This document shows positions 1 to 64,000 of a stretch of DNA of 64,000 nt, in pieces; position 1 is the stretch's first letter, and the number at the start of each line of letters is the position of its first letter. The DNA is from Haloferax sulfurifontis ATCC BAA-897 (GTDB taxonomy: Archaea > Halobacteriota > Halobacteria > Halobacteriales > Haloferacaceae): assembly GCF_000337835.1 (NCBI RefSeq), contig NZ_AOLM01000011.1, forward strand, positions 62,001 through 126,000, given 5' to 3'. The position numbers and the translations under genes are program-made. The notes beneath the pieces were generated by a model. That model was not told the DNA's origin, did no database searches, and saw only the letters and a list, made by a program, of their open reading frames with translations.

Positions 1-746
1 GGTTCGACAGCGCTGTCGGGCTGTTGTTGCTTCTCGTTGGCCTCGCGGTCCCCGGCGTGAGCGGCATCGCGTTCGCCTCTCTCGTTTACGACGAACGCGG
101 GCGGAGCGACTTCTGGAACCGCGTGCGTAACCCCCGTCGGGTCGGCGTCAGATGGCTCCTCGTCATTCTCCTCGTCCCCCTCGGCGTCGGCGTTCTCGCC
201 GGTGCCCTCGACTTGCTACTCGGTGGGCCCGGGCCGACGTGGGGCGAAGCCGTCACGGAGTTCGGCGTGAACCCGCTGGCCGTGCTTCCCACGCTGTTCT
301 TTGCGACCCTCCCCCCGATTCTCGAAGAGTTAGGGTGGCGGGGATACGCGCTCGACAGGCTCCAACTGAAGCGGTCGGCCGCGAGCGCGAGCCTGGTTCT
401 GGGCGTCGTCTGGGCGCTCTGGCACCTCCCCCTGTTCTTCATCGAGGGCTCGTTCCAACACGACTCGGTCGGGGTCGCGACCACGGGGTTTTGGCTGTTC
501 ATGGCCGGCATCGTCGCGCTCTCGTTCACGTTCACGTGGGTTTACAACAACACGGAGCGGAGCATCCTCGGTATCATCGTCCTCCACGGCTGGGTGAACT
601 TCACCGCCGAAGTCATCGTGGTGCCCGACCCCGCGTACTACGGCCTCTGGTTCGTGCTCGCCGGCGCAATCGTCGCAATCTGGGGCGCGAAAACCATGAC
701 TGCCGACGACGACGTTCCGCATCCACCACTCCCACTGACTCGATAG
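1..746 (+). CDS. CPBP family intramembrane metalloprotease, 5' end outside window
   Basis: The reading frame is open to the left edge, so the N-terminus is missing. The visible ~245 residues hold several hydrophobic segments, the EELGWRGYAL motif (EExxxR) and a downstream WALWHLP motif with the second histidine, followed by a late transmembrane segment with ILGIIVLHGWVNF. These are the catalytic signatures of the CPBP/Rce1-like (CAAX protease and bacteriocin-processing) membrane protease family. The substrate cannot be told; archaeal members are mostly uncharacterised. A TTG at 24 is only the first possible start inside the window and is unlikely to be the true one. Confidence 0.85.
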   Translation, partial: FDSAVGLLLLLVGLAVPGVSGIAFASLVYDERGRSDFWNRVRNPRRVGVRWLLVILLVPLGVGVLAGALDLLLGGPGPTWGEAVTEFGVNPLAVLPTLFFATLPPILEELGWRGYALDRLQLKRSAASASLVLGVVWALWHLPLFFIEGSFQHDSVGVATTGFWLFMAGIVALSFTFTWVYNNTERSILGIIVLHGWVNFTAEVIVVPDPAYYGLWFVLAGAIVAIWGAKTMTADDDVPHPPLPLTR

Positions 747-828
747 GCTGTGTTTTTTAGCTTCTGACAGTCCCCTTCGAGCCATCGCGGTTTCTCACCC
801 GGAGGGACCAGCATCCGGAGACACAGGG

Positions 829-1217
829 GACGGGGTTCGAACGTATCTGCTCCCTCGGTCACTTCACCCGCTTAGTGCGCGGGACAGGGTTCGAACCGGA
901 CCGAGACTCGCGGTGCTCGTCTCGTAGGGTTCGAACTCTTCTGCCACGGTTTTCGTCCTCGCTCACGGCTTCGCTATTCGGGTCGCGTCGGATAGAAAAG
1001 GCGCGGGACAGGGTTCGAACCGCGGTCGCAACGCTCCGCGTTGCTCCCTGATTCGAACCCTTCGGCTTGCATACACGTCTCTCACGATGTTCGAGTCGGT
1101 ATGCGCGGGACAGGGTTCGAACCGGGCCGAGACTCGCGGTGCTCGTCTCGTAGGGTTCGAACCTGTCTGCTCCCTCGCTCACTTCGTTCGCTCAGTGCGC
1201 GGGACAGGGTTCGAACC
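829..1217. repeat. Array of partial tRNA-Leu 3' ends downstream of the tRNA-Leu gene
   Basis: About 390 bases hold four copies of a 21-22 base block identical to the T-arm 3' strand plus acceptor 3' strand of the adjacent tRNA-Leu (876-897, 1001-1021, 1102-1123 and the gene itself at 1196-1217). Between them are shorter copies of GGGTTCGAAC near 833, 927 and 1152, and ATTCGAACCC near 1051. The 61 bases at 876-936 recur at 1102-1162 with one mismatch, and the ~65 bases at 833-897 resemble 1153-1217. No convincing gene lies between 747 and 1195: the open frames there are translations of the repeat. The pattern resembles leftover attachment sites or local duplication of the tRNA end. Confidence 0.85.
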
Positions 1218-1278
1218 TGCGAAGGTCTACACCACAGCGTCCTAAGCGCTGCGCCTTTGGCCACTTGGCTACCCGCGC
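1196..1278 (-). tRNA. tRNA-Leu (anticodon UAG)
   Basis: On the minus strand the sequence folds into a class II tRNA. Acceptor strand GCGCGGG pairs with CCCGCGC, followed by discriminator A. The anticodon stem CAGCG/CGCTG encloses loop CTTAGGA, giving anticodon TAG. There is a variable arm and a T-arm ending GGTTCGAACCC. CCA is not encoded. A TATATA element at 1323-1331 lies about 46-53 bases upstream of the mature 5' end, implying a short 5' leader removed by RNase P. Confidence 0.95.
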
Positions 1279-1322
1279 GCAATCGGGCGACGCTCGCCCT
1301 TCGACCGCACATTTCCCGCAAC

Positions 1323-1331
1323 GATATATAA
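1323..1331. promoter_or_regulatory. TATA element between tRNA-Leu and the TFB-like gene
   Basis: An ATATATAAA-like stretch stands out in the GC-rich spacer. It could serve the tRNA-Leu gene on the minus strand (start near 1302) and the plus-strand TFB-like gene (start near 1355, leader of about 30 bases). Which way it fires cannot be told from sequence alone. Confidence 0.5.
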
Positions 1332-1384
1332 ACGTCACGAGGGCTCGCCGCGGGGATTATGCTCCCGCGGCCGCAACGACGACC

Positions 1385-1693
1385 ATGTACAGCGCCCGAG
1401 ACCAGCGAGACAACCGGGAGTGGCTGGCCCGCATCGACGCCGCCGCCGACGGCCTCGAACTCGGTAGCGAGGCCCGCTCGTACGCCTCGGACATGTTTCT
1501 CACGCAGTTACCCGACGAGGAGCGCTCGAAGAAGGCCGTCGCCGCCGCCAGCCTCTACGCCGGCGCGCTCATCGCCGGCGAGGAGCGCTCGCAGACCGCC
1601 GTCGCCGAGTCGATGGACGTCTCGCGGCTCAGCATCCAACAGCGCTGGAAGGACCTCCTCCGGGAGGCCGGCTTTCGCCCCCCGAGTTGGTAG
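1385..1693 (+). CDS. Stand-alone TFB/TFIIB-like cyclin-repeat protein
   Basis: The 102-residue product matches one cyclin fold of archaeal TFB. Residues ~45-95 (KKAVAAASLYAGALI ... SQTAVAESMDVSRLSIQQRW) align by eye with the second cyclin repeat of the full TFB encoded at 9034-10029 (GLAAAAVYAAALL ... TQSEVSTVADISEVTIRNRY). That includes the helix-turn-helix that reads the BRE element in TFB. The zinc ribbon, B-reader and first repeat are absent, so it cannot recruit polymerase in the usual way. The ATG at 1385 is chosen because the open frame upstream is repeat and promoter sequence. It ends tail-to-tail with the next gene. Its role is unknown; DNA-binding regulator is an inference. Confidence 0.75.
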   Translation: MYSARDQRDNREWLARIDAAADGLELGSEARSYASDMFLTQLPDEERSKKAVAAASLYAGALIAGEERSQTAVAESMDVSRLSIQQRWKDLLREAGFRPPSW

Positions 1694-1696
1694 CGC

Positions 1697-1903
1697 TCAC
1701 TCCGAGGCGTTCGACGGTGCCATCCGGCGAGTCAACAGCGCGTACGTCGCCGCGGTGGCGAGGACGCCGGCGACGACGCCGGCCGGGATACCGACGAAAA
1801 GCGAGAAGAAGACCCACCGAGCGGCCACCTCGGTGACGGCGATGCCGACGAGGACCGCGGCGACGACGCCGACGGCGAAGCTGGCGAAAAGCGGGTGTCG
1901 CAT
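1697..1903 (-). CDS. Small two-helix membrane protein, unknown function
   Basis: A 68-residue protein with two hydrophobic segments (residues ~5-25 and ~28-58) and a short charged tail. No catalytic motif is visible. It sits between the TFB-like gene, whose stop is 3 bases away on the other strand, and coaD, which lies upstream on the same strand with a ~29 base gap, so the two may be cotranscribed. Confidence 0.6.
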   Translation of the reverse strand: MRHPLFASFAVGVVAAVLVGIAVTEVAARWVFFSLFVGIPAGVVAGVLATAATYALLTRRMAPSNASE

Positions 1904-1932
1904 GGGCGACAGTACGACCGTGAGCGTGAAAA

Positions 1933-2433
1933 CTATTCGTCGCTCGGCGGCGTCCGACCGCGGCCCTCGCGGTCGGGCGTGAGGTTGCCGTGGCGGTCTA
2001 TCTCCCCGGAGACGATGCGCGTCGAGGAGATGCGCTTTCCGTCCTCGGCGGGGACGTGTTCGACGACCTCGATACGGAGGGGTTTGAGGCCCTTCTCCTC
2101 GCGGATCTCGTTGACGCGCTCGCCGCCGCCCCGCGTCTCGGGCGAGACGATGAGCACGTCGAATCCTTCTTCGGTCGCGATGCCGGTCGGTTTGTCGAGT
2201 TCGCGGATTTCGAACTCGCGGCCGTGTTCCTCGGCGAGCGGGCGGAGTTCGGCTTCGAGGTCCGCCTTGCGGTCGTCGAAGGGCCGGACGTAGCGGTCGA
2301 CGTGTCGCGTCTTCGGCGCGAGTTCGTCGCTCGTGAGTCCGACCGTGACAGCACCCAATTCGAACGCCCGCTCGAACAGCGCGAGATGTCCATCGTGGAC
2401 AGGGTCGAACGTCCCGCCCAACGCGACGTGCAT
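1933..2433 (-). CDS. coaD: Phosphopantetheine adenylyltransferase, archaeal type
   Basis: Transfers AMP from ATP to 4'-phosphopantetheine to give dephospho-CoA, the penultimate step of coenzyme A synthesis, in the cytoplasm. The 166 residues start with the nucleotidyltransferase signature GGTFDPVHDGH (residues 6-16, an HxGH variant) and carry the second motif ISSTRI near residue 135. These are typical of the archaeal/eukaryotic PPAT family. The acidic tail is halophile-typical. A TTAAG element at 2455-2462 places transcription start near the ATG, so the gene is probably leaderless. Confidence 0.92.
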   Translation of the reverse strand: MHVALGGTFDPVHDGHLALFERAFELGAVTVGLTSDELAPKTRHVDRYVRPFDDRKADLEAELRPLAEEHGREFEIRELDKPTGIATEEGFDVLIVSPETRGGGERVNEIREEKGLKPLRIEVVEHVPAEDGKRISSTRIVSGEIDRHGNLTPDREGRGRTPPSDE

Positions 2434-2550
2434 ACTCTCGGGGTGGGTACGGCGCGACTTAAGCGGGTCGGGTTAGCCTAACGGACCAACACCCGAGCCG
2501 AGCGGGGGCTACGAGTTCGCGCGAATCGCCGCAGAAGCCGGGTCGCCGGG

Positions 2551-3015
2551 CTACTCCTCGCGGACCGTAATCGTGACCGGTTCGGTCTCGTCGGTGCGGT
2601 CGGTGCCGAGGTGTCGGTCGAGGTTGAACACGGCGTTCAACTGCGCCTGCACCTGTCCGGAGACGCCCTTCACGAGGTCGCTGGGCGCGATGGCGACGTA
2701 CTCGTAGGGGTTGTTGCCCGCGCCGGAACTCTTCCGCTTGCGGCGTTCGACCGTCTCGTCGTCGGCGAGTTCGGCCAGCGCCTCCCGAACCGTACTCGGG
2801 TAGAGGCCGGTCCCCTCGGCGACTTCCTCGCTCGTCGAGTGAGGGTGCTGTCGGAGGTGGACGTAGATTCGCGCGCGCGTCTCGGTGTCGAGAATCCACG
2901 CGAGCAGGTCCACCAACCCGTCGTCGAACTCGGAGACGGCGCAGTCGGCCGCGCCGCCCGAGTGGTCTTCGTCCGTCGACTCCGCGCTCCCCTCAGTGCT
3001 CTGGTCCGCAGACAT
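2551..3015 (-). CDS. Winged-helix transcriptional regulator
   Basis: A 154-residue protein with an acidic, disordered N-terminus and a winged HTH in the middle. That region (ILDTETRARIYVHL ... TSEEVAEGTGLYPSTVREALAEL) is followed by a wing with KRKSSGAGNNPYEY. It resembles the TrmB/ArsR-like regulators common in haloarchaea. An A/T block at 3047-3054 (TTTTTTAG on the minus strand) lies ~35 bases upstream of the ATG at 3015, which supports that start over a TTG at 3036. It lies directly downstream of gshA with a ~67-base gap, so a link to thiol metabolism is possible but unproven. Confidence 0.75.
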   Translation of the reverse strand: MSADQSTEGSAESTDEDHSGGAADCAVSEFDDGLVDLLAWILDTETRARIYVHLRQHPHSTSEEVAEGTGLYPSTVREALAELADDETVERRKRKSSGAGNNPYEYVAIAPSDLVKGVSGQVQAQLNAVFNLDRHLGTDRTDETEPVTITVREE

Positions 3016-3082
3016 TTGTGCTACGGCAAAGGTCAAAACAGGGGCGCTAAAAAATGTTTCCTGTCGCGCGTCGGCGTGCGAC

Positions 3083-4159
3083 TCAGTCCAGCGTCAGGTG
3101 TTCGCACAGGGCGTCGAGCCCGGATTCCTCGTGAATCCGGCGCTGGACGGCGGTGCCGGATTCGGCGTCGAGAAGCGACCGGAGGCCGTCGACGCCGAGG
3201 CGGTCGGACTCGGTTTCGACGAACGAGTCGAGGCTCACGACGCCCTCGGAGTCGGGGGCGATGAAGTCGGTGTCCCGGCCGTAGCGGGTCGCGCGCCACT
3301 TGTTCTCGTCGAGGAGTTCCCGCCGGACCGACGTTCCCGACTCGCCCGATTCGTAGCGGTCGGCGAGGTCCAACACGAGCGCGTGGACGTACTCGACGAA
3401 GTCGGCGACGCGCTCGGGGTCGGTCTGGGCGTCGGGGGTGCGGATTTCGACCGTCCCGTGGCCGGTGTGGGGGCGCACGTCGTACCAGAGTTCCCCCCGG
3501 TCGTCTATCGAGCCGTACTCGACCATCCGGCGCTCGAAGCGCTGGAACTCCTCGAAGTCCTCGAAGGCGGTCGGCATGCCGGTGTTGGGGAGGTTCTCGA
3601 ACACCTTGGCGCGGGCGGAGGCGAGGCCGGTGTCGAAGCCGTTCCAGAAGGGGGAGTTCGCGGAGAGCGCGAGTAGGGGAGAGAGATACCAGCGGAGTTC
3701 GTTGGCGACCCAAACGGCCTTGTCCGCGTCGTCGACGCCGACGTGGACGTGGAGGCCGGCGGTCGTGTTCCGGTGTTGCGGATACTGAATCCGGTCGAGT
3801 TGGGCCTGATACCGGGGTTTGGTCGCGTGGTCGAGTTCGCGCCACTTGGCGGCGGGGTGGAGCCCGGCCGCGGCGATGCGGTAGCCGTGGTCCGCGGCGT
3901 GGTCGACGAGCGCCTCGCGGACCGTCGAGACGGCCGCGCCGGCCTCGTCGGGGTCCTCGATGAGCGGCGTCTGCGTCTCGATAGTGAACTGGAACAGCTC
4001 GTGGTCGAGCCGTCCCGCGAGCGGTTCCGGAGGCTCCGGTCCGTAGACTAAGTCGTCGATACCCGAGGTGGGGCGGCCGTCGGCATCGACGATGTAGAAT
4101 TCCTCTTCGACGCCGAGCGTCCCCATTCGGTCGAAGGCATCCGCCGACCCTAGTTCCAT
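3083..4159 (-). CDS. gshA: Glutamate-cysteine ligase
   Basis: Joins glutamate and cysteine in an ATP-dependent reaction to gamma-glutamylcysteine, the main low-molecular-weight thiol of haloarchaea. The 358-residue protein begins with [15 protein letters not shown], the family's metal/ATP-binding EEEF motif. It continues with [13 protein letters not shown] and the [12 protein letters not shown] region, as in the YbdK/GCS2-type carboxylate-amine ligases. No glutathione synthetase gene is nearby, consistent with gamma-glutamylcysteine as the end product. A minus-strand TTTTTAATT at 4183-4191 makes a leaderless start at 4159 likely. Confidence 0.9.
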
Positions 4160-4327
4160 CGCAACGGCGTAAGTTGCGCCGAATTAAAAACACCGTGGGA
4201 GCCGGCGAACGCGTCGCGCGACCGCCGCCGGTCGAATCCGACGACGTGACAGCGACCGAATGGTTCCGCGGACGCCCAACACCGGCGGCGGCCCGCGCGA
4301 ATCGCGGTGCCAGCCGGCGGCGACGAC

Positions 4328-4972
4328 CTACTTCGGCCGGGCGACGATACCGAGGTGGTCCGCGTGGAAGCGGTCGAGACGGGCGGTTTCGAGGAGTTCG
4401 TAGGCCGAGTCGAGTTCGGCGACCACGTCGTCGAACACGTCGTCCGGCTCGGCGGTCACGTCCTCGCTCCGCGCCTTGACGGCCATCAGGAGCCGCCCGT
4501 CGTCGGCGAGGAACTGTCGGTTGCGGGCGGCGACGGTCGCCTGCCCGCGGGTCGCCACGTCCATGACGAGGCAATCGATGCCGGCTTCGACGACGTGCGC
4601 GTAGGACTCGGGGTCGCGCGCGTCCTTCAAAAGCGGAAAGAGGTTGTCGCGGTCCTCGGCGACGCCGACGAGGTCGCGGACGGGCCGCGGCGCGAACTCC
4701 ACGGCGTAGGTCGGCCCGGCGAAGTCGGCGACGTGCGAGACGGTCGTCCCCGAGGCGGCCCCGAGGTAGAGCACCGACTCGCCGCCGACGAGACCGGTGT
4801 CCATGCCGAGTTCGAGCATCGCGCCGAGCTTCGAGCGCCCGGCGTCCCACGCGCGCCAGCCGTCGGCGTCGACGGGTTCGCCGTAGACCTGTGCGCCCCG
4901 CGTCGAGAGGCGCTCGCGGCCGCCGAACGTCCGGCGTTCGACGCCGTCGGGGAGGCCACTGTCGTCGCTCAT
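4328..4972 (-). CDS. flpA: Fibrillarin-like rRNA/tRNA 2'-O-methyltransferase
   Basis: The catalytic subunit of C/D-box RNP, which transfers methyl from S-adenosylmethionine to ribose 2'-OH at sites chosen by guide RNAs. The 214-residue protein has the AdoMet loop VLYLGAASGTTVSHVADF (residues ~70-87), the YAVEFAPRPVRDL motif, DCLVMDVA (catalytic Asp) and LLMAVKARSEDV (catalytic Lys). The ATG at 4972 overlaps the stop of nop5 by 4 bases, so the pair is translationally coupled, matching the 1:1 complex. A longer frame reading on upstream is a shadow of nop5. Confidence 0.95.
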   Translation of the reverse strand: MSDDSGLPDGVERRTFGGRERLSTRGAQVYGEPVDADGWRAWDAGRSKLGAMLELGMDTGLVGGESVLYLGAASGTTVSHVADFAGPTYAVEFAPRPVRDLVGVAEDRDNLFPLLKDARDPESYAHVVEAGIDCLVMDVATRGQATVAARNRQFLADDGRLLMAVKARSEDVTAEPDDVFDDVVAELDSAYELLETARLDRFHADHLGIVARPK

Positions 4973-5811
4973 TCGTCCGCCTCCTCGTCGGCGCGGGCGC
5001 GAATCGTCTCCATCCGGTCGGCGAGTTCGGCGTGCAGGTCCGGGCGGTAGTCGCCCGAGTAGTGGTCGACGCGGGCGGCGATAGCGAGCTTTCCGGCGAA
5101 CGCGCGGGCGGCCGACCCGCGGTCTTCCGGACGCGTCCCGCGGACGTACTCGTGGGTGAAGATGACGCCGTGTTTGGGCGACGTGGCGCGGCCCTTCAGG
5201 TGCGCGAACAGGGCGTCTTCCGCCCCGAGCACTTGGACCGTGCCGCTCGGTTTCTTGGCGAGGGGTTCGAGGCCGCCGGCCAGCGCGATGAGCCGCGCCG
5301 CGAGGACCGGCCCGGCCATCTCGGCGAGGTTCGGCGCGGCCGTGGGCGCGCGCTCCTCGATGAACGACCGGAGGTCGTCGCGCTCGTCGAGCAGGTCCAC
5401 CGCGCGGGTGGCGTAGGAGACGACGCGCTCCTCGGCGGCGGTCTTCGGGTCGCGGGCGGCGATGTCGCGGACGCCGTCGAGGCCGCGCGGAACGTCCCCG
5501 TAGAGCGTGCCGGCCCACTCGACGACCCGCTCGGCGAGTTCGTTCGCGGTCCGCTCGGCGTCGTCCATCGCCCGCACGGCGTGGGCGAGTTGCACGTCGT
5601 CGGCGCGCTCGCGCTCCGCGACGGCCTCGCTGGCGGCGGCGAGCGTCGCCGAGCGGAGTTTGGCGTAGTAGTCGGTCTCGTCGGCGGCGAACCCGGCGTC
5701 GACGGCCTCGGCCGGCCAGTCTGCGGGGGCGGGGGCGCGGCCCGTTCGGACTCGCGTCGCCCCGGATTCGGGGTCGTCGGGGTCCGCGCCGGCGAACCAT
5801 GCGTCTGTCAT
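4969..5811 (-). CDS. nop5: Nop5/Nop56-like C/D-box RNP core protein
   Basis: Scaffold of the archaeal C/D RNP that binds fibrillarin, L7Ae and guide RNA. In the 280 residues the Nop domain is clear: a coiled-coil region (residues ~110-180) followed by NLAEMAGPVLAARLIALAGG, the K-P-S-G-T-V-Q-V-L-G-A-E signature and the PKHGVIFTHEYV segment. The N-terminal domain is shortened compared with eukaryotic Nop56. The start at 5811 is preferred over an upstream extension because TTTTACC at 5835-5841 sits at about -26. The stop overlaps the flpA start. Confidence 0.93.
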   Translation of the reverse strand: MTDAWFAGADPDDPESGATRVRTGRAPAPADWPAEAVDAGFAADETDYYAKLRSATLAAASEAVAERERADDVQLAHAVRAMDDAERTANELAERVVEWAGTLYGDVPRGLDGVRDIAARDPKTAAEERVVSYATRAVDLLDERDDLRSFIEERAPTAAPNLAEMAGPVLAARLIALAGGLEPLAKKPSGTVQVLGAEDALFAHLKGRATSPKHGVIFTHEYVRGTRPEDRGSAARAFAGKLAIAARVDHYSGDYRPDLHAELADRMETIRARADEEADE

Positions 5812-5923
5812 ACTGGCGGATTGCGCCCCGTCCGGGTAAAAGGACACGGACCCGCGGGCGCGAGTCGGCGCTCGCGGCATGCTGTGGTAAGTTTTAACAC
5901 ACCATGTCTCGTACGAATGCTCG

Positions 5924-6058
5924 ATGGAACGCGCTTCGTACGTCTGTCGTGAGTGTCAAACGACCGTGAGCGCCGCGTCGTACCGTTCGACCTGCCCCGA
6001 GTGCAGTGGCGAACTGCGGCCCACGTCGGTGACGAACCGCCGGCGCGTCGGAGATTGA
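5924..6058 (+). CDS. Small zinc-finger (rubrerythrin-like) protein of 44 residues
   Basis: A micro-protein with two CxxC knuckles: YVCREC near residues 7-11 and TCPEC near residues 23-27. These are spaced to hold one zinc in a rubredoxin-like ribbon. The C-terminus is basic (NRRRVGD). The ATG is placed by a TTTTAA element at 5892-5897, ~28 bases upstream, so it is leaderless. Its TGA overlaps the TTG start of the next gene. Haloarchaea encode many such proteins; this one's role is unknown. RNA or protein binding is only an inference. Confidence 0.75.
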   Translation: MERASYVCRECQTTVSAASYRSTCPECSGELRPTSVTNRRRVGD

Positions 6059-6477
6059 GCGGCGCGCGCGGGTCGTCCGACCCGGACGCCATCCGCTCGC
6101 TCGCAGTCACGACCGACGACCTCGTGACCGCCCTCGAGGCGAACCGCCGGGGCGACGACCCAGTCGTCCTCCGCGTCACCCCGCCGTTCTACGGGCGGAT
6201 GCGGGCGCGGGTTCACCGCACCGGCGGCGAGGCGTCGGACTACGCCGACCCCGAACCGATACACCTCGACCCGCGGGTCTTCGTCGCCGACGACGCCCCC
6301 GCGTATCCGGAGCCCGACGAGACTCGGCCGGACCCGTACGAGGTCGAGACCCACCACGAGCGCCACACCGAGGCGGTTCGAGCGTGGCGCTCGGCGGTCC
6401 GCGAGCACCTCCGCGACGCGGTCGCGCTCCCGACGGACGACGGTCCCCACGAGGTCGAGGTCAAGTACCTCGGCTGA
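6055..6477 (+). CDS. Conserved acidic protein of unknown function
   Basis: About 140 residues with no recognised catalytic motif. It has an N-terminal part with LVTALEANRRGDDPVVLRVTPPFYGRMRARVH, a central stretch with repeated Asp-Pro (YADPEPIHLDPRVFV), and a helical C-terminus ending EVEVKYLG. The TTG at 6055 overlaps the stop of the zinc-finger gene in a TTGA arrangement, which explains the lack of its own promoter. Starts further upstream would read through the zinc-finger gene in another frame. The two products may act together. Confidence 0.65.
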   Translation: MSGARGSSDPDAIRSLAVTTDDLVTALEANRRGDDPVVLRVTPPFYGRMRARVHRTGGEASDYADPEPIHLDPRVFVADDAPAYPEPDETRPDPYEVETHHERHTEAVRAWRSAVREHLRDAVALPTDDGPHEVEVKYLG

Positions 6478-6515
6478 GCGAACCACTTTTTCCCCACGGG
6501 CCACACCGTAGCGAC

Positions 6516-6887
6516 ATGAGCACCGACGAGTACCGCCGCGGGACGGCGGTCGAGCGCGAGCGCCAGCGGAAACAGCGCCCGGCCCGCGGCCGCTACCGCG
6601 GGGTGCTACCGGTCATCTACGCCATCGGGTTCGTCATGTTCACCGCCGTCTCGCTGTACATCGGACCCGAACCGGCGTTCGCGGTCTACCTGGTCACGCA
6701 CGTCTTCTACGCGGGGCTGATTCGCGCCGATATCAGGTCGCTCCGCGGGCAGGGCATCGACTGGGGCGCGTCGCGGCATCTCTGGTTCGGTGCGGCGTTC
6801 GCGCTCCCGTTCGTCGCGCCCGCTTACTACGTCTACAGCGGTCGCGTGATTCGCCGCGAGAACGAGTCGCGTGACCTCGGCGACTGA
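6516..6887 (+). CDS. Small membrane protein, three predicted helices
   Basis: A 123-residue protein with a very basic N-terminus (residues 1-30, rich in Arg) that should stay in the cytoplasm. Three hydrophobic segments follow (~31-50, ~56-75, ~90-110) and a charged tail. No known motif is visible. A T-run (CTTTTTCCCC) at 6487-6492 just upstream probably ends the preceding transcript. Confidence 0.65.
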   Translation: MSTDEYRRGTAVERERQRKQRPARGRYRGVLPVIYAIGFVMFTAVSLYIGPEPAFAVYLVTHVFYAGLIRADIRSLRGQGIDWGASRHLWFGAAFALPFVAPAYYVYSGRVIRRENESRDLGD

Positions 6888-6981
6888 CGCGGAACCGACG
6901 AACCGCTCGGTTCGGGGCGCGCCGAGTCGGTCGCCGCGGCGGCCACCGAACTTATGCCCGGAGCGGGGAAATGGCGGGGCA

Positions 6982-7632
6982 ATGAGTTCCAGACGCGTAG
7001 TCGCGGTGCTCGCGCTCGCCGCGCTCGTGCTCACCAGCGGCTGTATCGGCTTTCTGACGGGCGAGGAGACGCTGAGATTCGAGTCGGAGCCCGCCACGGC
7101 TGACGCGACGGTCGCCGCGAACGCCGGCTACGAGACCAACGGGACCGAGGCGTTCGCGGTGAACCGGACGCTCTCGTTCGGCGGACAGGAGCGCAAAATC
7201 GCCGCCAGCAACCACATTACGACGTACGAGAAGACGCTGGACCTCGGCTTCTTCGGCGAGGCCAGGCTCGGCTCGTTCAGCGTCATCTCGACGCCCGCGG
7301 TCGAGGTCGCCGGCCAGCCGCGGAACCCCATCGGCGACTACTCGAACGACGACCTCATCCGCCTCGTCGACAACCGGTATCAGGGCCTCAGCGACGTCCA
7401 GCAGGTCAGTTCGCGGAACGTCCAGATGCTCGGCCAGACGACCAACGTCACGAAGTACAGCGCCACCGCGCGGTTCGGCGGGCAGGAAGTCGACGTGTAC
7501 GTCCACGTGACGAAGGTCCAGCACGACGAGGACTTCATCGTCGCAATCGGGCTGTACCCACAGCAACTCGACGGCGAGGAGGAGAACGTCCTCGAACTGA
7601 TTCGGTCGGTCGAACACCCGTCCGAAGTGTAA
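6982..7632 (+). CDS. Secreted lipoprotein of unknown function
   Basis: The 216-residue protein starts with a basic stretch, a hydrophobic core and a lipobox LTSGC with Cys21, so it should be anchored by lipid to the outer face of the membrane. The mature part is acidic, has Thr/Asn-rich segments with possible N-glycosylation sites (NGT, NRT, NVT) and alternates beta-type hydrophobics. It resembles a group of haloarchaeal lipoproteins of unknown role. The ATG at 6982 is chosen because it gives the signal peptide. Confidence 0.75.
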   Translation: MSSRRVVAVLALAALVLTSGCIGFLTGEETLRFESEPATADATVAANAGYETNGTEAFAVNRTLSFGGQERKIAASNHITTYEKTLDLGFFGEARLGSFSVISTPAVEVAGQPRNPIGDYSNDDLIRLVDNRYQGLSDVQQVSSRNVQMLGQTTNVTKYSATARFGGQEVDVYVHVTKVQHDEDFIVAIGLYPQQLDGEEENVLELIRSVEHPSEV

Positions 7633-7677
7633 CTGTCGGGGGGTGGCTTTTTCTCGTCGCCGCGGGTCGGTGAGTCC

Positions 7678-7833
7678 ATGAGTCGCGTACGGACCGCAGG
7701 CATCGCGGTGACGGCGCTCGGCGTCGTCGGCTACGGCCTCGGGACGCTCGTCGCCTATCCGGGGCGAGCGTTCTCGGTGACGGCCGTCATGGTCGGCATC
7801 ACGCTGTGGGCCATCGGGGGTGACGTGCGGTGA
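7678..7833 (+). CDS. 51-residue membrane protein overlapping corA
   Basis: The frame from ATG 7678 to TGA 7831-7833 encodes a protein with two hydrophobic helices (residues ~6-28 and ~34-47) joined by a short loop YPGRAF, and a charged end GDVR. Its stop overlaps the GTG start of corA by 3 bases (GTGA), the mark of translational coupling. The conserved reading frame, helix pattern and overlap support a real gene. A role alongside CorA is an inference. Confidence 0.6.
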   Translation: MSRVRTAGIAVTALGVVGYGLGTLVAYPGRAFSVTAVMVGITLWAIGGDVR

Positions 7834-8813
7834 TTTCGGCGCTCGTCTACCGCGACGACGGCGCGTCGGCCTACGAGGAGACCGCGCTGGACGCGGCGCG
7901 CGACGCCGACGGGACGACGTGGGTTCGCGCGACGACCGGCGAGGAGTTCGACCGCGTCGCCGAGGCGTTCGGCATCCACTCGCTTTCGGTCGAGGACGTG
8001 CGGAACGACGCCCGCCCGAAGACCGAGGAGTACGACGAGTACACGTTCGTCCTCGTCCGAATGGCGACGCTCCGCGTCGGCGAACAGGTGTTCGAAGAGG
8101 AGGTCCAGACCAGACCCGTGGGACTCTGTTTCGGCGAGGACTGGCTCGTGACGCTGACGCGCCGGGAGTTGGAGCCGATAAACCACGTGTGGCACGCCAT
8201 CGAGCGCGAGGAGCCGCGGATGCTCCGGTTCGGGCCGGACTACGTGGCCTACCGCGTCATCGACCGCATCGTCGACGAGTACTTCGGGTTGTTAGACGAG
8301 GTCGGCGAGGAAATCGAACTCATCGAGGACAGCATCTTCGAGGGGCCGGACCCGGAGGTGCTCGAAGGGCTGAACGCGGTCCGGCGCGACCTGCTTTCGT
8401 TCCGAAAGACGGTGTGGCCGACCCGCGAGGCCGTCGGGGTGCTCGCCCGCGGCGACCCCGACTACGTCCGCGAGGCGACCGAGAAGTACTACCGCGACGT
8501 GTACGACCACCTCGTCGAGTTGGTCGACCTGACGGAGACGTACCGCGACCTCGCGCGCGGCGCGCGGGATATCTACCTCAACACCCTCTCGCAGTCGACG
8601 AACGAGGTGATGAAGACGCTCACCGTCGTCGCGACCATCATCCTCCCGCTGACGCTCGTCGTCGGCATCTACGGCATGAACTTCGACCCCGGCGCGTCGG
8701 CGTTCAACATGCCCGAGCTCGGCTGGGCCTACGGCTACCCCGCGACGATGCTCGGGATGGCGCTCGTCTCCGTGGTCCTGCTCGTCTACTTCCGCCGGGA
8801 GCACTGGCTCTGA
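7830..8813 (+). CDS. corA: CorA-type magnesium/divalent metal ion channel
   Basis: Uptake of Mg2+ (also Co2+ or Ni2+ in some members) through a pentameric membrane channel. The 327 residues have the large N-terminal cytoplasmic domain and long stalk helix, then two C-terminal transmembrane helices. The first ends in the family signature YGMN (GIYGMNFDP, near residue 285) and the second ends close to the C-terminus (FRREHWL). A GTG start at 7830 overlaps the stop of the small upstream membrane protein, so the two are probably cotranslated. Confidence 0.93.
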   Translation: MISALVYRDDGASAYEETALDAARDADGTTWVRATTGEEFDRVAEAFGIHSLSVEDVRNDARPKTEEYDEYTFVLVRMATLRVGEQVFEEEVQTRPVGLCFGEDWLVTLTRRELEPINHVWHAIEREEPRMLRFGPDYVAYRVIDRIVDEYFGLLDEVGEEIELIEDSIFEGPDPEVLEGLNAVRRDLLSFRKTVWPTREAVGVLARGDPDYVREATEKYYRDVYDHLVELVDLTETYRDLARGARDIYLNTLSQSTNEVMKTLTVVATIILPLTLVVGIYGMNFDPGASAFNMPELGWAYGYPATMLGMALVSVVLLVYFRREHWL

Positions 8814-8918
8814 GCGACGAAAGAGCTATCATACCCGATTAATCACACCGACGCTCGCTTCTCGTCGACTCGATGACGACAAAGCGCCTACATCGTGCGA
8901 TTCACCCGCACAGAATAG

Positions 8919-8936
8919 GCGAAAGCTTTATAAGGT
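8919..8936 (+). promoter_or_regulatory. BRE and TATA box of the tfb gene
   Basis: A purine-rich CGAAAG followed by CTTTATAAGG is a textbook haloarchaeal BRE-TATA. It predicts transcription start near 8957, about 75 bases before the tfb ATG. This gene would therefore have a leader, unlike most neighbours. The 220-base gap 8814-9033 holds no other feature I can name. Confidence 0.7.
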
Positions 8937-9033
8937 TTTCGAACTTACTGTTGGTAAGGCCAGTCCAAGCCGGATTATTCTTTCGTCTTCTGTGGTCTTC
9001 CCGGCCGAGACGTATCCGCGCCTTCCACCCACC

Positions 9034-10029
9034 ATGAGCGACACCACAACCACCCGAACCTACAGCGCCGACGCAAAGACCCGGGACGTCCGTTCCCGCG
9101 AGTCCGAGCGAGACGAAAAACAGCGAGACGAGACGCAGGTCTGCCCCGAGTGTAGCGGCCACCTCGTCACCGACGAGGAACACGGCGAGACCATCTGCGA
9201 AGAGTGCGGTCTCGTCGTCGAGGACACCGTCGTCGACCGCGGCCCGGAGTGGCGCGCGTTCGACTCCGCCGAGCGCGACAGCAAGTCCCGCGTCGGCGCG
9301 CCGACGACCAAGATGATGCACGACAAGGGGCTGTCGACCAACATCGGCTGGCAGAACAAAGACGCCTACGGCAAGTCCCTCTCGCCGCGCCAGCGCGAGC
9401 AGATGCAACGGCTCCGCACGTGGAACGAGCGGTTCCGCACCCGCGACTCGAAAGAGCGCAACCTCAAGCAGGCGCTCGGCGAAATCGACCGCATGGCGTC
9501 GGCGCTCGGCCTCCCCGAGAACGTCCGCGAGACGGCGTCGGTCATCTACCGCCGCGCGCTCAACGACGACCTGCTCCCCGGCCGCTCCATCGAGGGCGTC
9601 GCCACCGCGGCGCTGTACGCGTCGGCCCGGATGGCGAGCACTCCCCGCTCGCTCGACGAGCTCGAAAAAGTCTCGCGCGTCGATAAGATGGAGCTCACCC
9701 GGACGTACCGCTACATCGTCCGCGAGCTGAAGCTCGAAATCAAGCCCGCCGACCCCGAGCAGTACGTCCCGCGGTTCGCCAGCGAGCTCGGCCTCTCCGA
9801 CGAGTCCGAGCGGCAGGCCCGCCAGCTCCTCCGCGACGCGAAGGAGACGGGCGTCCACTCCGGCAAGTCGCCGGTCGGCCTCGCCGCCGCCGCCGTCTAC
9901 GCCGCCGCGCTCCTCACCAACGAGAAGGTGACCCAAAGCGAAGTCTCGACGGTCGCAGACATCTCCGAAGTCACCATCCGCAACCGCTACAAAGAACTGC
10001 TCGAAGTCCAAGACGGCCTGTTCGCGTAA
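9034..10029 (+). CDS. tfb: Transcription initiation factor TFB
   Basis: Archaeal TFIIB homologue that binds TBP-TATA and the BRE and recruits RNA polymerase. The 331 residues hold an N-terminal zinc ribbon (CPEC ... CEEC, residues ~37-59), the linker with B-reader (EWRAFD), and two cyclin repeats (~125-215 and ~225-325). The first has EGVATAALYASARM and the second GLAAAAVYAAALL with HTH TQSEVSTVADISEVTIRNRYKEL. Haloarchaea carry many TFB paralogues, so this is one of a set. A run of five T at 10056-10060 follows as a probable terminator. Confidence 0.95.
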   Translation: MSDTTTTRTYSADAKTRDVRSRESERDEKQRDETQVCPECSGHLVTDEEHGETICEECGLVVEDTVVDRGPEWRAFDSAERDSKSRVGAPTTKMMHDKGLSTNIGWQNKDAYGKSLSPRQREQMQRLRTWNERFRTRDSKERNLKQALGEIDRMASALGLPENVRETASVIYRRALNDDLLPGRSIEGVATAALYASARMASTPRSLDELEKVSRVDKMELTRTYRYIVRELKLEIKPADPEQYVPRFASELGLSDESERQARQLLRDAKETGVHSGKSPVGLAAAAVYAAALLTNEKVTQSEVSTVADISEVTIRNRYKELLEVQDGLFA

Positions 10030-10055
10030 GCGCTCCGTGGGTCGGTGGCCCGTAC

Positions 10056-10060
10056 TTTTT
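10056..10060 (+). terminator. Poly-T terminator after tfb
   Basis: TTTTT in a GC-rich context 27 bases after the tfb stop. Archaeal polymerase terminates at such T-runs without needing a hairpin. Confidence 0.45.
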
Positions 10061-10117
10061 CTCGCCCGTGCCAGCCCGTAACAACATTTATCCGCGCTCC
10101 CGGAGCATATACGGGGT

Positions 10118-10297
10118 ATGGTTGAAGCGTTCGTCCGACTCTTGTGCCCCGAATGTGGAAAGGACTGGGAGACGAATCCGAACGAACTCCCCGCTCACCG
10201 CGACAACTACTCGTGTCAGGGCTGTGGCGCGACGCGGCGCACGGCCGAGTTCATGCGGACGGAGCGCGACCTCCAGACGCTCAAGCAGTTCGAGTAG
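10118..10297 (+). CDS. 59-residue zinc-ribbon protein
   Basis: A short protein with CPECG at residues 10-14 and CQGCG at 33-37, an apparent single zinc ribbon, then a helical, charged C-terminus ending LKQFE. The frame begins at ATG 10118, ~28 bases after a TTTAT element (10086-10090), so it is leaderless. It resembles one of the numerous haloarchaeal CPxCG micro-proteins. No function can be assigned from sequence. It ends convergently with the aIF2 beta gene. Confidence 0.75.
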   Translation: MVEAFVRLLCPECGKDWETNPNELPAHRDNYSCQGCGATRRTAEFMRTERDLQTLKQFE

Positions 10298-10350
10298 CGA
10301 GGAAAGAGACAGCCCGTCTCCCGGTCGGGGAAGACCCCGCCGGACGCTCG

Positions 10351-10357
10351 TTTTTTT
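10351..10357 (+). terminator. Seven-T terminator between convergent genes
   Basis: A TTTTTTT run follows the zinc-ribbon gene by about 53 bases and touches the stop codon of the convergent aIF2 beta gene. It is well placed to end the plus-strand transcript. Confidence 0.5.
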
Positions 10358-10763
10358 AGATGTCGGGAATCGCCGAGAGCGCGCCGCACGCGTCGCACTT
10401 CAGAACCTTCGCACCCTGTTCCGTGACGAGTTTCGTGTCGGGCGACCCGCATTCGCTACAGCGCACGAACGACTCGACGTACTCGTCGAGCGCGTCGGCG
10501 ATGCGGCGCTGTCGGAACTCGCCGGTAAAGCGCGCGCGGCCGCGGTCGTCGATTTGGGCGCTCGTTCCCAGTTCCGTCTGGAAGAACTTCAGGACGTGCG
10601 TCGCCTCGCGCGCGAGCCGGTCGTGGGTCGCCGCGAAGTTCTCGTAGACCGTGACGTTCCCCTCCTGTCGGACCGTCGGCTCCGGGACGCTGAAGCGGTC
10701 GCCGCCCTCCGCGACGTCCGACGACTCCGAGAGCGCGCGGTCCAGTTGGTCGTCGTAGTCCAT
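10356..10763 (-). CDS. Translation initiation factor aIF2 subunit beta
   Basis: Subunit of the aIF2 heterotrimer that brings Met-tRNAi to the ribosome. The 135 residues show the family layout: an N-terminal helix that binds aIF2 gamma, the alpha-beta core (HVLKFFQTELGTSAQID ... GEFRQRRIADALDEYV), and a C-terminal C4 zinc ribbon (CSEC ... CDAC, residues ~101-126). A minus-strand TTTTA at 10786-10792 supports a leaderless ATG at 10763. A TATATAA at 10845-10853 in the upstream spacer (10764-11030) has no clear gene attached. Confidence 0.93.
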   Translation of the reverse strand: MDYDDQLDRALSESSDVAEGGDRFSVPEPTVRQEGNVTVYENFAATHDRLAREATHVLKFFQTELGTSAQIDDRGRARFTGEFRQRRIADALDEYVESFVRCSECGSPDTKLVTEQGAKVLKCDACGALSAIPDI

Positions 10764-11030
10764 GCGCGACAGTACGCGCGCGCCGGCGTAAAATTCTCAC
10801 GACCCCCGGCGCGCGCGACCGGCGCTCGGCGCGCGCCCTCCATAGCTATATAAACTGCTCGTGAGATTCCGCCGACGCTCGCTATCGACGGGACGAAACA
10901 ACAAACGAATTGCAAACGTTCGAACACGAAATTTCCCTTGAGACCCCCATAATCGCCGGTTTAAGGGAGTCGGATGCTAACGTGACTCAAGATAATACTA
11001 TATCCCTCCGGTCTCAAGCCGTGGTTGCTC

Positions 11031-11267
11031 ATGAAGAAGCAGGAACTCATCCACCTGCACGGTCTGCTCGCAGAAGTCCACACCCAGATTGAGGCCTGGG
11101 AGGACGAGGAAATCAGTCTCGTCGAGTACAACGAACTCGGCGTACGACCGACATCCATCCACAAGTCCAAAACGGACCACAAAGCAGCCGTGTTTAAACT
11201 GGCGAAAGGTATCACCGGAGCGATGCGCGAGGCCGAACCAGAGCCGCTCGCACCGCAAGCCGACTGA
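11031..11267 (+). CDS. UPF0058 family protein
   Basis: A 78-residue protein starting MKKQELIHLHGLLAEVHTQIE, mostly helical, with the STK/DHK-type segment SIHKSKTDHKAAVFKLAKGI conserved in the archaeal UPF0058 family. The family function is unknown. A CTATATCC element at 10998-11005 lies ~28 bases before the ATG, so the gene is leaderless. A TTG two codons upstream is not needed. Confidence 0.75.
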   Translation: MKKQELIHLHGLLAEVHTQIEAWEDEEISLVEYNELGVRPTSIHKSKTDHKAAVFKLAKGITGAMREAEPEPLAPQAD

Positions 11268-11437
11268 ATCGAGAAAAGAAACGCGTTCTCCTCTACGACC
11301 CTACAGCCGAGAGCGACCGCGCCGTGCTCTCACGGACGACGACGCTTCCGAGCGACTGCCGCGTCGAAGCAGTGGATGAGTTCCGCGCAGGCAGAAACAG
11401 CGGGCGGGACTGAGGCGGCGACGCGACGGCGGCGGCT

Positions 11438-11878
11438 TCAGCGGTCGTCGACGAGGTCGTCGTAGTCGACGAGCGTCCCGTCGGCCTCCGCCGGGCCGGT
11501 CTCGGCGCGGGTGTCGCCCTCGCCGTCGGTCTCGACCGACTCGTCGTCGACGCGGTCGACCGACAGCACCTTCAGCGGGATGTTTTCGAGGCGTTGGCCG
11601 ATCTCCTTGCGGGCGATGCGCGAGGCGTGTTCCTCCCGTTCGACGTTGAACACCGTCATCTCCAGTTCGAGGGCGACGAGCGCCTCGTCCGCGGCGATGA
11701 ACGCGGGAGGAAGCTCCTCGCCGCCGGGCGAGGTCCGAGCGCCCATGCTAATCTCGACGTACTTCAGGTCGGGATTGAGCATCTCACCCGTCTTCGAGAT
11801 GGCGATGCGAATCGCCTCGTCGACGGTCTCCACGTCGTACACCGGGACCGCGGCCTCGACGACGACTCTGCAGTCCAT
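11438..11878 (-). CDS. DUF555 family protein
   Basis: A 146-residue protein starting MDCRVVVEAAVPVYDVETVDEAIRIA and continuing with TGEMLNPDLKYVEI and AFIAADEALVALELEMTVFNVE. This is the pattern of the archaeal DUF555/UPF0212 family, whose function is not known. The last ~40 residues are a very acidic tail (ETDGEGDTRAETGPAE) typical of halophilic extensions. The 170 bases before it (11268-11437) show nothing I can name. Confidence 0.75.
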   Translation of the reverse strand: MDCRVVVEAAVPVYDVETVDEAIRIAISKTGEMLNPDLKYVEISMGARTSPGGEELPPAFIAADEALVALELEMTVFNVEREEHASRIARKEIGQRLENIPLKVLSVDRVDDESVETDGEGDTRAETGPAEADGTLVDYDDLVDDR

Positions 11879-11939
11879 GGGTACGATGAGGTAGTGTGCC
11901 GAAGGCTATCAACCTTCTTGCCACGCCGTCACGCGTCGC

Positions 11940-12854
11940 TCACTCCCCGCCGGAGCGGAGGTAGTGAAACACGTACGTCTGGGTGTAGCCGGCGTAGCGA
12001 CCGCCGAGGCGCTCGCGGATGGCCCGCGAGGTGTCGGCGTAGTTCCCCCGGTCGCAGTCGGGGTAGTGCTCCTCGATGGCCGACCGAATCCACGTGTCGA
12101 GCGGGACGGCTTCGAGGTAGTCGAGCGAGAACAAGAGGACGCAGTCCGCGACCTTGTCGCCGACGCCGACGAACGTCGTCAGGAAGTCGCGGGCGTCCTC
12201 GTAGTCGCGGCCGCGGGCCTCGTCGGGGGTCGCCTCGCCGGTGGCGACCATCTCGGCCGTCCGCCGGACGTAGGGCGCGCGGTAGCCGAGGCTGAGGTCG
12301 CGCAGTTCCGCCTCCGTGGCCTCGGCCAGCCGCTCGGGCGTCGGGTACGCGAAGTACGTCTCGCCGTCGAACTCGACGCGCTCGCCGTAGGTCTCTCTGA
12401 GCCGCGACTGCATCCCGAAGATGCGGGAGACGCGCATCTGCGCCGAGCAGATAAAGGAGACGAGACAGCCGAACGGCGGGTCGCGGACGAGCCGCATCCC
12501 CGGATACGCCTCGTAGGCCCGCCGGACGAGCGGTTCGTCGGGCATCGCCGAGAGGATGGCCTCGAGGTCGTCGTCGAGGCGGAGCAGGTGGGTGAGAAGC
12601 GGGACGGCGTCGAGGTTCGACTCCCACTCCAGCGCGCCGTCGGTCTGCCGCACCCTGACGACGGCCGACTCGTCGGAGACGCCGTCGAGCGGCGGGACGA
12701 CCGTCTGGTACCACGCGTCGCCGCCGTGGGCCGCGTCGCGCTCGTACATCCGGCCGTCGGGGCGGTCCCAGAGGTACGACTGGCCGCTCTCCAGCGTCGA
12801 TTGGAGGTCGAACGCTCCGTCGAGGCTCGCGAGGTCGATGACACCCGTCTCCAT
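11940..12854 (-). CDS. ogg: OGG1-type 8-oxoguanine DNA glycosylase/AP lyase
   Basis: Removes 8-oxoguanine opposite cytosine in base-excision repair and nicks the abasic site. The 304-residue protein has an N-terminal OGG_N-like domain ([15 protein letters not shown]), the helix-hairpin-helix [13 protein letters not shown] with the Schiff-base lysine, and the catalytic aspartate in VPLDTWI, as in eukaryotic OGG1. The segment [19 protein letters not shown] matches the OGG1 helix after the N-domain. The start at 12854 gives the full N-domain; the much longer open frame upstream is a GC shadow running through other genes. Confidence 0.88.
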
Positions 12855-12967
12855 CGCTTCGACGTTGGGCGCGGGGGATTTGCGGGTTTCGATGCCGGCG
12901 GGCGAGGCGGGCGGTAGCGAGGCGGCGCTCGCCGAGTCCACCGCCGAAACTGCGCCGCGCGCCGCGC

Positions 12968-13912
12968 TCAGCGGTTGCGGCTCACCGGGAAGCTGACCCG
13001 GTCCGGGTGGTCGCCCAGTCGGTCGAGGACGCGCTCGTACAGCCGGTTTTTGACGCGCTGGGCGCGGGTCGGCGGGACGAGCACGCGGAGTCGGAAGACC
13101 ACCCACGACTCCTCCTGCGCGACGTTGACGGTCGGGCCGTCGGCCACGTCGAGGTCCAGCGGCGACTCGCGGAGCCTGTCCCGGTAGCGCTCCATCGCGG
13201 CGTCCATGTCGTCGCCGACTTCCTCGTCGGCCACGTCCAAGAGGAGTTGGCGGACGAACGGGAGGTCCGTCTCGTAGGACACCTGCACCGGCACCTCGGT
13301 CCAGACGCGGTCGAACAGCGCGCCGTAGTTGACGACCTCGGAGGAGAGGACAAGCGAGTTCGGGACGGTGACGGTCCGGCCGGAGGGCTGGTTCGACGCG
13401 AGGGGGCCGCCGGTCTCCCAGAGCGTCGTGACGAGGAAGCCGACCTCGGCGACGTCGCCGGAGACGGAGCCGATGTTGACGCGGTCGCCGACCGCGTAGG
13501 GGCGGCTCACGAGGATGTAGAACCAGCCGATAAAGGAGAGAATCGGCTGTTGGAGCGCGAAGGTGACGGCGAAGCCGATGACGCCGAAGGAGACCAACAC
13601 GCCGAGCCACTGGTCCGTGAACGCCCCGAGGACGCCGACGAGCGCGACGCCGCCGACGCCGAGTCGCAGGACGTTCCGAACGTCGTGGGCGCGGCGGCGG
13701 TCCGCGATGCGCGCGACGAGGAACGCGGCGAGAAAGCGGTAGACGCCGTAGGCGACGAGCGCGACCGCGGCGGCCGACAGCCCGGTCGAGAGAAGCAGGT
13801 CGGCGTTGGGGACGTCGAGGTCGGAAAGCGGGGTCGTCGCGCGGACGAGCCACGAGAGGACCGCGGCGAGGAGTCCGGCGGCGAACGCGCCGAGGCCGAG
13901 GCGGCGAGACAT
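12968..13912 (-). CDS. mscS: MscS-type mechanosensitive ion channel
   Basis: Opens on membrane tension to release solutes after osmotic downshock. The 314 residues have three to four transmembrane segments; the pore-lining one ([31 protein letters not shown]) is Gly/Ala rich as in MscS TM3. It is followed by the beta domain ([29 protein letters not shown] ... [17 protein letters not shown]) and the alpha/beta C-terminal vestibule. ATG 13912 is preferred over an in-frame start nine codons upstream. Confidence 0.92.
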
Positions 13913-13978
13913 ACCGTGGCCGTCGGGTGGACGACCCAAAAAGGTGTAGTCGAACCGATGCGAGGGGCGGCGGCGACC

Positions 13979-15469
13979 TCAGTTGCGGATGTGGAGGTCC
14001 GTGAGGGTCGCGAGGCGGTCGGCGACGGCGCCGTCGAGGCCCTCGCGGGTGACGCGCCACTCCCAGTTGCCGGTCTGCGTGCCGGGGGTGTTGAACCGGG
14101 CGTGCGAGTCGAGTCCGAGGAGGTCCTGCGTCGTCGTGAACGCGAGGACGGACGCGGAGTTCCAGACGGCGTCGATGATAGACCAGTGAATCTCCGAGCC
14201 GTCCGCGCCGATGTTGTAGTGGAGGCAGTCGCGGGTGCGGTCGTCGAGGTCGCGGTAGTAGCCGACGAACGTGTCGGTGTCGTGAGTCGAGGTGTAGGCC
14301 ACCGAGTTCTCCGGGTAGTGCATCGGCTGGTACATGTCGCCCTCGCGGCACCAGTCGGCGTACTGCGGGACGCGCATGCCGGGGAAGGCGAACCGGTCGC
14401 GGAGGTCGACGAGCGAGGGGTCGAGAAAGCCGAGGTCCTCGACGATGAAGGGGAGGTCGCCGAGTTCGCGCTCGACCGTCTCGAAGAAGTCGTGGCCGGG
14501 CGCGTCGCGCCACTCGCCGTTTCCGGGGTCGTCCGAGTCGGCGTCGATGGCCCAGAACTCGTCGAACCCCTTGAAGTGGTCGATGCGGGTCACGTCCACG
14601 AGGTCGAACAGCCGGCGGAGGCGGTCGAGCCACCAGCCGTAGCCGTCCTCGCGGAGCGTCTCCCAGTCGTACAGCGGGTTGCCCCAGCGCTGGCCGGAGT
14701 CGTCCGGGTTCGGCGGGACGCCGGCGACCACGGCGGGTTCGTTCGACTCGGTGAGGTCGAACGCCTCGGGGGCGGCCCACACGTCGGCGCTGTCGAGCGC
14801 GACGTAGATGGGGAGGTCGCCGACGAGGGTGACGCCCTTCTCGTCGGCGTAGTCGGCGAGAGCGCGCCACTGCTCGTCGAAGCAGAACTGGACGAACTCG
14901 CGGTAGCGAATCTCGTCAGCGTACTCCGCGCGGGCGTCGGCGAGCGCGTCGGGGTCGCGCGTCTTCAACTCGATCGGCCAGTCTATCCACGCCCGCCGGA
15001 ACTCGTCTTTCAGGGCGGCGAACAGCGCGTAGTCTTCGAGCCAGCCGGCCTCGCGCTCGCGGAAGGCGTCGAAGGCGGCGCGGTCGTCCTCGGTGGCCTC
15101 GGCCTCGAAGCGGTCGAAGGCGGTGCGGAGCCGCGAGCGCTTGTACTCGCCGACGCGCTCGTAGTCGACCGCGTGGGGGTCGAACTCGGGGGCGGGTTCG
15201 AGGTCGTCGTCGGTGAGCCACCCGCGCTCCGCGAGGCCGGTGAGGTCGATGAGAAGCGGGTTGCCGGCGAACGAGGAGGTCGATTGGTACGGCGAGTTCG
15301 CCATGGCGGGTTCGGTCGGCCCGAGGGGGCAGAACTGCCACATCGACTGTTCGGCGTCGGCGAGGAAGTCCACGAAGGCGCGCGCGCCGTCGCCGAGGTC
15401 GCCGATGCCGTGGGGCCCCGGGACCGAGGTGACGTGCATGAACACCCCGCTCTGTCGAGAAAGTCGCAT
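13979..15469 (-). CDS. malQ: 4-alpha-glucanotransferase (amylomaltase)
   Basis: Disproportionates maltodextrins by moving alpha-1,4-glucan segments between chains, a GH77 enzyme of the cytoplasm. The 496 residues begin [26 protein letters not shown], and carry [41 protein letters not shown] (nucleophile Asp), [10 protein letters not shown] (acid/base Glu) and [14 protein letters not shown] (third Asp). All GH77 landmarks are present. It is separated by 35 kb from the other alpha-glucan enzymes at 50614-59932 but probably belongs to the same pathway. It is divergent from thrS. Confidence 0.95.
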
Positions 15470-15676
15470 ACCCACAGGGTCCGCGTGCGACCCAATTGGT
15501 ACTTTGGGTCGAAACAGCGGGCCGACGACGAGGGCGCGACCGCGGGAGTGGGGACGGTCCCACACCGCCGACGCCGGCACAGTTGTGCTAGCAAATCGCA
15601 CGAAATCGGCCGCGAGCGGGCGTCGCTCGCGCCCGTCTCAACAACACTTATTCTCCCCCGTCCGTTCCGTGCGCGT

Positions 15677-17608
15677 ATGAGTGATATCGCTGTCATCCTC
15701 CCCGACGGGACGGAACTCTCCGTCGAGGAGGGTGCGACGGTGCGAGACGCCGCGTTCGCAATCGGCCCCGGCCTCGGCAAGGACACCGTCGCCGGCGTCG
15801 TCGATGGCGAACTCGTGGACAAGGAGACGCCGCTCCACGACGGCGCGGACCTCGTCATCGTCACCGACCAGTCCGACGAGTATCTCGACGTGCTCCGCCA
15901 CTCGGCGGCCCACGTCTTCGCACAGGCCCTCCAGCGGCTCCACCCGGAGGCCAAACTGACCATCGGCCCGTGGACGGACGACGGCTTCTACTACGACGTG
16001 ACGAGCGTCGACCTCGAACAGGAGGACCTCGAAGCCATCGAAGACGAGATGCGCGACATCATCGAGGCGGACCTCGACATCGAGCGCGTCCTCGTCGACC
16101 GCGAGGAGGCCCTCGAAAAGTACGCCGACAACCCCTACAAGCGCGACATCCTCGAAGACGAGGCCGCCGGCGACGACGAACTGTCGTTCTACCAGCAAGG
16201 CGAGTTCGAGGACCTCTGTAAGGGCCCGCACGTCGAATCGACGGGCGAAATCGGCGCGGTCAAGCTCCTGAACATCTCGGCGGCCTACTGGCGCGGCGAC
16301 GAGGAAAACGACACGCTGACGCGGGTGTACGGGACGGCGTTCGAGTCCGAGTCCGACCTCGAAGACTTCCTCGACATGCGCGAGGAGGCCAAAGAGCGCG
16401 ACCACCGCAAGCTCGGCCAGGAGCTGAACCTGTTCGCCATCGACGAGACGACGGGACCGGGCCTGCCGCTGTACCAGCCGAACGGCAAGCGCATCCTCGA
16501 CGAGCTCGCGGACTACGCGAAACAGCTCAACCTCGACGCGGGCTACGACCCCGTCGAGACGCCCCACCTGTTCCGGACGGAGCTGTGGAAGAAGTCGGGC
16601 CACTACGAGAACTACGTCGACGACATGTTCCTCCTCGACGTGAACGACGAGGAGTACGGCCTGAAGCCGATGAACTGTCCCGGCCACGCGACCATCTTCG
16701 ACCAGCAGTCGTGGTCGTACCGCGACCTCCCGGTGCGCTACTTCGAGGACGGGAAGGTCTACCGGAAGGAACAGCGCGGCGAGCTGTCGGGCCTCTCGCG
16801 CGTCTGGTCCTTTACCATCGACGACGGCCACCTGTTCGTCCGCCCCGACCAGATCGAAGACGAGATCAACCTCATCATCGACAACATCCTGACGGTGTTC
16901 GACACCTTCGGGCTGGACGCCGAAGTCGCGCTCGCCACGCGCCCCGAAAAATCCGTCGGGAGCGACGAAATCTGGGAGCAGGCGGAGACGCAACTCCGCG
17001 CCGTGCTCGACGACAGCGGCATCGACTACGGCATCGAGGCCGGCGACGGCGCGTTCTACGGCCCGAAAATCGACTTCGCGTTCAAGGACGCCCTCGGTCG
17101 CAAGTGGGACGGCCCGACGGTCCAGCTCGACTTCAACATGCCCGACCGCTTCGACCTCACCTACACGGGCGAGGACAACGAGGACCACCAGCCGGTGATG
17201 ATTCACCGCGCGCTTTACGGCAGTTACGAGCGCTTCTTCATGGTCCTCATCGAGCACTTCAACGGCAAGTTCCCGTTCTGGCTCGCCCCCGAGCAGGTCC
17301 GCATCCTGCCCATCTCGGACGACCAGATGGGCTACGCGAAGAAGCTCCAGTACGAACTCGGCGACTTCCGCGTCGACATCGAGGACCGCTCGTGGACGCT
17401 CGGCCGGAAGATTCGCGAGGCCCAGACCGACCGCGTCCCGTACATGGTCATCGTCGGCGGCGACGAGGAGGAGGCCGGAACCATCTCCGTCCGCGACCGC
17501 AAAGAGCGGGAGGCAAAGGACGTGAGCGTCGAGGCGTTCCGCGACCACCTCCGGAGCGAATACGACGAAAAGCGCCCCGAACCCGACTTCCTCGCCGACG
17601 AGGAGTGA
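15677..17608 (+). CDS. thrS: Threonyl-tRNA synthetase, bacterial/eukaryotic architecture
   Basis: Charges tRNA-Thr. The 643 residues read in order: TGS domain (~1-62), editing domain with HSAAH (~74) and CKGPH (~181) metal-binding motifs, class II catalytic core (motif 2 [24 protein letters not shown], zinc ligand in PMNCPGH, motif 3 [18 protein letters not shown]), and the anticodon-binding domain ending at ~635. Most archaeal ThrRS carry instead a D-Tyr-deacylase-like editing domain, so this gene was probably acquired from bacteria. A TTAT element ~25 bases upstream indicates a leaderless start. Confidence 0.96.
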
Positions 17609-17622
17609 GGCCCTCGGTCCGC

Positions 17623-19080
17623 TTAGACCGCGACTGATTCTCTGTTTCGGCGGTCCCGCGCCGCCGCGTCCAACTCCCGCCGGACCGTCGTCCGGAACGA
17701 CTCGTCTCTGATGAGGTTCGCGAGCACGCCGAAGTGTCCGCAGTCCCACTCGCGGCGGTTCGGCCTCGGGACGCCCCACTCGTCGAGGAGCGCGCGGGCC
17801 GTCGAGGTGGGGCCCATCTCGTCGCGGGTCCCGACGAACGGGAAGACGCGTTCGGGCGCGAGACACGGCGCTTTCGGCGGGTTCAACAGCGGCGCGAACT
17901 CGTGGAGCGCCGCGCCGGTCCAGCCGGCCGCGTCGAGCGCGTCGTCGATGTCGAGCAGTCTCGTGAGTTCCCCCGCGAGGAGCGTCTGGTCGATTGCGCC
18001 GGGCATCCCCGCGGGGAACAGCAGGTCGGGGCGCATCGACTCGGGCCAGTCGCCGCACCGTCCCCCGACGTGGAGCGCGATTGTGCCGCCGAGGCTGACG
18101 CCGCCGACGCCGACGACCGGCGCGCCCTCGGTCCGCGCCCAGTCGGTGAGGACGGCGGTCTCCAGCGCGGCCGCCGAGTAGAGCGTGAAGAGGCCGACGG
18201 GCGCGCGGGCGATGTAGGGTTCACCGCTGTACCGGCCGAGTAGCTCGCGGCGACCGTGCCACGGCGCGTCGGGGAGGATGACCCGATACCCCTCGGGGGC
18301 GAGCGCGCGGGCGACGTACTCCTCTTCGGGCCAGTAGCCGAGTTGGTCGTCGAACGCCCCCCATCCGGAGTGGAAGACGAGCGTCGGCAGGTCGGCGTCG
18401 CCGCCGGCGTTGACGTCGATGTCGACGGGTTCGTACACCCGCGCGGTCACCCGGTCGCTGAGGTGCGGCGAGGGCGACCGGAAGCGAAGCAGGTACTCGA
18501 CGGTTCCCGGTCCGCGGACGGTCGCCGAGCGCTCGACGCGGGGGAACTCCTCGGCCGCGCTGGACTCGGCGAAGCCGTAGAGTCGCTCGGGTTCGGCGAG
18601 TTCGTGGTTCCAGCGGGTCCGCGCGTCCTCGGGCGAGGGCGTCTCGAACTTCACCGGCGGCACGAGGTGTTCCTTCGAGAGGAACCCGAAGATGTCGGTC
18701 GGTTTGGCCCGCCGTTCCGACACCTCGCGGCGCTCTCGCTCGACGGCGACGCGCTCGTCGGGCGTCGATTCGCCGTCGCCCCAGAAGACGTCGTCCCAGC
18801 GCTCCATCGTCTCGTCGTACGCGCCGCGGAGGCGGGCGTACCGCGCGAGCGCGCGTTCGATTCGGTCGTGGAGGTGCGGCGCGGGCGGCGCGCCGACCTC
18901 GCGGAGGTACGCTTCCGGGCCCTCCGAGAGCGCCACGTCGGCCGCGGCGCGAGCGCGAACGACGGCGAACTCGCGGGGGAGCGAGCGTGTCTTGAACGCC
19001 TCGAACGGGCGCGAGGTCACAAGTCGGCCGGCGGGCGAGGTGAGCAACCGGTGTACCGCCGGGGTTTCGAGGTGGTCCAT
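17623..19080 (-). CDS. Alpha/beta hydrolase, ABHD18-like
   Basis: A 485-residue protein with a long N-terminal helical region and an alpha/beta-hydrolase fold in the second half. Visible motifs are LVFHSGWG (oxyanion region), ILPDAPWHGRR, the nucleophile elbow GVGGVSLGGTIALH (Ser in GxSxGG), and a late His in WDCGHFGVLANL. The PWHG and GVSLGG pair resembles the eukaryotic ABHD18/DUF2048 group. The substrate is unknown. There is no signal peptide or transmembrane segment, so it should be cytoplasmic. Its 3' end is only 14 bases from the thrS stop (convergent). Confidence 0.75.
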   Translation of the reverse strand: MDHLETPAVHRLLTSPAGRLVTSRPFEAFKTRSLPREFAVVRARAAADVALSEGPEAYLREVGAPPAPHLHDRIERALARYARLRGAYDETMERWDDVFWGDGESTPDERVAVERERREVSERRAKPTDIFGFLSKEHLVPPVKFETPSPEDARTRWNHELAEPERLYGFAESSAAEEFPRVERSATVRGPGTVEYLLRFRSPSPHLSDRVTARVYEPVDIDVNAGGDADLPTLVFHSGWGAFDDQLGYWPEEEYVARALAPEGYRVILPDAPWHGRRELLGRYSGEPYIARAPVGLFTLYSAAALETAVLTDWARTEGAPVVGVGGVSLGGTIALHVGGRCGDWPESMRPDLLFPAGMPGAIDQTLLAGELTRLLDIDDALDAAGWTGAALHEFAPLLNPPKAPCLAPERVFPFVGTRDEMGPTSTARALLDEWGVPRPNRREWDCGHFGVLANLIRDESFRTTVRRELDAAARDRRNRESVAV

Positions 19081-19158
19081 ACCGTGTGATACGAGTGACA
19101 CGATAATGACCCTAGGCCCGCCTGTCGATGAGTGAGAACGGGCGGGGTCGGCCGGCGC

Positions 19159-19656
19159 TCAGGCCGAGTCGAACCGCCAGCGCGTCGCGTCGGCGGGAAA
19201 GCCGGACCACGCCAGCGCGCGCTCGGGGCGAACCCGAAACACCGGCGTTCCGTGTCGAATCCCGTACTTCGCCTCGTAGGCGTCGTCGACGCGGGCGAGC
19301 CTGGTTTCGTCCGCCGTCTCCGCGTCCAGTCGCTCGGCGACGCCTTCGAGGATGACCACGTCGGTCCCGCTTTCGGTGTGGACCGCGAGGCGCGGGTCGC
19401 GCGCGAGATTTCTCACCCATCTGGTCCGCTCGCCGCCGCCGCAGTGGAACGCGCCGTCGACCCAGACGCCCCAGACCGGGCGGGCGTGCGGCCGACCGTC
19501 GGGGCGAGTCGTCGCGACCCAGAACACCTCGTCGTCTGTGAACGCGGTTTCGACGACGCGCCACTCCAGAAGGCCGTCGTCCGATGCGGGGATGCCGTAG
19601 CTCGCTTCGGTCTCGGGGCGGTCGCGGACGGTCGCTGGCGGCGCGTCGTCGGGCAT
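19159..19656 (-). CDS. Pyridoxamine 5'-phosphate oxidase-like flavin/F420-binding protein
   Basis: The 165 residues form the split-barrel of the PPOX superfamily: VFWVATTRPDGRPHARPVWGVWVDGAFHCGGG, then TRWVRNLARDPRLAVHTESG and a C-terminal FRVRPERALAW strand. Family members bind FMN or F420 and reduce various substrates; substrate and cofactor here cannot be read from sequence. It lies between the ABHD18-like gene and an MFS transporter on the same strand, with a ~38-base gap to the transporter. Confidence 0.8.
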   Translation of the reverse strand: MPDDAPPATVRDRPETEASYGIPASDDGLLEWRVVETAFTDDEVFWVATTRPDGRPHARPVWGVWVDGAFHCGGGERTRWVRNLARDPRLAVHTESGTDVVILEGVAERLDAETADETRLARVDDAYEAKYGIRHGTPVFRVRPERALAWSGFPADATRWRFDSA

Positions 19657-19694
19657 GAGACAGAGAGGGGCCGCGAGAGATTAAGCGCGGACTC

Positions 19695-21002
19695 CTACCA
19701 CGCCGTGAGCGCGTCGGTCCCGTGGGTCCACGTCAGGGCCGCGAGGAAGGCGAGGACGCCGGTGATGGCCGCCGCGCCGCCGACGAAGAACACCCACTCC
19801 ATGCCGACTTCGGCCATGAGGTAGCCGCCGAGGAGTGGCGCGACGACGCTCCCGGGCCGCCAGAGGAGTTCGCGGATGCCGAAGCTACTGGCGACGCCCG
19901 CGCCGCCGGAGCCCTCGTCGGCGAAGAGCGCCATGCTGGCCGGTTCGCGGAGGCTGTCGGCGACCCCGAGCAGACCCGCGAGACCGACGAGCGGGAGGAA
20001 GGCGGGCGAAAGCGGGCCGAGGAGGGGGAACGCCGCGGGGAGCGCGAGCGCCCCGCCGACCGCCGGCGAGAAGGGAACGGCGAGCGCGATGAGACCGTAG
20101 AGGCCGCCGCCGACGAAGACGAACCGCGCGCGGCCGTACCCGTCGGAGACGCGGCCGGTGTAGGGCTGACAGAGCATGTTGGTGAACTTCTCGGCGACGA
20201 CGGTGGCGGCGACGGCGATGCCGCCGTATTCGAGGCCGCCGGAGGCCGCGGCAACGCCGGCGTAGATGGGCACCCACGTCCGGACGAGCGTAACGGCGAC
20301 GGCGTACTGGACGCGGAACGTCGCCATCGTCAGGATGCGCTCGTTGAGCGCGAGGTCAGTGAAGGGAAAGCCGCGGACGCGGGTCTCGTCCGGCGGGAGG
20401 AACACCCAGATGGCGACGACGGCGATGCTCAGGAGAATCGTGATGACCATGAAGATGGGCGTGAAGCCGAACAGGTCGTAGAGGACGCCGGCGCTGATAC
20501 TGCCGAGGATGGAGGCCGCGAACCGGGCGGCGTTCGCCTTCCCGATGTGGTTCGCGCGCGTCCCCTCGCGGGCGAGCTCGCCGACGAGCGCGAGCGACAT
20601 CAGCCCCGCGCCGGTGACGGCGACGCCCTGTGCGGCCCGCGCGAGAATAAACGAGAGACTGGAGTCGACGAGCGGAAAAGCGGCGTAGACGACCGCGCCG
20701 AGACCGACCGTCCCGGCGAGGACGAGGCGTTTGTCGTAGCGGTCGCCGGCCCACGACAGCGGCACGACGGCGACGGTCTGGGCGAGCGTGAAGCCGGTGG
20801 TGAACATCCCGATGACGAACCCGCGCGAGAGGGAGAAACCGCCGAGCGCGAGCCCGCCGAGGGCGAACTCGGGCACGAGGACCGCGCTCGGGTCGAGTTC
20901 GTTGATGTACTTCGGAAGCAGGGTGACGAGCGTGATGAAGCCGAACCCCCCGGCGAATCGAGTGAGATACAGCGTCCAAAACCTGAGACGGGTGCGGTCC
21001 AT
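19695..21002 (-). CDS. Major facilitator superfamily transporter
   Basis: A 435-residue integral membrane protein with about twelve hydrophobic helices. It has the MFS loop 2-3 motif LSWAGDRYDKRLVLAGTVGLG (GDRxxKR type) and a related motif in the second half, YTGRVSDGYGRARFVFVGGG. The N-terminus is short and the C-terminus ends in the last helix. The substrate is not evident; drug/proton antiport or sugar efflux are both possible. It is divergent from the small gene at 21122. Confidence 0.85.
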   Translation of the reverse strand: MDRTRLRFWTLYLTRFAGGFGFITLVTLLPKYINELDPSAVLVPEFALGGLALGGFSLSRGFVIGMFTTGFTLAQTVAVVPLSWAGDRYDKRLVLAGTVGLGAVVYAAFPLVDSSLSFILARAAQGVAVTGAGLMSLALVGELAREGTRANHIGKANAARFAASILGSISAGVLYDLFGFTPIFMVITILLSIAVVAIWVFLPPDETRVRGFPFTDLALNERILTMATFRVQYAVAVTLVRTWVPIYAGVAAASGGLEYGGIAVAATVVAEKFTNMLCQPYTGRVSDGYGRARFVFVGGGLYGLIALAVPFSPAVGGALALPAAFPLLGPLSPAFLPLVGLAGLLGVADSLREPASMALFADEGSGGAGVASSFGIRELLWRPGSVVAPLLGGYLMAEVGMEWVFFVGGAAAITGVLAFLAALTWTHGTDALTAW

Positions 21003-21121
21003 GGGCTGTGTGCGGTCAACCGGCGAAAAGAAGTACCGGAACCGGCGGTCACCGTCGGCGACCTAAAAGCCCGTCAGATAGCGGCAGTGAGCTTTATCTT
21101 TCAGGACGAGTGACACATCAT

Positions 21122-21373
21122 ATGGAACAGGTGGGTGGAGAGACGGCGGCGAGAGGTACGGAGACGCGCCTCGTTCGGATCGAGCGGGAGATGAACGACC
21201 ACGGGGCGATGACCGTCCGCGTGGTCGAGACCGGAGAGCTACGCACCGTGGTGGCGTGTGCGACTCCGGACCTGCGAGCGAGACTCGCCTCGACGGCGGC
21301 GGGCGCGGAGTTCCCGCTTCGGCTCGCGCCGTCGCCGGGGCGCGGGAACTCGTGGGTCGCACTCGGGCGGTAG
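21122..21373 (+). CDS. Small protein of unknown function
   Basis: An 83-residue protein with a basic, Arg-rich body (TRLVRIEREMNDHGAMTVRVVETGELRTVVACATPDLRARLAS) and a C-terminal ending GNSWVALGR. It looks like a small folded beta protein. A CTTTATC element at 21091-21097 puts transcription start at the ATG (leaderless). Its stop codon directly abuts the stop of the convergent membrane-protein gene, with no base between them. I do not recognise the family. Confidence 0.6.
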   Translation: MEQVGGETAARGTETRLVRIEREMNDHGAMTVRVVETGELRTVVACATPDLRARLASTAAGAEFPLRLAPSPGRGNSWVALGR

Positions 21374-21604
21374 TCAGGAGTCGAAAAGCAGTTTCGCGCC
21401 GACCGCGAGGCCGCCGAACAGCACTACGAGCACCGCGCCCGCGACGACGTCGGAACCGAAAAGCACCCCGAAGTCCGGGGTGAGAACCGCAAGGAACCGT
21501 CCGGGGTCGAAGTGGTCCTCGACGCCCGTGGCCAGTCCGAAGACGATGGCGACGAGAAGCGTGATGAAGACGAGGACCAGTTCGGTCCTGTCGCTCTGGT
21601 TCAT
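21374..21604 (-). CDS. Small two-helix membrane protein
   Basis: About 76 residues with two hydrophobic segments, LVLVFITLLVAIVFGLATGV (residues ~9-28) and VVAGAVLVVLFGGLAVGAKLL (~51-71), joined by a polar loop with FDPGRF. The start MNQSDRTE at 21604 is chosen over an extended frame because it places a short charged segment before the first helix. No functional motif is visible. Confidence 0.6.
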   Translation of the reverse strand: MNQSDRTELVLVFITLLVAIVFGLATGVEDHFDPGRFLAVLTPDFGVLFGSDVVAGAVLVVLFGGLAVGAKLLFDS

Positions 21605-21725
21605 AGTCGGTAGCGTTCGGAGCGGGACATAAAACATCCGAGGGTGGGAAGCCACTCACCTGTCAGCTATCCGAGTGATATAGACGGAGCGCCTCGGCTG
21701 TCGGAGTTGGTCTGGAAGGAAGTAG

Positions 21726-21799
21726 TGGGCCGGACGCGATTTGAACACGCGACCGTCTGATTAAGAGTCAGACGCTCTGCCTAACTGAGCTACCGGCCC
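21726..21799 (-). tRNA. tRNA-Lys (anticodon CUU)
   Basis: The minus strand folds as a cloverleaf. Acceptor GGGCCGG pairs with CCGGCCC followed by discriminator A. The D-arm begins TAGCTCAGTTAGGCAGAGC. The anticodon stem GTCTGA/TCAGAC encloses loop CTCTTAA, giving CTT. The T-arm contains GTTCAAATC. CCA is not encoded. A TTTTACC at 21825-21832 is a fitting promoter element ~26-33 bases upstream. Confidence 0.95.
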
Positions 21800-21931
21800 T
21801 TGCAATCTCTCGTAACTGCCGGTAGGTAAAATGACTTTCCTTTCTGTACGACGACGGCAGGGACGCACACGCGCGAAACAACGGACAAACGGTGGGTGTT
21901 AAGTGGCGGCCGGCCGGAGTAGCGGGCAACG

Positions 21932-23389
21932 ATGAGTGCAGGGGTCAGCATTTCCTCGATGTCTACGTACGCGATACTCGGCTGTGGGAGCGTCGGGCAC
22001 GCGGTCGCCGAGGAACTGACAGACGAGGGAAAAGACGTCCTCATCCTCGACAAGGACGAAAGCCGCGTCGAAGCCCTGCGCGACCAGGACTTGAACGCGC
22101 AGACCACGAACATCGCCGACCCGGAGCTCGCCGACGCCGTCACCGGACGCGACGTGATTCTCATCCTCTCGTCGGACGTCGAGGCCAACAAGGCCGCCGT
22201 CTCGACCATCCGCGACCGCGACGAAGACCAGTTCATCGTCGTCCGCGCCTCCGACCCCGTCTCAGAGGACGAACTGACGAAGCTCGGTGCCGACGTGGTC
22301 ATCAACCCCTCCGAGGTCATCGCCGACTCCGCGCTCCGAAGCGTCGAGTCCGGCGAGCTCGAATACAAGGCCCGCCAACTGGCCGACATCCTGCGCGACA
22401 CCGACCACGGGATGGCCATCCTCACCCACGACAACCCCGACCCCGACTCGCTCGCCTCGGCGGTCGCCCTCCAAGCCATCGCCCGCGAGTACGACGTCGA
22501 GGCCGACATCCTCTACTCGGGAGACATGGGCCACCAGGAGAACCGGGCGTTCGTGAACATCCTCGGCATCGAACTCACCCCGCGGAGCGACTCGAAACCG
22601 CTCGAAGAGTACGGCGCGGTCGCGCTCGTCGACCACATGAAGTCGGGGATGCCCGACCTCGGCGACGCCGACATCACGGTCTTTATCGACCACTTCGAAC
22701 CCGACGACGGCATCGACGCCCGCTTTACCGACGTGCGGCCGAACGTCTCGTCGACCTCGACGATTCTCACGAAGTACATCCAGGAGTTCGACCTCAGCCC
22801 GTCGCAGGCGGTCGCCACGGCGCTTCTCTACGGCATCCGCGCCGAGACGCTCGACTTCAAACGCGACACGACGCCCGCCGACCTGACCGCGGCGGCGTAC
22901 CTCTATCCCTTCGCCGACCACGACACGCTGGAGAAAGTCGAGTCGCCGTCGATGTCGCCGGAGACGCTGGACGTGCTCGCCGAGGCCATCCAGAACCGCG
23001 ACGTGCAGGGCTCGCATCTCGTCTCGAACGCGGGGTTCATCCGCGACCGCGACGCGCTGACGCAGGCGGCCCAGCACCTCCTCAACCTCGAGGGCATCAC
23101 CACGACGGCCGTCTTCGGCATCGCCGACGACACCATCTACCTCGCGGCGCGGTCGAAGGACATCCGCATGAACATCGGGAAGATTCTGAGCGACGCCTTC
23201 ACCGGCATCGGCGAGGCCGGCGGCCACTCCACGCAGGGCTCCGTCGAGATTCCGCTCGGTATCTTCACGGGCATCGAGTCCAACGACGACAACCGCGACA
23301 CGCTCCTCCAACTCACCGAGGAGGCGGTAAAGCGCAAGCTCTTCCGTGCGATGGGCGTCGAGGGCGGCGAGAGCGGAAACGGGAGTTAG
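21932..23389 (+). CDS. RCK(TrkA-N)-DHH-DHHA1 fusion phosphoesterase
   Basis: A 485-residue soluble fusion. Residues ~11-130 are a Rossmann RCK/TrkA-N domain (YAILGCGSVGHAVAEELT, GxGxxG; then LILDKDESR). Residues ~155-320 are a DHH phosphoesterase domain (LTHDNPDPDSLASAVAL; AVALVDHMKSG; VFIDHFEPD). The C-terminus is DHHA1 with GEAGGHSTQGS. DHH-DHHA1 proteins degrade oligoribonucleotides, pAp or cyclic di-AMP. The usual DHH triplet reads DHF here. A TTAAG at 21899-21903 sits ~30 bases before ATG 21932, supporting this start over one at 21959. A nucleotide-sensing nuclease or c-di-AMP phosphodiesterase is an inference. Confidence 0.85.
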   Translation: MSAGVSISSMSTYAILGCGSVGHAVAEELTDEGKDVLILDKDESRVEALRDQDLNAQTTNIADPELADAVTGRDVILILSSDVEANKAAVSTIRDRDEDQFIVVRASDPVSEDELTKLGADVVINPSEVIADSALRSVESGELEYKARQLADILRDTDHGMAILTHDNPDPDSLASAVALQAIAREYDVEADILYSGDMGHQENRAFVNILGIELTPRSDSKPLEEYGAVALVDHMKSGMPDLGDADITVFIDHFEPDDGIDARFTDVRPNVSSTSTILTKYIQEFDLSPSQAVATALLYGIRAETLDFKRDTTPADLTAAAYLYPFADHDTLEKVESPSMSPETLDVLAEAIQNRDVQGSHLVSNAGFIRDRDALTQAAQHLLNLEGITTTAVFGIADDTIYLAARSKDIRMNIGKILSDAFTGIGEAGGHSTQGSVEIPLGIFTGIESNDDNRDTLLQLTEEAVKRKLFRAMGVEGGESGNGS

Positions 23390-23393
23390 AACG

Positions 23394-23687
23394 TCAGACG
23401 ACCAGCGACTCTTCGTCTTCTTCTGGGTTCTTCAGGCGCTCGATGACGTCGTTGATGAGGATGACGTCGCCGACGGCGCGGACCCATCGATACGGGATGA
23501 GAACGCCCTTTCCGGGTTCGATCTGGTTGCGGAACAGTTCGTCGTTCAGCGCCGTCAGCGCGAGGCCGGTGACCGTCTCGTGGTCCAAGTCGAGGCGGAC
23601 GTCTTCGACCTCGCCGACGAACACACCGTTGTTCGAGTAGACCTCCCGGCCTACGAGCGTCGTAATCTCTTCGGGCGTCCCGTCCAT
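23394..23687 (-). CDS. PRC-barrel domain protein
   Basis: A 97-residue protein consisting of one PRC-barrel: ITTLVGREVYSNNGVFVGEVEDVRLDLDHETVTGLAL ... GVLIPYRWVRAVGDVILIN. The tail is acidic. Archaeal PRC-barrel proteins have roles in RNA processing and cell division (CdpB-type) among others; which applies here is unknown. A TTAATT at 23711-23716 is ~26 bases upstream of ATG 23687, so that start is preferred over an ATG four codons earlier. It ends 4 bases from the convergent RCK-DHH stop. Confidence 0.8.
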   Translation of the reverse strand: MDGTPEEITTLVGREVYSNNGVFVGEVEDVRLDLDHETVTGLALTALNDELFRNQIEPGKGVLIPYRWVRAVGDVILINDVIERLKNPEEDEESLVV

Positions 23688-23869
23688 ATCCGCCAACATG
23701 GGATGCCGGGTCTTAATTGTTCGTAGCCCGCGAGTCGGGGCGCAGACGCGCGGCAGACGGGCGTCCGACGCCGGCGGGAAATCACCGGACGGAGACGTGT
23801 TGTTCAGTTGAGAAGACGGGGCGAGTCGCCGCGAACGACGACCGAGACAGGAGCCGAGTCGGGGGCGCG

Positions 23870-26071
23870 TTACCGCCGCGGCGCGACCAGTTGAATCGGG
23901 TGTTGCGTCGGGCGGCTGAGGAGCGAATCGAGCTGTTCGAGACAGGAGGTGCCGCTGGCGACGACGGTGCGATCTCTGTTCTCGTCGGTCTGGAACTGTC
24001 CCTGTAGCTCGGAGCCGACGTCGACGCTGAGTTCGTAGTACTCGGACTTGTAGCCGAACGAGCCGGCCATGCCACAGCACTCCACGTCGGAGGTGGCGAC
24101 GTCGTAGCCGAGGTCCGACAGGACGGCCTCGGTGTGGCCTTCGAGGCCGAGCGTGCGCTGTTGGCAGTGACTGTGGTAGGCGACTTCCCCGCCCGTACCG
24201 GCCGAGAGCGCGTCGGCGTCAGCGCCGTGTTCCAGCAGGCCGAAGACGTACTCCATGACCTCGTAGCTGGCCTCCGAGATGCGCTCGAAGGACTTCTCGG
24301 GCAGGAACTTCTCGTACTCGGTTCGGAACATCGCGAGGTCCGAGGGCTCGATGACGACGATGTCGCGGCCGTCGTCGATGTGCTCCGCGAGGCCGGCGTA
24401 CACGTCGTGGGCGTGGTCCTCCGCGGTCGCAATCATGCCCTGCGAGAGCGGGGCGCGGCCCGACGAGCGAACGTCGGGGACGATGACGTCGACGCCGAGC
24501 GCTTCGAGGGTACGGACCGCGGCCTTCCCGCGTTCGACCTGCACGTGGTTCGTGTACACGTCGGGGTAGACCACGGCCGTCCGGACCGGGTCGTCGACCC
24601 GCGAGGTGCGGCTCTCGAACCAGTCTTTCAGCGTCTCGCGCTGGAATTCGGGGAGTTCGCGGCGGGCGTCGATACCGAGGAACCGCTCCATGACGTCGCG
24701 GGAGACGCCGAGGCCGGCGGCCCAGTTGGAGACGGGCGCGAAGAAGCTCCCGACCTTCGCGGCCGTCTCGAAGTTGCCGAAGAAGCGCTTCTGGAGGCTG
24801 ACGCCGCCGGGTTCCTCGTCGGGGGTGAGTCCCTCGACGAGCCAGTCGAGTTCGGACACCTCGCCGCGGTTGACCCGGTCGCGGACGACCGTGTTTATCC
24901 ACGGGATGTCGATTTCGACCGGGCAGGCGGTGGTACACCGGCTACAGCCGGTACAGAGGTCGTTGAACTCCGCGGCGCTGTCGAGGCCCTCGACGCCGGC
25001 CTCCCAGCCGGTGCCGATGCCGCCGGAGTAGGTCTCGCCGCCGAAGGCGTGGCCGCCGACGTGCTGGAAGTTGGCGCAGACGTTGGAACACGCCGAACAC
25101 CGGATGCAGTAGAGCGTCTCGCGGAGTTGGTCGTCCTCGCGCATGTCGAACCGCCCGTTGTCGATAAGCACGAGGTGGAAGTCGCGGTCCGTCTCGGTCG
25201 CCGAAAGCGGCGTGTCGGGAGCGTCGAAATCGACGGTCGGCGACTCGACCGGCGGCGTCAGAAGCGAGATGTAGGAGGTGATGTCCTGTCCCGTCCCCGA
25301 CTTGCCGATGAGTTCGACGAAGGGCCGGAGGTCCTCGACGGTCGGGATGACCTTCTCGACGCCGGCGACCGCGACGTGCGTGTCGGGCACGACGGCCGTC
25401 TTCCGGGCGTTACCCTCGGAGGTGACGAGCGCCATCGTCCCGGTGTCGGCGGTGATGAAGTTCGCGCCGGTCATCCCCACGTCCGCGCCCTCGATGAGTT
25501 CGCCGAGCTGTTCGCGGGCGAACATGGTGAGTTCCTCGGCGGTTTCGAGGGGTTCGTCGGGGTCGAACGCCTCGTTGAACAGGTCGGCGATGGCCTCCCG
25601 CGACTTGTGGATGGCGGGCGCGACGATGTGCGACGGGGACTCGTCTGCGACCTGCAGGACCCACTCGCCGAGGTCGGTTTCGACCACGTCGATGTCGGCG
25701 GCTTCGAGGTCCTCGTTGACCTCTATCTCCTCGGAGGTCATCGACTTCGACTTGACGACGCGCTCTGCCTCCTTGTCCTCGCAGACCTCGCGGATGTACC
25801 GGTTCGCGTCGGCCGCGTCGTCGGCGATGTAGAGCGTGCCGCCGTTCGATTCGACCGTCTCGCGCAGTTGGTCGATGAGTTCCGGGAGCCGTTCGATGGC
25901 GTCTTCCTTGATGGCCCGCGCTTCGGACTTCAGCCCCTCGTAGTCGTCGAGCGTCTGGACCGACTGGTAGCGCCCCTCGTTGAACCCGCGGGTGCTCGTG
26001 CCGACGGCGTCGCCCTCGGTCTCCATCAGCTGTCGAATCTTCGCCGCCTTGGCCTCGCGCGCCTTACTCAT
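23870..26071 (-). CDS. LutB-LutA type iron-sulfur lactate oxidase subunit, fused
   Basis: A 733-residue fusion of two subunits that are separate in Bacillus LutABC and E. coli YkgEFG. Residues ~40-300 are a LUD domain as in LutB. Two 4Fe-4S ferredoxin motifs follow, CIRCSACSNVC (322-332) and CTGCSRCTTACP (373-384). The C-terminal part has cysteine-rich CCG-domain motifs SHCQQ (634-638) and ECCGMAGSFGY (664-674) as in LutA/GlpC. Known LutABC oxidises L-lactate to pyruvate and passes electrons to the membrane. The start overlaps the lutC-like stop by 8 bases (translational coupling). Confidence 0.88.
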   Translation of the reverse strand: MSKAREAKAAKIRQLMETEGDAVGTSTRGFNEGRYQSVQTLDDYEGLKSEARAIKEDAIERLPELIDQLRETVESNGGTLYIADDAADANRYIREVCEDKEAERVVKSKSMTSEEIEVNEDLEAADIDVVETDLGEWVLQVADESPSHIVAPAIHKSREAIADLFNEAFDPDEPLETAEELTMFAREQLGELIEGADVGMTGANFITADTGTMALVTSEGNARKTAVVPDTHVAVAGVEKVIPTVEDLRPFVELIGKSGTGQDITSYISLLTPPVESPTVDFDAPDTPLSATETDRDFHLVLIDNGRFDMREDDQLRETLYCIRCSACSNVCANFQHVGGHAFGGETYSGGIGTGWEAGVEGLDSAAEFNDLCTGCSRCTTACPVEIDIPWINTVVRDRVNRGEVSELDWLVEGLTPDEEPGGVSLQKRFFGNFETAAKVGSFFAPVSNWAAGLGVSRDVMERFLGIDARRELPEFQRETLKDWFESRTSRVDDPVRTAVVYPDVYTNHVQVERGKAAVRTLEALGVDVIVPDVRSSGRAPLSQGMIATAEDHAHDVYAGLAEHIDDGRDIVVIEPSDLAMFRTEYEKFLPEKSFERISEASYEVMEYVFGLLEHGADADALSAGTGGEVAYHSHCQQRTLGLEGHTEAVLSDLGYDVATSDVECCGMAGSFGYKSEYYELSVDVGSELQGQFQTDENRDRTVVASGTSCLEQLDSLLSRPTQHPIQLVAPRR

Positions 26072-26567
26072 CGAGAATCACCACGTGGACTTCCTTCGGA
26101 CCGTGTGCTCCCTTCACCAGCGCGCCCATGTCGGCGGTGGCGCTGGGACCGGTGGCGATGATGGCCGAGGAGTGTCCCGTGCGGAACTCCTCGCCCAGCC
26201 AGTCGAACGCCTCGGGCATGCCGGGGACGATGTCCGACCGCCGGAGGACGGCGACGTGGAGGTCGCCGAACAGGCTCACGGGTTCGACGCCGTCGGGCGT
26301 GCCCTGCACGACGACGCTCCCGTAGTCCGCGATACCCAGACCGGCCGCCGTGACACCCGCGTTCGCCTCCCGGAGGTCCGCCGGGGTCGGGTCGGTGTTC
26401 ACCCAGTCGGGGAGGTCGACGCCGTCGTACGGGAGGGAAACGCCGATAGTCGGGTCCGAACAGAGTCCTTCGAGCACGTCCGCCAGCCCATCGGGAGACG
26501 CGTGTGTCCAGCCTACTTCGAGTCGTTCGAGCGAGTCCTCGAACGTCGCAACCGTGCCGGTTGACAT
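26064..26567 (-). CDS. lutC: LutC-type LUD domain protein
   Basis: A 167-residue single LUD domain. Visible landmarks are the Thr/Asp-rich region TDPTPADLREANAGVTAAGLGIADYGSVVV, the LFGDLHVAVLRRSDIV strand, and the C-terminal SAIIATGPSATADMGALVKGAHGPKEVHVVI, where the GPSATADM and GxHGP motifs are family hallmarks. It is the third subunit of the lactate oxidation complex in bacteria. It lies upstream of, and overlaps, the LutB-LutA fusion on the same strand, and 78 bases downstream of the Nramp-like gene. Confidence 0.9.
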   Translation of the reverse strand: MSTGTVATFEDSLERLEVGWTHASPDGLADVLEGLCSDPTIGVSLPYDGVDLPDWVNTDPTPADLREANAGVTAAGLGIADYGSVVVQGTPDGVEPVSLFGDLHVAVLRRSDIVPGMPEAFDWLGEEFRTGHSSAIIATGPSATADMGALVKGAHGPKEVHVVILDE

Positions 26568-26645
26568 ACGTGGAGCTAGCGCGTTCTACATAATCGTTCT
26601 TCGGGTTCAGACACCACGCCGTCGGTTAATTATGAAAGATTCGGG

Positions 26646-28502
26646 TTAGGGGAATCGACCGACCGCCTCGTCCGCGTCGGCGACCGTGCCGGCCGCCTCG
26701 CGCTTGCCGGCGGCGGATTTCGTCACCGCGTAGGCCTGCACGACCAAGTAGCCCGCCCAGAGGAGGTAGCCGCCGGTCCCGCTCCCGAGGACCGTCGGGA
26801 CCGTTCGGAACGTCGTGAGCCCGATTCCGTTGAGCCACGTCCCGATGAGGAGGACGCTGAAGTAGCCGTAGAAGCCCGTCGCCCACCACATGCCGACGAC
26901 GCGCGCCCAGCCGGGTTGGACGTGTTCGGGGAGCCGCGTCGTGTTCATCACGAGGACGAGCGCGGTGTAGGGCCACATTATCACGCCGGACATCGCGGCC
27001 CCGACGACGAGGAAGAAGAACGGCTCTTGGCCCTCGAACGGCGAGGAGAAAAGCAAGATGATGACGACGCCCCAGACGCAGAAGGCGGTGAGGAGCCGCC
27101 AGAACAGCTTCGGGAGGTCCCAGCCGGCCTCGCGGCCGTAGGACTCGTAGAGGGCGTCGGCGCTGTTGCGGACGAACGACTCGACGATGGCGTACTCGGT
27201 GGTAAAGAGCGCGACGAAGAGGACGGCGAAGACGAGAAACGAGCCGACCGGGCCGAGAAGCGGGACGACGTCGCCGAGCCACATCTGAATGGCGTTGGCG
27301 GTCGACCCCGACGCGTAGCGCATGGCGACGCTCATCAGCGCGGGGGCGACGAGGAGCAGGCCGAACACGAACGTGAGGAGGTGTTCGAGTTGGACGACGC
27401 GCCACCAGCCGCGCCAGCGGCGGAGGTTCGTCAGCGTCGGGCGGAACGCGAAGCCGTCGCGCTGGATGGGTTCGGGGTCGTCGCCGCGAAGCGGGTTCTT
27501 CACGCGCCCCTGATAGTTGCCCATGCCGTAGCCCTTCTCCCGCATCCAGAGGCTCTGAGAGAGGTTGAGGTAGCCGCCCGCGCCGGCGAAGGCGAGGCCG
27601 CCGAGGAAGACCGCGATGTCCAGTCCCTCGGGGAGCGTTCCGACCGAGCCGGCGGCCGCGGGGAGGTCGGCGAACTCGACCCACGAGCCGGTGACGGCGA
27701 CGAGGAGCAGGGCCGCGCCGATGGCGACGAACAGGAGGCCGATTTGGAACACCTCGACGGCGTTGTACATGACCGACGACACCTGATACGAGAGCCAGAT
27801 GACGCCCATGAGGGCGGCGGCGACGAGTTTCCACGTCGCGAGCGACGCGCCGAAGAGCGCGACCGACCCGTCGAGTCCGAGCGCCGTCGTGGCGACCTGC
27901 GCCGCGCCGGCGGCCCACCCCGGCCACCCGAGGCTGATGAGGCCGCCGACGAGGAACGCCCACGGCCAGTACGACCCCACGCGTGCGAACGCGCGGAAAA
28001 TGCTCTCGCCGGTGGCGAGCGTCCAGCGCTGAAGCTCCGTGTTGATGAGAAACTGCGTGAAGACGCCGACGACGAACGCCCAGAACACCGCCCAGCCGTA
28101 CTGCGCGGTCAACACCGGCCAAAACAGCGTCTCGCCGCTCCCGAGCGACGCCCCGAGCATGATGGCCGAGGGGCCGACGACGTGGCCGACGCGGGGGACC
28201 CGCGGGAGGTCGGCGAGGCGGAACGACCCGCCCTCGCCCGACTCGGGGTAGTCGTCCGAGTCGTCGGACTCCTCCAACTCCTCGTAACGAAGCGGGAGAT
28301 ACCACGTCCCGCGGTACTGCTTTCCCTCGACCTCGGAGGCGTAGACGTCGTCGCCGCCGGCGACGCTCGGTTCCGTCGAGGGCGCGGACTCCGAGGGGTC
28401 CGAGAGGTCCGCGCCGGAGTCGTCCGAGTCGTCGAGCGCGTCCGACCGCGCGGACGCGTCGGCGTCGGAACCGGGTCGACCGTCGCTCACGAGACGAGAC
28501 AC
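26646..28502 (-). CDS. Nramp-related membrane transporter with altered metal-site motifs
   Basis: A 618-residue protein. The first ~90 residues are acidic and disordered (Asp/Ser rich); then come about eleven hydrophobic helices of the Nramp/APC fold. The first reads GPSAIMLGASLGSGETLFWP, where Nramp proteins have DPGN. The sixth has FLGGLAFAGAGGYLNLSQSLW, where they have MPH. Without these metal ligands a Mn/Fe role is doubtful. It is followed by lutC and the LutB-LutA fusion and preceded by an HTH regulator on the same strand, so a role in substrate or cofactor uptake for lactate use is possible. TTTATACA at 28572-28580 is the likely promoter. Confidence 0.8.
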   Translation of the reverse strand: MSRLVSDGRPGSDADASARSDALDDSDDSGADLSDPSESAPSTEPSVAGGDDVYASEVEGKQYRGTWYLPLRYEELEESDDSDDYPESGEGGSFRLADLPRVPRVGHVVGPSAIMLGASLGSGETLFWPVLTAQYGWAVFWAFVVGVFTQFLINTELQRWTLATGESIFRAFARVGSYWPWAFLVGGLISLGWPGWAAGAAQVATTALGLDGSVALFGASLATWKLVAAALMGVIWLSYQVSSVMYNAVEVFQIGLLFVAIGAALLLVAVTGSWVEFADLPAAAGSVGTLPEGLDIAVFLGGLAFAGAGGYLNLSQSLWMREKGYGMGNYQGRVKNPLRGDDPEPIQRDGFAFRPTLTNLRRWRGWWRVVQLEHLLTFVFGLLLVAPALMSVAMRYASGSTANAIQMWLGDVVPLLGPVGSFLVFAVLFVALFTTEYAIVESFVRNSADALYESYGREAGWDLPKLFWRLLTAFCVWGVVIILLFSSPFEGQEPFFFLVVGAAMSGVIMWPYTALVLVMNTTRLPEHVQPGWARVVGMWWATGFYGYFSVLLIGTWLNGIGLTTFRTVPTVLGSGTGGYLLWAGYLVVQAYAVTKSAAGKREAAGTVADADEAVGRFP

Positions 28503-28612
28503 CCCGGAACGGAACTATCGGACGGCGAATCGCTTGACATCGATGCGTTTGCCGGAATTGTGGCCCGATGGTGTATAAATTCGTAGGGTGGCTGTCGCGT
28601 TCAAAAACCGGA

Positions 28613-29260
28613 CTACCCGCCGAGGAAGTGCCAGATGTGGCCGCGCTCTTCCGGCGGGTCGACGCCCGGCAGTTGCTTGAGCGCCGGCTGAATCGCGTTC
28701 CACCAGCCCTCGGCGGACTCGAAGCCGGCGGGGTAGTCGTGGTACACGTCCCGCAGGAAATCCGCCTTCTTCGCCTCCGGGTGGTCGGTGAGGTACTGGT
28801 ACGCCGCCGACAGCGCCTCCCGGCGGGCGTCGAGCATCGGGCCGCTCCCCGGCAGGTCCGCGCGCTCGATGGCGGACGAGACGGCGGGCGGGTGGTCGAG
28901 GTCGTTAGGACCGTCGGCCTCGGCCTCGCCCGTGGCCGCGGTTTCGGTGGGCGAAGCCGAGTCGGTCGAGTCGGCGGCCCGCCCCGCAGTCGACTCCCCG
29001 CGGGCGGGTATCGGAATCCAGAACACCCGGCTCCGAGCGCCGACCTTCCGGGTGGCGAGGTCGCCGCGTTCTTCGAGTTCGTTCAGTTTGTTGTGCGCGG
29101 TGCGCCGCGAGCAGTCGAGCGCCTCCATCACGTCGGTGGCGGTGAGGGGGCGAGCGGCGTCGTCGCGCCCCTCGAACACGTCCAAGACGGCGTCCAGCGA
29201 GATGCGTCCCACGTACTGTCCGTGTTCGTTTCGGGAGCGCGCGCGAGACTCATCTTCCAT
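28613..29260 (-). CDS. HTH transcriptional regulator of the lactate cluster
   Basis: A 215-residue protein with an N-terminal winged helix-turn-helix (residues ~20-85: LTATDVMEALDCSRRTAHNKLNELEERGDLATRKVGARSRVFWIP). A low-complexity Ala/Thr/Ser/Glu linker (~88-130) follows, then a C-terminal helical domain containing YQYLTDHPEAKKADFLRDVYHDYPAGF and GWWNAIQPALKQLPGV. No ligand domain is recognised. It is first in the minus-strand series leading to the Nramp-like and lut genes, and its promoter (TATA at 29282-29290) lies beside a perfect inverted repeat. Local autoregulator and lactate regulator is an inference. Confidence 0.75.
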   Translation of the reverse strand: MEDESRARSRNEHGQYVGRISLDAVLDVFEGRDDAARPLTATDVMEALDCSRRTAHNKLNELEERGDLATRKVGARSRVFWIPIPARGESTAGRAADSTDSASPTETAATGEAEADGPNDLDHPPAVSSAIERADLPGSGPMLDARREALSAAYQYLTDHPEAKKADFLRDVYHDYPAGFESAEGWWNAIQPALKQLPGVDPPEERGHIWHFLGG

Positions 29261-29281
29261 GATAATTCCAGTTCACACGAC

Positions 29282-29290
29282 TGTATAAGC
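29282..29290 (-). promoter_or_regulatory. TATA box of the HTH regulator gene
   Basis: The minus strand reads GCTTATACA, 22-30 bases upstream of the ATG at 29260. This is the spacing of a leaderless haloarchaeal gene. Half-site TTCACACGA (29272-29280) lies between it and the start codon. Confidence 0.6.
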
Positions 29291-29295
29291 CTTTG

Positions 29296-29326
29296 CACAC
29301 GAGTGAATATCCAGTTCACTCGTGTG
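29296..29326. promoter_or_regulatory. Perfect 12-bp inverted repeat, putative operator
   Basis: CACACGAGTGAA (29296-29307) and TTCACTCGTGTG (29315-29326) are exact reverse complements around a 7-base spacer TATCCAG. A related half-site TTCACACGA lies at 29272-29280, and ACACGTGT at 29340-29347. The palindrome lies just upstream of the TATA (29282-29290) of the divergent HTH gene, so a dimeric regulator bound here could control both directions. Confidence 0.7.
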
Positions 29327-29530
29327 TTGTGGCCGTGAGACACGTGTGTTATAGCCGTTTCGAGAATCGGTTTTCCGAAATCGGCTCCGAACGCGAACCG
29401 ACAGGATAGACCATGTGAAACCAGAATTCGGCGTTTAATCGCGTATTTGCCCGAATATCCACGAGTGTACTGGGTTGTGTACTTCGGGTAAGTCGACCTC
29501 AACAGATATGTCATGAATAGCGACGAACGA

Positions 29531-29541
29531 TAGATATTTAT
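29531..29541 (+). promoter_or_regulatory. Candidate TATA box of the lactate permease gene
   Basis: TAGATATTTAT is the best TATA-like element before lctP and would start transcription near 29562, giving a ~70-base leader. The rest of the 372-base gap 29261-29632 holds the inverted repeat described separately and two direct GTGTAC repeats (29465-29470 and 29477-29482). I see no gene in it. Confidence 0.5.
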
Positions 29542-29619
29542 CACAAAGGTTGTGTAGCGGATGCCACGATGCACCGCATCAGGCACGAATCTGGAACGGC
29601 ACAGGCTGGAACGAACTGC

Positions 29620-29626
29620 GGAGGTG
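29620..29626 (+). promoter_or_regulatory. Shine-Dalgarno site of the lactate permease gene
   Basis: GGAGGTG, six bases before ATG 29633, is a strong match to the 16S 3' end. Most neighbouring genes are leaderless. It decides the start at 29633 against an open frame beginning at 29561. Confidence 0.65.
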
Positions 29627-29632
29627 TGCGGC

Positions 29633-31345
29633 ATGGTTAACGCGACCGACGCGGTCGTCGCACTGCTCCCGCTTATCACCATCGCCTATCTGATGGTCGG
29701 GCGGTACTGGCCCGCGACGCGGGCGATGCCCGTCGCGTGGGTCGTCGCAATCGGGGCCGGCGTCCTCGGCTGGGGCATGACGCCGCAGTGGGTCATCGCC
29801 TCGACCATCAACGGCTTCATCACCGCCTCGAACATCCTGTACATCGTCTTCGGAGCGATTCTGCTCCTGTACACGCTCAAGCAGACGGGCGCGTTCGACG
29901 CCATCAACAACGGCTTCGCCTCCATCAGCGAGGACCGCCGCGTGCAGGTCGTCCTGCTCGTGTTCCTCATGGGCTCGTTCATCGAGGCCGCCGCCGGCTT
30001 CGGCACGCCCGCGGCAATCGTCGGCCCGCTCCTCGTGGGCCTCGGCTTCCCGCCGCTCGCGGCCGTCGTGGTCGCGCTGACGGGGAACCTCATGGCCATC
30101 ACCTTCGGCGCGGTCGGCACGCCGCTCATCATCGGGATGATCGACATCTTCGACGACGTGCCGGTCATCACGAACGCGCTCGACGCGCAGGGCATGGGCG
30201 TCGAACAGTGGGTCTCGGAAATCGCCGTCTTCGCGGCGATGAACCACGTCGTCGTCGGCATCCTGCTCCCCTTCATCGGCGTCGCCATGATGACGCGTTT
30301 CTTCGGCGAGGAGCGCTCCATCAAGCCGGCGCTCGCAGTGCTTCCTCTCACGCTGTTCGCGTGGGCGTCCTTCTCGGTGCCGTACTTCCTGACGGCCTAC
30401 TTCCTCGGCCCGGTGTTCCCCGGACTTGTCGGCGCGATGGTGGGGCTACTGCTCACCGTCTCCGCGCTCAAAGCCGGCTTCTTCCACCCCGACGAGGAGT
30501 GGGACTTCGCGCCGCAGACTGAGTGGCCCGACCACTGGGTCGGCGACATCCAACCCGGCGAGACGAGCCAGCGCGGCGGTGCGGTCGCCGCCGACGGCGG
30601 TGCGGTCCAGCAGATGCCGCTGTGGAAGGCGTGGACGCCGTACGTCCTCGTCGCGGCGCTCCTCGTCGTCACCCGCGTGTTCGACCCGCTGACGAGTTTC
30701 CTCACGTCGAACCTCGTCTTCGAGTACGCCGACATCTGGGGCACGGAGTTGGCCGGCGACTTCCAGTTGCTCTACCTGCCCGGCGCGGTGTTCCTCGTGG
30801 TCCACCTCGTCACCATCGGCCTCCACGACATGGACGCGAAGCAGGTCAAAGCCACGTGGGCGGAGACCGCCGAGAAAGTCACGCCGGCGGTCGTCGCGCT
30901 GTTGTTCGCGGTCGCCACCGTCCAAATCATGCTCCAGTCGGGCAACGCCACGGGCACCGACAGCATGCTCATCGTCCTCTCCGAAGGCATGGCAGGCATC
31001 GCGGGCGGCGTCTACCCGTTCTTCGCCGCCTTCGTCGGCGCGTTCGGCGCGTTCCTCGCGGGGTCGAACACCGTCTCCGACATCCTGTTCGGCACCTTCC
31101 AGTACGGCGTCGCCGACCAGATCGGCACGCCGAAGACCGTCATGCTGGGCGCGCAGGCGGTCGGCGGGGCCATCGGCAACCTCATCGCCGTCCACAACGT
31201 CGTCGCCGCGCTCGCGGTCGTCGGCCTCGTCGGCGAGGAGGGCCGCGTCATCCGCCTCGAACTCATCCCGCTTCTGTACTACGGGACCGCGACCGGCGTC
31301 CTCACGCTCCTGTTCAGCTACGTGCTGTTCCCGGGCGTGTTCTGA
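29633..31345 (+). CDS. lctP: L-lactate permease, LctP family
   Basis: Imports lactate (and often glycolate) with protons. The 570 residues contain 12-14 hydrophobic helices and the family signatures [36 protein letters not shown] and [15 protein letters not shown] in the first half. The second half has [28 protein letters not shown] and [23 protein letters not shown] hydrophilic loop near residue 300-325 separates the halves. The gene is divergent from the lut arm and followed after 204 bases by the FAD/FeS oxidase, so transporter and dehydrogenases stand side by side. Confidence 0.93.
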
Positions 31346-31393
31346 CCGGCCGGCGCTTTCGACCCTGCTCGGCCCGGTCGAACTACCTCGGCC

Positions 31394-31426
31394 CGAATCG
31401 ACCAGATTCGGTTCGGGGCGAACCGT
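31394..31426 (+). other. Two overlapping, mutually exclusive hairpins between lctP and the oxidase gene
   Basis: CCGAATC (31394-31400) pairs with GATTCGG (31406-31412), and CGGTTCG (31410-31416) pairs with CGAACCG (31420-31426). The two stems share 31410-31412, so only one can be complete at a time. They lie ~50 bases after the lctP stop in a 204-base spacer that otherwise holds a TTTAT promoter element at 31509-31513. No poly-T follows. Attenuator, processing site or chance repeat cannot be told apart. Confidence 0.35.
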
Positions 31427-31549
31427 CCCGACCCGGCTCGATTCGAACCGCGAACCGACTCGCAAACCACCCGCGCGCGACCCGGACCGACGCCCGTCAC
31501 CGGGTGTCTTTATCCGTTCACGCAAACCGACATACGACAGAGCTAACCA

Positions 31550-34500
31550 ATGGCATCCAACACGCACGAACCGGCCACCGACCCCGCGCTCGCTGGCGAT
31601 TACGACTACGTCAGCGACGACGTCGAGCGGCCGGGGCTGGTCGAAGACCTCCAGTCCCTCGTCGAGGGCGACGTGCGCTTCGACACCTACACGAGAACGC
31701 TGTACGCGACCGACGCGTCGGCGTACGAGCAAGTCCCCATCGGCGTCGTCATGCCGACCTCGACGGCCGACGTGGCGGCGGTGATGGAGTACTGCGCCGA
31801 TCGCGAGATTCCCGTCCTCCCCCGCGGCGGCGGCACGAGCCTCGCCGGCCAGACCGTCAACGAGGCCGTCGTCCTCGACCTCGTCCGCCACATGGGCGGC
31901 GTCGAGGAAATCGACCCCGAGGCGCGGACCGCGACGGCCGAGGCGGGCGTCCGCCTCGGCGAACTCAACGAGGAGCTCGCCCCCCACGGCCTGAAGTTCG
32001 CGCCCGACCCGGCGTGGGGCGACCGCTCCGCGCTCGGCGGCGCAATCGGCAACAACTCCACCGGCTCGCACTCGCTGAAGTACGGCAAGACCGACTACTA
32101 CATCGAGGAGCTAGAGGTCGTCCTCGCGGACGGCACGGTGACGACGTTCGGCGAGGTGAGCGTCGACGAACTCCGCGAATCCGGCGACCCCGACGGCGAC
32201 CTCGAAGCGCGCATCTACGCCGAAATCGCGCGGATACTCGACGAGGAGGCCGACGAGATTGCAGAGCGCTTCCCCGACCTGAAGCGCAACGTCTCGGGCT
32301 ACAACCTCGATATGCTCGTCGACGAGATGCGCGGCGAGCGCCGCACGCCCGACGACTCGGGCATCGACGAGGACTGGGAGGCCGGCCGCGTCAACCTCGG
32401 TCGCCTCGTCGCCGGGAGCGAAGGCACCCTCGGCATCGTGACGAAGGCGACCGTCTCGCTGGAGGAGATTCCGAACACCGCGTCGGTGGCGCTTCTCACC
32501 TACGACGACGTCATCGACGCGATGCACGACGTCGCGCCCATCCTCGAACACGAGCCCGCGGCCGTCGAGGTGATGGACGACGTGCTTCTCGGCCTCGCGC
32601 GGGACACCGCCGAGTTCGCGGACGTGGTCGGGATGCTCCCCGAGGGCACGGACTCGACGCTCCTCGTGGAGTTCTACGCCGACTCCGACGAGGCCGGCAA
32701 ACAGAAGGTGGCGAACCTCATCGAAGACCGCGTCATCGACCCCGACGGGACCGAGTTCGACCCCGACGAGGGCTCGGCCTCGGTGACCGAGACGGAGCGC
32801 CGCGCGACCGACTTCATGGAGGCCCACGACGCCGACACCCGCGCGAAGTTCTGGAAGATGCGCAAGTCGGGCCTCCCGATTCTGCTGTCGCGGACGACCG
32901 ACGAGAAGCACATCGCGTACATCGAGGACACCGCCATCCCGGCCGAGAACCTCCCGGCGTACGTCTCCGACTTCCAGGACATCCTCGACGAGCACGACAC
33001 CTTCGCGTCGTACTACGCCCACGCGGGGCCGGGCGTCCTGCACATCCGCCCGCTCGTCAACACGAAGACGGCCGAGGGCGTCGAGACGTTCGAGGCCATC
33101 GCCGACGAGGTGACGGACCTCGTCGTCAAGTACGGCGGCTCCGTCTCCGGCGAGCACGGCGACGGCCGCGCGCGGACCCAGTGGAACCGCAAGCTGTACG
33201 GCGACCACCTCTGGAACGTCTTCCGCGACCTCAAGACCGCGTTCGACCCCGATTGGCTCCTGAATCCGGGGAACATCTGCGGCGACCACGACATGACCGA
33301 GAACCTCCGCTTTTCCCCCGACTACGAGTTCGACGCCGGCTTCGAACCGGCGCTGAACTGGGACAACGACAACGGGTTCGAGGGCATGGTCGAACTCTGC
33401 CACGGCTGTGCCGGCTGTCGCGGCCAGCAGTCCACCGTCGGCGGCGTCATGTGCCCGACGTTCCGCGCCGCCGAAGAGGAGATTCAGGCGACCCGCGGCC
33501 GCGCCAACATGCTCCGGCAGGCCATGAGCGGCGGCCTCCCCGAAGACGAGATGTTCACCGACGAGTTCGTCGACGAGGTGCTCGACCTCTGTGTCGGCTG
33601 TAAGGGCTGTTCGAAGGACTGCCCCAGCGAGGTCGACATGGCGAAGATGAAAGCCGAGGTCGTCCACGAGTACCACCAGCGCAACGGCTCCAGCCTCCGC
33701 GACAAGCTGTTCGCCAACATCGACTCGCTGTCCAAACTCGGGTCGGCGTTCGCCCCGCTCGCCAACGCGGCGACGAAGGTGCCGGGCGCGCGGACGCTCA
33801 TGGAGAAGACCGTCGGCATCGCCAAGGAGCGCTCGCTTCCGACGTTCCACTCGACGAGCTTCGTCGACTGGTTCGAGAGCCGCGGCGGGGGCGGCGTCCC
33901 GGAGGCGGAGGCCGACCGCAAGGCGCTGTTGTTCCCCGACACCTACACGAACTACAACCACCCCGAGGTCGGCAAGGCCGCCGTGAAGGCGCTTGAGGCC
34001 GCGAACGTCCACGTCCGGATTCCGGAGGGCGTCGCCGGCTCCGGTCGGCCCCCGCACTCGAAGGGCTTTCTCGACAAGGCCCGCGCCGATGCCGAGCAGA
34101 ACGTCGAGGCGCTCGCGCCTTCCGTCGAGGAGGGCTGGGACGTCGTCCTCTGTGAGCCCTCGGACGCGGTGATGTTCCAGTCGGACTACCTCGACTTGCT
34201 CTCAGGCGACGACGTGGAGGCCGTCGCCGAAAACGCCTACGGCGTCATGGAGTACGTCGACGCGTTCCGGCTGGACGAGTCGCTGTCGTTCCGCCCGCAG
34301 GACGACTACCTGACGTACCACGGCCACTGCCACCAGAAGTCCACGAAGAAGGACCACCACGCGGTGGGCGTCCTCCGCCGCGCCGGCTTCGAGGTGGACC
34401 CGCTGGACTCGACGTGTTGCGGGATGTCCGGGTCGTTCGGCTACGAGGCCGAACACTACTCGATGTCGAAGGCCATCGGGAACATCCTCGAAGGACAGGT

Positions 34501-34630
34501 GGCCGAGAGCCCCGGCGACGTTGTCGTCGCCCCCGGCGCGTCCTGCCGGACGCAACTCGAAGACATGGACGGCGCGACCGACGACCCGCCGCACCCCGTC
34601 GAGATGCTCGCGCGCGCCATCGACGCGTAA
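31550..34630 (+). CDS. FAD-linked oxidase fused to iron-sulfur subunit (GlcD/Dld-GlcF type), probable D-lactate dehydrogenase
   Basis: A 1026-residue fusion. Residues ~45-260 bind FAD (PRGGGTSLAGQTVNEAVVLDL; DPAWGDRSALGGAIGNNSTGSHSLKYG). Residues ~270-570 form the FAD-oxidase C domain ending in GEHGDGRARTQW. Then come iron-sulfur motifs CHGCAGC (~616) and CVGCKGCSKDCP (~680) and a CCG domain with HCHQK (~924) and CCGMSGSFGYEAEHY (~954). D-lactate and glycolate dehydrogenases have this composition; beside lctP, D-lactate is the best guess. The CCG domain is built like that of the LutB-LutA fusion at 23870-26071. Confidence 0.88.
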   Translation: MASNTHEPATDPALAGDYDYVSDDVERPGLVEDLQSLVEGDVRFDTYTRTLYATDASAYEQVPIGVVMPTSTADVAAVMEYCADREIPVLPRGGGTSLAGQTVNEAVVLDLVRHMGGVEEIDPEARTATAEAGVRLGELNEELAPHGLKFAPDPAWGDRSALGGAIGNNSTGSHSLKYGKTDYYIEELEVVLADGTVTTFGEVSVDELRESGDPDGDLEARIYAEIARILDEEADEIAERFPDLKRNVSGYNLDMLVDEMRGERRTPDDSGIDEDWEAGRVNLGRLVAGSEGTLGIVTKATVSLEEIPNTASVALLTYDDVIDAMHDVAPILEHEPAAVEVMDDVLLGLARDTAEFADVVGMLPEGTDSTLLVEFYADSDEAGKQKVANLIEDRVIDPDGTEFDPDEGSASVTETERRATDFMEAHDADTRAKFWKMRKSGLPILLSRTTDEKHIAYIEDTAIPAENLPAYVSDFQDILDEHDTFASYYAHAGPGVLHIRPLVNTKTAEGVETFEAIADEVTDLVVKYGGSVSGEHGDGRARTQWNRKLYGDHLWNVFRDLKTAFDPDWLLNPGNICGDHDMTENLRFSPDYEFDAGFEPALNWDNDNGFEGMVELCHGCAGCRGQQSTVGGVMCPTFRAAEEEIQATRGRANMLRQAMSGGLPEDEMFTDEFVDEVLDLCVGCKGCSKDCPSEVDMAKMKAEVVHEYHQRNGSSLRDKLFANIDSLSKLGSAFAPLANAATKVPGARTLMEKTVGIAKERSLPTFHSTSFVDWFESRGGGGVPEAEADRKALLFPDTYTNYNHPEVGKAAVKALEAANVHVRIPEGVAGSGRPPHSKGFLDKARADAEQNVEALAPSVEEGWDVVLCEPSDAVMFQSDYLDLLSGDDVEAVAENAYGVMEYVDAFRLDESLSFRPQDDYLTYHGHCHQKSTKKDHHAVGVLRRAGFEVDPLDSTCCGMSGSFGYEAEHYSMSKAIGNILEGQVAESPGDVVVAPGASCRTQLEDMDGATDDPPHPVEMLARAIDA

Positions 34631-34760
34631 GCGGCGCTACGGCAGAAACCACCGATTCGAGCGCGCCGCCGGTCGCCGTCCCGCCTCGTTTTTCGTCGCA
34701 GATACGTTTAGGGCGCTCGGCGGCCAACCGCGGGACGACCGAGATGCGAGGGAACCAGCC

Positions 34761-35555
34761 ATGACACCGATGGAACTCGACGACGTGCGCGTCGACGCGT
34801 ACATGACGACCGGCGTGGAGACCGTCGACCCCGACGCGTGGGTCACAGACGTGGTCGACAAACTCAAGGCGGGACCGCAGTACGGCGGCCTCCCGGTGGT
34901 CGACGACGAGAACCGCCTCCTCGGGTTCGTCGGCGCGATAGACCTCTTGGAGGTCAACGGCGACGTACGGGTCGAGTCGGTGATGAGCCGCGACCTCGTG
35001 GTCGTCCGCCCGGAGATGACGGTGAAGAACGCCGCGCGCGTCATCTTCCGCACCGGCCACCAGTTCCTCCCCGTCGTCGACGACGACCGGGTGTTGCTCG
35101 GCCTGTTTTCGAACGGCGACGCGGTGCGGAGCCAAATCGAGCGGACGACGCCCTCGAAGGTCCAGAGCACCCGCGAGATGCTCGAACGGACCCACGACAC
35201 GTCAATCGACGTCGGCGAGCGGGAAGTCGAGGTCGGCTCGCTGATTCCGACCCAGCGGGAGGTCTACGGCGACGAGCTCGAGGGCCGGAAGTACGAACTC
35301 CAGAACGGCCTCGCGGAGCCGCTCATCGTCGTCTCCCACGGGTCCGAGACGCTCCTCGTCGACGGCCACCACCGGGCGATGGCCGCGAGGCGGCTCGATA
35401 TCGACCGGATGCTCGCGCACGTGCTCACGGTCTCGGAGGAGGTCGACGAACTGGGTCTGCGGCGGATGGCCCGCCTCGGCGGCCTCCGGTCGCTCGCGGA
35501 CGTGGAGGTCAACGACTACCTCCAGCACCCGCTCATCGAGAAGACAGAACAGTAG
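34761..35555 (+). CDS. CBS-pair protein fused to a ParB-like domain
   Basis: The 264 residues start with two CBS domains (DVRVDAYMTTGVETVDPDAWVTDVVDKL ... GFVGAIDLLEV and VESVMSRDLVVVRPEMTVKNAARVIF ... VLLGLFSNGD), which bind adenine nucleotides. After residue ~145 comes a ParB/sulfiredoxin-like domain: REVEVGSLIPTQREVYGDELEGRKYEL, PLIVVSHGSETLLVDGHHRAMAARRL, where DGHHR corresponds to the ParB GxRR/GHHR box. CTP- or ATP-binding ParB folds act in DNA partition or phosphotransfer; the role of this fusion is not known to me. The start at 34761 is the first ATG after GAGGGA. Confidence 0.82.
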   Translation: MTPMELDDVRVDAYMTTGVETVDPDAWVTDVVDKLKAGPQYGGLPVVDDENRLLGFVGAIDLLEVNGDVRVESVMSRDLVVVRPEMTVKNAARVIFRTGHQFLPVVDDDRVLLGLFSNGDAVRSQIERTTPSKVQSTREMLERTHDTSIDVGEREVEVGSLIPTQREVYGDELEGRKYELQNGLAEPLIVVSHGSETLLVDGHHRAMAARRLDIDRMLAHVLTVSEEVDELGLRRMARLGGLRSLADVEVNDYLQHPLIEKTEQ

Positions 35556-35603
35556 ACGGACCGAAGCGAGGAGGCGAAAACGGTGGGTCGAGGGTGCGGC
35601 GGG

Positions 35604-36731
35604 CTACTCGGCGAGGTCGTCGAGCGCGTCGCCGAAGGCTTCGAGGCCGGGTTCCATCGCCTCGGGGTCGCCGCCCAGCGAGATGCGGAACGACTCCGGC
35701 GAGTCGAAAAATCGGCCGGGGACGACGAGCACGCCGCGGTCCCACGCGGCGTCCGCGACCGCGTCGCCGTCGCCGTCGGCGTGGTCGAGGAAGGCGAACG
35801 TCCCGCCGGCGTGGATGCGCCCGTCGAGGTCGTCGCGCTCGGCGACGAACGACGCGAGGAGGTCGTGATTGGCCGAGAGGTGCTCGCGGGCGGCGGCCTC
35901 TATCTCGTCGCTGTGGTGGAGCGCGCGCCGGGCGAGTTTAGTGCTCGGTTCGGCGACCGCGGGGAGGTACATCGACGCCGAGCGGGCGCGCTCGACGACC
36001 TCCTCGGGGCCGATAATCCAGCCGACGCGGAGGCCGCCGAGGCCGTAGAACTTCGTCAGCGACCCGGTGACGACGGTGTTGTCGAGGCCGGACGCCGTGG
36101 TGCCGCCGAAGGGGCCGTCGACCGCGGGGTCGACGAAGGGCGCGTACACCTCGTCGACGAGGAGGTAGCCGCCCGCGTCGGCCGCGGCCGCCGCGACCTC
36201 GGCGAGTTCCGCGCGCGGCGTGAGTTTGCCCGACGGGTTGTGGCGGTTGGTGACGATGGCGAACGCGAAGGCGTCGGTCGAGGCCCCGTCGAGGCGGGGC
36301 GGTTCGAGTTCGTAGTCGTACTCCGGCGGGCGGACGAAGCGGTCGACGCGCGCGCCGAGCGCCTCCGAGGTGACAACGAGCGGCTGGTAGCCCGGCTTCT
36401 CCACGAGCACCTGCGGGCGCGAGGCGTCGGATTCGTCACGGTCTTCGTCGTCGCCGGACGCGAGGTCGAGGAGGGCGCAGGCGGCGAGGAAGTTCGCGTT
36501 CGTCGCGCCCGCGGTGACGAGGACCGACGACTCGGAGACGCCGTAGCGTTCCGCGAGTTGGCCGGCGAGCGTCGCGTCTTCGGGGTCCGAGCGACCCGCG
36601 AGAACCGGCGGGACGAGGTCGTCGCCGCGCCGGGACGAGCCGAGGTCGCTCGTCGCGAGGTCGTGGGTGGCCTCGTCCACCCGGTCGACAATCCACTCCA
36701 GATAGGGAATTCCGGGAAACGTCGTCGTCAT
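35604..36731 (-). CDS. PLP-dependent aminotransferase, class I/II
   Basis: A fold type I aminotransferase of 375 residues. The PLP-binding lysine is K227 in SLTKFYGLGGLRVGW. Other landmarks are VTAGATNANF (phosphate-binding region), NRHNPSG with N165, the Asp of LLVDEVYAPF (~193), and a C-terminal Arg in FFDSPESFRISLGG for the substrate carboxylate. The donor and acceptor are not evident; aspartate, alanine or aromatic amino acids are all possible. It lies 81 bases downstream of an HTH regulator gene on the same strand. Confidence 0.88.
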   Translation of the reverse strand: MTTTFPGIPYLEWIVDRVDEATHDLATSDLGSSRRGDDLVPPVLAGRSDPEDATLAGQLAERYGVSESSVLVTAGATNANFLAACALLDLASGDDEDRDESDASRPQVLVEKPGYQPLVVTSEALGARVDRFVRPPEYDYELEPPRLDGASTDAFAFAIVTNRHNPSGKLTPRAELAEVAAAAADAGGYLLVDEVYAPFVDPAVDGPFGGTTASGLDNTVVTGSLTKFYGLGGLRVGWIIGPEEVVERARSASMYLPAVAEPSTKLARRALHHSDEIEAAAREHLSANHDLLASFVAERDDLDGRIHAGGTFAFLDHADGDGDAVADAAWDRGVLVVPGRFFDSPESFRISLGGDPEAMEPGLEAFGDALDDLAE

Positions 36732-36812
36732 TGGGACTCCTTCGCGGGCACTGCCGTAAGTCGTTGGGGTCTCGGGGACATCGGCCGCAGGCGATGGGGG
36801 ACGGCGGGGCGC

Positions 36813-37616
36813 TCAGCGGTCGTCGGTCGTCGGCCGAGGAAGCGGCGCGGCGTCCGTCTGCCAGTCGTCGATGCGTCGCCTGGCCCACGACACCGCCGGC
36901 CGCGAGTCGTTGTAGATGACGCCCGCGAGACCTCGCTCCGAGTACGCGACCAGGAACGCGACGGGGCCGTCCGGGAGGTCCGAAACGACGAGACTGTAGG
37001 GAAGCGAATCGACCGACCGGAGCGAAAAGGAGTCGACCGACCACGCCTCGGCGAGCTGTGGCCGGTAGGCGGTGACGAGCCGCTGGACCACGTCGTCGGT
37101 GGCGACGATGTCGACCGGGATGCCGCCCTCGACGACGGCCCGGTAGTAGGCGTCGACCTGCGAGGGAAGGGCCCCGCGGACGCAACCGCGTACCGACGTC
37201 GCCTCTTCGACGAAGGACGTGAGCTTCGACAGCGCGGGGCCGGAACCGCCATCGGTGACGGAGATGGCGTCACAGCCGTCGAGGAACGCCGGTGCGAGCG
37301 GCGCGTCCGAGTCGAGGGAGTCGAGCACCGCGGCGGCCGCGTCGATGTCGTCCAGACACTCGACGAAGTGCGCGTACGTATCGAGCGCCATTCGACCGGC
37401 GAGCGTCGGGCGGTGGACGCCGCCGTTCGTCTCGACGAAGCCCGCGCTCTCCAGCTCGCGAAGCCCGCGGTCGACGGTCGACCGCGACACCGGGAGGTCG
37501 TCCGCGAGCTCCGCCGTCGTCCGAGGCTGGCGAACGACGGCGTCGAGCACGTCGGCGCGCGACGCGAGCACGTCGAACACCTCGTCGACCTCGGACCGAA
37601 CCATGTCGAACTGCAT
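36813..37616 (-). CDS. HTH transcriptional regulator, FilR1-like
   Basis: A 267-residue regulator with an N-terminal winged helix (residues ~15-75: VLDAVVRQPRTTAELADDLPVSRSTVDRGLRELESAGFVE). The C-terminal two-thirds resemble the middle domain of methanogen FilR1-like proteins (ISVTDGGSGPALSKL ... VDIVATDDVVQRLV ... VAFLVAYSERGLAGVIYND). Two starts are possible. ATG 37616 is used here; ATG 37604 would be nearly leaderless behind the TTTAAG element at 37629-37636. It may control the adjacent aminotransferase gene. Confidence 0.75.
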   Translation of the reverse strand: MQFDMVRSEVDEVFDVLASRADVLDAVVRQPRTTAELADDLPVSRSTVDRGLRELESAGFVETNGGVHRPTLAGRMALDTYAHFVECLDDIDAAAAVLDSLDSDAPLAPAFLDGCDAISVTDGGSGPALSKLTSFVEEATSVRGCVRGALPSQVDAYYRAVVEGGIPVDIVATDDVVQRLVTAYRPQLAEAWSVDSFSLRSVDSLPYSLVVSDLPDGPVAFLVAYSERGLAGVIYNDSRPAVSWARRRIDDWQTDAAPLPRPTTDDR

Positions 37617-37654
37617 GAACGTGTTACTACTTAAATAACAGGAGAACCGACGCT

Positions 37655-37687
37655 TAGTATATAAATAAACGAACTGTTTATATATTA
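37655..37687. promoter_or_regulatory. AT-rich promoter patch with inverted repeat
   Basis: This stretch is about 85 percent A/T in a GC-rich chromosome and contains TATATAAATA plus an ATAAAC/GTTTAT inverted repeat. It is close enough to serve as promoter for the HTH gene at 36813-37616. Next to it (37691-37707) CTCACG and CGTGAG form a further 6-bp palindrome. Confidence 0.45.
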
Positions 37688-37782
37688 TAACTCACGGCGT
37701 GCGTGAGTGATGCGATGGGTGAAGTAAAGCGTGTGGCAGGAGTATGAGGGAGTGCCGGGGTGCCTCTGACAACCGGCTTTTC

Positions 37783-37814
37783 GCCCGAACCGGGGTGCCC
37801 GGTCCGGTTCGGGC
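37783..37814. repeat. Perfect 11-bp hairpin
   Basis: GCCCGAACCGG (37783-37793) and CCGGTTCGGGC (37804-37814) are exact reverse complements around a 10-base loop. It lies in the 222-base gap between two minus-strand genes, close to a second hairpin at 37820-37839. No protein-coding frame explains either stem. Confidence 0.6.
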
Positions 37815-37819
37815 GTCAG

Positions 37820-37839
37820 AAGGGGAAGACATTCCCCTT
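37820..37839 (-). terminator. Hairpin at the end of the DUF123 gene
   Basis: AAGGGGAA and TTCCCCTT pair perfectly around the 4-base loop GACA. The stem touches the last base of the stop codon of the minus-strand gene ending at 37839. Position suggests a 3'-end or stability element; no T-run follows, so a classic terminator is uncertain. Confidence 0.4.
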
Positions 37840-38360
37840 CACATTTTGCTCTGAAACGCTTCTTCGACGAGGGGAACCGCCGTCTCCACCGAGTCGCCGC
37901 GCGCGAGGTGCGCGTCGCACGAGCAGTCCGACGAGCCGAAGCCATCGACGCCCGCCGCACCGAGCGACGACGCGAGGTCGGTCGCGACCGCGCACTCCAC
38001 GTCGCGGTCGGTGACGCAGACGACGCGCGCGAGGTCGACCGCGGGGGACCCGCCGAGGTAGTCGACGTGCCAGTGGCGGGCGTCGTGGTCGCCGGCCGCG
38101 ACGCGTCGGTGGCGGCGGACGCGGCGGAGGCCGCCCGTTCCGAACGCGCTCCCGACGTAGACGTAGGCTCCCGCCGAGAGGCGGTGGTCGCCCAGCGCGC
38201 CGACCTCGACGGTCACCGCGGGTGCGTCGAAGACCAGCGCGTACGTCCCGACGGGCGACCGAGCGTCGAGCGCCAGCGGGTCGTCGTCGGTGCCGAGGAC
38301 CGCGGAGTCGAGCGAGTGGACTGTCGGGGCGTCGTCGGTCGGGGTCCGCGGGGTGGTCAT
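37839..38360 (-). CDS. DUF123/GIY-YIG-like domain protein
   Basis: The 173 residues match the archaeal DUF123 group related to GIY-YIG nucleases: GTYALVFDAPAVTVEVGALGDHRLSAGAYVYVGSAFGTGGLRRVRRHRR. Here YALVF and YVYVG stand for the two halves of the GIY-YIG motif and an Arg follows at the usual place. Later come HWHVDYLGG and CSCDAHL with conserved Cys/His. Family members are thought to be nucleases or restriction-associated proteins but few are tested. It is 21 bases downstream of the DCC-family gene, probably one operon. Confidence 0.8.
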   Translation of the reverse strand: MTTPRTPTDDAPTVHSLDSAVLGTDDDPLALDARSPVGTYALVFDAPAVTVEVGALGDHRLSAGAYVYVGSAFGTGGLRRVRRHRRVAAGDHDARHWHVDYLGGSPAVDLARVVCVTDRDVECAVATDLASSLGAAGVDGFGSSDCSCDAHLARGDSVETAVPLVEEAFQSKM

Positions 38361-38381
38361 AGTCGGAGTACGTCCGTCCGG

Positions 38382-38813
38382 TTACGAAAGCTCGGCGGGT
38401 CGCTGTTCGGCGTTGTCGAGGAGGGCCGGGAACAGGTCGGCCGCGGCGGCGTCGAGGTCGTAGACGCTGTGGACGTCGTCGGGGTCGCGGCCGCGGCCGC
38501 TGGCGGCACCGACGGCCTTGGCGATTCTGTCGTAGTTGTCGCGGACGAGACTGCCGAGGAGGCCGGGCATCCCGGCGCGGTCGGTGAGTTCCTTCGCGGC
38601 GGCGCGGCCGGCGTAGACGCGGCGCGCTCGGCGGTCGACGAAGACCATGGCGAACGGCACGTCGGCGAACTGGGCGTCGAGGAACGCCTGCGCCGCGTCG
38701 TCGTACCACGAGATGGCCTCCACGTCGTCGAGGCGCTTCAGCGCCGACGCGGCGACAGAGCAGTAGGCGCACTCGCCGTCGTAGATGAGCACGGCGTCCG
38801 CGGACTCCTTCAT
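38382..38813 (-). CDS. DCC family thiol-disulfide oxidoreductase-like protein
   Basis: A 143-residue protein starting MKESADAVLIYDGECAYCSVAASALKRLD. The DGECAYC motif (DxxCxxC) defines the DCC/DUF393 family of putative thiol-disulfide oxidoreductases with a thioredoxin-like fold. Further on are AMVFVDRRARRVYAGRAAAKEL and the helical C-terminus. The ATG at 38813 keeps the active-site strand at the usual distance from the N-terminus. Its redox partner is unknown. Confidence 0.8.
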   Translation of the reverse strand: MKESADAVLIYDGECAYCSVAASALKRLDDVEAISWYDDAAQAFLDAQFADVPFAMVFVDRRARRVYAGRAAAKELTDRAGMPGLLGSLVRDNYDRIAKAVGAASGRGRDPDDVHSVYDLDAAAADLFPALLDNAEQRPAELS

Positions 38814-38919
38814 ACGCTTCCGTCGGGGCGCGGAGAACAAAAACGGCCCGGCGGCCGTACCGTGTGCTATCAGTTCCGGCCTGCGACAGCGTTAGGGCGA
38901 CCACGTCCGCAGTAGGCGT

Positions 38920-41271
38920 GTGGACGACCTCATCGAGTGGCTTCGGACCAGACCGTACTACGAGGGACAGATTCGGTCCCACCGCCGGTTCGAGGCGCGC
39001 GAGCCGGCGTTCGCCGACGTGGACCTCGAACCGCGGTTGGCGTCGGCGCTCGACGACCGCGGCATCGACCGACTCTACCGGCATCAGGCCGAGGCGGTCG
39101 AGGCCATCCGCGACGGGAACAACGTCGTGTTGGCGACGCGGACCGCCAGCGGCAAGAGCCTCGCGTACACCGTGCCGGCGTTCGAGCGGGCGATGGACCA
39201 CGGCGGGCGGACGCTCTATCTCGGCCCGCAGAACGCGCTCGTCGCCGACCAACTCGACACGCTGTCGGACCTCGCGCGCGGCCTCGGCTTCGGCAGTCGC
39301 GTCTCGGTCGACCAGTACACCGGGCGGCTGTCGAAATCGGAGAAGCGCGGGGTGAGAAAGCGGATGCCGACGGTCCTGCTTTCGAACCCCGACATGGTTC
39401 ACTACGCGCTCCTCCCGCACGCCCACCGGCTGTGGGAGTGGTTCTTCTCCTCGCTGGAGACGGTCGTCATCGACGAGGTCCACGGCTACCGCGGGGTGTT
39501 CGGGAGCCACGTCGCCCTGCTCATCCGCCGGCTCAAGCGCGTCTGCGAGCGGTTCGGTGCCGACCCGCAGTTCGTCTGCTGTTCGGCCACCATCGGCAAC
39601 CCCGTCGAGCACGCCGCGCGCATCACGGGCGAGCGGGAGGACTCCTTCGCGCTCGTGGACGAGGACGCGAGCGGGACCGGCGAGACCAACTGGCTCCTCT
39701 GGAACCCCCCGGAGTACGACAACCCCGACGCCGGCGGGTCGGGGCGGCGGCGCTCGGGTCACGTCGAGACGAAGAACCTCTTTGTCGACCTCGTCGCGCG
39801 CGGTCACCAGACGCTGGCGTTCACCCGCGCCCGACAGGCCGCCGAACGGTACGCTTCCGAGAGCGCGAGCGACCTCAGAAGCCGCGGCGAACACGGACTC
39901 GCGGGCGAGGTGGCGGCGTATCAGGCCTCCCTGACCCACGATCGGCGGCGAGAGATAGAGGCCGGCCTCCACGACGGCGACATCGCGGGCGTCTGGAGCA
40001 CCAACGCGCTCGAACTCGGCGTCGACGTGGGCGGCCTCGACGTGGTGCTCATCGACGGCTACCCCGGCACGCGGATGTCCGCGTGGCAACAGGCCGGGCG
40101 GGCGGGTCGCGGCGACAGGCCCGCGCTCGTCGTCCTCGTCGGCGGCGAGGACCAACTCGACCAGTATCTGATGAACCACCCCGCGGAGTTCTTCGACGGC
40201 GACCCCGAACGGGCCGTCTCCGACCCCGAAAACGACCATCTCCTCCCGTCGCACGTTGCCTGCGCGGCCGCGGAGAACTGGCTCTCGACCGACGACGAAT
40301 CGTACTTCGGCGGGTCGTTCCCCGGCGTCGTCTCGGACCTCGAAGCCGACGGCACGCTGGCGCGCCGGGAGACCGACGACGGCCTCCGGTGGACCCACGA
40401 CGGGGGCGAGAGCCCGCAACACGCGATGAGCCTCCGAACCATCACCGACCGCGAGGTGCAACTGATGGACTCGCGGAACGACGAGACCATCGCCACGCTG
40501 GCGTTCGACGACGCGCTCCGGGACGCCCACCCCGGCGCGGTCTACCACCATCAGGGCCAGACGTACGAGGTCGCCGAGTTGGATTTGGACCGCGACGTGG
40601 CCCGGCTCCAGCCGACGTGGGCGGACTACTACACCCGCGTCCTCCACGACAAACACATCACGGTCGAGCGGGACATCCTGTCGAAGCCGCTGTCGGCGCG
40701 AGACGACGTGGAGGTCCGGTTCGCGGAGGTGACGATGCGAAAGCAGATAACGGGCTTCGAGCGCCGCGACCCGAAGCGCGGGACGACAATCGGCCAGCAA
40801 CTGCTCGACCTCCCGGAGACGAGTCTGCGGACGAAGGCGCTGTACTTCACCGTCCCCGGCGACGTGGAAGGGGAGATGCGCGAGCTATCGAACGACCGCC
40901 CGGAGGGCCGCGACTACGGCTTCAACGGCGGCATCCACGCCGCGGAACACGGGATGATTTCGCTGTTCCCGCTCCGACTCCTCTGTGACCGCGGCGACAT
41001 CGGCGGGCTCTCGACGCCGTACCACTCTCATACTGACCAATCGACTATCTTCATCTACGACGGCCACCCCGGCGGGGTCGGCATCACGCGCGCCGGCTAC
41101 GACATCGTGGAGGGACTGATGCGCCAGACCGCCGACCTGATTTCGGACTGCGACTGCGAGGACGGCTGTCCCTCCTGCGTGCAGTCGCCGCAGTGCGGCA
41201 ACGCGAACGACCCGCTGGCGAAGGACACGGCCGTCCTGCTGTTGGAGTCGCTGACGGGGACGCGGGCCTGA
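38920..41271 (+). CDS. Hrq1/MrfA-type DEAD-box helicase with DUF1998 zinc-cysteine cluster
   Basis: A 783-residue SF2 helicase. The N-terminal ATPase has Walker A TRTASGKSLAYT, DEVH in VVIDEVHGYRG and CSATIGNP. The second RecA lobe has TNALELGVDVGGLDVVLIDGYPGT and QQAGRAGRGDRPALVV. The C-terminal DUF1998 domain has HDGHPGGVG-type residues and a cysteine cluster CDCEDGCPSCVQSPQCGN that may hold iron-sulfur or zinc. Bacterial MrfA and yeast Hrq1 of this family act in DNA crosslink repair. The GTG at 38920 opens the frame; an in-frame ATG that early is absent. Confidence 0.88.
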   Translation: MDDLIEWLRTRPYYEGQIRSHRRFEAREPAFADVDLEPRLASALDDRGIDRLYRHQAEAVEAIRDGNNVVLATRTASGKSLAYTVPAFERAMDHGGRTLYLGPQNALVADQLDTLSDLARGLGFGSRVSVDQYTGRLSKSEKRGVRKRMPTVLLSNPDMVHYALLPHAHRLWEWFFSSLETVVIDEVHGYRGVFGSHVALLIRRLKRVCERFGADPQFVCCSATIGNPVEHAARITGEREDSFALVDEDASGTGETNWLLWNPPEYDNPDAGGSGRRRSGHVETKNLFVDLVARGHQTLAFTRARQAAERYASESASDLRSRGEHGLAGEVAAYQASLTHDRRREIEAGLHDGDIAGVWSTNALELGVDVGGLDVVLIDGYPGTRMSAWQQAGRAGRGDRPALVVLVGGEDQLDQYLMNHPAEFFDGDPERAVSDPENDHLLPSHVACAAAENWLSTDDESYFGGSFPGVVSDLEADGTLARRETDDGLRWTHDGGESPQHAMSLRTITDREVQLMDSRNDETIATLAFDDALRDAHPGAVYHHQGQTYEVAELDLDRDVARLQPTWADYYTRVLHDKHITVERDILSKPLSARDDVEVRFAEVTMRKQITGFERRDPKRGTTIGQQLLDLPETSLRTKALYFTVPGDVEGEMRELSNDRPEGRDYGFNGGIHAAEHGMISLFPLRLLCDRGDIGGLSTPYHSHTDQSTIFIYDGHPGGVGITRAGYDIVEGLMRQTADLISDCDCEDGCPSCVQSPQCGNANDPLAKDTAVLLLESLTGTRA

Positions 41272-41368
41272 ATCCGGCGGCCGGGCGCGAACCGCCCGCC
41301 CCCGCCGACCCGACGGGTGAAATATCACGATACCGGCATTTCAGGGCCGCTATTCCGAACCAACAGCT

Positions 41369-41388
41369 ATTTTTGGGAACCCTAAATC
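41369..41388 (+). promoter_or_regulatory. Degenerate TTTAGG-N4-CCTAAA box before the RGP-like gene
   Basis: TTTTGG-GAAC-CCTAAATC keeps the right arm of the palindrome found at 42654-42673 and five of six bases of the left arm, with the same 4-base spacer. It overlaps the TATTTTTT promoter element (41368-41374), about 30 to 11 bases before ATG 41399. Function by the same repressor is an inference. Confidence 0.4.
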
Positions 41389-41398
41389 TATAGGGGCA

Positions 41399-42556
41399 AT
41401 GAACGCGGACATCTGCGTGGTCGTCCCGACAATCCGGGAGTACGAGTGCATGCGGTCGTACTTCGACAACGCCCGCGCGCACGGGTTCGACCTCGACCGG
41501 CTGTTCGTCCTCCTCGTGACGGAGGACTTCTGCGACGCCGAGGGGATGGCGTCGATGCTGGACGACGAGGGGGTTTCGGGCGCGGTCTTCGACGGGTCGG
41601 CCCGCGAGGAGTGGTACGACGAACACGACATCTCCGAGTACTCGCATCTCGTGCCGGCGGCGAGCCACGCCCAGACGAGCTTCGGCCTGCTGTACATGTG
41701 GGCGCACTCCGAGTTCGACTACGGCGTGTTCATCGACGACGACACGCTCCCCCACGACGAATGGGACTTCTTCGGTCGCCACATGGCGAACCTCGACCGC
41801 ACCGACGAGGTGGAGTCGGTGTCGAGCGACGAGCGCTGGGTGAACGTCCTCTACCAGAACGCCGACGAACACGGGCTGTACCCCCGCGGCTACCCCTACT
41901 CGGCGATGGACGAGACGGTCGAGACCGGAACGCGCGAACTCCGCGACGTGGTCGCCTCGCAGGGGCTGTGGACGAACGTCCCGGACCTCGACGCGGTCCG
42001 CATCCTGATGGACGGCGACCTCGAAGGGCAGGCCCAGACACGGACCGACTTCGAGGACTTCGATGGTGACTTCGTCGCCGAACCGGGCCAGTACCTCACC
42101 GTCTGCTCGATGAACCTCGCGTTCGAACGCGAAGTCATCCCGGCGTTCTACCAGCTCCCGATGGACGACAACGAGTGGGAGGTCGGCCGCTTCGACGACA
42201 TCTGGTCGGGCGTCTTCCTCAAGCGCGCCGCCGACGTGCTCGGAAAGGACGTGCTCACCGGCTACCCGCTGTGCGAGCACAACAAGGCCGCCCGCCCGAC
42301 GTTCGACGACCTCAACAACGAGGTGCCGGGGCTCGAACTCAACGAGCACCTCTGGGAGGTCGTCGACGCGGTCGGCGGGGACGCCGACAGCTACGCCGGC
42401 GTCTTCGAGGCGATGGCCGACGCGCTCGCCGACGGCGACTGGTCCGACTACCGCAACGGCGACTTCTTCAACTACGTCGGCGAGCACATGCGCGACTGGC
42501 TGGACTGCCTCGACGCGCTCGCCGCGCCGCGGGCCGCCGCGCCGGCCGACGATTGA
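41399..42556 (+). CDS. Reversibly glycosylated polypeptide / UDP-arabinopyranose mutase-like protein (GT75)
   Basis: The 385 residues begin ICVVVPTIREYECMRSYF and carry FDYGVFIDDDTLPHDEWDFFGRH, the DDD metal/UDP-sugar motif and the following DEWDF, as in plant RGPs. RGYPYSAMDE, WTNVPDLDAVRIL, YLTVCSMNLAFEREVIPAFYQLP and FDDIWSGVFLKR follow. Plant members interconvert UDP-arabinopyranose and UDP-arabinofuranose or are reversibly glucosylated. A protein-glycosylation or cell-surface sugar role here is an inference. It is leaderless behind TATTTTTT at 41368-41374. Confidence 0.82.
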   Translation: MNADICVVVPTIREYECMRSYFDNARAHGFDLDRLFVLLVTEDFCDAEGMASMLDDEGVSGAVFDGSAREEWYDEHDISEYSHLVPAASHAQTSFGLLYMWAHSEFDYGVFIDDDTLPHDEWDFFGRHMANLDRTDEVESVSSDERWVNVLYQNADEHGLYPRGYPYSAMDETVETGTRELRDVVASQGLWTNVPDLDAVRILMDGDLEGQAQTRTDFEDFDGDFVAEPGQYLTVCSMNLAFEREVIPAFYQLPMDDNEWEVGRFDDIWSGVFLKRAADVLGKDVLTGYPLCEHNKAARPTFDDLNNEVPGLELNEHLWEVVDAVGGDADSYAGVFEAMADALADGDWSDYRNGDFFNYVGEHMRDWLDCLDALAAPRAAAPADD

Positions 42557-42644
42557 ACGGGCGACGGCGAACGCCACCCGCGCGACGACGCGGGGGAGGT
42601 GACCCGCGTCCCGCGATTCGGCCGCGTCGCCCGACAAATCGGTA

Positions 42645-42653
42645 GGTATAAAT
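42645..42653 (+). promoter_or_regulatory. TATA box of the iron ABC transporter operon
   Basis: GGTATAAAT lies ~26-34 bases before ATG 42679, so transcription should start at or just before the start codon. The iron-box palindrome fills the space between this element and the start. Confidence 0.65.
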
Positions 42654-42673
42654 GATTTAGGGAGACCTAAATC
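42654..42673 (+). promoter_or_regulatory. Palindromic DtxR/SirR-type iron operator
   Basis: GATTTAGG and CCTAAATC are exact reverse complements around GAGA. The TTAGG/CCTAA half-sites match the type used by DtxR/IdeR/SirR metal-dependent repressors. It lies between TATA box and start codon of the Fe(III) ABC operon, where a bound repressor would block polymerase. Confidence 0.65.
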
Positions 42674-42678
42674 AATGT

Positions 42679-43842
42679 ATGCACGAACGCGACCGAGAGC
42701 CTCGCGGCCACAGTCGTCGCCGGTTCATCGCGACGACGGCGGCCCTCGGGGTCGGCGCGCTCGCCGGGTGTACCGGCGGCGACGAGGAGACGGAGACGAC
42801 GACCGAAGCCGGAGCCAACGAGTCGGTCGGACAGATCGGGTCCGGGCGGTCTCCGTTCGGCGACCGCGACATCACCGGCGGCGTCTCCGTCGCGGAGATG
42901 CCGGACCTCTCGGGCGAACTCACGCTCTACTCGGGTCGCGGACAGGCGCTCGTCGGCGAGCTCATCTCCTTTTTCGAGGAGTACTACGACGAGTTCACCA
43001 TTCGCCCGCGGTACAACTCGGCGGCCGAACTGGTCAACCAGATTCAGACCGAGGGCCAGAACAGCCCCGCGGACGTGTTCTTCTCGGTCAACGCGGGTTC
43101 GCTCGGCGCGCTGAAGGACGCCGGTCGCACGCAGGAGCTTCCGAGCGACGTGCTCGACCTCGTCCGCGACGAGTTCCACGACCCGGACGGCCAGTGGACC
43201 GGGACCTCCGGTCGCGCCCGGACCGTCCCGTTCAACACCGACCAGTTCGACGAGTCGGACGTCCCCGACGACATCATGGCCTTCCCCGACACGGAGGCGT
43301 TCAGAGACAACATCGGCTGGGCACCGACGTACTCCTCGTTCCAGGCGTTCGTCACGGCGATGCGCGTCCTCGAAGGCGAAGACGCCACGAGAGAGTGGTT
43401 ACAGGGCATGCAGGACCTCGGCGTCACGGAGTACAACGACGAGTTCCTCGTCTCGCAGGCCGTCGCCGACGGCGAAATCGGCGCGGGCTTCGCCAACCAC
43501 TACTACATCCAGCGCATCCTCGCCGGGCGACCGAACGCGCCGCTTTCGACCGCCTTCACCGCGGGCGACGCCGGCTCGATTTTCAACGTCGCGGGCGCGC
43601 TCGTCCTCGACAGCACCGACGACGCCGAACTGGCGAGCAACTTCGTTCGCCACCTGCTTTCGGCCGAAGCGCAGGACTACTTCGCGCGGACCACCTTCGA
43701 GTACCCCCTCGTTTCGGGCGTCGACCCCATCGGCGAACTGCCGAGCATCGACGAACTCAGCCCGCCGGAGTCGCTCGACCTGACCCAGCTTTCGGACCTC
43801 GAAGGAACCGTGGAACTCTTGCGTGAGGTGGGCGTCCTCTGA
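42679..43842 (+). CDS. Iron(III) ABC transporter substrate-binding lipoprotein
   Basis: A 387-residue extracellular binding protein. The N-terminus has a Tat signal (RRRFIATTAALG) and a lipobox ALAGC with Cys31, so the folded lipoprotein is exported by Tat and anchored. The mature part matches class II Fe3+-binding proteins (FbpA/FutA/IdiA): LTLYSGRGQALVGELISFFEEYY, FNTDQFDESDVPDD, FANHYYIQRIL with paired Tyr ligands, SIFNVAGALVL and FEYPLVSG. First gene of a three-gene importer operon, right behind the iron-box palindrome. An overlapping ATG at 42675 is in another frame. Confidence 0.9.
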   Translation: MHERDREPRGHSRRRFIATTAALGVGALAGCTGGDEETETTTEAGANESVGQIGSGRSPFGDRDITGGVSVAEMPDLSGELTLYSGRGQALVGELISFFEEYYDEFTIRPRYNSAAELVNQIQTEGQNSPADVFFSVNAGSLGALKDAGRTQELPSDVLDLVRDEFHDPDGQWTGTSGRARTVPFNTDQFDESDVPDDIMAFPDTEAFRDNIGWAPTYSSFQAFVTAMRVLEGEDATREWLQGMQDLGVTEYNDEFLVSQAVADGEIGAGFANHYYIQRILAGRPNAPLSTAFTAGDAGSIFNVAGALVLDSTDDAELASNFVRHLLSAEAQDYFARTTFEYPLVSGVDPIGELPSIDELSPPESLDLTQLSDLEGTVELLREVGVL

Positions 43843-43845
43843 GGT
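43841..43845 (+). promoter_or_regulatory. Shine-Dalgarno site of the ABC permease gene
   Basis: GAGGT overlaps the stop codon of the binding-protein gene and lies nine bases before ATG 43855, consistent with translation of an internal operon gene. Confidence 0.5.
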
Positions 43846-43854
43846 AGCACACTC

Positions 43855-45450
43855 ATGGCGACCGAACAGCAGACGGGGACCGGTGGAGGAGACGACGAGC
43901 AACCGCTCGGTCTGACCATCGCGAGCGGGGCCGTCGCCGCCGCCGTCGTCGTCCCGCTGTTGTGGCTCGTCAAGACCGCGCTCGACGTGGGGTTCGCCGA
44001 GGCGGTGTCGCTCGTCACCCGGCCGACGACCGTCGAAGTGTTCCTGAACAGCGCCGTCCTCGTCACGCTCGTCACCGCCGCGTGCATCGGGCTCGGCGTC
44101 CCGCTGGCGTACCTGACCGTCCGGACCGACCTGCCGTTCAAGCGCTTTTGGACCGTGGTCGTCTCGCTCCCGCTCGTCATCCCGAGCTACATCGGCGCGT
44201 TCGCGTTCGTCTCGGCGTTCGGCCCGCGGGGCGCGTTCCAGCGGCTCTTGGCCCCGCTCGGCGTCGAGTCGCTCCCCGAGATATACGGACTACCCGGTGC
44301 CGTTTTGGTGCTGACGCTCTACACGTACCCATACGTGTTCATCACCACCCGGGCCGCGCTGAAGTCGATGGACACCACGCTCATCGACGCCGCGCGGACC
44401 CTGAACCACAGCCGCTGGGAGGCGTTCAAGCGGGTGACGGTCCCGCAGATTCGCCCCGCGGTCGCCGCCGGCTCGCTCCTGACGGCGCTGTACGTCCTCT
44501 CGGACTTCGGCACGCCGGCGATTATGCGGTTCGACGCCTTCACCCGCGTCATCTACGTGGAGTTCGGGACGTTCGGCCGCGACACCGCGACGCTCCTGTC
44601 GCTCCAACTCATCGCCGTGACGCTCCTCATCTTGACCCTCGAATCGAAGATTCGGGGCGACGAGCGCACGACGACCGGCGGGCGCTCGGGGGCGCCGATG
44701 CCGCTCGGCCGGTGGAAGTACCCGGCGCTCGGCTTCGCGGCGCTCGTCGCCACCGTCGGGCTCCTCGTCCCGCTCGGCATCCTCTTTACGTGGCTCGCGC
44801 AGGGCGTCGCCGCGACGAGCGGGTCTCTCGCGTTCCAACCCGAGTACGCGTTCAACTCGGTCCTCGTCGCGGCGGCGACCGCGGGCGCGGCGACGCTCGC
44901 CGGCCTGCCCGTCGCGTACCTCGCCGCGCGGCACCCGTCTCGGCTGAGTTCCGTCTTCGAGCGCGCGACCTACGTCGGCTACGCGGTGCCGGGCGTCGTC
45001 CTCGGGCTGGCGCTCGTCTTCTTCGGAAGCTCGTACGCGACGCCCATCTATCAGACGCTCTACCTCCTCGTGTTCGCCTACGTCATCCGCTTTCTCCCGC
45101 AGGCAATCGGGTCGCTCCGGGCGTCGTTCCTCCGGGTCGACCCCGCGCTCCCGGAGGCGGCGCGGACGCTCGGCGAGACCCCGTCGGGGGCGTTCCGTCA
45201 CGTCACGCTCCCGCTCGTCGCGCCCGGCCTGTTCGGCGGCGCGGCGCTCGTCTTCCTGACCACGATGAAGGAACTGCCCGCGACGCTCCTGCTCCGCCCC
45301 TCGGGGTTCAGCACGCTCGTGACACACATCTGGACGGCCTACGAGCAGGGCTACTTCGGTCAGGCCGTCGTGCCCGCGTTCATCCTGCTTTTCGTCTCCG
45401 GGCTCTCGATGCTCGTTATCATCACCCAAGAGGGATACGATGTCAAATAG
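43855..45450 (+). CDS. Iron(III) ABC transporter permease, two fused domains
   Basis: A 531-residue membrane protein with about twelve helices made of two BPD_transp_1 domains. Each has the EAA loop that contacts the ATPase: LIDAARTLNHSRWEAFKRVTVPQIRPAV (~178-205) and LPEAARTLGETPSGAFRHVTLPLVAPGL (~430-457). This fused FbpB/ThiP form needs no second permease. It overlaps the ATPase gene by 11 bases and follows the binding-protein gene after 12. Confidence 0.92.
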   Translation: MATEQQTGTGGGDDEQPLGLTIASGAVAAAVVVPLLWLVKTALDVGFAEAVSLVTRPTTVEVFLNSAVLVTLVTAACIGLGVPLAYLTVRTDLPFKRFWTVVVSLPLVIPSYIGAFAFVSAFGPRGAFQRLLAPLGVESLPEIYGLPGAVLVLTLYTYPYVFITTRAALKSMDTTLIDAARTLNHSRWEAFKRVTVPQIRPAVAAGSLLTALYVLSDFGTPAIMRFDAFTRVIYVEFGTFGRDTATLLSLQLIAVTLLILTLESKIRGDERTTTGGRSGAPMPLGRWKYPALGFAALVATVGLLVPLGILFTWLAQGVAATSGSLAFQPEYAFNSVLVAAATAGAATLAGLPVAYLAARHPSRLSSVFERATYVGYAVPGVVLGLALVFFGSSYATPIYQTLYLLVFAYVIRFLPQAIGSLRASFLRVDPALPEAARTLGETPSGAFRHVTLPLVAPGLFGGAALVFLTTMKELPATLLLRPSGFSTLVTHIWTAYEQGYFGQAVVPAFILLFVSGLSMLVIITQEGYDVK

Positions 45451-46612
45451 CACACTCTCGACCACCGACCGCTCGAACCGCGCGGAATCCACCGGCTCCG
45501 AGGCCGACGACGAGGACATCGGCGGCGTCCTCGAACTCGACGGCGTCTCGAAGTCCTACGGCACCGAGTCGGTCATCGACGACCTCTCGCTCAGCGTCGA
45601 GGAGGGCGAAATCCTCACGCTCCTCGGCCCCTCGGGCTGTGGGAAGACGACGACGCTCCGACTCATCGCCGGACTCGACCGCCCCGACGGGGGCGAGGTC
45701 CGACTGAACGGGAACGTCGTCTCCGGCGGCGACACCTTCCGCGCGCCCGAGGAGCGCGGCGTCGGCGTCGTCTTCCAGGAGTTCGCGCTGTTCCCGCATC
45801 TCACCGCGGCCGAGAACATCGCCTTCGGGCTGAAGGACCTCGACGAGGCCGCGCGCGACGAGCGCGTCGCCGACCTCCTCGACCTCGTGGGACTGGAGAC
45901 CCAAGGCGACAGCTACCCCGACGAGCTCTCCGGCGGCCAGCAACAGCGGGTCGCCCTCGCGCGCTCGCTCGCGCCGGAGCCGGCCATCCTGCTCCTCGAC
46001 GAGCCCTTCTCGAACCTCGACGTGGACCTCCGCGTCCAGATGCGCGAGGAGGTCCGCCGCATCCTCAAGGAGGCCGGCGTGACGGCCGTCTCCGTCACCC
46101 ACGACCAAGAGGAGGCGATGTCCATCTCCGACCGCGTGGCCGTGATGAACGACGGCGACCTCGAACAGGTGGGCGAACCCGAACAGGTGTTCCAACACCC
46201 CGAGTCCCGGTTCGTCGCGGGCTTCCTCGGCTACGCCGGGTTCCTGCCGGGACGCATCGCGGGCGACGTGGTCGAGACCGAACTCGGGACGGTCGGCCGC
46301 GACCAGATTCACGGCCTCGCGCCCGAGTACGACGACACCGACATCGACATCCTCGTTCGCCCCGACGACGTGTCGGCGCATCCCTGCAACGGCGGCGGCG
46401 ACGGCCACGGCGAGGTCGTCGGCAAGCGCTACCTCGGCCCGACCATCCTCTACGAGGTCGAACTCCACGGCGGCGACAACCTGCTGTGCATGCACAACCA
46501 CGACGAGACCGTCCCGACCGACGGTTGCGTCGAGGTGACGCTCGACGCCGGCCACGAACTCGCGTGGTTCCCGCGCGAACAGCGCCCCGAGACCGGCCTC
46601 TACTCGGACTGA
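45440..46612 (+). CDS. Iron(III) ABC transporter ATP-binding protein
   Basis: The 390-residue ATPase of the importer. An acidic N-terminal extension (~1-30) precedes Walker A GPSGCGKTTTLR, the Q-loop FQEFALFPHLT, signature LSGGQQQRVALARSL, Walker B AILLLDEPFSNLD and the H-loop SVTHDQEEA. The C-terminal ~120 residues are a TOBE-type regulatory domain (IDILVRPDDVSAHP ... LLCMHNHDETVP). FbpC/PotA-like proteins have this layout. Its start codon lies inside the end of the permease gene. Confidence 0.93.
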   Translation: MSNSTLSTTDRSNRAESTGSEADDEDIGGVLELDGVSKSYGTESVIDDLSLSVEEGEILTLLGPSGCGKTTTLRLIAGLDRPDGGEVRLNGNVVSGGDTFRAPEERGVGVVFQEFALFPHLTAAENIAFGLKDLDEAARDERVADLLDLVGLETQGDSYPDELSGGQQQRVALARSLAPEPAILLLDEPFSNLDVDLRVQMREEVRRILKEAGVTAVSVTHDQEEAMSISDRVAVMNDGDLEQVGEPEQVFQHPESRFVAGFLGYAGFLPGRIAGDVVETELGTVGRDQIHGLAPEYDDTDIDILVRPDDVSAHPCNGGGDGHGEVVGKRYLGPTILYEVELHGGDNLLCMHNHDETVPTDGCVEVTLDAGHELAWFPREQRPETGLYSD

Positions 46613-46614
46613 GG

Positions 46615-48960
46615 ATGGGTCGGCGAGACTCGAACACGGGCCGGAGCGTCCCGCTCGGCGGGCGCGTTCGCGCCGCCGTCCGCGGCCTCGCGTTCGACAC
46701 CGACTTCTCCATCGACATCGACCGAAACCGGACGCGGCGGCGACTCGCCGCGCTCTGTGTCTCGCTTCTCGTCGGCCTCGTCGTGACGTGGCTCGCGGTC
46801 GACCTCTTTCCGTACCACACCGTCAACGACGACGAGGGCGTCTACCTCACTCAGGCCGCGATGCTCCTCGAAGGCAAGCTGTTCCTCTATCCCGGCCAAC
46901 TGACCGAGGCCGTCAGGCCGTGGTTCTTCGTGGTACAAGAGACGCCGAGCGCGCCCGGCGGCGTCCAGCTCTACTCGAAGTACTCGCCGGCGGTGCCGGC
47001 GCTGTTCGCGGTCGGCCTCGCGGTCGGGCTTCCGAACCTCGTGTTGGGAGCCATCGCCGCGGCGTCCGCCGCGTTAGTCTACGCCCTCACCGCCGACGCG
47101 TTCGACCGGACGACCGGCGTCGTCGCGGCGGGCCTGCTCGGCCTCTCGCCGCTGTTTCTCATCACCTCGGCGACGTTCCTCGCGTACGCGCCGACGACGA
47201 TGCTCAACCTCGGGTTCGCCGTCTGCTACGTCCGGGCCGCCCGCCGAGACTCCTCGGGCTACGCCGTCGTCGCGGGCGCGCTCGTCGGCGCGGCGTTCTT
47301 CGCCCGCCCGTACACCGCCGTCCTGTTCGCCCTGCCCTTCATCGCCCACTCGCTGTGGGCGCTGGCGACCGCCCGCCGCGCGGGGACCGGCTGGGTCGTC
47401 TTCCGTCGGTACGCCGCCGTCGCGCTCCCCGGCCTCGCGTTCGTCGGCCTGACGCTCGCGTACAACGCCGTCGTGACGGGCGACCCGCTCACGTTCCCGT
47501 ACATCGCCTTCGCACCGCGGGACGGCATCGGCTTCGGCGAGCGGGCCATCCTCGACTACGAGGTCGTCTACACGCCCGCCATGGGCGTCGAGACCGCCGT
47601 CGAGGCGCTCGACCGACTCGCGTTACGCTGGGGGCCGATGGGGTGGCTCGGCACCGTCGCCGCGGTGTTCGGCCTCGGCGTCACCGCCCGCCGCTGGTGG
47701 AGCCACAAGACCGGCCGAAACCTCCGGGGGAGCGCGAGACGCCGCCACCACGGACTCGGCGGCCGCGACCGCGCGTTCACCGAACTCTCCGACGACGCCC
47801 TCGCCTGCGTCGTCGCGGGCGTGTTCGCCTCGGTGTTCCTCGGCAACGCCGCCTTCTGGGGGACGCACAACGGTCTTCGAAACGGCCTCATCGACCTCCT
47901 CGGCCCGTTCTACCACTTCGACGCGCTCGTCCCGCTGGCGGTGTTCGGCGCGGCCGGCGTCGTCGCCGGCGCTCGGCTCCTCCGCCGGCTGGCCCACCGC
48001 CGCTTTTCGGCCTCGGAGGCCCGCGGCGTCGTCTTCTCGGTGCTTCTCGTCTCGGCGCTGTTCGCCGGCGGCGTGACCGTCGGCGCGGTCGAAGACCCCT
48101 ACGACGAAAACCGGCTCCGAACCGAGAACCTCGCGGCGACCTACGAACCGCTCCTCGACGCCGGCTTCGAACAGCCGCCGCTGACGCTGTCGCTTCCGGG
48201 CGTCGATGCCGGCGGTATCGAGGGCGGTGCCGACGGTATCGGCGTCGCCGGCGACCCGTCCGCCGCCGGTAACGAGACGAAGGCGCTCGTCTTCCACCCC
48301 GACCCCTACGGCGACTGGTCGGCCCATCCCTTCCAGACGCTCCGCAACGACCCCGGGTTCGACGGTCCGGTGGTGTACGCACTCGACGACGGGGCCGAAC
48401 GGGACTTCGCGGTCCTCGACGCCACGAACCGAACGCCGTATCGGTTCACCTATCGGGGCACGTGGACCGGAGCAACCGAGGCGGTCGAACCGGACCTGAC
48501 CCGACTCGACGTGCTCGCCGGCGAGCGGGTCGACGCGACGACGACGCTCGGCGCGCCCGCGGGGGCGAACACGGCGTCGGTCCGCGTCGAGACCAAGGCG
48601 GGCTACGCCCGTTACGACGCGGCGACGGCCGAGAACCTGACCGTCGAGTGGTCGCTTTCGCCGGCGGGCGTGGCCGTGACGAACCGGCCGCTGGCCGCCG
48701 GTCCCGAGCGACTGTCGATTCCGCCCGGCGCGAGCGAGGTCGACCTCGCGGTGACCTACGTCGGCGACTTCGGCGAGACGGTCACGTACCGACAGACCGT
48801 GACGGTCGAGCGCTCGGGCGGCGAGATACGGGTTCTCTGGCCGCCGGAGACCCGCGTCTGCCGGCTGACCACCGACTGCGGGACGGAAGGCGAGTGGGTC
48901 GGCCCCGACGGCGACTACCTCGACGGCGTCTCGGTCGAGACCGACGCGCGCGTCGCCTGA
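46615..48960 (+). CDS. GT39-like membrane glycosyltransferase
   Basis: A 781-residue protein with a short cytoplasmic start, about ten hydrophobic helices (~45-480) and a C-terminal soluble domain (~500-781) with Asn-X-Thr/Ser sites, probably extracellular. After the first helix lies HTVNDDEGVYLTQAAMLLEGKL, the acidic first loop of PMT/ArnT-like glycosyltransferases that use lipid-linked sugars; FLAYAPTTMLNLGFAVCYV and FFARPYTAVLFALPFI follow. Its start is two bases after the ABC ATPase stop, so it is probably cotranscribed with the iron importer. Acceptor and donor are unknown. Confidence 0.78.
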   Translation: MGRRDSNTGRSVPLGGRVRAAVRGLAFDTDFSIDIDRNRTRRRLAALCVSLLVGLVVTWLAVDLFPYHTVNDDEGVYLTQAAMLLEGKLFLYPGQLTEAVRPWFFVVQETPSAPGGVQLYSKYSPAVPALFAVGLAVGLPNLVLGAIAAASAALVYALTADAFDRTTGVVAAGLLGLSPLFLITSATFLAYAPTTMLNLGFAVCYVRAARRDSSGYAVVAGALVGAAFFARPYTAVLFALPFIAHSLWALATARRAGTGWVVFRRYAAVALPGLAFVGLTLAYNAVVTGDPLTFPYIAFAPRDGIGFGERAILDYEVVYTPAMGVETAVEALDRLALRWGPMGWLGTVAAVFGLGVTARRWWSHKTGRNLRGSARRRHHGLGGRDRAFTELSDDALACVVAGVFASVFLGNAAFWGTHNGLRNGLIDLLGPFYHFDALVPLAVFGAAGVVAGARLLRRLAHRRFSASEARGVVFSVLLVSALFAGGVTVGAVEDPYDENRLRTENLAATYEPLLDAGFEQPPLTLSLPGVDAGGIEGGADGIGVAGDPSAAGNETKALVFHPDPYGDWSAHPFQTLRNDPGFDGPVVYALDDGAERDFAVLDATNRTPYRFTYRGTWTGATEAVEPDLTRLDVLAGERVDATTTLGAPAGANTASVRVETKAGYARYDAATAENLTVEWSLSPAGVAVTNRPLAAGPERLSIPPGASEVDLAVTYVGDFGETVTYRQTVTVERSGGEIRVLWPPETRVCRLTTDCGTEGEWVGPDGDYLDGVSVETDARVA

Positions 48961-49032
48961 GGCGAGCGTCGAGAGCCGGCGGCTCGCGGGAGTGTGGGCG
49001 TCGGGAAAAAATGAAACGTCGCGGTCGGCGGC

Positions 49033-50346
49033 TCAGTCGTCGGCCGGGCCGGTCGAGCCCGACGAGCCGAGGAAGCCGTCGACGGTCGCGCGCTTCGCGA
49101 TGTGCGGGCGGTAGACCCACGCGTTCAGGAGGACGATGGGAACCATCGTCGCCGCGACGAGCGCGTAGCCGACGTGCAGGTTCGGCAGGAGCACAGACGA
49201 GTAGACGAGCGGGTAGGTGATGCCGCCGATGGTGCCGACGCCGCCGACGACGCCCGCGACGACCCCCGAGCTGTTGGGGAACATCGCGGGGACCTGCGCG
49301 AAGATAGCGCCCTCAGCGAAGGCGCAGGCCATGCCGACCATGAAGCCGGCGGCCACCGCGATGAGGACGGTCCCCGAGAGGCCGGCGAGCGTCATGACGA
49401 GCATGGCGACGACGATGAACGAGAGCGACACGAACGTCCACTGCTCGCGGTAGCGGCCCTCGAAGACGGGCAGGATGTCCATCTCCTTGCGCGCCAGCAC
49501 GTCGCTGACGTAGCCGCCGATGGGCCGGAGCAGGCCGGCCGCGATGGAGAACGTGGCCGCGAACGTGCTCGCGAGCACGAGGTTGTTCGTGTTGAACGCC
49601 TCGCGGTAGTAGGTGGCGAGCCAGCCGTTCATCGAGAGTTCGAGACCGAAGCTCATGACGTAGGCGAGCGCGAGCGCGACGGTCCCGTAGCGGGTCGCGG
49701 TGTGGACCCACTGCTTGAGCGTCGCGTTGTCGGCGGTCGCCTGCCGGCGCTCGTCGTTCGCCGCGGCCTCGCCGAGGAGGTAGTAGGCGACCGCGAGCAG
49801 AATCGAGACGACGCCGGTGTAGAAGAACGCCGCCCGCCAGTTGCTCTGGAACAGGGGCCCGCTCCAGTCCGCCCCGAACACGCGGGGCAGGATGAGCGCG
49901 CCGCCGGCGGCCCCGGCGTTCCCGATGCCGGCGTAGATGCCCTCGGCCATGCCGAGGTTCTCCTCTTCGAACCACTCCGAGACGTGCTGGATGCCGATGA
50001 CGAACGTGATGCCCGCCGTGGCGACGATGAGGCGCTCGACGAAGAACACGGTGTAGCTCTCGGCGAAGGCGCTCGCCATCGAGAACACCCCGACGTAGCC
50101 GAGGACGATGGCGAACACCACCGGCGCGCCGAACTTATCCGAGAGCCAGCCGGTGAGGATGCGGCCGAAGGGCGCGAGCCAGATTGCCGCGCTCGCCAAG
50201 ATGCCGATTTCGGCGAGCGAAAGCCCGAACTCCTCCGCCATCGGCCCCGTGAAGGGCGCGAACGAGAACCAGATGAGAAAGGAGAAGTTGAACCCGATAG
50301 TGGCGAGAAGGAGCGTTCGCCACTTGGTCATCTTTACGAGACCCAT
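49033..50346 (-). CDS. narK: Nitrate/nitrite transporter, NarK family
   Basis: A 437-residue MFS protein with twelve helices. The nitrate signatures are both present: [19 protein letters not shown] in helix 5 and [20 protein letters not shown] in helix 11. The first loop has [13 protein letters not shown]. The start ATG 50346 is fixed by a GGAGGT ribosome site six bases upstream. It exchanges nitrate and nitrite across the membrane. No nitrate reductase gene is in the window. The 267-base upstream gap is AT-rich with two palindromes. Confidence 0.9.
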
Positions 50347-50352
50347 ACAACA

Positions 50353-50358
50353 ACCTCC
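50353..50358 (-). promoter_or_regulatory. Shine-Dalgarno site of narK
   Basis: The minus strand reads GGAGGT followed by TGTTGT and the ATG at 50346, so translation uses a ribosome-binding site rather than a leaderless start. Confidence 0.65.
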
Positions 50359-50459
50359 GAAATAGGAGCACAATCGTGTACAATTCTACCGTTCTTCTGC
50401 GTTGGTTTGAACATCATGTAGCGGATAGCACAGAGACATCATAGAAAAGTACTGTCCAC

Positions 50460-50496
50460 AATTCTCCATAAACACTTACCGAGTGTTTAGAGAATT
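50460..50496. promoter_or_regulatory. Long imperfect palindrome upstream of narK
   Basis: TAAACACT (50469-50476) and AGTGTTTA (50482-50489) pair perfectly, and outside them AATTCTC (50460-50466) pairs with GAGAATT (50490-50496); a 2-base bulge separates the stem parts on the left arm. The whole forms a 15-bp stem. It is about 115 bases before narK. Confidence 0.5.
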
Positions 50497-50521
50497 GAAC
50501 TAGATAAGGAGTATATTACCC

Positions 50522-50538
50522 ATATTATCCGATAATAT
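50522..50538. promoter_or_regulatory. 17-bp AT-rich perfect palindrome
   Basis: ATATTATC and GATAATAT surround a single C. It lies between the narK control region and the 3' end of the GH13 gene. It could be an operator or, with the nearby 15-bp palindrome, part of a regulatory block. Confidence 0.5.
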
Positions 50539-50613
50539 ACCGAGTTGCACTATGGACATACGTCCAAAAACACTCGGAGAGTATGAATCTGGTGGTGAGT
50601 TCTCTCCCGTCGG

Positions 50614-53088
50614 CTACGGGTCGCGCCGCCAGACGACGGCCGCCCCGTTGGCGAGTTCGACCGCGAGCGGATTGGAAGCGGCGGTCGAACCGTCTGGTTC
50701 CTCGACGCCGGGAGCGACGAGCGCCGGCTCCCAGCCGTCGGTCGGGACGGCCGGCGCGTTCGCGTCCCCGGCCGCGTCGTCGGCGAGGGTCGCGGGCGAC
50801 ACCTCGACGGGGACGCCCTCCATGTTGGCGGCGAAGAGCAGTTGTTCGCCACCGGTCGAGTCGGTCGCGTCGCCCCTGTCCGGCGCGGTTCGGAAGCCGT
50901 AGTAGAGGACCGTCCCGTCGGTCGGGTGGCGGTAAGTGAAGTAGTCGTCGTCGGCATCGAGGTCGGCGAGGAGCCACGGGCGGTCGTGACGGAACTCGCG
51001 GGTTTCGAGGCGGAAGGCGGTCCGCTCGTCGTCCTGTTCGTCGCGCCAGTGGCCGAGGTTCGCGAAGTCGTGCACGTCGCGCATCCACGCGTAGCCGTAG
51101 GCTTCGAGGTCCGCGGCCGAGAGGTCGTCGCCGAGCGGTTGGTCCATCGCCGAGAGCATGGCCGCCATCACGTCGAGGTCGTAGTCGGTCGCGCCGACCG
51201 CCGACGAGAGGGCGTTCATGAAGGTCAACAGTCCCTCGCGGGAGTCGAAGCCGAGGTCCTTCACGCGCCGGAAGAAGCGGTCGTCCTCGAAGTCCTCGTC
51301 GCGCACCTGCCAGTAGCAGAACTTCGACTCGTCGGAGACGACCTTGACGTTCCACGTCGGGTCGGTGTCGCGGACGAACCCCCACGGCGCGCGCATGTTG
51401 GCGTGGACGAAGTCCATCGGGACGCCCGGCAGGAAGCAGTGGAACAGCATCGACGACGCGGCGTTGTCGTACGCCTCGCTCAGCGTCTCGGGGTAGTCGT
51501 CGCCGAGGTAGGGGTTGACCGGCGACTGGTTGAACTCGACCGTCGGGTCTATCTGCGTCCCCCGGCGGACGGTGTCGTGGTTGGCGACGCCCGTCAGCCA
51601 GTTGCCGCCGAACTCGCCGACCTCGCGGACGCGCCACCACTTCGTCGCCCAGAAGGTGAGAAGCGCGGGGGTGTTGTGGGCGAAGGTGATGGGCGACCAC
51701 TGGAACGAGTGGGGGTGTTGTTCGATGAGCGCCCGGTACGAGGAGGCGAGTTCCCAGTCCTCGCGCGGCCACGGCCGCCCGTCCTCGTAAACCATCCACG
51801 GCCGGTACTCCGTGCCGGCGACCTCCTGCGTCACGCGGTCCATCTCCGCGAGGAAGTCGTCGTCGTGGTACATCTCGCCCGTCTCGGGGTCGTGGGAGGT
51901 GAAGTCCTGCGCGCCGTCGACCCGGATGCCGTCGGCACCGAAGTCCATCTTGCGCTCTTGCATCTCCAAGAAGACGGCGCGCGCGGTCGGTTCGGTGTAG
52001 TCGAGGTGCTTGCCGTACATCCCCGGGCCGAGGACGTACCGGTCCGAGAGGAGTTCCGCGCCGCGGTTGTCGGCGTGGCCGAGCGCGATGTCGAAGACGA
52101 CCTTTATCGGTCGCGGGAGGTCGTGGCAGGCGGCGATGAAGTCGACGAGTTCGTCCGGGCGGCCGGTTTCGAGGACGGCCGGATTCGGCGCGGAGAAGGC
52201 GCTGACGACGATGTCGTAGCCCCAGTTTATCATCTCCGGGCGGGCGACGTCGACCGTCACCTCGCCGGCCGAGCCGTCGGCGACCGTCCAGAAGTCGTGT
52301 TCCGCCTCGTTCTCGGTCAACGGCTCGACGGGCATCAACTGAATCCCGTCGTAGCCGGCGAAGGCGCGCTCCCACGGGGCGAGGTCGTCGCCGGCGCGCT
52401 GTTTCGCGGCGATTCCCTCGTACACCTCGGCGAGGCCGGCGAGCGACCCGCGTTCCGTGGCGGTTCCGGGGTGGATTTCGAGCATGCTCGTCGCGGGGTC
52501 GATACGCGGGAGGCCGCCGTCGTCGGTCGTGGCCACCCGCTCGTCGTCGGTGCCGAGCGCCTCGAAGTAGGCGCGGTCGGCGCGGGTCTCGTCCAGCCTG
52601 TCGAGGTCGTACACCTCCGCGGGCGCGAACGCCCCGAACGGAACCGAGTACGCGACGGGGTCCTGAACCGTTCGCTCCTCGCCGTCGTCGCCCTCGTAGA
52701 CGAGACGATAGAGCGCGCCGAGGGTGTCGCGCGTGCCGGCGCGGACGCCCTCGACGGCCGCCCAGTGGTACTCGCCGACCCGACGCGTCGGGACGCGGTG
52801 GCGGTCGAACGTCACGCGCCGGTGGTCGGTCTCGCCGGGGTCGAGGTCGGCCGGCGGCGTCAGCAGTTCCAGTTCGACGGCGGCCTCCGGCACGCCGTCC
52901 TCGACGAGGTCCGGCGTCCAGAAGCCGAACTCGACGACCTCGTCGCGGCGGTGCGCGCCGAGTTTCGTCGTCAGCGTCTTGGCGGCCGAGAAGTCGTCGT
53001 CGCGGCTCTCGACGACCGACTCGTGCCACGAGGCGAGGTCGTCGGTTCGGTCGGCGTGCAGGGTCGGCGTGGGGGAGTTCGTGCTCAT
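50614..53088 (-). CDS. GH13-like glycosyl hydrolase, large N-terminal extension
   Basis: An 824-residue protein. The N-terminal ~120 residues form a beta-sandwich-like module (VVEFGFWTPDLVEDGVPEAAVELELLTPP). The TIM barrel follows with all four GH13 regions: VVFDIALGHADN (I), GADGIRVDGAQDF (II, nucleophile Asp), MVYEDGRPW (III, likely acid Glu) and GVANHDTVRR (IV). The C-terminal part has a beta domain (LYYGFRTAPD). It has no signal peptide, so it is cytoplasmic. The bond and product specificity are not evident. It follows the alpha-amylase gene after a 94-base gap. Confidence 0.82.
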   Translation of the reverse strand: MSTNSPTPTLHADRTDDLASWHESVVESRDDDFSAAKTLTTKLGAHRRDEVVEFGFWTPDLVEDGVPEAAVELELLTPPADLDPGETDHRRVTFDRHRVPTRRVGEYHWAAVEGVRAGTRDTLGALYRLVYEGDDGEERTVQDPVAYSVPFGAFAPAEVYDLDRLDETRADRAYFEALGTDDERVATTDDGGLPRIDPATSMLEIHPGTATERGSLAGLAEVYEGIAAKQRAGDDLAPWERAFAGYDGIQLMPVEPLTENEAEHDFWTVADGSAGEVTVDVARPEMINWGYDIVVSAFSAPNPAVLETGRPDELVDFIAACHDLPRPIKVVFDIALGHADNRGAELLSDRYVLGPGMYGKHLDYTEPTARAVFLEMQERKMDFGADGIRVDGAQDFTSHDPETGEMYHDDDFLAEMDRVTQEVAGTEYRPWMVYEDGRPWPREDWELASSYRALIEQHPHSFQWSPITFAHNTPALLTFWATKWWRVREVGEFGGNWLTGVANHDTVRRGTQIDPTVEFNQSPVNPYLGDDYPETLSEAYDNAASSMLFHCFLPGVPMDFVHANMRAPWGFVRDTDPTWNVKVVSDESKFCYWQVRDEDFEDDRFFRRVKDLGFDSREGLLTFMNALSSAVGATDYDLDVMAAMLSAMDQPLGDDLSAADLEAYGYAWMRDVHDFANLGHWRDEQDDERTAFRLETREFRHDRPWLLADLDADDDYFTYRHPTDGTVLYYGFRTAPDRGDATDSTGGEQLLFAANMEGVPVEVSPATLADDAAGDANAPAVPTDGWEPALVAPGVEEPDGSTAASNPLAVELANGAAVVWRRDP

Positions 53089-53182
53089 GGTGTATCGGGT
53101 CGGTCGGGTCGGACGGAATCGAAATCGGAGGTGGAGGCGAAATCGGGGACTACGCGAAGTTGAAACGGGACGTATGCGGACG

Positions 53183-55222
53183 TTACGCGAGCGGGCAGAC
53201 GACCACGTCGTCGACGCGGACGCCGCCCTCGGCGGCGACCGAGTCACCGGAGACCACGTCGGTCGCGTCGACGTCGAGGTCGCCGACGTCGACCGTGGTC
53301 GCGCCGGGCGCGAAGTTGAGCGCACAGAGGTACGAGCCGTCGTCGTGGTCGCGGACGAACGCGACCGCGCGGTCGGAGTCGGCCTCGTAGTCGATGCGGC
53401 GGAACGTCCCGTCGTGCCGGAGCGCGGGCGTCTCGTCGCGGACCTCGATGAGTCGCTCGTAGTGCTCGCGGACGTCGTCGCGGGCGTGGTCCCACGCGAG
53501 GGCGTCGCGGCGGCCGCGCTGGCCGATTTCCTGCCCGCCGTAGACCATCGGCACGCCGGGGAGCGTAAACAGCGCGCCCGCGGCGGCCAGCGCCTCGTCC
53601 TCGCCGCACTCGACGATGTAGCGCGTCTCGTCGTGGTTTTCGAGGTAGAGCATGAACGACGCGTGGTCCGGGAAGCCGACCTGCGTCCGCTGTTCGATGG
53701 CGTCGAGGACGCGCTCTGCGGGTTCGTCGCCGCGGCCGACCTGCCGAAGGGTGAAGTACAGCGTCGTGTCGAAGTGCATGTCGAACATGCCCTCGTGGAA
53801 GTCGGCGATGTAGGGGATGGTCTCGTCCAGAAGCAGGAACTCGGGGTCTTTCGCCTTCACGCGGTCCCGAATCTCCTGCCAGAACGTGTCGGGGACGGCC
53901 CACGCCATGTCACAGCGAAAGCCGTCGACCACCTCGGCCCACATGTCCACCGCGTCGAGCAGGTAGCGCCGGACTTCGAGGTTCCGGTGGTCGAAGTTGG
54001 CGATGTACTCCCAGTCGAAGTAGGTGCCCGGCTCGCCGTTCTCCTGCCACTCGTACCAGTCGTAGTACTCGGAGTCGGGGTTCTTGTAGGCGTCCTCGAA
54101 GAAGGGGTGGGCGCGCGCGGAGTGGTTGAGCACGAGGTCGAAAAGCACCTTCATGCCGCGGTCGTGGGCGGCCTCGACGAACCGCTCGTAGTCCTCGCGG
54201 GTGCCGAGGTCCTCGGCGACGTCGTAGAAATCCACGATGTTGTAGCCGTGGGGCGCGTGGTCGTTCTCCAGAACGGGCGTGAGCCACAGGCAGTCGACGC
54301 CGAGCGATTCGAGGTAGTCGAGCCGCGTTTCGAGCGCCTCGAAGGTGTTGTCGGCGTCCTCGACGTCCGAGGCGTAGCCGCGGACGTAAATCTCGTAGAG
54401 CGTCACCTCTTGGGCCCACTGCGGCGGGTCGTTCGGCCGGGAGACGGAGACGGACGCCTCCTGCGCGCCGGAGCCGTCAGTGTGGCCCGTCACGTCGGCC
54501 CGTACCGCCTCCGTCTCCGCCTCGGCGACCCCGCCGTCGGCGATGGCCTCGCGTTCGACGGTCACGGTGTCGGGGACGCTGTACGTCTCGTCGAGGGCGA
54601 CGGCGTGGACGCGGAGCCGGTCGCCAATCGCCGAAAGCGGGACGCGGAGCTCCCAGCCGTCGGTCTCGACGGCCGCGTCGTCCACCTCGTCGCGGTCGTC
54701 GACGACGAACTCGACCACGAGGTCGTCGCGGTCGGTGTCGCTGTCGGGGTTTGGGTGCGGGTCGGCGCGGACGACGACGACGCCGTCCTCGACGGTCGCG
54801 TCGAGCCTGATGCGCGGCCGACCGCCCCGTCCCCGCTGGGCGTCGCCGGCGCCGCTTCCGGAGCCGGACGCGCCGCCGCTGGACCCCGTCGGGCGCGCGG
54901 AGCCGCTCTGTCCGCTGTAGCCGCTCATCCCGCTCATCCCGCTCGCGCCGCTCCTGACCGAGCCGGCGGGCAGGTAGGAACCGGGGAAGACGCGGACGGT
55001 GAGCGTGTACGTCACGTCTGGCGCGTCGAGTTCGACCACGTACCGCCCGGCCGCGTCGGGCGTGAACTGCACGACTGCGGTGTCTTCGTCGAGTTCGAGA
55101 CTGCTTGCGACCGGCGCGCTCCGAACCCGCCACGAGTAGTCTGCGTCGGGGTCCGGGTCGCGAGGTGCGAGTTGTACTGACTCGCCGACAGCCATGAACT
55201 GCGGCGGTCCTGGGTGTTGCAT
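53183..55222 (-). CDS. Alpha-amylase family enzyme (GH13) with Ser/Gly-rich linker
   Basis: A 679-residue protein. Residues 1-85 are a small beta domain (SWRVRSAPVASSLELDEDTAVVQFTPDAAGRYVVELDAPDVTYTLTVRVF). A linker of ~40 residues is almost wholly Ser/Gly with repeated SGMSG. A second beta domain (~135-240) precedes the barrel: TLYEIYVRGY, LFDLVLNHSARAHPFF (region I), GFRCDMAWAVP (region II), FLLLDET (region III) and LYLENHDETR (region IV). All catalytic residues are kept. It lacks a signal peptide. It is divergent from the double GH15 gene. Confidence 0.9.
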   Translation of the reverse strand: MQHPGPPQFMAVGESVQLAPRDPDPDADYSWRVRSAPVASSLELDEDTAVVQFTPDAAGRYVVELDAPDVTYTLTVRVFPGSYLPAGSVRSGASGMSGMSGYSGQSGSARPTGSSGGASGSGSGAGDAQRGRGGRPRIRLDATVEDGVVVVRADPHPNPDSDTDRDDLVVEFVVDDRDEVDDAAVETDGWELRVPLSAIGDRLRVHAVALDETYSVPDTVTVEREAIADGGVAEAETEAVRADVTGHTDGSGAQEASVSVSRPNDPPQWAQEVTLYEIYVRGYASDVEDADNTFEALETRLDYLESLGVDCLWLTPVLENDHAPHGYNIVDFYDVAEDLGTREDYERFVEAAHDRGMKVLFDLVLNHSARAHPFFEDAYKNPDSEYYDWYEWQENGEPGTYFDWEYIANFDHRNLEVRRYLLDAVDMWAEVVDGFRCDMAWAVPDTFWQEIRDRVKAKDPEFLLLDETIPYIADFHEGMFDMHFDTTLYFTLRQVGRGDEPAERVLDAIEQRTQVGFPDHASFMLYLENHDETRYIVECGEDEALAAAGALFTLPGVPMVYGGQEIGQRGRRDALAWDHARDDVREHYERLIEVRDETPALRHDGTFRRIDYEADSDRAVAFVRDHDDGSYLCALNFAPGATTVDVGDLDVDATDVVSGDSVAAEGGVRVDDVVVCPLA

Positions 55223-55396
55223 ACTCACAATCAACGTGCCGGGTGACTTTGAGTTTACCCCTGAAGTGACCGGCGTTCCGGTGAGAGACGGGTTCTACCG
55301 AGTCGCGCCGGCGTCTCCCGAATTCGTCGGTTTGCAGGCATAAATGATGGCAAACGGGCGGCCAATACTTATGGTTCGGGACCCTCGTCTACCTCT

Positions 55397-58300
55397 ATGC
55401 GACTTCGGACCGCGTTAAACGAATACAAGCGCGACCGGGGCGGACGCTTCCCAGAGGAGTGCCAGACCTCGGACGGCGCGTTTTCGGGTCACGGGGACCG
55501 ACTCGTCTACGTCGGCCTCGACGGCTCCCTCCGGGACTACTCCGCTTCTCTTTCGGGCCTCTACGGCATCGACCGCTCTCGGTTCGGCATCGAGACGGAC
55601 GGCGAGACGCACTGGTTCGACGAACTGGAGTCCGTGCGACAGCACTACTACCGGGAGACGAGCCTCGTCGAGACCGAGTACGACGCCGGGGAGTACACCG
55701 TCCACCAGTACGACCTGACGCTCGGCCGCGCCCACGTGACGCACGTCGAACTCCGCGGTGCGATTCCCACCGACGCCCACCTGACGGCGTTTCTCACCTT
55801 CGCCCCCGAGGGCCGAGAGACGCGGGTCGGCCGGCTCATCCACGAGGCCGGCGGCCCGAACGACACCCAAGCGGTCGAGGTGTTCCACCGAAACGAACAC
55901 GACTACGTCACCGCGTCGACCGGCCTCACCGACGTTCGGGGGCAGATTCCCGAGCGGTTCGACGAGATTCTCTCCGACGACAGCTTCGACTTCCCGCGGG
56001 AGGCCGTCCTCGACCGCTACGAGGACACCCACCTCTCGGGCGACGTGGTCGTCAGCGCCCCGCTCGAACAGGAGGGCCGCGCCGCGCGAACGACGCTCGT
56101 CACCCAGCTTTCCGACCACAACGAGATGGCGCGGACCGACGCCCTCGCCGACCTCCGACACTGTTCGGTCCAGCACGCGACCGCGGACGCGCTCCGTGGG
56201 GCCGCCCGCGAGCAGGCCGAGGTGTCCGTCCCCGACGGGACGCCGCGCGAGCGAATCGTCCGCGCCGACCTCCGGGCGCTGTCGCTTCTGACCGCCCCCA
56301 GCGGCGCGCGCATCGCCGGCCCCGAGTTCGACCCGTTCTACGCCCACTCCGGCGGCTACGGCTACACGTGGTTCCGCGACGACGCCGAGGTCACGCAGGC
56401 GCTCGCGCACGCCGACGACGCCTTCGGCCTCGGTCTCGGCGACCGCCTCGCGACGAGCGCGGCGTTCTACTGCGAGACGCAACTCGAAGACGGCACGTGG
56501 CCCCACCGCGTCTGGGCGGTCGACGGGACCGTCGCTCCGGGCTGGGCGCACGGCCGCGTCGAGGGCACCGGCGACGAGGAGTATCAGGCCGACCAGACGG
56601 CGAGCGTCGTCGCCGCGCTCGCGTCGCTCCTCGCCGAGCGCCGCGACGAACTCGACGACGAACTCGTCGGGCGCATCCGCTCGACCGTCGCGGCGGGCGT
56701 CTCCGGACTCGATAGCAGTCTCGAATCCGACGGGCTCCCGAAGCCCTGTCAGAACGCGTGGGAGAACATGAGCGGCCGGTTCACGCACACGACCGCGACG
56801 TTCCTCCAAGCGTACGCCACGGTCGCCACCGCGCCCGTGAACGACGACCTCCGGGAGCACGCCGCCGAGCAGGCGACCGCGGTGTGCGAGGGGCTCGACG
56901 AGCTCTGGTCCGAGGAGCGCGAGGTGTACGCCCTCCGAATCGACGGGAACGGCGGCCTCGACGACCGCCTCGACTCGTCCACGTTCGCCCTCGTCGACGC
57001 CGTCGACGCCTACGCCGACGTCGGAGAGGTCGACTCGAAGACCGCCGACCGGCTCGTCAAGCACATGGCCGCGACGCTGAAGGGGCTCTATCGGAACCCC
57101 CGCGGCGACGTAGCCGGATTGGTCCGGTTCGAAGAGGACTACTGGCGCGCCGACGGGCAGGACGGCGAGAAGGTCTGGTCCGTCTCGACCGCGTGGGGCG
57201 CGAACGCCGCCGCGAAGTTCGGCGTCCTCTGTGACCGCCTCGGGAAGGACGGCCGCCGCTTCGTCGAGCGCGCGACGAACCTCTACGAACTGCTCCAGCC
57301 CGACGGCCCCTTCACGACCGACGCGGGCTACCTCGCAGAGCAGGTGTTCGACGACGGGGGCTTCGACAGCGCGACGCCGCTGGGGTGGCCCCACGCCATC
57401 CGCATGGAGACGACCGCCATCCTCGCCGACATCGACGCGCTCCCCGCGCCGAAGCCCGCGCCGACCGGCCCGGAGAACCGGCCGCGGTGGACGACCGGCG
57501 AGAAGTACGGCATCGGCACCGTCGCGGACCACTACGCCGACGACCCCTCGCGCGTCTGGTTCACCCTGACCGAGGGCGCGCTGACCGAGGTCCGCTTCCC
57601 GCGGGTCGACCTGATGAACCTCCGGACGCTCGACTTCCTCGTCGTCGACGCCGACCCGGACGACGAGTACACCGCGCGGACCCACAACGAGACCCGCCGC
57701 GACGACCACGCCGACACGGTCGAGCGCCGGGCCGAAATCGTCGACGACGACGCGCTCGTCTTCCGGCACGTCGTCACCGAGACGGGCGACGGCCGCGGCC
57801 ACGAGTGGGAGCTCACCGTCGAGTACGTCCTCGACCCCGAACACGACGCGATGCTCGCGGACGTGCAGTTCGTGTCCATCGACGGCGACGACTACGAGCT
57901 GTACACCATCGCCGACACGGCGCTGGCGAACACGGGGACGAAAGACCGCGGCATCCGCCTCGGCCAGCTCGGGAGCTACCACCTCGTCGCCCGCGACGCG
58001 GGCGCGTTCGACGCCGGCGACGGCCACGAACCGCTCCTCATCGACCAGGACGGCAGGGAGTACAGCGTCGCCATCGCGCTCACCGCCGCCGGCCGCTTCG
58101 AGTGGGCGACCGTCGGCGTCGCCGGCTCGCGGTACCTCGCGGACTTCTTCTCGAAGGGCGCGCTCCCGAGCGCCCAAGAGCGCGTCGACGACGAGAACGT
58201 CGTGCTCGTCGGGCGCATCGGCACGGGCGACGAGCTCGGCGAGACGCTGGCGCTCGGCTTCGCCGAACACGCCGACACCGCCGCCGCGCTCGGCGAGGCG

Positions 58301-59932
58301 GCCGGCGCGCTCACCCGCGGCTACGAGACGGCCCGGTCGGCCTACGTCGACTCGTGGGCCGACTTCCTCGCCGACAAGGAACTCCCCGGCTCCGTCGCCG
58401 CCGACGACGACCTCGCCGCGCAGTACAAGACCGCGCTCATGAGCCTGCGGGCGGTCGAGGACAAGACCTACCTCGGCGCGGGGCTCGCCTCGCCGTCGGT
58501 CCCGTGGGGCGAGGCCGTCGCCGCCGAGGAGCCGAAGGGGTACGGCTACAACTTCGTCTGGTCGCGCGACCTCTATCAGGTGTTCACCGTCTTCGAGGCC
58601 GTCGGCGACGTCGAGACGGCCATCGACGCGCTGGAGTACATCTACACCTACCAGCAGGACGACCGCGGCTTCATCCCGCAGAACACCTACCTCAACGGGC
58701 GGACCCGCTGGGGCGGCGAGCAGATGGACAACATCTCGTTCCCGCAGGTGATGGCGTACATGCTCCACGAGCGCGGCGTCACCTTCGACGACGTGGGCTA
58801 CGGCTACGAGAACGTCAAGCACTCCGCGGACTACGTCGCGCGGAACGGGCCGCCGACCGCACAGGAGCGCTGGGAGGAGGAGGCCGGCTACTCGCCGTCG
58901 TCCATCGCGGCCGAAATCGCCGGCCTCGGCTGTGCGGCGGCCATCGCGCTCGACGAGGACCACTCCGAGGACGCGCTCGTCTGGCTGGCGCTGGCCGACG
59001 ACTGGACCGAGCGCGTCGACGACTGGACCGCGACGCGGACCGGCACCGACCGCAACACGCACACGCCGTACTACGTCCGCGTCACCCGCGACGGCGAACC
59101 CGACGCCGGACACCTGCGGACGCTCGCGAACAACGGGCCGACGCTCGACGAGCGCGAAATCATCGACGCGGGCTTCCTCGAACTGACCCGCCTCGGCATC
59201 AAGCCCGCCGACGACGAGATAATCCGCAACTCGGTGAAGGAGGTCGACGAGACCATCCGCGTCGACACGCCGCACGGCCCGGCGTTCTACCGGTACAACG
59301 GCGACGGCTACGGCGAGCGCGAGCGCGACGAGGAGGGCGCGCCGTGGTCCGTCGACGCGAAGGGGAAAGGCCGGCTGTGGCCCATCTTCACCGGCGAGCG
59401 CGGCGAGTACGAACTCCTCGCGGGAACCGAGGAGGGCGACCTCGCGCCGGACAACCTACTTCGGACGATGGCCGCCTTCGCCAACTCCGGCCGCATGCTC
59501 GCAGAGCAGGTCTGGGACCGCGAGCACGCGACCGACTACAACTGGGAGTTCGGCGAGGGCACCGGCAGTGCGACGCCGCTGGCGTGGTCGATGGCCCAGT
59601 ACGTCCGCCTCGCCCACGGCGTCGACGCGGGCGAACCCGTCGAGACGCCCGCGTTCCTCCGCGAGCGGTACGTCGAGTCCGACCGCCCGGACGGACCGTC
59701 GCTCCGCGTGAGCACGCGCTTCAAGGGCGACAAGCTCGTCGTCTCGGGGCAGACCGACGCCGCCGTCGTCGCGGTCAAGACGCCCGGCGAGACCCGACTC
59801 GTCGAACCCGACGGCGAATCGTTCGAAGTCGAAGTCGCCATCGAGTACGGCGAAAACCAGGTGACCGTCGCCGCGGCGACCCACGAGGACCTGACGAAAG
59901 CCGGCACGACCGTCTCGCGCTTCACGCTCTGA
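55397..59932 (+). CDS. Tandem fusion of two GH15 glucoamylase/glucodextranase-like enzymes
   Basis: A 1511-residue protein, about twice the usual size. Residues ~1-675 form one GH15 unit: beta domain (YVGLDGSLRDYSASLSGLYG) and (alpha/alpha)6 barrel with SGGYGYTWFRDDAEV, QNAWENMSGRFTHTTA (~452-467) and VWSVSTAWG. Residues ~685-1511 form a second unit resembling Arthrobacter glucodextranase. It has an N domain (GVADH-like VADHYADDPSRVWFTLTEGALTEVRFPRVD), YNFVWSRDLYQVF, WEEEAGYSPSSIAAEIAGL (acid Glu ~1160), and ATPLAWSMAQYVRLA. A TACTTATGG at 55366-55374 makes it leaderless. No signal peptide. Confidence 0.88.
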   Translation: MRLRTALNEYKRDRGGRFPEECQTSDGAFSGHGDRLVYVGLDGSLRDYSASLSGLYGIDRSRFGIETDGETHWFDELESVRQHYYRETSLVETEYDAGEYTVHQYDLTLGRAHVTHVELRGAIPTDAHLTAFLTFAPEGRETRVGRLIHEAGGPNDTQAVEVFHRNEHDYVTASTGLTDVRGQIPERFDEILSDDSFDFPREAVLDRYEDTHLSGDVVVSAPLEQEGRAARTTLVTQLSDHNEMARTDALADLRHCSVQHATADALRGAAREQAEVSVPDGTPRERIVRADLRALSLLTAPSGARIAGPEFDPFYAHSGGYGYTWFRDDAEVTQALAHADDAFGLGLGDRLATSAAFYCETQLEDGTWPHRVWAVDGTVAPGWAHGRVEGTGDEEYQADQTASVVAALASLLAERRDELDDELVGRIRSTVAAGVSGLDSSLESDGLPKPCQNAWENMSGRFTHTTATFLQAYATVATAPVNDDLREHAAEQATAVCEGLDELWSEEREVYALRIDGNGGLDDRLDSSTFALVDAVDAYADVGEVDSKTADRLVKHMAATLKGLYRNPRGDVAGLVRFEEDYWRADGQDGEKVWSVSTAWGANAAAKFGVLCDRLGKDGRRFVERATNLYELLQPDGPFTTDAGYLAEQVFDDGGFDSATPLGWPHAIRMETTAILADIDALPAPKPAPTGPENRPRWTTGEKYGIGTVADHYADDPSRVWFTLTEGALTEVRFPRVDLMNLRTLDFLVVDADPDDEYTARTHNETRRDDHADTVERRAEIVDDDALVFRHVVTETGDGRGHEWELTVEYVLDPEHDAMLADVQFVSIDGDDYELYTIADTALANTGTKDRGIRLGQLGSYHLVARDAGAFDAGDGHEPLLIDQDGREYSVAIALTAAGRFEWATVGVAGSRYLADFFSKGALPSAQERVDDENVVLVGRIGTGDELGETLALGFAEHADTAAALGEAAGALTRGYETARSAYVDSWADFLADKELPGSVAADDDLAAQYKTALMSLRAVEDKTYLGAGLASPSVPWGEAVAAEEPKGYGYNFVWSRDLYQVFTVFEAVGDVETAIDALEYIYTYQQDDRGFIPQNTYLNGRTRWGGEQMDNISFPQVMAYMLHERGVTFDDVGYGYENVKHSADYVARNGPPTAQERWEEEAGYSPSSIAAEIAGLGCAAAIALDEDHSEDALVWLALADDWTERVDDWTATRTGTDRNTHTPYYVRVTRDGEPDAGHLRTLANNGPTLDEREIIDAGFLELTRLGIKPADDEIIRNSVKEVDETIRVDTPHGPAFYRYNGDGYGERERDEEGAPWSVDAKGKGRLWPIFTGERGEYELLAGTEEGDLAPDNLLRTMAAFANSGRMLAEQVWDREHATDYNWEFGEGTGSATPLAWSMAQYVRLAHGVDAGEPVETPAFLRERYVESDRPDGPSLRVSTRFKGDKLVVSGQTDAAVVAVKTPGETRLVEPDGESFEVEVAIEYGENQVTVAAATHEDLTKAGTTVSRFTL

Positions 59933-60050
59933 GGCGGCACGGCCGGCCGCCAGCCGCCGAGCGCCGCCCGTCGGCGGGGTCGGCGATTCGCTTCTGTTTT
60001 CGACCCATTCCGCCAACACCGCCTTTCCGTCTCCGGCCTAACCGTCGGGT

Positions 60051-60536
60051 ATGCCGGTCTACCAGCGTCGAACCCGCGTCGCCGCCCCGCTCGAACGCGT
60101 CTGGGAGTTCCACTCCGAGGTGTCCGGGCTGGAGGCGCTCACTCCGGCGTGGATGAACCTCGAAATCGAGTCGGTCCGCGGTCCGGACGGCGAGGCGGAC
60201 CCCGACGAGCTCGTCGCCGGGACGGAAATCGAGATGTCGATGCGGCCGTTCGGCGTCGGCCCGCGCCAGCGGTGGACCTCTCGCATCCTCGACCGCGAGG
60301 CGGGTGAGGAAACGGCGTGGTTCCGCGACGACATGGTCGGCGGCCCCTTCCCGCGGTGGGTCCACACTCACCGCTTTGTCGCCGACGGCGACGAGACGGT
60401 ACTCGAAGACCGCGTGGAGTACGAACTCCCGTTCGGCCCGCTCGGCGACCTCGCGGGCGTCTTCGGCGGCGTCGGCTTCGAGGGGATGTTCCGCGGGCGA
60501 CACGCCGAGACGAAGCGCCTACTAGAAGAAAGGTAG
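60051..60536 (+). CDS. SRPBCC-fold polyketide cyclase/dehydrase-like protein
   Basis: A 161-residue START/SRPBCC protein: MPVYQRRTRVAAPLERVWEFHSEVSGLEALTPAWMN is the opening strand and helix; the closing long helix is LGDLAGVFGGVGFEGMFRGRHAETKRLLEE. The fold binds hydrophobic ligands in a deep pocket. This subgroup, seen beside epimerases in bacteria, has no defined ligand. It is followed convergently, 39 bases on, by the hybrid kinase gene. Confidence 0.82.
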   Translation: MPVYQRRTRVAAPLERVWEFHSEVSGLEALTPAWMNLEIESVRGPDGEADPDELVAGTEIEMSMRPFGVGPRQRWTSRILDREAGEETAWFRDDMVGGPFPRWVHTHRFVADGDETVLEDRVEYELPFGPLGDLAGVFGGVGFEGMFRGRHAETKRLLEER

Positions 60537-60575
60537 CGACGGGTCAGCGGGAGCGGCGGCGGGAGCGGCGACGGC

Positions 60576-62714
60576 TCAGTCGTCGCTGAGCGAGAACCGC
60601 GGTTCGACCTCGGAGCGGACGCCGCCGATGTCGAACTCGAAGCGCGCGCCGCCGAGGTCGGGTTCCGGGGGGGTCACCTCGATGTCCCAGCCGTGGGCCT
60701 CGACGATGCTCTCGACGATAGAGAGCCCGAAGCCCGTGCCGGACGCGGAGGTCGTGTGCCCGTGTTCGAAGACGGCGTCGCGCTCGTCGGCCGGGATGCC
60801 GGGGCCGTCGTCGGCGACGTAGAAGCCGGTCTCGGTGGGGCCGACGCGGACGATGAGTTCGTCGGACGCGCTCGTCGCCGCCGACTCGTGAGTCGCGGGC
60901 TCTGTGCCCGACGAATCCGCAGGAGAGCCGTCGGCGGTGGCCGCGTCGGACGCGCCCGCCGCTCTCTCCGACGCGCCGTCTGCCGAGGCGTCCCCGGGGT
61001 CGCGACAGGGGGCGCCGTGTTCCACCGCATTCCGAAACAGGTTCTCGAACGCCTGTTGGAGCCGCCCTTGGTCGGCCTGCGTGGACCCGAGGCCGTCCTC
61101 GATGATGAACACCGCGTCGTCGCCGGTGTCGACCGCCTTCCACGCCCGCTCGGCGACGTCCTCGATGGCGATAGAGTGCGTCTCGCCGACCGTTCGGCCC
61201 TGTCTGGCGAGTGTGAGCACGTCGTTGAGGAGCGTGTCCATCCGGGTGACGCCGTCGAGCGCGCGGCCGAGGTAGGTCACGTCCTCTTCCTCGCGGGCGA
61301 GTTCGACAAAGCCCTTGGCGACGTTGAGCGGGTTCCGGAGGTCGTGGGAGACGACCGACGCGAACTCTTCGAGGCGGTCGTTCTGCCGCTGGAGTTCGCG
61401 CTCGCGCCGCTGACGGGCCAACGTGTGCGTGACGTTGTTCCCGACAGAGCGCAGGAGGTCGACTTCGGTGTCGGTCCACGAGCGACTCGTCTCGACCACG
61501 TCGAAGACGACGAAGCCGACGAGCGCCCACTTCGACACCATCGGCACGGCGACGAAGCCGCCGGTCTCGACGTCGGTGAGCACGCCCTTGGTGTCCGACG
61601 CATCGGGCGGGAGGTCCGAGACGCGATGGAGGCGGACGTTCTCGAAGCGGTGGAGCCGTTCGAGCAACCAGCGGGCGTCTTCGAGGGCGACGCGCTCGGG
61701 GTGCTCGCAACGGTCGTCGCCGCGCCAGTCGTGCATCCGGGCGGCGACGTTCGTCTCGTCGTCGTAGAGGTAGACCGAACAGCGGTCGAGGTCGGCCACC
61801 TCGCCAACCGACTGGAGCGTCCACTCGATTTTCGTGCCGATTTCGTCGGTCTCGGCGCTCATCAGTGACGTGGAGGTGTCCAAGACGGCGTCTTTCAGGC
61901 GCGTCTCGTAGCGCAGTCGGTTCCGCCGGCGGCGGCGCTCGGTCACGTCCTGTAGCGTTCCGATGACCGCGGGGTCGTCGTCCTCGGTGGGGCGGAGCGC
62001 GAGGTGGCCCTCACAGAGGAGGTCGTCGCCGTCGTGCGGGTACGCCGGGCCGGGCGACAGCACCGTCTCGAAGCGCTCCGTGTCGGGGGCGTCCGGGGCG
62101 ATGACCCGCTCGAAGGCGGCGCGAATCTCGTCGTCGGACTCGGCGGCGAGGTCGGCGAACTCCCGACCGATAATGGCCTCGCGGTCGTAGCCGGTGAGTT
62201 CGCAGAAGACGCCGTCGGCGGAGGTAAAACGCCCCGCCGAATCGAGCGAGTAGACGCCGCTGTCGAGCACTTCGATGGCGGTCCCGTAGCGCTCGGAGGC
62301 CGCCTTCGCGCGGTACTGCGAGACGGCGTTGACGACGCGGTTGGCGAGGACCGTGTACTGGTCGGTGCCGGTGTCTTTCTGCATGTAGTCGGTCGCGCCG
62401 ACGCGGAAGGCGTCGCGGGCGACCTCCTCGGAGCCTTTGCCGGTAAAGAGGATGAAGGGGAGGTCGGGGTGTTCGGAGCGGACCGCGCGGAGGAACTCCA
62501 ACCCGTCGACGTCGGGCATGTCGTAGTCCGACACGACGCAGTCGACCCGTTCCTGTCGGAGTCGTTCGAGGGCGTCGGCCCCCGAGTTCGACGTCGATAC
62601 CGAGAGGTCGACGTCGCCGGCCTCGCGTTCGAGGTAAATCGATACGAGGTCCGTCAGACTGGGTTCGTCGTCGACGTGGAGGACGCGTACGTCGGCCCCC
62701 GACCCGTCGTCCAT
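60576..62714 (-). CDS. Receiver-PAS-GAF-histidine kinase hybrid
   Basis: A 712-residue soluble sensor kinase. Residues ~7-125 are a receiver (VLHVDDEPSLTDL; phospho-acceptor Asp in CVVSDYDMPD; FTGKGSEE). A PAS domain follows (~140-265), then GAF (~275-430), then the histidine kinase: H-box SVVSHDLRNPLNVAKGFVELA, N-box LQQAFENLFRNAVEHG, G1 DDGPGIPADERDAVFEHGH and G2 GTGFGLSIVESIVEAHGW. Between N-box and G1 lies an unusual ~60-residue Ala/Ser/Asp insert. There is no transmembrane segment. No separate response-regulator gene is adjacent. Confidence 0.9.
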   Translation of the reverse strand: MDDGSGADVRVLHVDDEPSLTDLVSIYLEREAGDVDLSVSTSNSGADALERLRQERVDCVVSDYDMPDVDGLEFLRAVRSEHPDLPFILFTGKGSEEVARDAFRVGATDYMQKDTGTDQYTVLANRVVNAVSQYRAKAASERYGTAIEVLDSGVYSLDSAGRFTSADGVFCELTGYDREAIIGREFADLAAESDDEIRAAFERVIAPDAPDTERFETVLSPGPAYPHDGDDLLCEGHLALRPTEDDDPAVIGTLQDVTERRRRRNRLRYETRLKDAVLDTSTSLMSAETDEIGTKIEWTLQSVGEVADLDRCSVYLYDDETNVAARMHDWRGDDRCEHPERVALEDARWLLERLHRFENVRLHRVSDLPPDASDTKGVLTDVETGGFVAVPMVSKWALVGFVVFDVVETSRSWTDTEVDLLRSVGNNVTHTLARQRRERELQRQNDRLEEFASVVSHDLRNPLNVAKGFVELAREEEDVTYLGRALDGVTRMDTLLNDVLTLARQGRTVGETHSIAIEDVAERAWKAVDTGDDAVFIIEDGLGSTQADQGRLQQAFENLFRNAVEHGAPCRDPGDASADGASERAAGASDAATADGSPADSSGTEPATHESAATSASDELIVRVGPTETGFYVADDGPGIPADERDAVFEHGHTTSASGTGFGLSIVESIVEAHGWDIEVTPPEPDLGGARFEFDIGGVRSEVEPRFSLSDD

Positions 62715-62833
62715 ACGATGTAGCGACCGCTCACCGTAATGAGCGTTGTGACGCGGTTATCAGGGCCGATAACTAACTTCGGGGTTTCAAATCCGGGGTT
62801 CCGAACCGGGGCTATCTGATTCAGGAGCCCCGC

Positions 62834-63715
62834 TTAAGACGCGCTGACGTAGATTCCACCGAGGACGACGGCCCCCCCGAGGACCGTCGGGAACGTGGGA
62901 ATCTCACCGAGGAGAAAGAGCGCGAGTATCGTACTGCCGACGGGCTCGCCGAGGAGCGAGACGGAGACGACGCTCGATTCGAGGTGCGCGAGCGCCCAGT
63001 TGATGACGGTGTGACCGAAGACGCCCGGCCCGACGGCCATTCCGAGAAACAGGAGCCACTCGCGGGGCGGATAGCCCGTCAGCGGGTCGCCCCGGCCGAC
63101 CGCGACGACGAGGAGCGCGGCGGCACAGACCGCGTAGACGACGACCACGTAGGGGACGAGCGCGACCCTGCTTCGGACGCTCCGGCCCGTGAGGACGTAG
63201 GCGGCCGCCGTCACGGCTCCGACGACGGCGAGCCCGTTTCCGAGGAGCGGGCGCGGCGCGCCGCCGGCGGTGAGGAAGTCGGAGACGGACATGAGCGCCA
63301 TGCCCGCGAGCGCGACGCCGATGCCGACGGCGGTGCGGCGGCTCACGCGCTCGTCGAGGACGGCCCACGCGCCGACGGCGACGAAAAGCGGTTGGGACTG
63401 CACGAGCGTGACGCTCGCGGCGACCGTCGTGTGGTTGAGACTCTCGAACCACGACGCGAAGTGGGCCGCGAGCGCGACGCCCGCGCCCCCGGCCGCCAGA
63501 AGGTCCCGCCCCGAGATGGTCGCCAGCGCGTCGCGGTGGCGGACGAGCGCGACGGGCGCGAGCAGAGCCACGGTGAACAGAACCCGGTAGAATGCCTTTA
63601 TCAGGCTCGGCGCGGCGCTCCAGCGGACGAGGATGGCGCTCGTGCTGACCGCGAGGACGGCGATGCCGAGGCCCGCGAGCGGCGAGATTGGGGCCTCGGA
63701 GTCGGGCGTTGACAC
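62834..63715 (-). CDS. EamA-type DMT superfamily transporter
   Basis: A 293-residue membrane protein with ten hydrophobic helices in two EamA repeats. The first covers LGIAVLAVSTSAILVRWSAAPSLIKAFYRVLFTVALLAPVAL to about residue 145. The second runs from GLAVVGAVTAAAYVLTGRSVRS to the end, with the family ending [38 protein letters not shown]. Substrates of the family include metabolites, amino acids and drugs; this one is unknown. Start 63715 is the first ATG of the frame. Confidence 0.87.
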   Translation of the reverse strand: MSTPDSEAPISPLAGLGIAVLAVSTSAILVRWSAAPSLIKAFYRVLFTVALLAPVALVRHRDALATISGRDLLAAGGAGVALAAHFASWFESLNHTTVAASVTLVQSQPLFVAVGAWAVLDERVSRRTAVGIGVALAGMALMSVSDFLTAGGAPRPLLGNGLAVVGAVTAAAYVLTGRSVRSRVALVPYVVVVYAVCAAALLVVAVGRGDPLTGYPPREWLLFLGMAVGPGVFGHTVINWALAHLESSVVSVSLLGEPVGSTILALFLLGEIPTFPTVLGGAVVLGGIYVSAS

Positions 63716-63803
63716 ACCCCCACGTCGCGGGGGGCCCGCTTACCGTTTGTGGGTCCACGTCGGTCGGCGTCAGCCTGTCGGCCGCGGGACCGACGCGGCG
63801 GGC

Positions 63804-64000
63804 CTACTCCTTCCGCGCTCGAATCAGCGCCTTCGGGTTGGCGAACGAAACGACGGAGTCGCCGTCGAACTCCACGTCGAACAGCGCTTTCGCCTCGTCG
63901 GACGCCTCGCGGAAGCGACGTTCGAGTTCGGCCCGGTCGGCGGGCGAGACGTTCGTCCGCTCGGTCCACGGGTCGAACTGGAGGCGTATCGCGGCGGTCT
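63804..64000 (-). CDS. Partial gene of unknown function, 5' end outside window
   Basis: The minus strand is open from the right edge to a stop at 63804-63806. The visible C-terminal ~65 residues are charged (RLQFDPWTERTNVSPADRAELERRFREA ... DEAKALFDVEFDGDSVVSFANPKALIRARKE). No motif is recognised. The codon usage and acidic character match its neighbours. Confidence 0.6.
   Translation of the reverse strand, partial: TAAIRLQFDPWTERTNVSPADRAELERRFREASDEAKALFDVEFDGDSVVSFANPKALIRARKE

What the first reader, a model, noticed from the sequence alone, without database searches (positions are those of the whole stretch)
21932..23389. RCK-DHH-DHHA1 fusion with DHF in place of the DHH triplet
An RCK domain (which binds NAD(H) or nucleotides in potassium channels) is joined to a DHH-DHHA1 phosphoesterase, the type that degrades cyclic di-AMP in bacteria and some archaea. 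Cyclic di-AMP often controls RCK domains of potassium transporters, so a sensor and an eraser on one chain is a striking layout. The eponymous motif reads IDHF, so activity may be altered.
Basis: partly seen in the sequence, partly recalled or inferred. Interest (0 to 1): 0.6.

Follow-up and report, generated by a model that had tools for sequence, protein, structure and literature searches.

The report
Sensor protein with decayed phosphodiesterase site
Salt-loving archaea all carry this old fusion of a nucleotide sensor to an enzyme of the type that destroys the signal molecule cyclic di-AMP, but in them alone the enzyme's active site has worn away while the sensor is untouched, and a sister protein in almost all of them has kept the enzyme and worn away the sensor.

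Summary
Window 21932-23389 (+) encodes one 485-aa RCK_N-DHH-DHHA1 protein whose motif III reads IDHF. The fusion itself is old and known (arCOG01566); a full-length copy is in 194/194 haloarchaeal genomes sampled and 178/197 across the phylum. DHF is not a local oddity. All 56 non-haloarchaeal copies and all 30 copies of the haloarchaeal paralogue B keep DHH. Haloarchaeal copies mostly have Y, F, L, A, C, S, D or N at that place, Glu for the motif IV Asp (all but one), an eroding motif I and a changed GGH loop. None of 92 copies keeps the full ancestral site, while the RCK nucleotide-binding residues (G17, G19, G22, D40) are invariant. B is the mirror image: intact active site, eroded RCK pocket. 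Best reading: the ancestral sensor-eraser was duplicated in the haloarchaeal stem and split. This copy is probably a pseudo-phosphodiesterase that binds nucleotides and signals; B or C is the better candidate for the missing haloarchaeal c-di-AMP phosphodiesterase. The published prediction lists all three alike. No activity or ligand has been shown.

The parts
21932..23389 (+). RCK_N-DHH-DHHA1 protein (485 aa), here called paralogue A; probable orthologue of Hfx. volcanii HVO_1690
   Evidence: identity with HVO_1690 inferred from the published trio of candidates, the PRC-domain neighbour HVO_1691 and the distance to dacZ
21968..22309 (+). RCK_N / TrkA_N domain, residues 13-126
   Evidence: Pfam PF02254 E 6e-21
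21980..22051 (+). Nucleotide-binding signature of the RCK domain: G17-x-G19-x-x-G22 and D40
   Evidence: invariant in 52/52 and 40/40 haloarchaeal orthologues
22415..22837 (+). DHH domain, residues 162-302
   Evidence: Pfam PF01368 E 1.6e-12; GdpP-like fold
22427..22447 (+). Motif I, H166-D-N-P-D170-P-D172; here intact, eroding in many haloarchaeal orthologues
22688..22696 (+). Motif III triplet D253-H254-F255 (DHF in place of DHH)
   Evidence: comparison
22844..22846 (+). Motif IV metal-ligand position, Asp changed to Glu (E305, YGIRAET)
   Evidence: Glu in 111/111, 51/52 dereplicated and 40/40 of an unseeded sample; Asp in 52/56 outgroup copies
23021..23326 (+). DHHA1 domain, residues 364-465, with retained R407, R412 and H432
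   Evidence: Pfam PF02272 E 9.9e-6; residues conserved
23219..23227 (+). Motif VII loop, residues 430-432 (GGH here; AGH, VGH, KGH or RGH in most haloarchaeal orthologues)

Best explanation
Paralogue A is a haloarchaeal pseudo-phosphodiesterase: a nucleotide receptor made from an old RCK-DHH-DHHA1 phosphoesterase. Shown by sequence comparison: the RCK_N nucleotide pocket and the DHHA1 ligand-binding residues (R407, R412, H432) are kept under strong constraint, while the catalytic centre has lost the second His of DHH, changed the motif IV Asp to Glu and is drifting at the motif I His and first Asp. Also shown: a haloarchaea-specific paralogue (B) has kept the complete catalytic centre and eroded its RCK pocket. 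Inferred: the ancestral fusion was duplicated in the haloarchaeal stem and the two jobs were divided. A binds an adenine nucleotide (ATP/ADP or NAD(H)) at RCK, and probably a di-adenylate (c-di-AMP or pApA) or short oligonucleotide between DHH and DHHA1, without hydrolysing it or only very slowly. The long helix 126-156 between RCK and DHH would couple the two sites. Its output, perhaps through hetero-oligomers with B or another partner, is not known.
For: Position 255 is His in 56/56 non-haloarchaeal orthologues and 30/30 B copies. In 52 dereplicated haloarchaeal A copies it is Y 25, F 17, H 3, A 3, C 2, L 1, R 1; in 40 more taken by genome without motif seeding, Y 13, L 9, F 6, H 4, D 3, S 2, and one each of C, N, A. 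It varies more than 88% of the DHH-DHHA1 columns there and needs at least 20 changes on a tree built without the motif columns. No copy keeps the full eight-residue set HDDDDHHD (0/52, 0/40; loss of Asp at 305 alone excludes it), against 50/56 outgroup and 30/30 B. Three of the four unseeded copies that do have DHH have lost the motif I His. The matching His mutation abolished an archaeal pApase (PMC8268124). RCK residues G17, G19, G22, D40 are invariant in all A copies of both sets, but B has mostly lost D40 (D in 5 of 30), R105 and G119. B is in 186/188 haloarchaea and was not found in ten non-haloarchaeal genomes that were checked. All 194 haloarchaeal genomes hold at least two homologues, while most other genomes hold one. 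A haloarchaeal A+B clade is not rejected (p-AU 0.893). A and B lie head to head in two genomes (G030, G048).
Against: No activity or binding data exist. Most metal ligands persist: D172, D234 and D253 are invariant in the 52 dereplicated copies (D234 is Asn in one of the 40 others) and H254 is kept in most, so two metals may still bind and slow or altered catalysis is possible. The first-His mutants of NrnA (H103A, residual activity) and of PyapApase (H78A, near-normal) show that this site tolerates some losses. Glu in motif IV also occurs in a few outgroup copies and in standalone paralogues that keep DHH, so it need not be disabling on its own. Prune proteins have DHR in motif III. The free tree did not put B next to haloarchaeal A. 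A-B adjacency was seen in two genomes only.
Confidence: 0.6

Rival explanations
1. A is an active phosphoesterase with altered chemistry: an aromatic residue replaces the second His and Glu replaces the motif IV Asp, tuning it to another substrate or to slow turnover gated by RCK.
For: In the dereplicated set 42/52 copies have Tyr or Phe at 255, a preferred replacement rather than random drift; D172, D253, R412 and H432 are invariant there. Glu in motif IV occurs in DHH-keeping relatives. First-His mutants keep activity in two enzymes.
Against: In the unseeded sample only 19/40 are aromatic and L, D, S, N, A and C occur; motif I His is Q, K or S in 9/40 and the first motif I Asp is E or G in 10/40. 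H79A abolished PyapApase. The motif II His that might compensate as in prune is itself variable.
Confidence: 0.25
2. A is an ordinary c-di-AMP phosphodiesterase, as predicted in the literature for the trio HVO_0756, HVO_0990 and HVO_1690.
For: Published prediction (PMC8305020 table 9i citing PMID 32095817); nearest fold is the GdpP catalytic domain; dacZ is present in 97/97 haloarchaea, so a degrading enzyme is needed.
Against: The catalytic site has decayed in this clade alone, while B and C in the same genome keep DHH, Asp in motif IV and GGH. The archaeal homologue PyapApase, with an intact site, does not hydrolyse c-di-AMP or pApA (PMC8268124), so kinship alone does not give the substrate.
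Confidence: 0.1
3. A serves another process (DNA repair, cell division or oxidative stress) as a scaffold, with no nucleotide-signal role for its DHH-DHHA1 part.
For: HVO_1690 rises under hypochlorite and is listed under DNA recombination/repair (PMC10294847); its conserved neighbour is a PRC-barrel gene (66/80 loci).
Against: The repair label is an annotation, not a test; DHHA1 ligand residues stay conserved; the PRC gene is convergent, so not co-transcribed.
Confidence: 0.05

Closest known systems
arCOG01566 archaeal RCK/Rossmann-DHH-DHHA1 proteins (A. fulgidus RCK part solved as 3llv, 'exopolyphosphatase-related protein'; the species is my knowledge)
   Same: Same three-domain order over the full length, 41-50% identical to copies outside haloarchaea
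   Different: Outside haloarchaea the catalytic centre is intact (DHH in 56/56); in haloarchaea it has decayed
GdpP / DhhP / NrnA (Pde2, Rv2837c) DHH-DHHA1 phosphodiesterases
   Same: Same fold, metal-Asp framework and DHHA1 ligand residues
   Different: Second His of DHH replaced, motif IV Asp to Glu; the sensor is RCK_N instead of the PAS and degenerate GGDEF parts of GdpP (my knowledge)
KtrA / TrkA / CpaA RCK proteins that bind c-di-AMP
   Same: RCK_N fold with the GxGxxG...D nucleotide motif
   Different: No RCK_C domain, which is where c-di-AMP binds in those proteins (my knowledge)
Haloarchaeal RecJ relatives with an inactivated DHH domain (arCOG00428)
   Same: Another haloarchaeal DHH protein that lost its active site (PMC3307487)
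   Different: Different family (RecJ, replication), no RCK domain

Membership tests
arCOG01566-type RCK-DHH-DHHA1 proteins | RCK_N, DHH and DHHA1 domains in this order on one chain | tested here: met
arCOG01566-type RCK-DHH-DHHA1 proteins | Full-length homology to other archaeal members | tested here: met
   matches in 178/197 phylum genomes, nearly all full-length; groups with them in the DHH-DHHA1 tree, SH-aLRT 89. arCOG assignment itself not computed.
Active GdpP/DhhP/NrnA-type phosphoesterases | DHH triplet in motif III | tested here: not met
   DHF; DHH in only 3/52 and 4/40 haloarchaeal orthologues
Active GdpP/DhhP/NrnA-type phosphoesterases | Asp at the motif IV metal position | tested here: not met
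   Glu305
Active GdpP/DhhP/NrnA-type phosphoesterases | Motif I His/Asp/Asp and motif II Asp metal ligands | tested here: met
   present in this copy; eroding in orthologues
Active GdpP/DhhP/NrnA-type phosphoesterases | Hydrolysis of c-di-AMP, pApA or nanoRNA | not testable with these tools
   needs purified protein
c-di-AMP-binding RCK proteins (KtrA/CpaA type) | RCK_C (TrkA_C) domain | tested here: not met
   no PF02080 match up to E 0.1; the PF02080 search found 24 matches elsewhere in the genome, none at this gene
Nucleotide-binding RCK_N domains | GxGxxG and acidic residue at the end of the second strand | tested here: met
   G17, G19, G22, D40 invariant; the ligand itself is not testable here

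The most novel reading that the evidence does not exclude
An ancestral one-chain sensor-eraser of a nucleotide second messenger was duplicated at the origin of haloarchaea and split by reciprocal decay: A kept the RCK sensor and became a catalytically dead receptor, B kept the active phosphodiesterase and lost its sensor, and A now controls B (for instance in a hetero-oligomer) to set c-di-AMP levels.
Probability: 0.3. Interest if true: 0.75.

Novelty: new variant of a known kind. Interest (0 to 1): 0.5.

Why it matters
Haloferax makes c-di-AMP with an essential cyclase (DacZ), yet the degrading enzyme has not been identified (PMC8305020, PMC8646023). Three proteins were proposed as candidates without distinction. 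This comparison ranks them: A is the least likely enzyme, B and C keep complete sites. It also gives a natural case of a sensor and its enzyme coming apart after duplication, testable in a genetically tractable archaeon with three single-gene deletions and a c-di-AMP measurement.

Tried and rejected
(1) Sequencing error or local mutation as the source of DHF: rejected, other Haloferax and further genera have it. (2) Compensation by a motif II His as in prune: the position after the motif II Asp is H in 34/52 but Y, P, V, Q and others in the rest, with no match to the residue at 255. (3) Operon with c-di-AMP or potassium genes: none found. dacZ lies about 23 kb away in this genome; by my reading of the coordinates the A-dacZ spacing is roughly 10-55 kb in several Haloferacaceae and far larger in some others, which looks like regional synteny. 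Among 20 neighbourhoods, 19 of them outside haloarchaea, a CBS-M50 protease (up to 12) and Thg1 (9) recur. (4) Seed bias: one of the six search peptides for the 80 contigs contained IDHF, so 40 further genes were taken from whole genomes; the decay was stronger there. (5) A first frame-picking rule gave wrong frames for some B genes and was replaced. He et al. 2020 (PMID 32095817) and two reviews are not in the library, so their exact wording was not read.

Full report
OBSERVATION. The ORF at 21932-23389 (+) encodes 485 aa with RCK_N (TrkA_N) at 13-126, DHH at 162-302 and DHHA1 at 364-465. Motif III is FIDHFEP. The AlphaFold2 model from 59 sequences has mean pLDDT 87.6 but pTM 0.59, so the single folds are trusted and domain packing is not. 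Foldseek puts the GdpP catalytic domain first (5xt3, E 9.6e-18), followed by a RecJ-like protein, TM1595, DhhP, NrnA and Rv2837c. TM-scores over the whole chain are low (about 0.33-0.44 for these) because the RCK part and the domain angle are not matched. A profile search aligns GdpP motif I, DHH and motif IV to the same columns.

THE FUSION IS OLD. Copies occur in 194 of 194 haloarchaeal genomes sampled, those listed at about 70% identity or more, with 57% in one deep lineage, and in 178 of 197 genomes across the phylum at about 41-50% identity outside haloarchaea. [quoted passage not shown] The RCK part of one 'exopolyphosphatase-related protein' is solved (3llv; from A. fulgidus, by my knowledge).

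THE CATALYTIC CENTRE HAS DECAYED IN HALOARCHAEA ONLY. The B. subtilis NrnA site is H20, D24, D26, D80, H103, H104, D156; H104, the second His of DHH, does not bind the metal and is free to contact the substrate (PMC5593865). I map these by motif to H166, D170, D172, D234, H254, F255 and E305. Outside haloarchaea the second His is kept in 56/56, and the whole set HDDDDHHD in 50/56. In 111 haloarchaeal copies the triplets are DHY 53, DHF 47, DHH 4, DHA 3, and one each of DHC, DHS, DHL and DRC. Because one search peptide contained IDHF, I took 40 further genes from whole genomes: DHY 13, DHL 9, DHF 6, DHH 4, DHD 3, DHS 2, DHC, DHN and DHA 1 each; motif I His was lost in 9 and the first motif I Asp in 10; Glu305 in all 40. 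No haloarchaeal copy in the dereplicated set (52) or in this sample (40) has the complete ancestral site; the two sets may share a few species. In an archaeal pApase, mutating the second His removed all activity, while mutating the first had almost no effect (PMC8268124).

WHAT IS KEPT. G17, G19, G22 and D40 of the RCK pocket are invariant in 52/52 and 40/40. In the DHHA1 part, R407, R412 and H432 are kept in 50/52, 52/52 and 52/52 and together in 39/40. Mean pairwise identity within haloarchaeal A is RCK 73%, DHH 72%, DHHA1 82%; in outgroup copies the RCK part is the least conserved (39% against 55-57%). So the protein is under strong constraint, but not for catalysis as in its relatives.

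THE MIRROR-IMAGE PARALOGUE. The genome has two more NrnA-like proteins: B (L002:925-2427, -) with a weak RCK and intact DHH, Asp and GGH, and C (L003:880-2073, -) without RCK and with an intact site. B occurs in 186/188 haloarchaea. All 30 B copies keep the catalytic set, but D40 is mostly Thr, R105 is mostly Tyr, G119 is lost and GxGxxG is broken in several. In some genomes of one genus the match covers only the DHH-DHHA1 part. In ten non-haloarchaeal genomes checked for a second homologue, the hits were A-like and, in most, a distant C-like protein of about 30% identity; no B was seen (C-likeness was judged from length and identity, not by a tree). The free tree placed B outside A, but a tree holding haloarchaeal A and B together scored better and was not rejected (p-AU 0.893). 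A duplication in the haloarchaeal stem followed by division of labour is therefore the simplest reading, not a proven one.

CONTEXT. dacZ is present in 97/97 haloarchaea and lies about 23 kb away here. The convergent neighbour is a PRC-barrel gene, with a homologue in 66 of 80 contigs; in Hfx. volcanii the cell-division regulator CdrS binds upstream of the PRC gene HVO_1691, of dacZ and of ftsZ1 (PMC8406309). HVO_1690 and HVO_0990 rise under hypochlorite (PMC10294847). The identity of this gene with HVO_1690 is inferred from these neighbours, not checked by sequence. The degrading enzyme is unknown; HVO_0756, HVO_0990 and HVO_1690 are listed as predictions (PMC8305020; PMC8646023).

MECHANISM AND LIMITS. 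The best reading is a nucleotide receptor: RCK_N binds an adenine nucleotide, DHHA1 with the remaining DHH frame may hold a di-adenylate, and the 31-residue helix 126-156 couples them. Catalysis is probably absent or very slow. Nothing here measures binding or turnover; slow or altered catalysis remains possible because most metal ligands persist. c-di-AMP as the ligand is inference.

Noticed in passing
L002:925-2427 (-): Paralogue B: intact DHH catalytic set but eroded RCK pocket, apparently haloarchaea-specific; with C it is a better candidate than A for the missing haloarchaeal c-di-AMP phosphodiesterase. A CBS-domain gene (L002:99-932, -) lies next to it.
   Followed up: partly
G030:C1:602519-605634 and G048:C26:6265-9262: Paralogues A and B lie head to head (about 170 and 59 bp between matches) in two genomes of one genus; no other adjacency was noticed.
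   Followed up: no
L225-L233: A further standalone DHH-DHHA1 clade in haloarchaea keeps DHH but has ET or ER in motif IV, so Glu at that place recurs in a DHH-keeping family.
   Followed up: partly
window 23394-23726 (-): Convergent PRC-barrel gene with homologues next to A in 66/80 haloarchaeal contigs; its Hfx. volcanii counterpart (by inference HVO_1691) is a target of the cell-division regulator CdrS. Whether it is CdpB1 was not checked.
   Followed up: partly
L136 (G021): In the deepest haloarchaeal lineage sampled, the site is almost gone (motif I YDSPDPD, IDNR, GIRTAT) and no B was found at 1e-110.
   Followed up: no
L239, L243-L245, L248-L253: Outside haloarchaea, A often lies near a CBS-domain M50 membrane protease and a Thg1-family guanylyltransferase.
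   Followed up: partly
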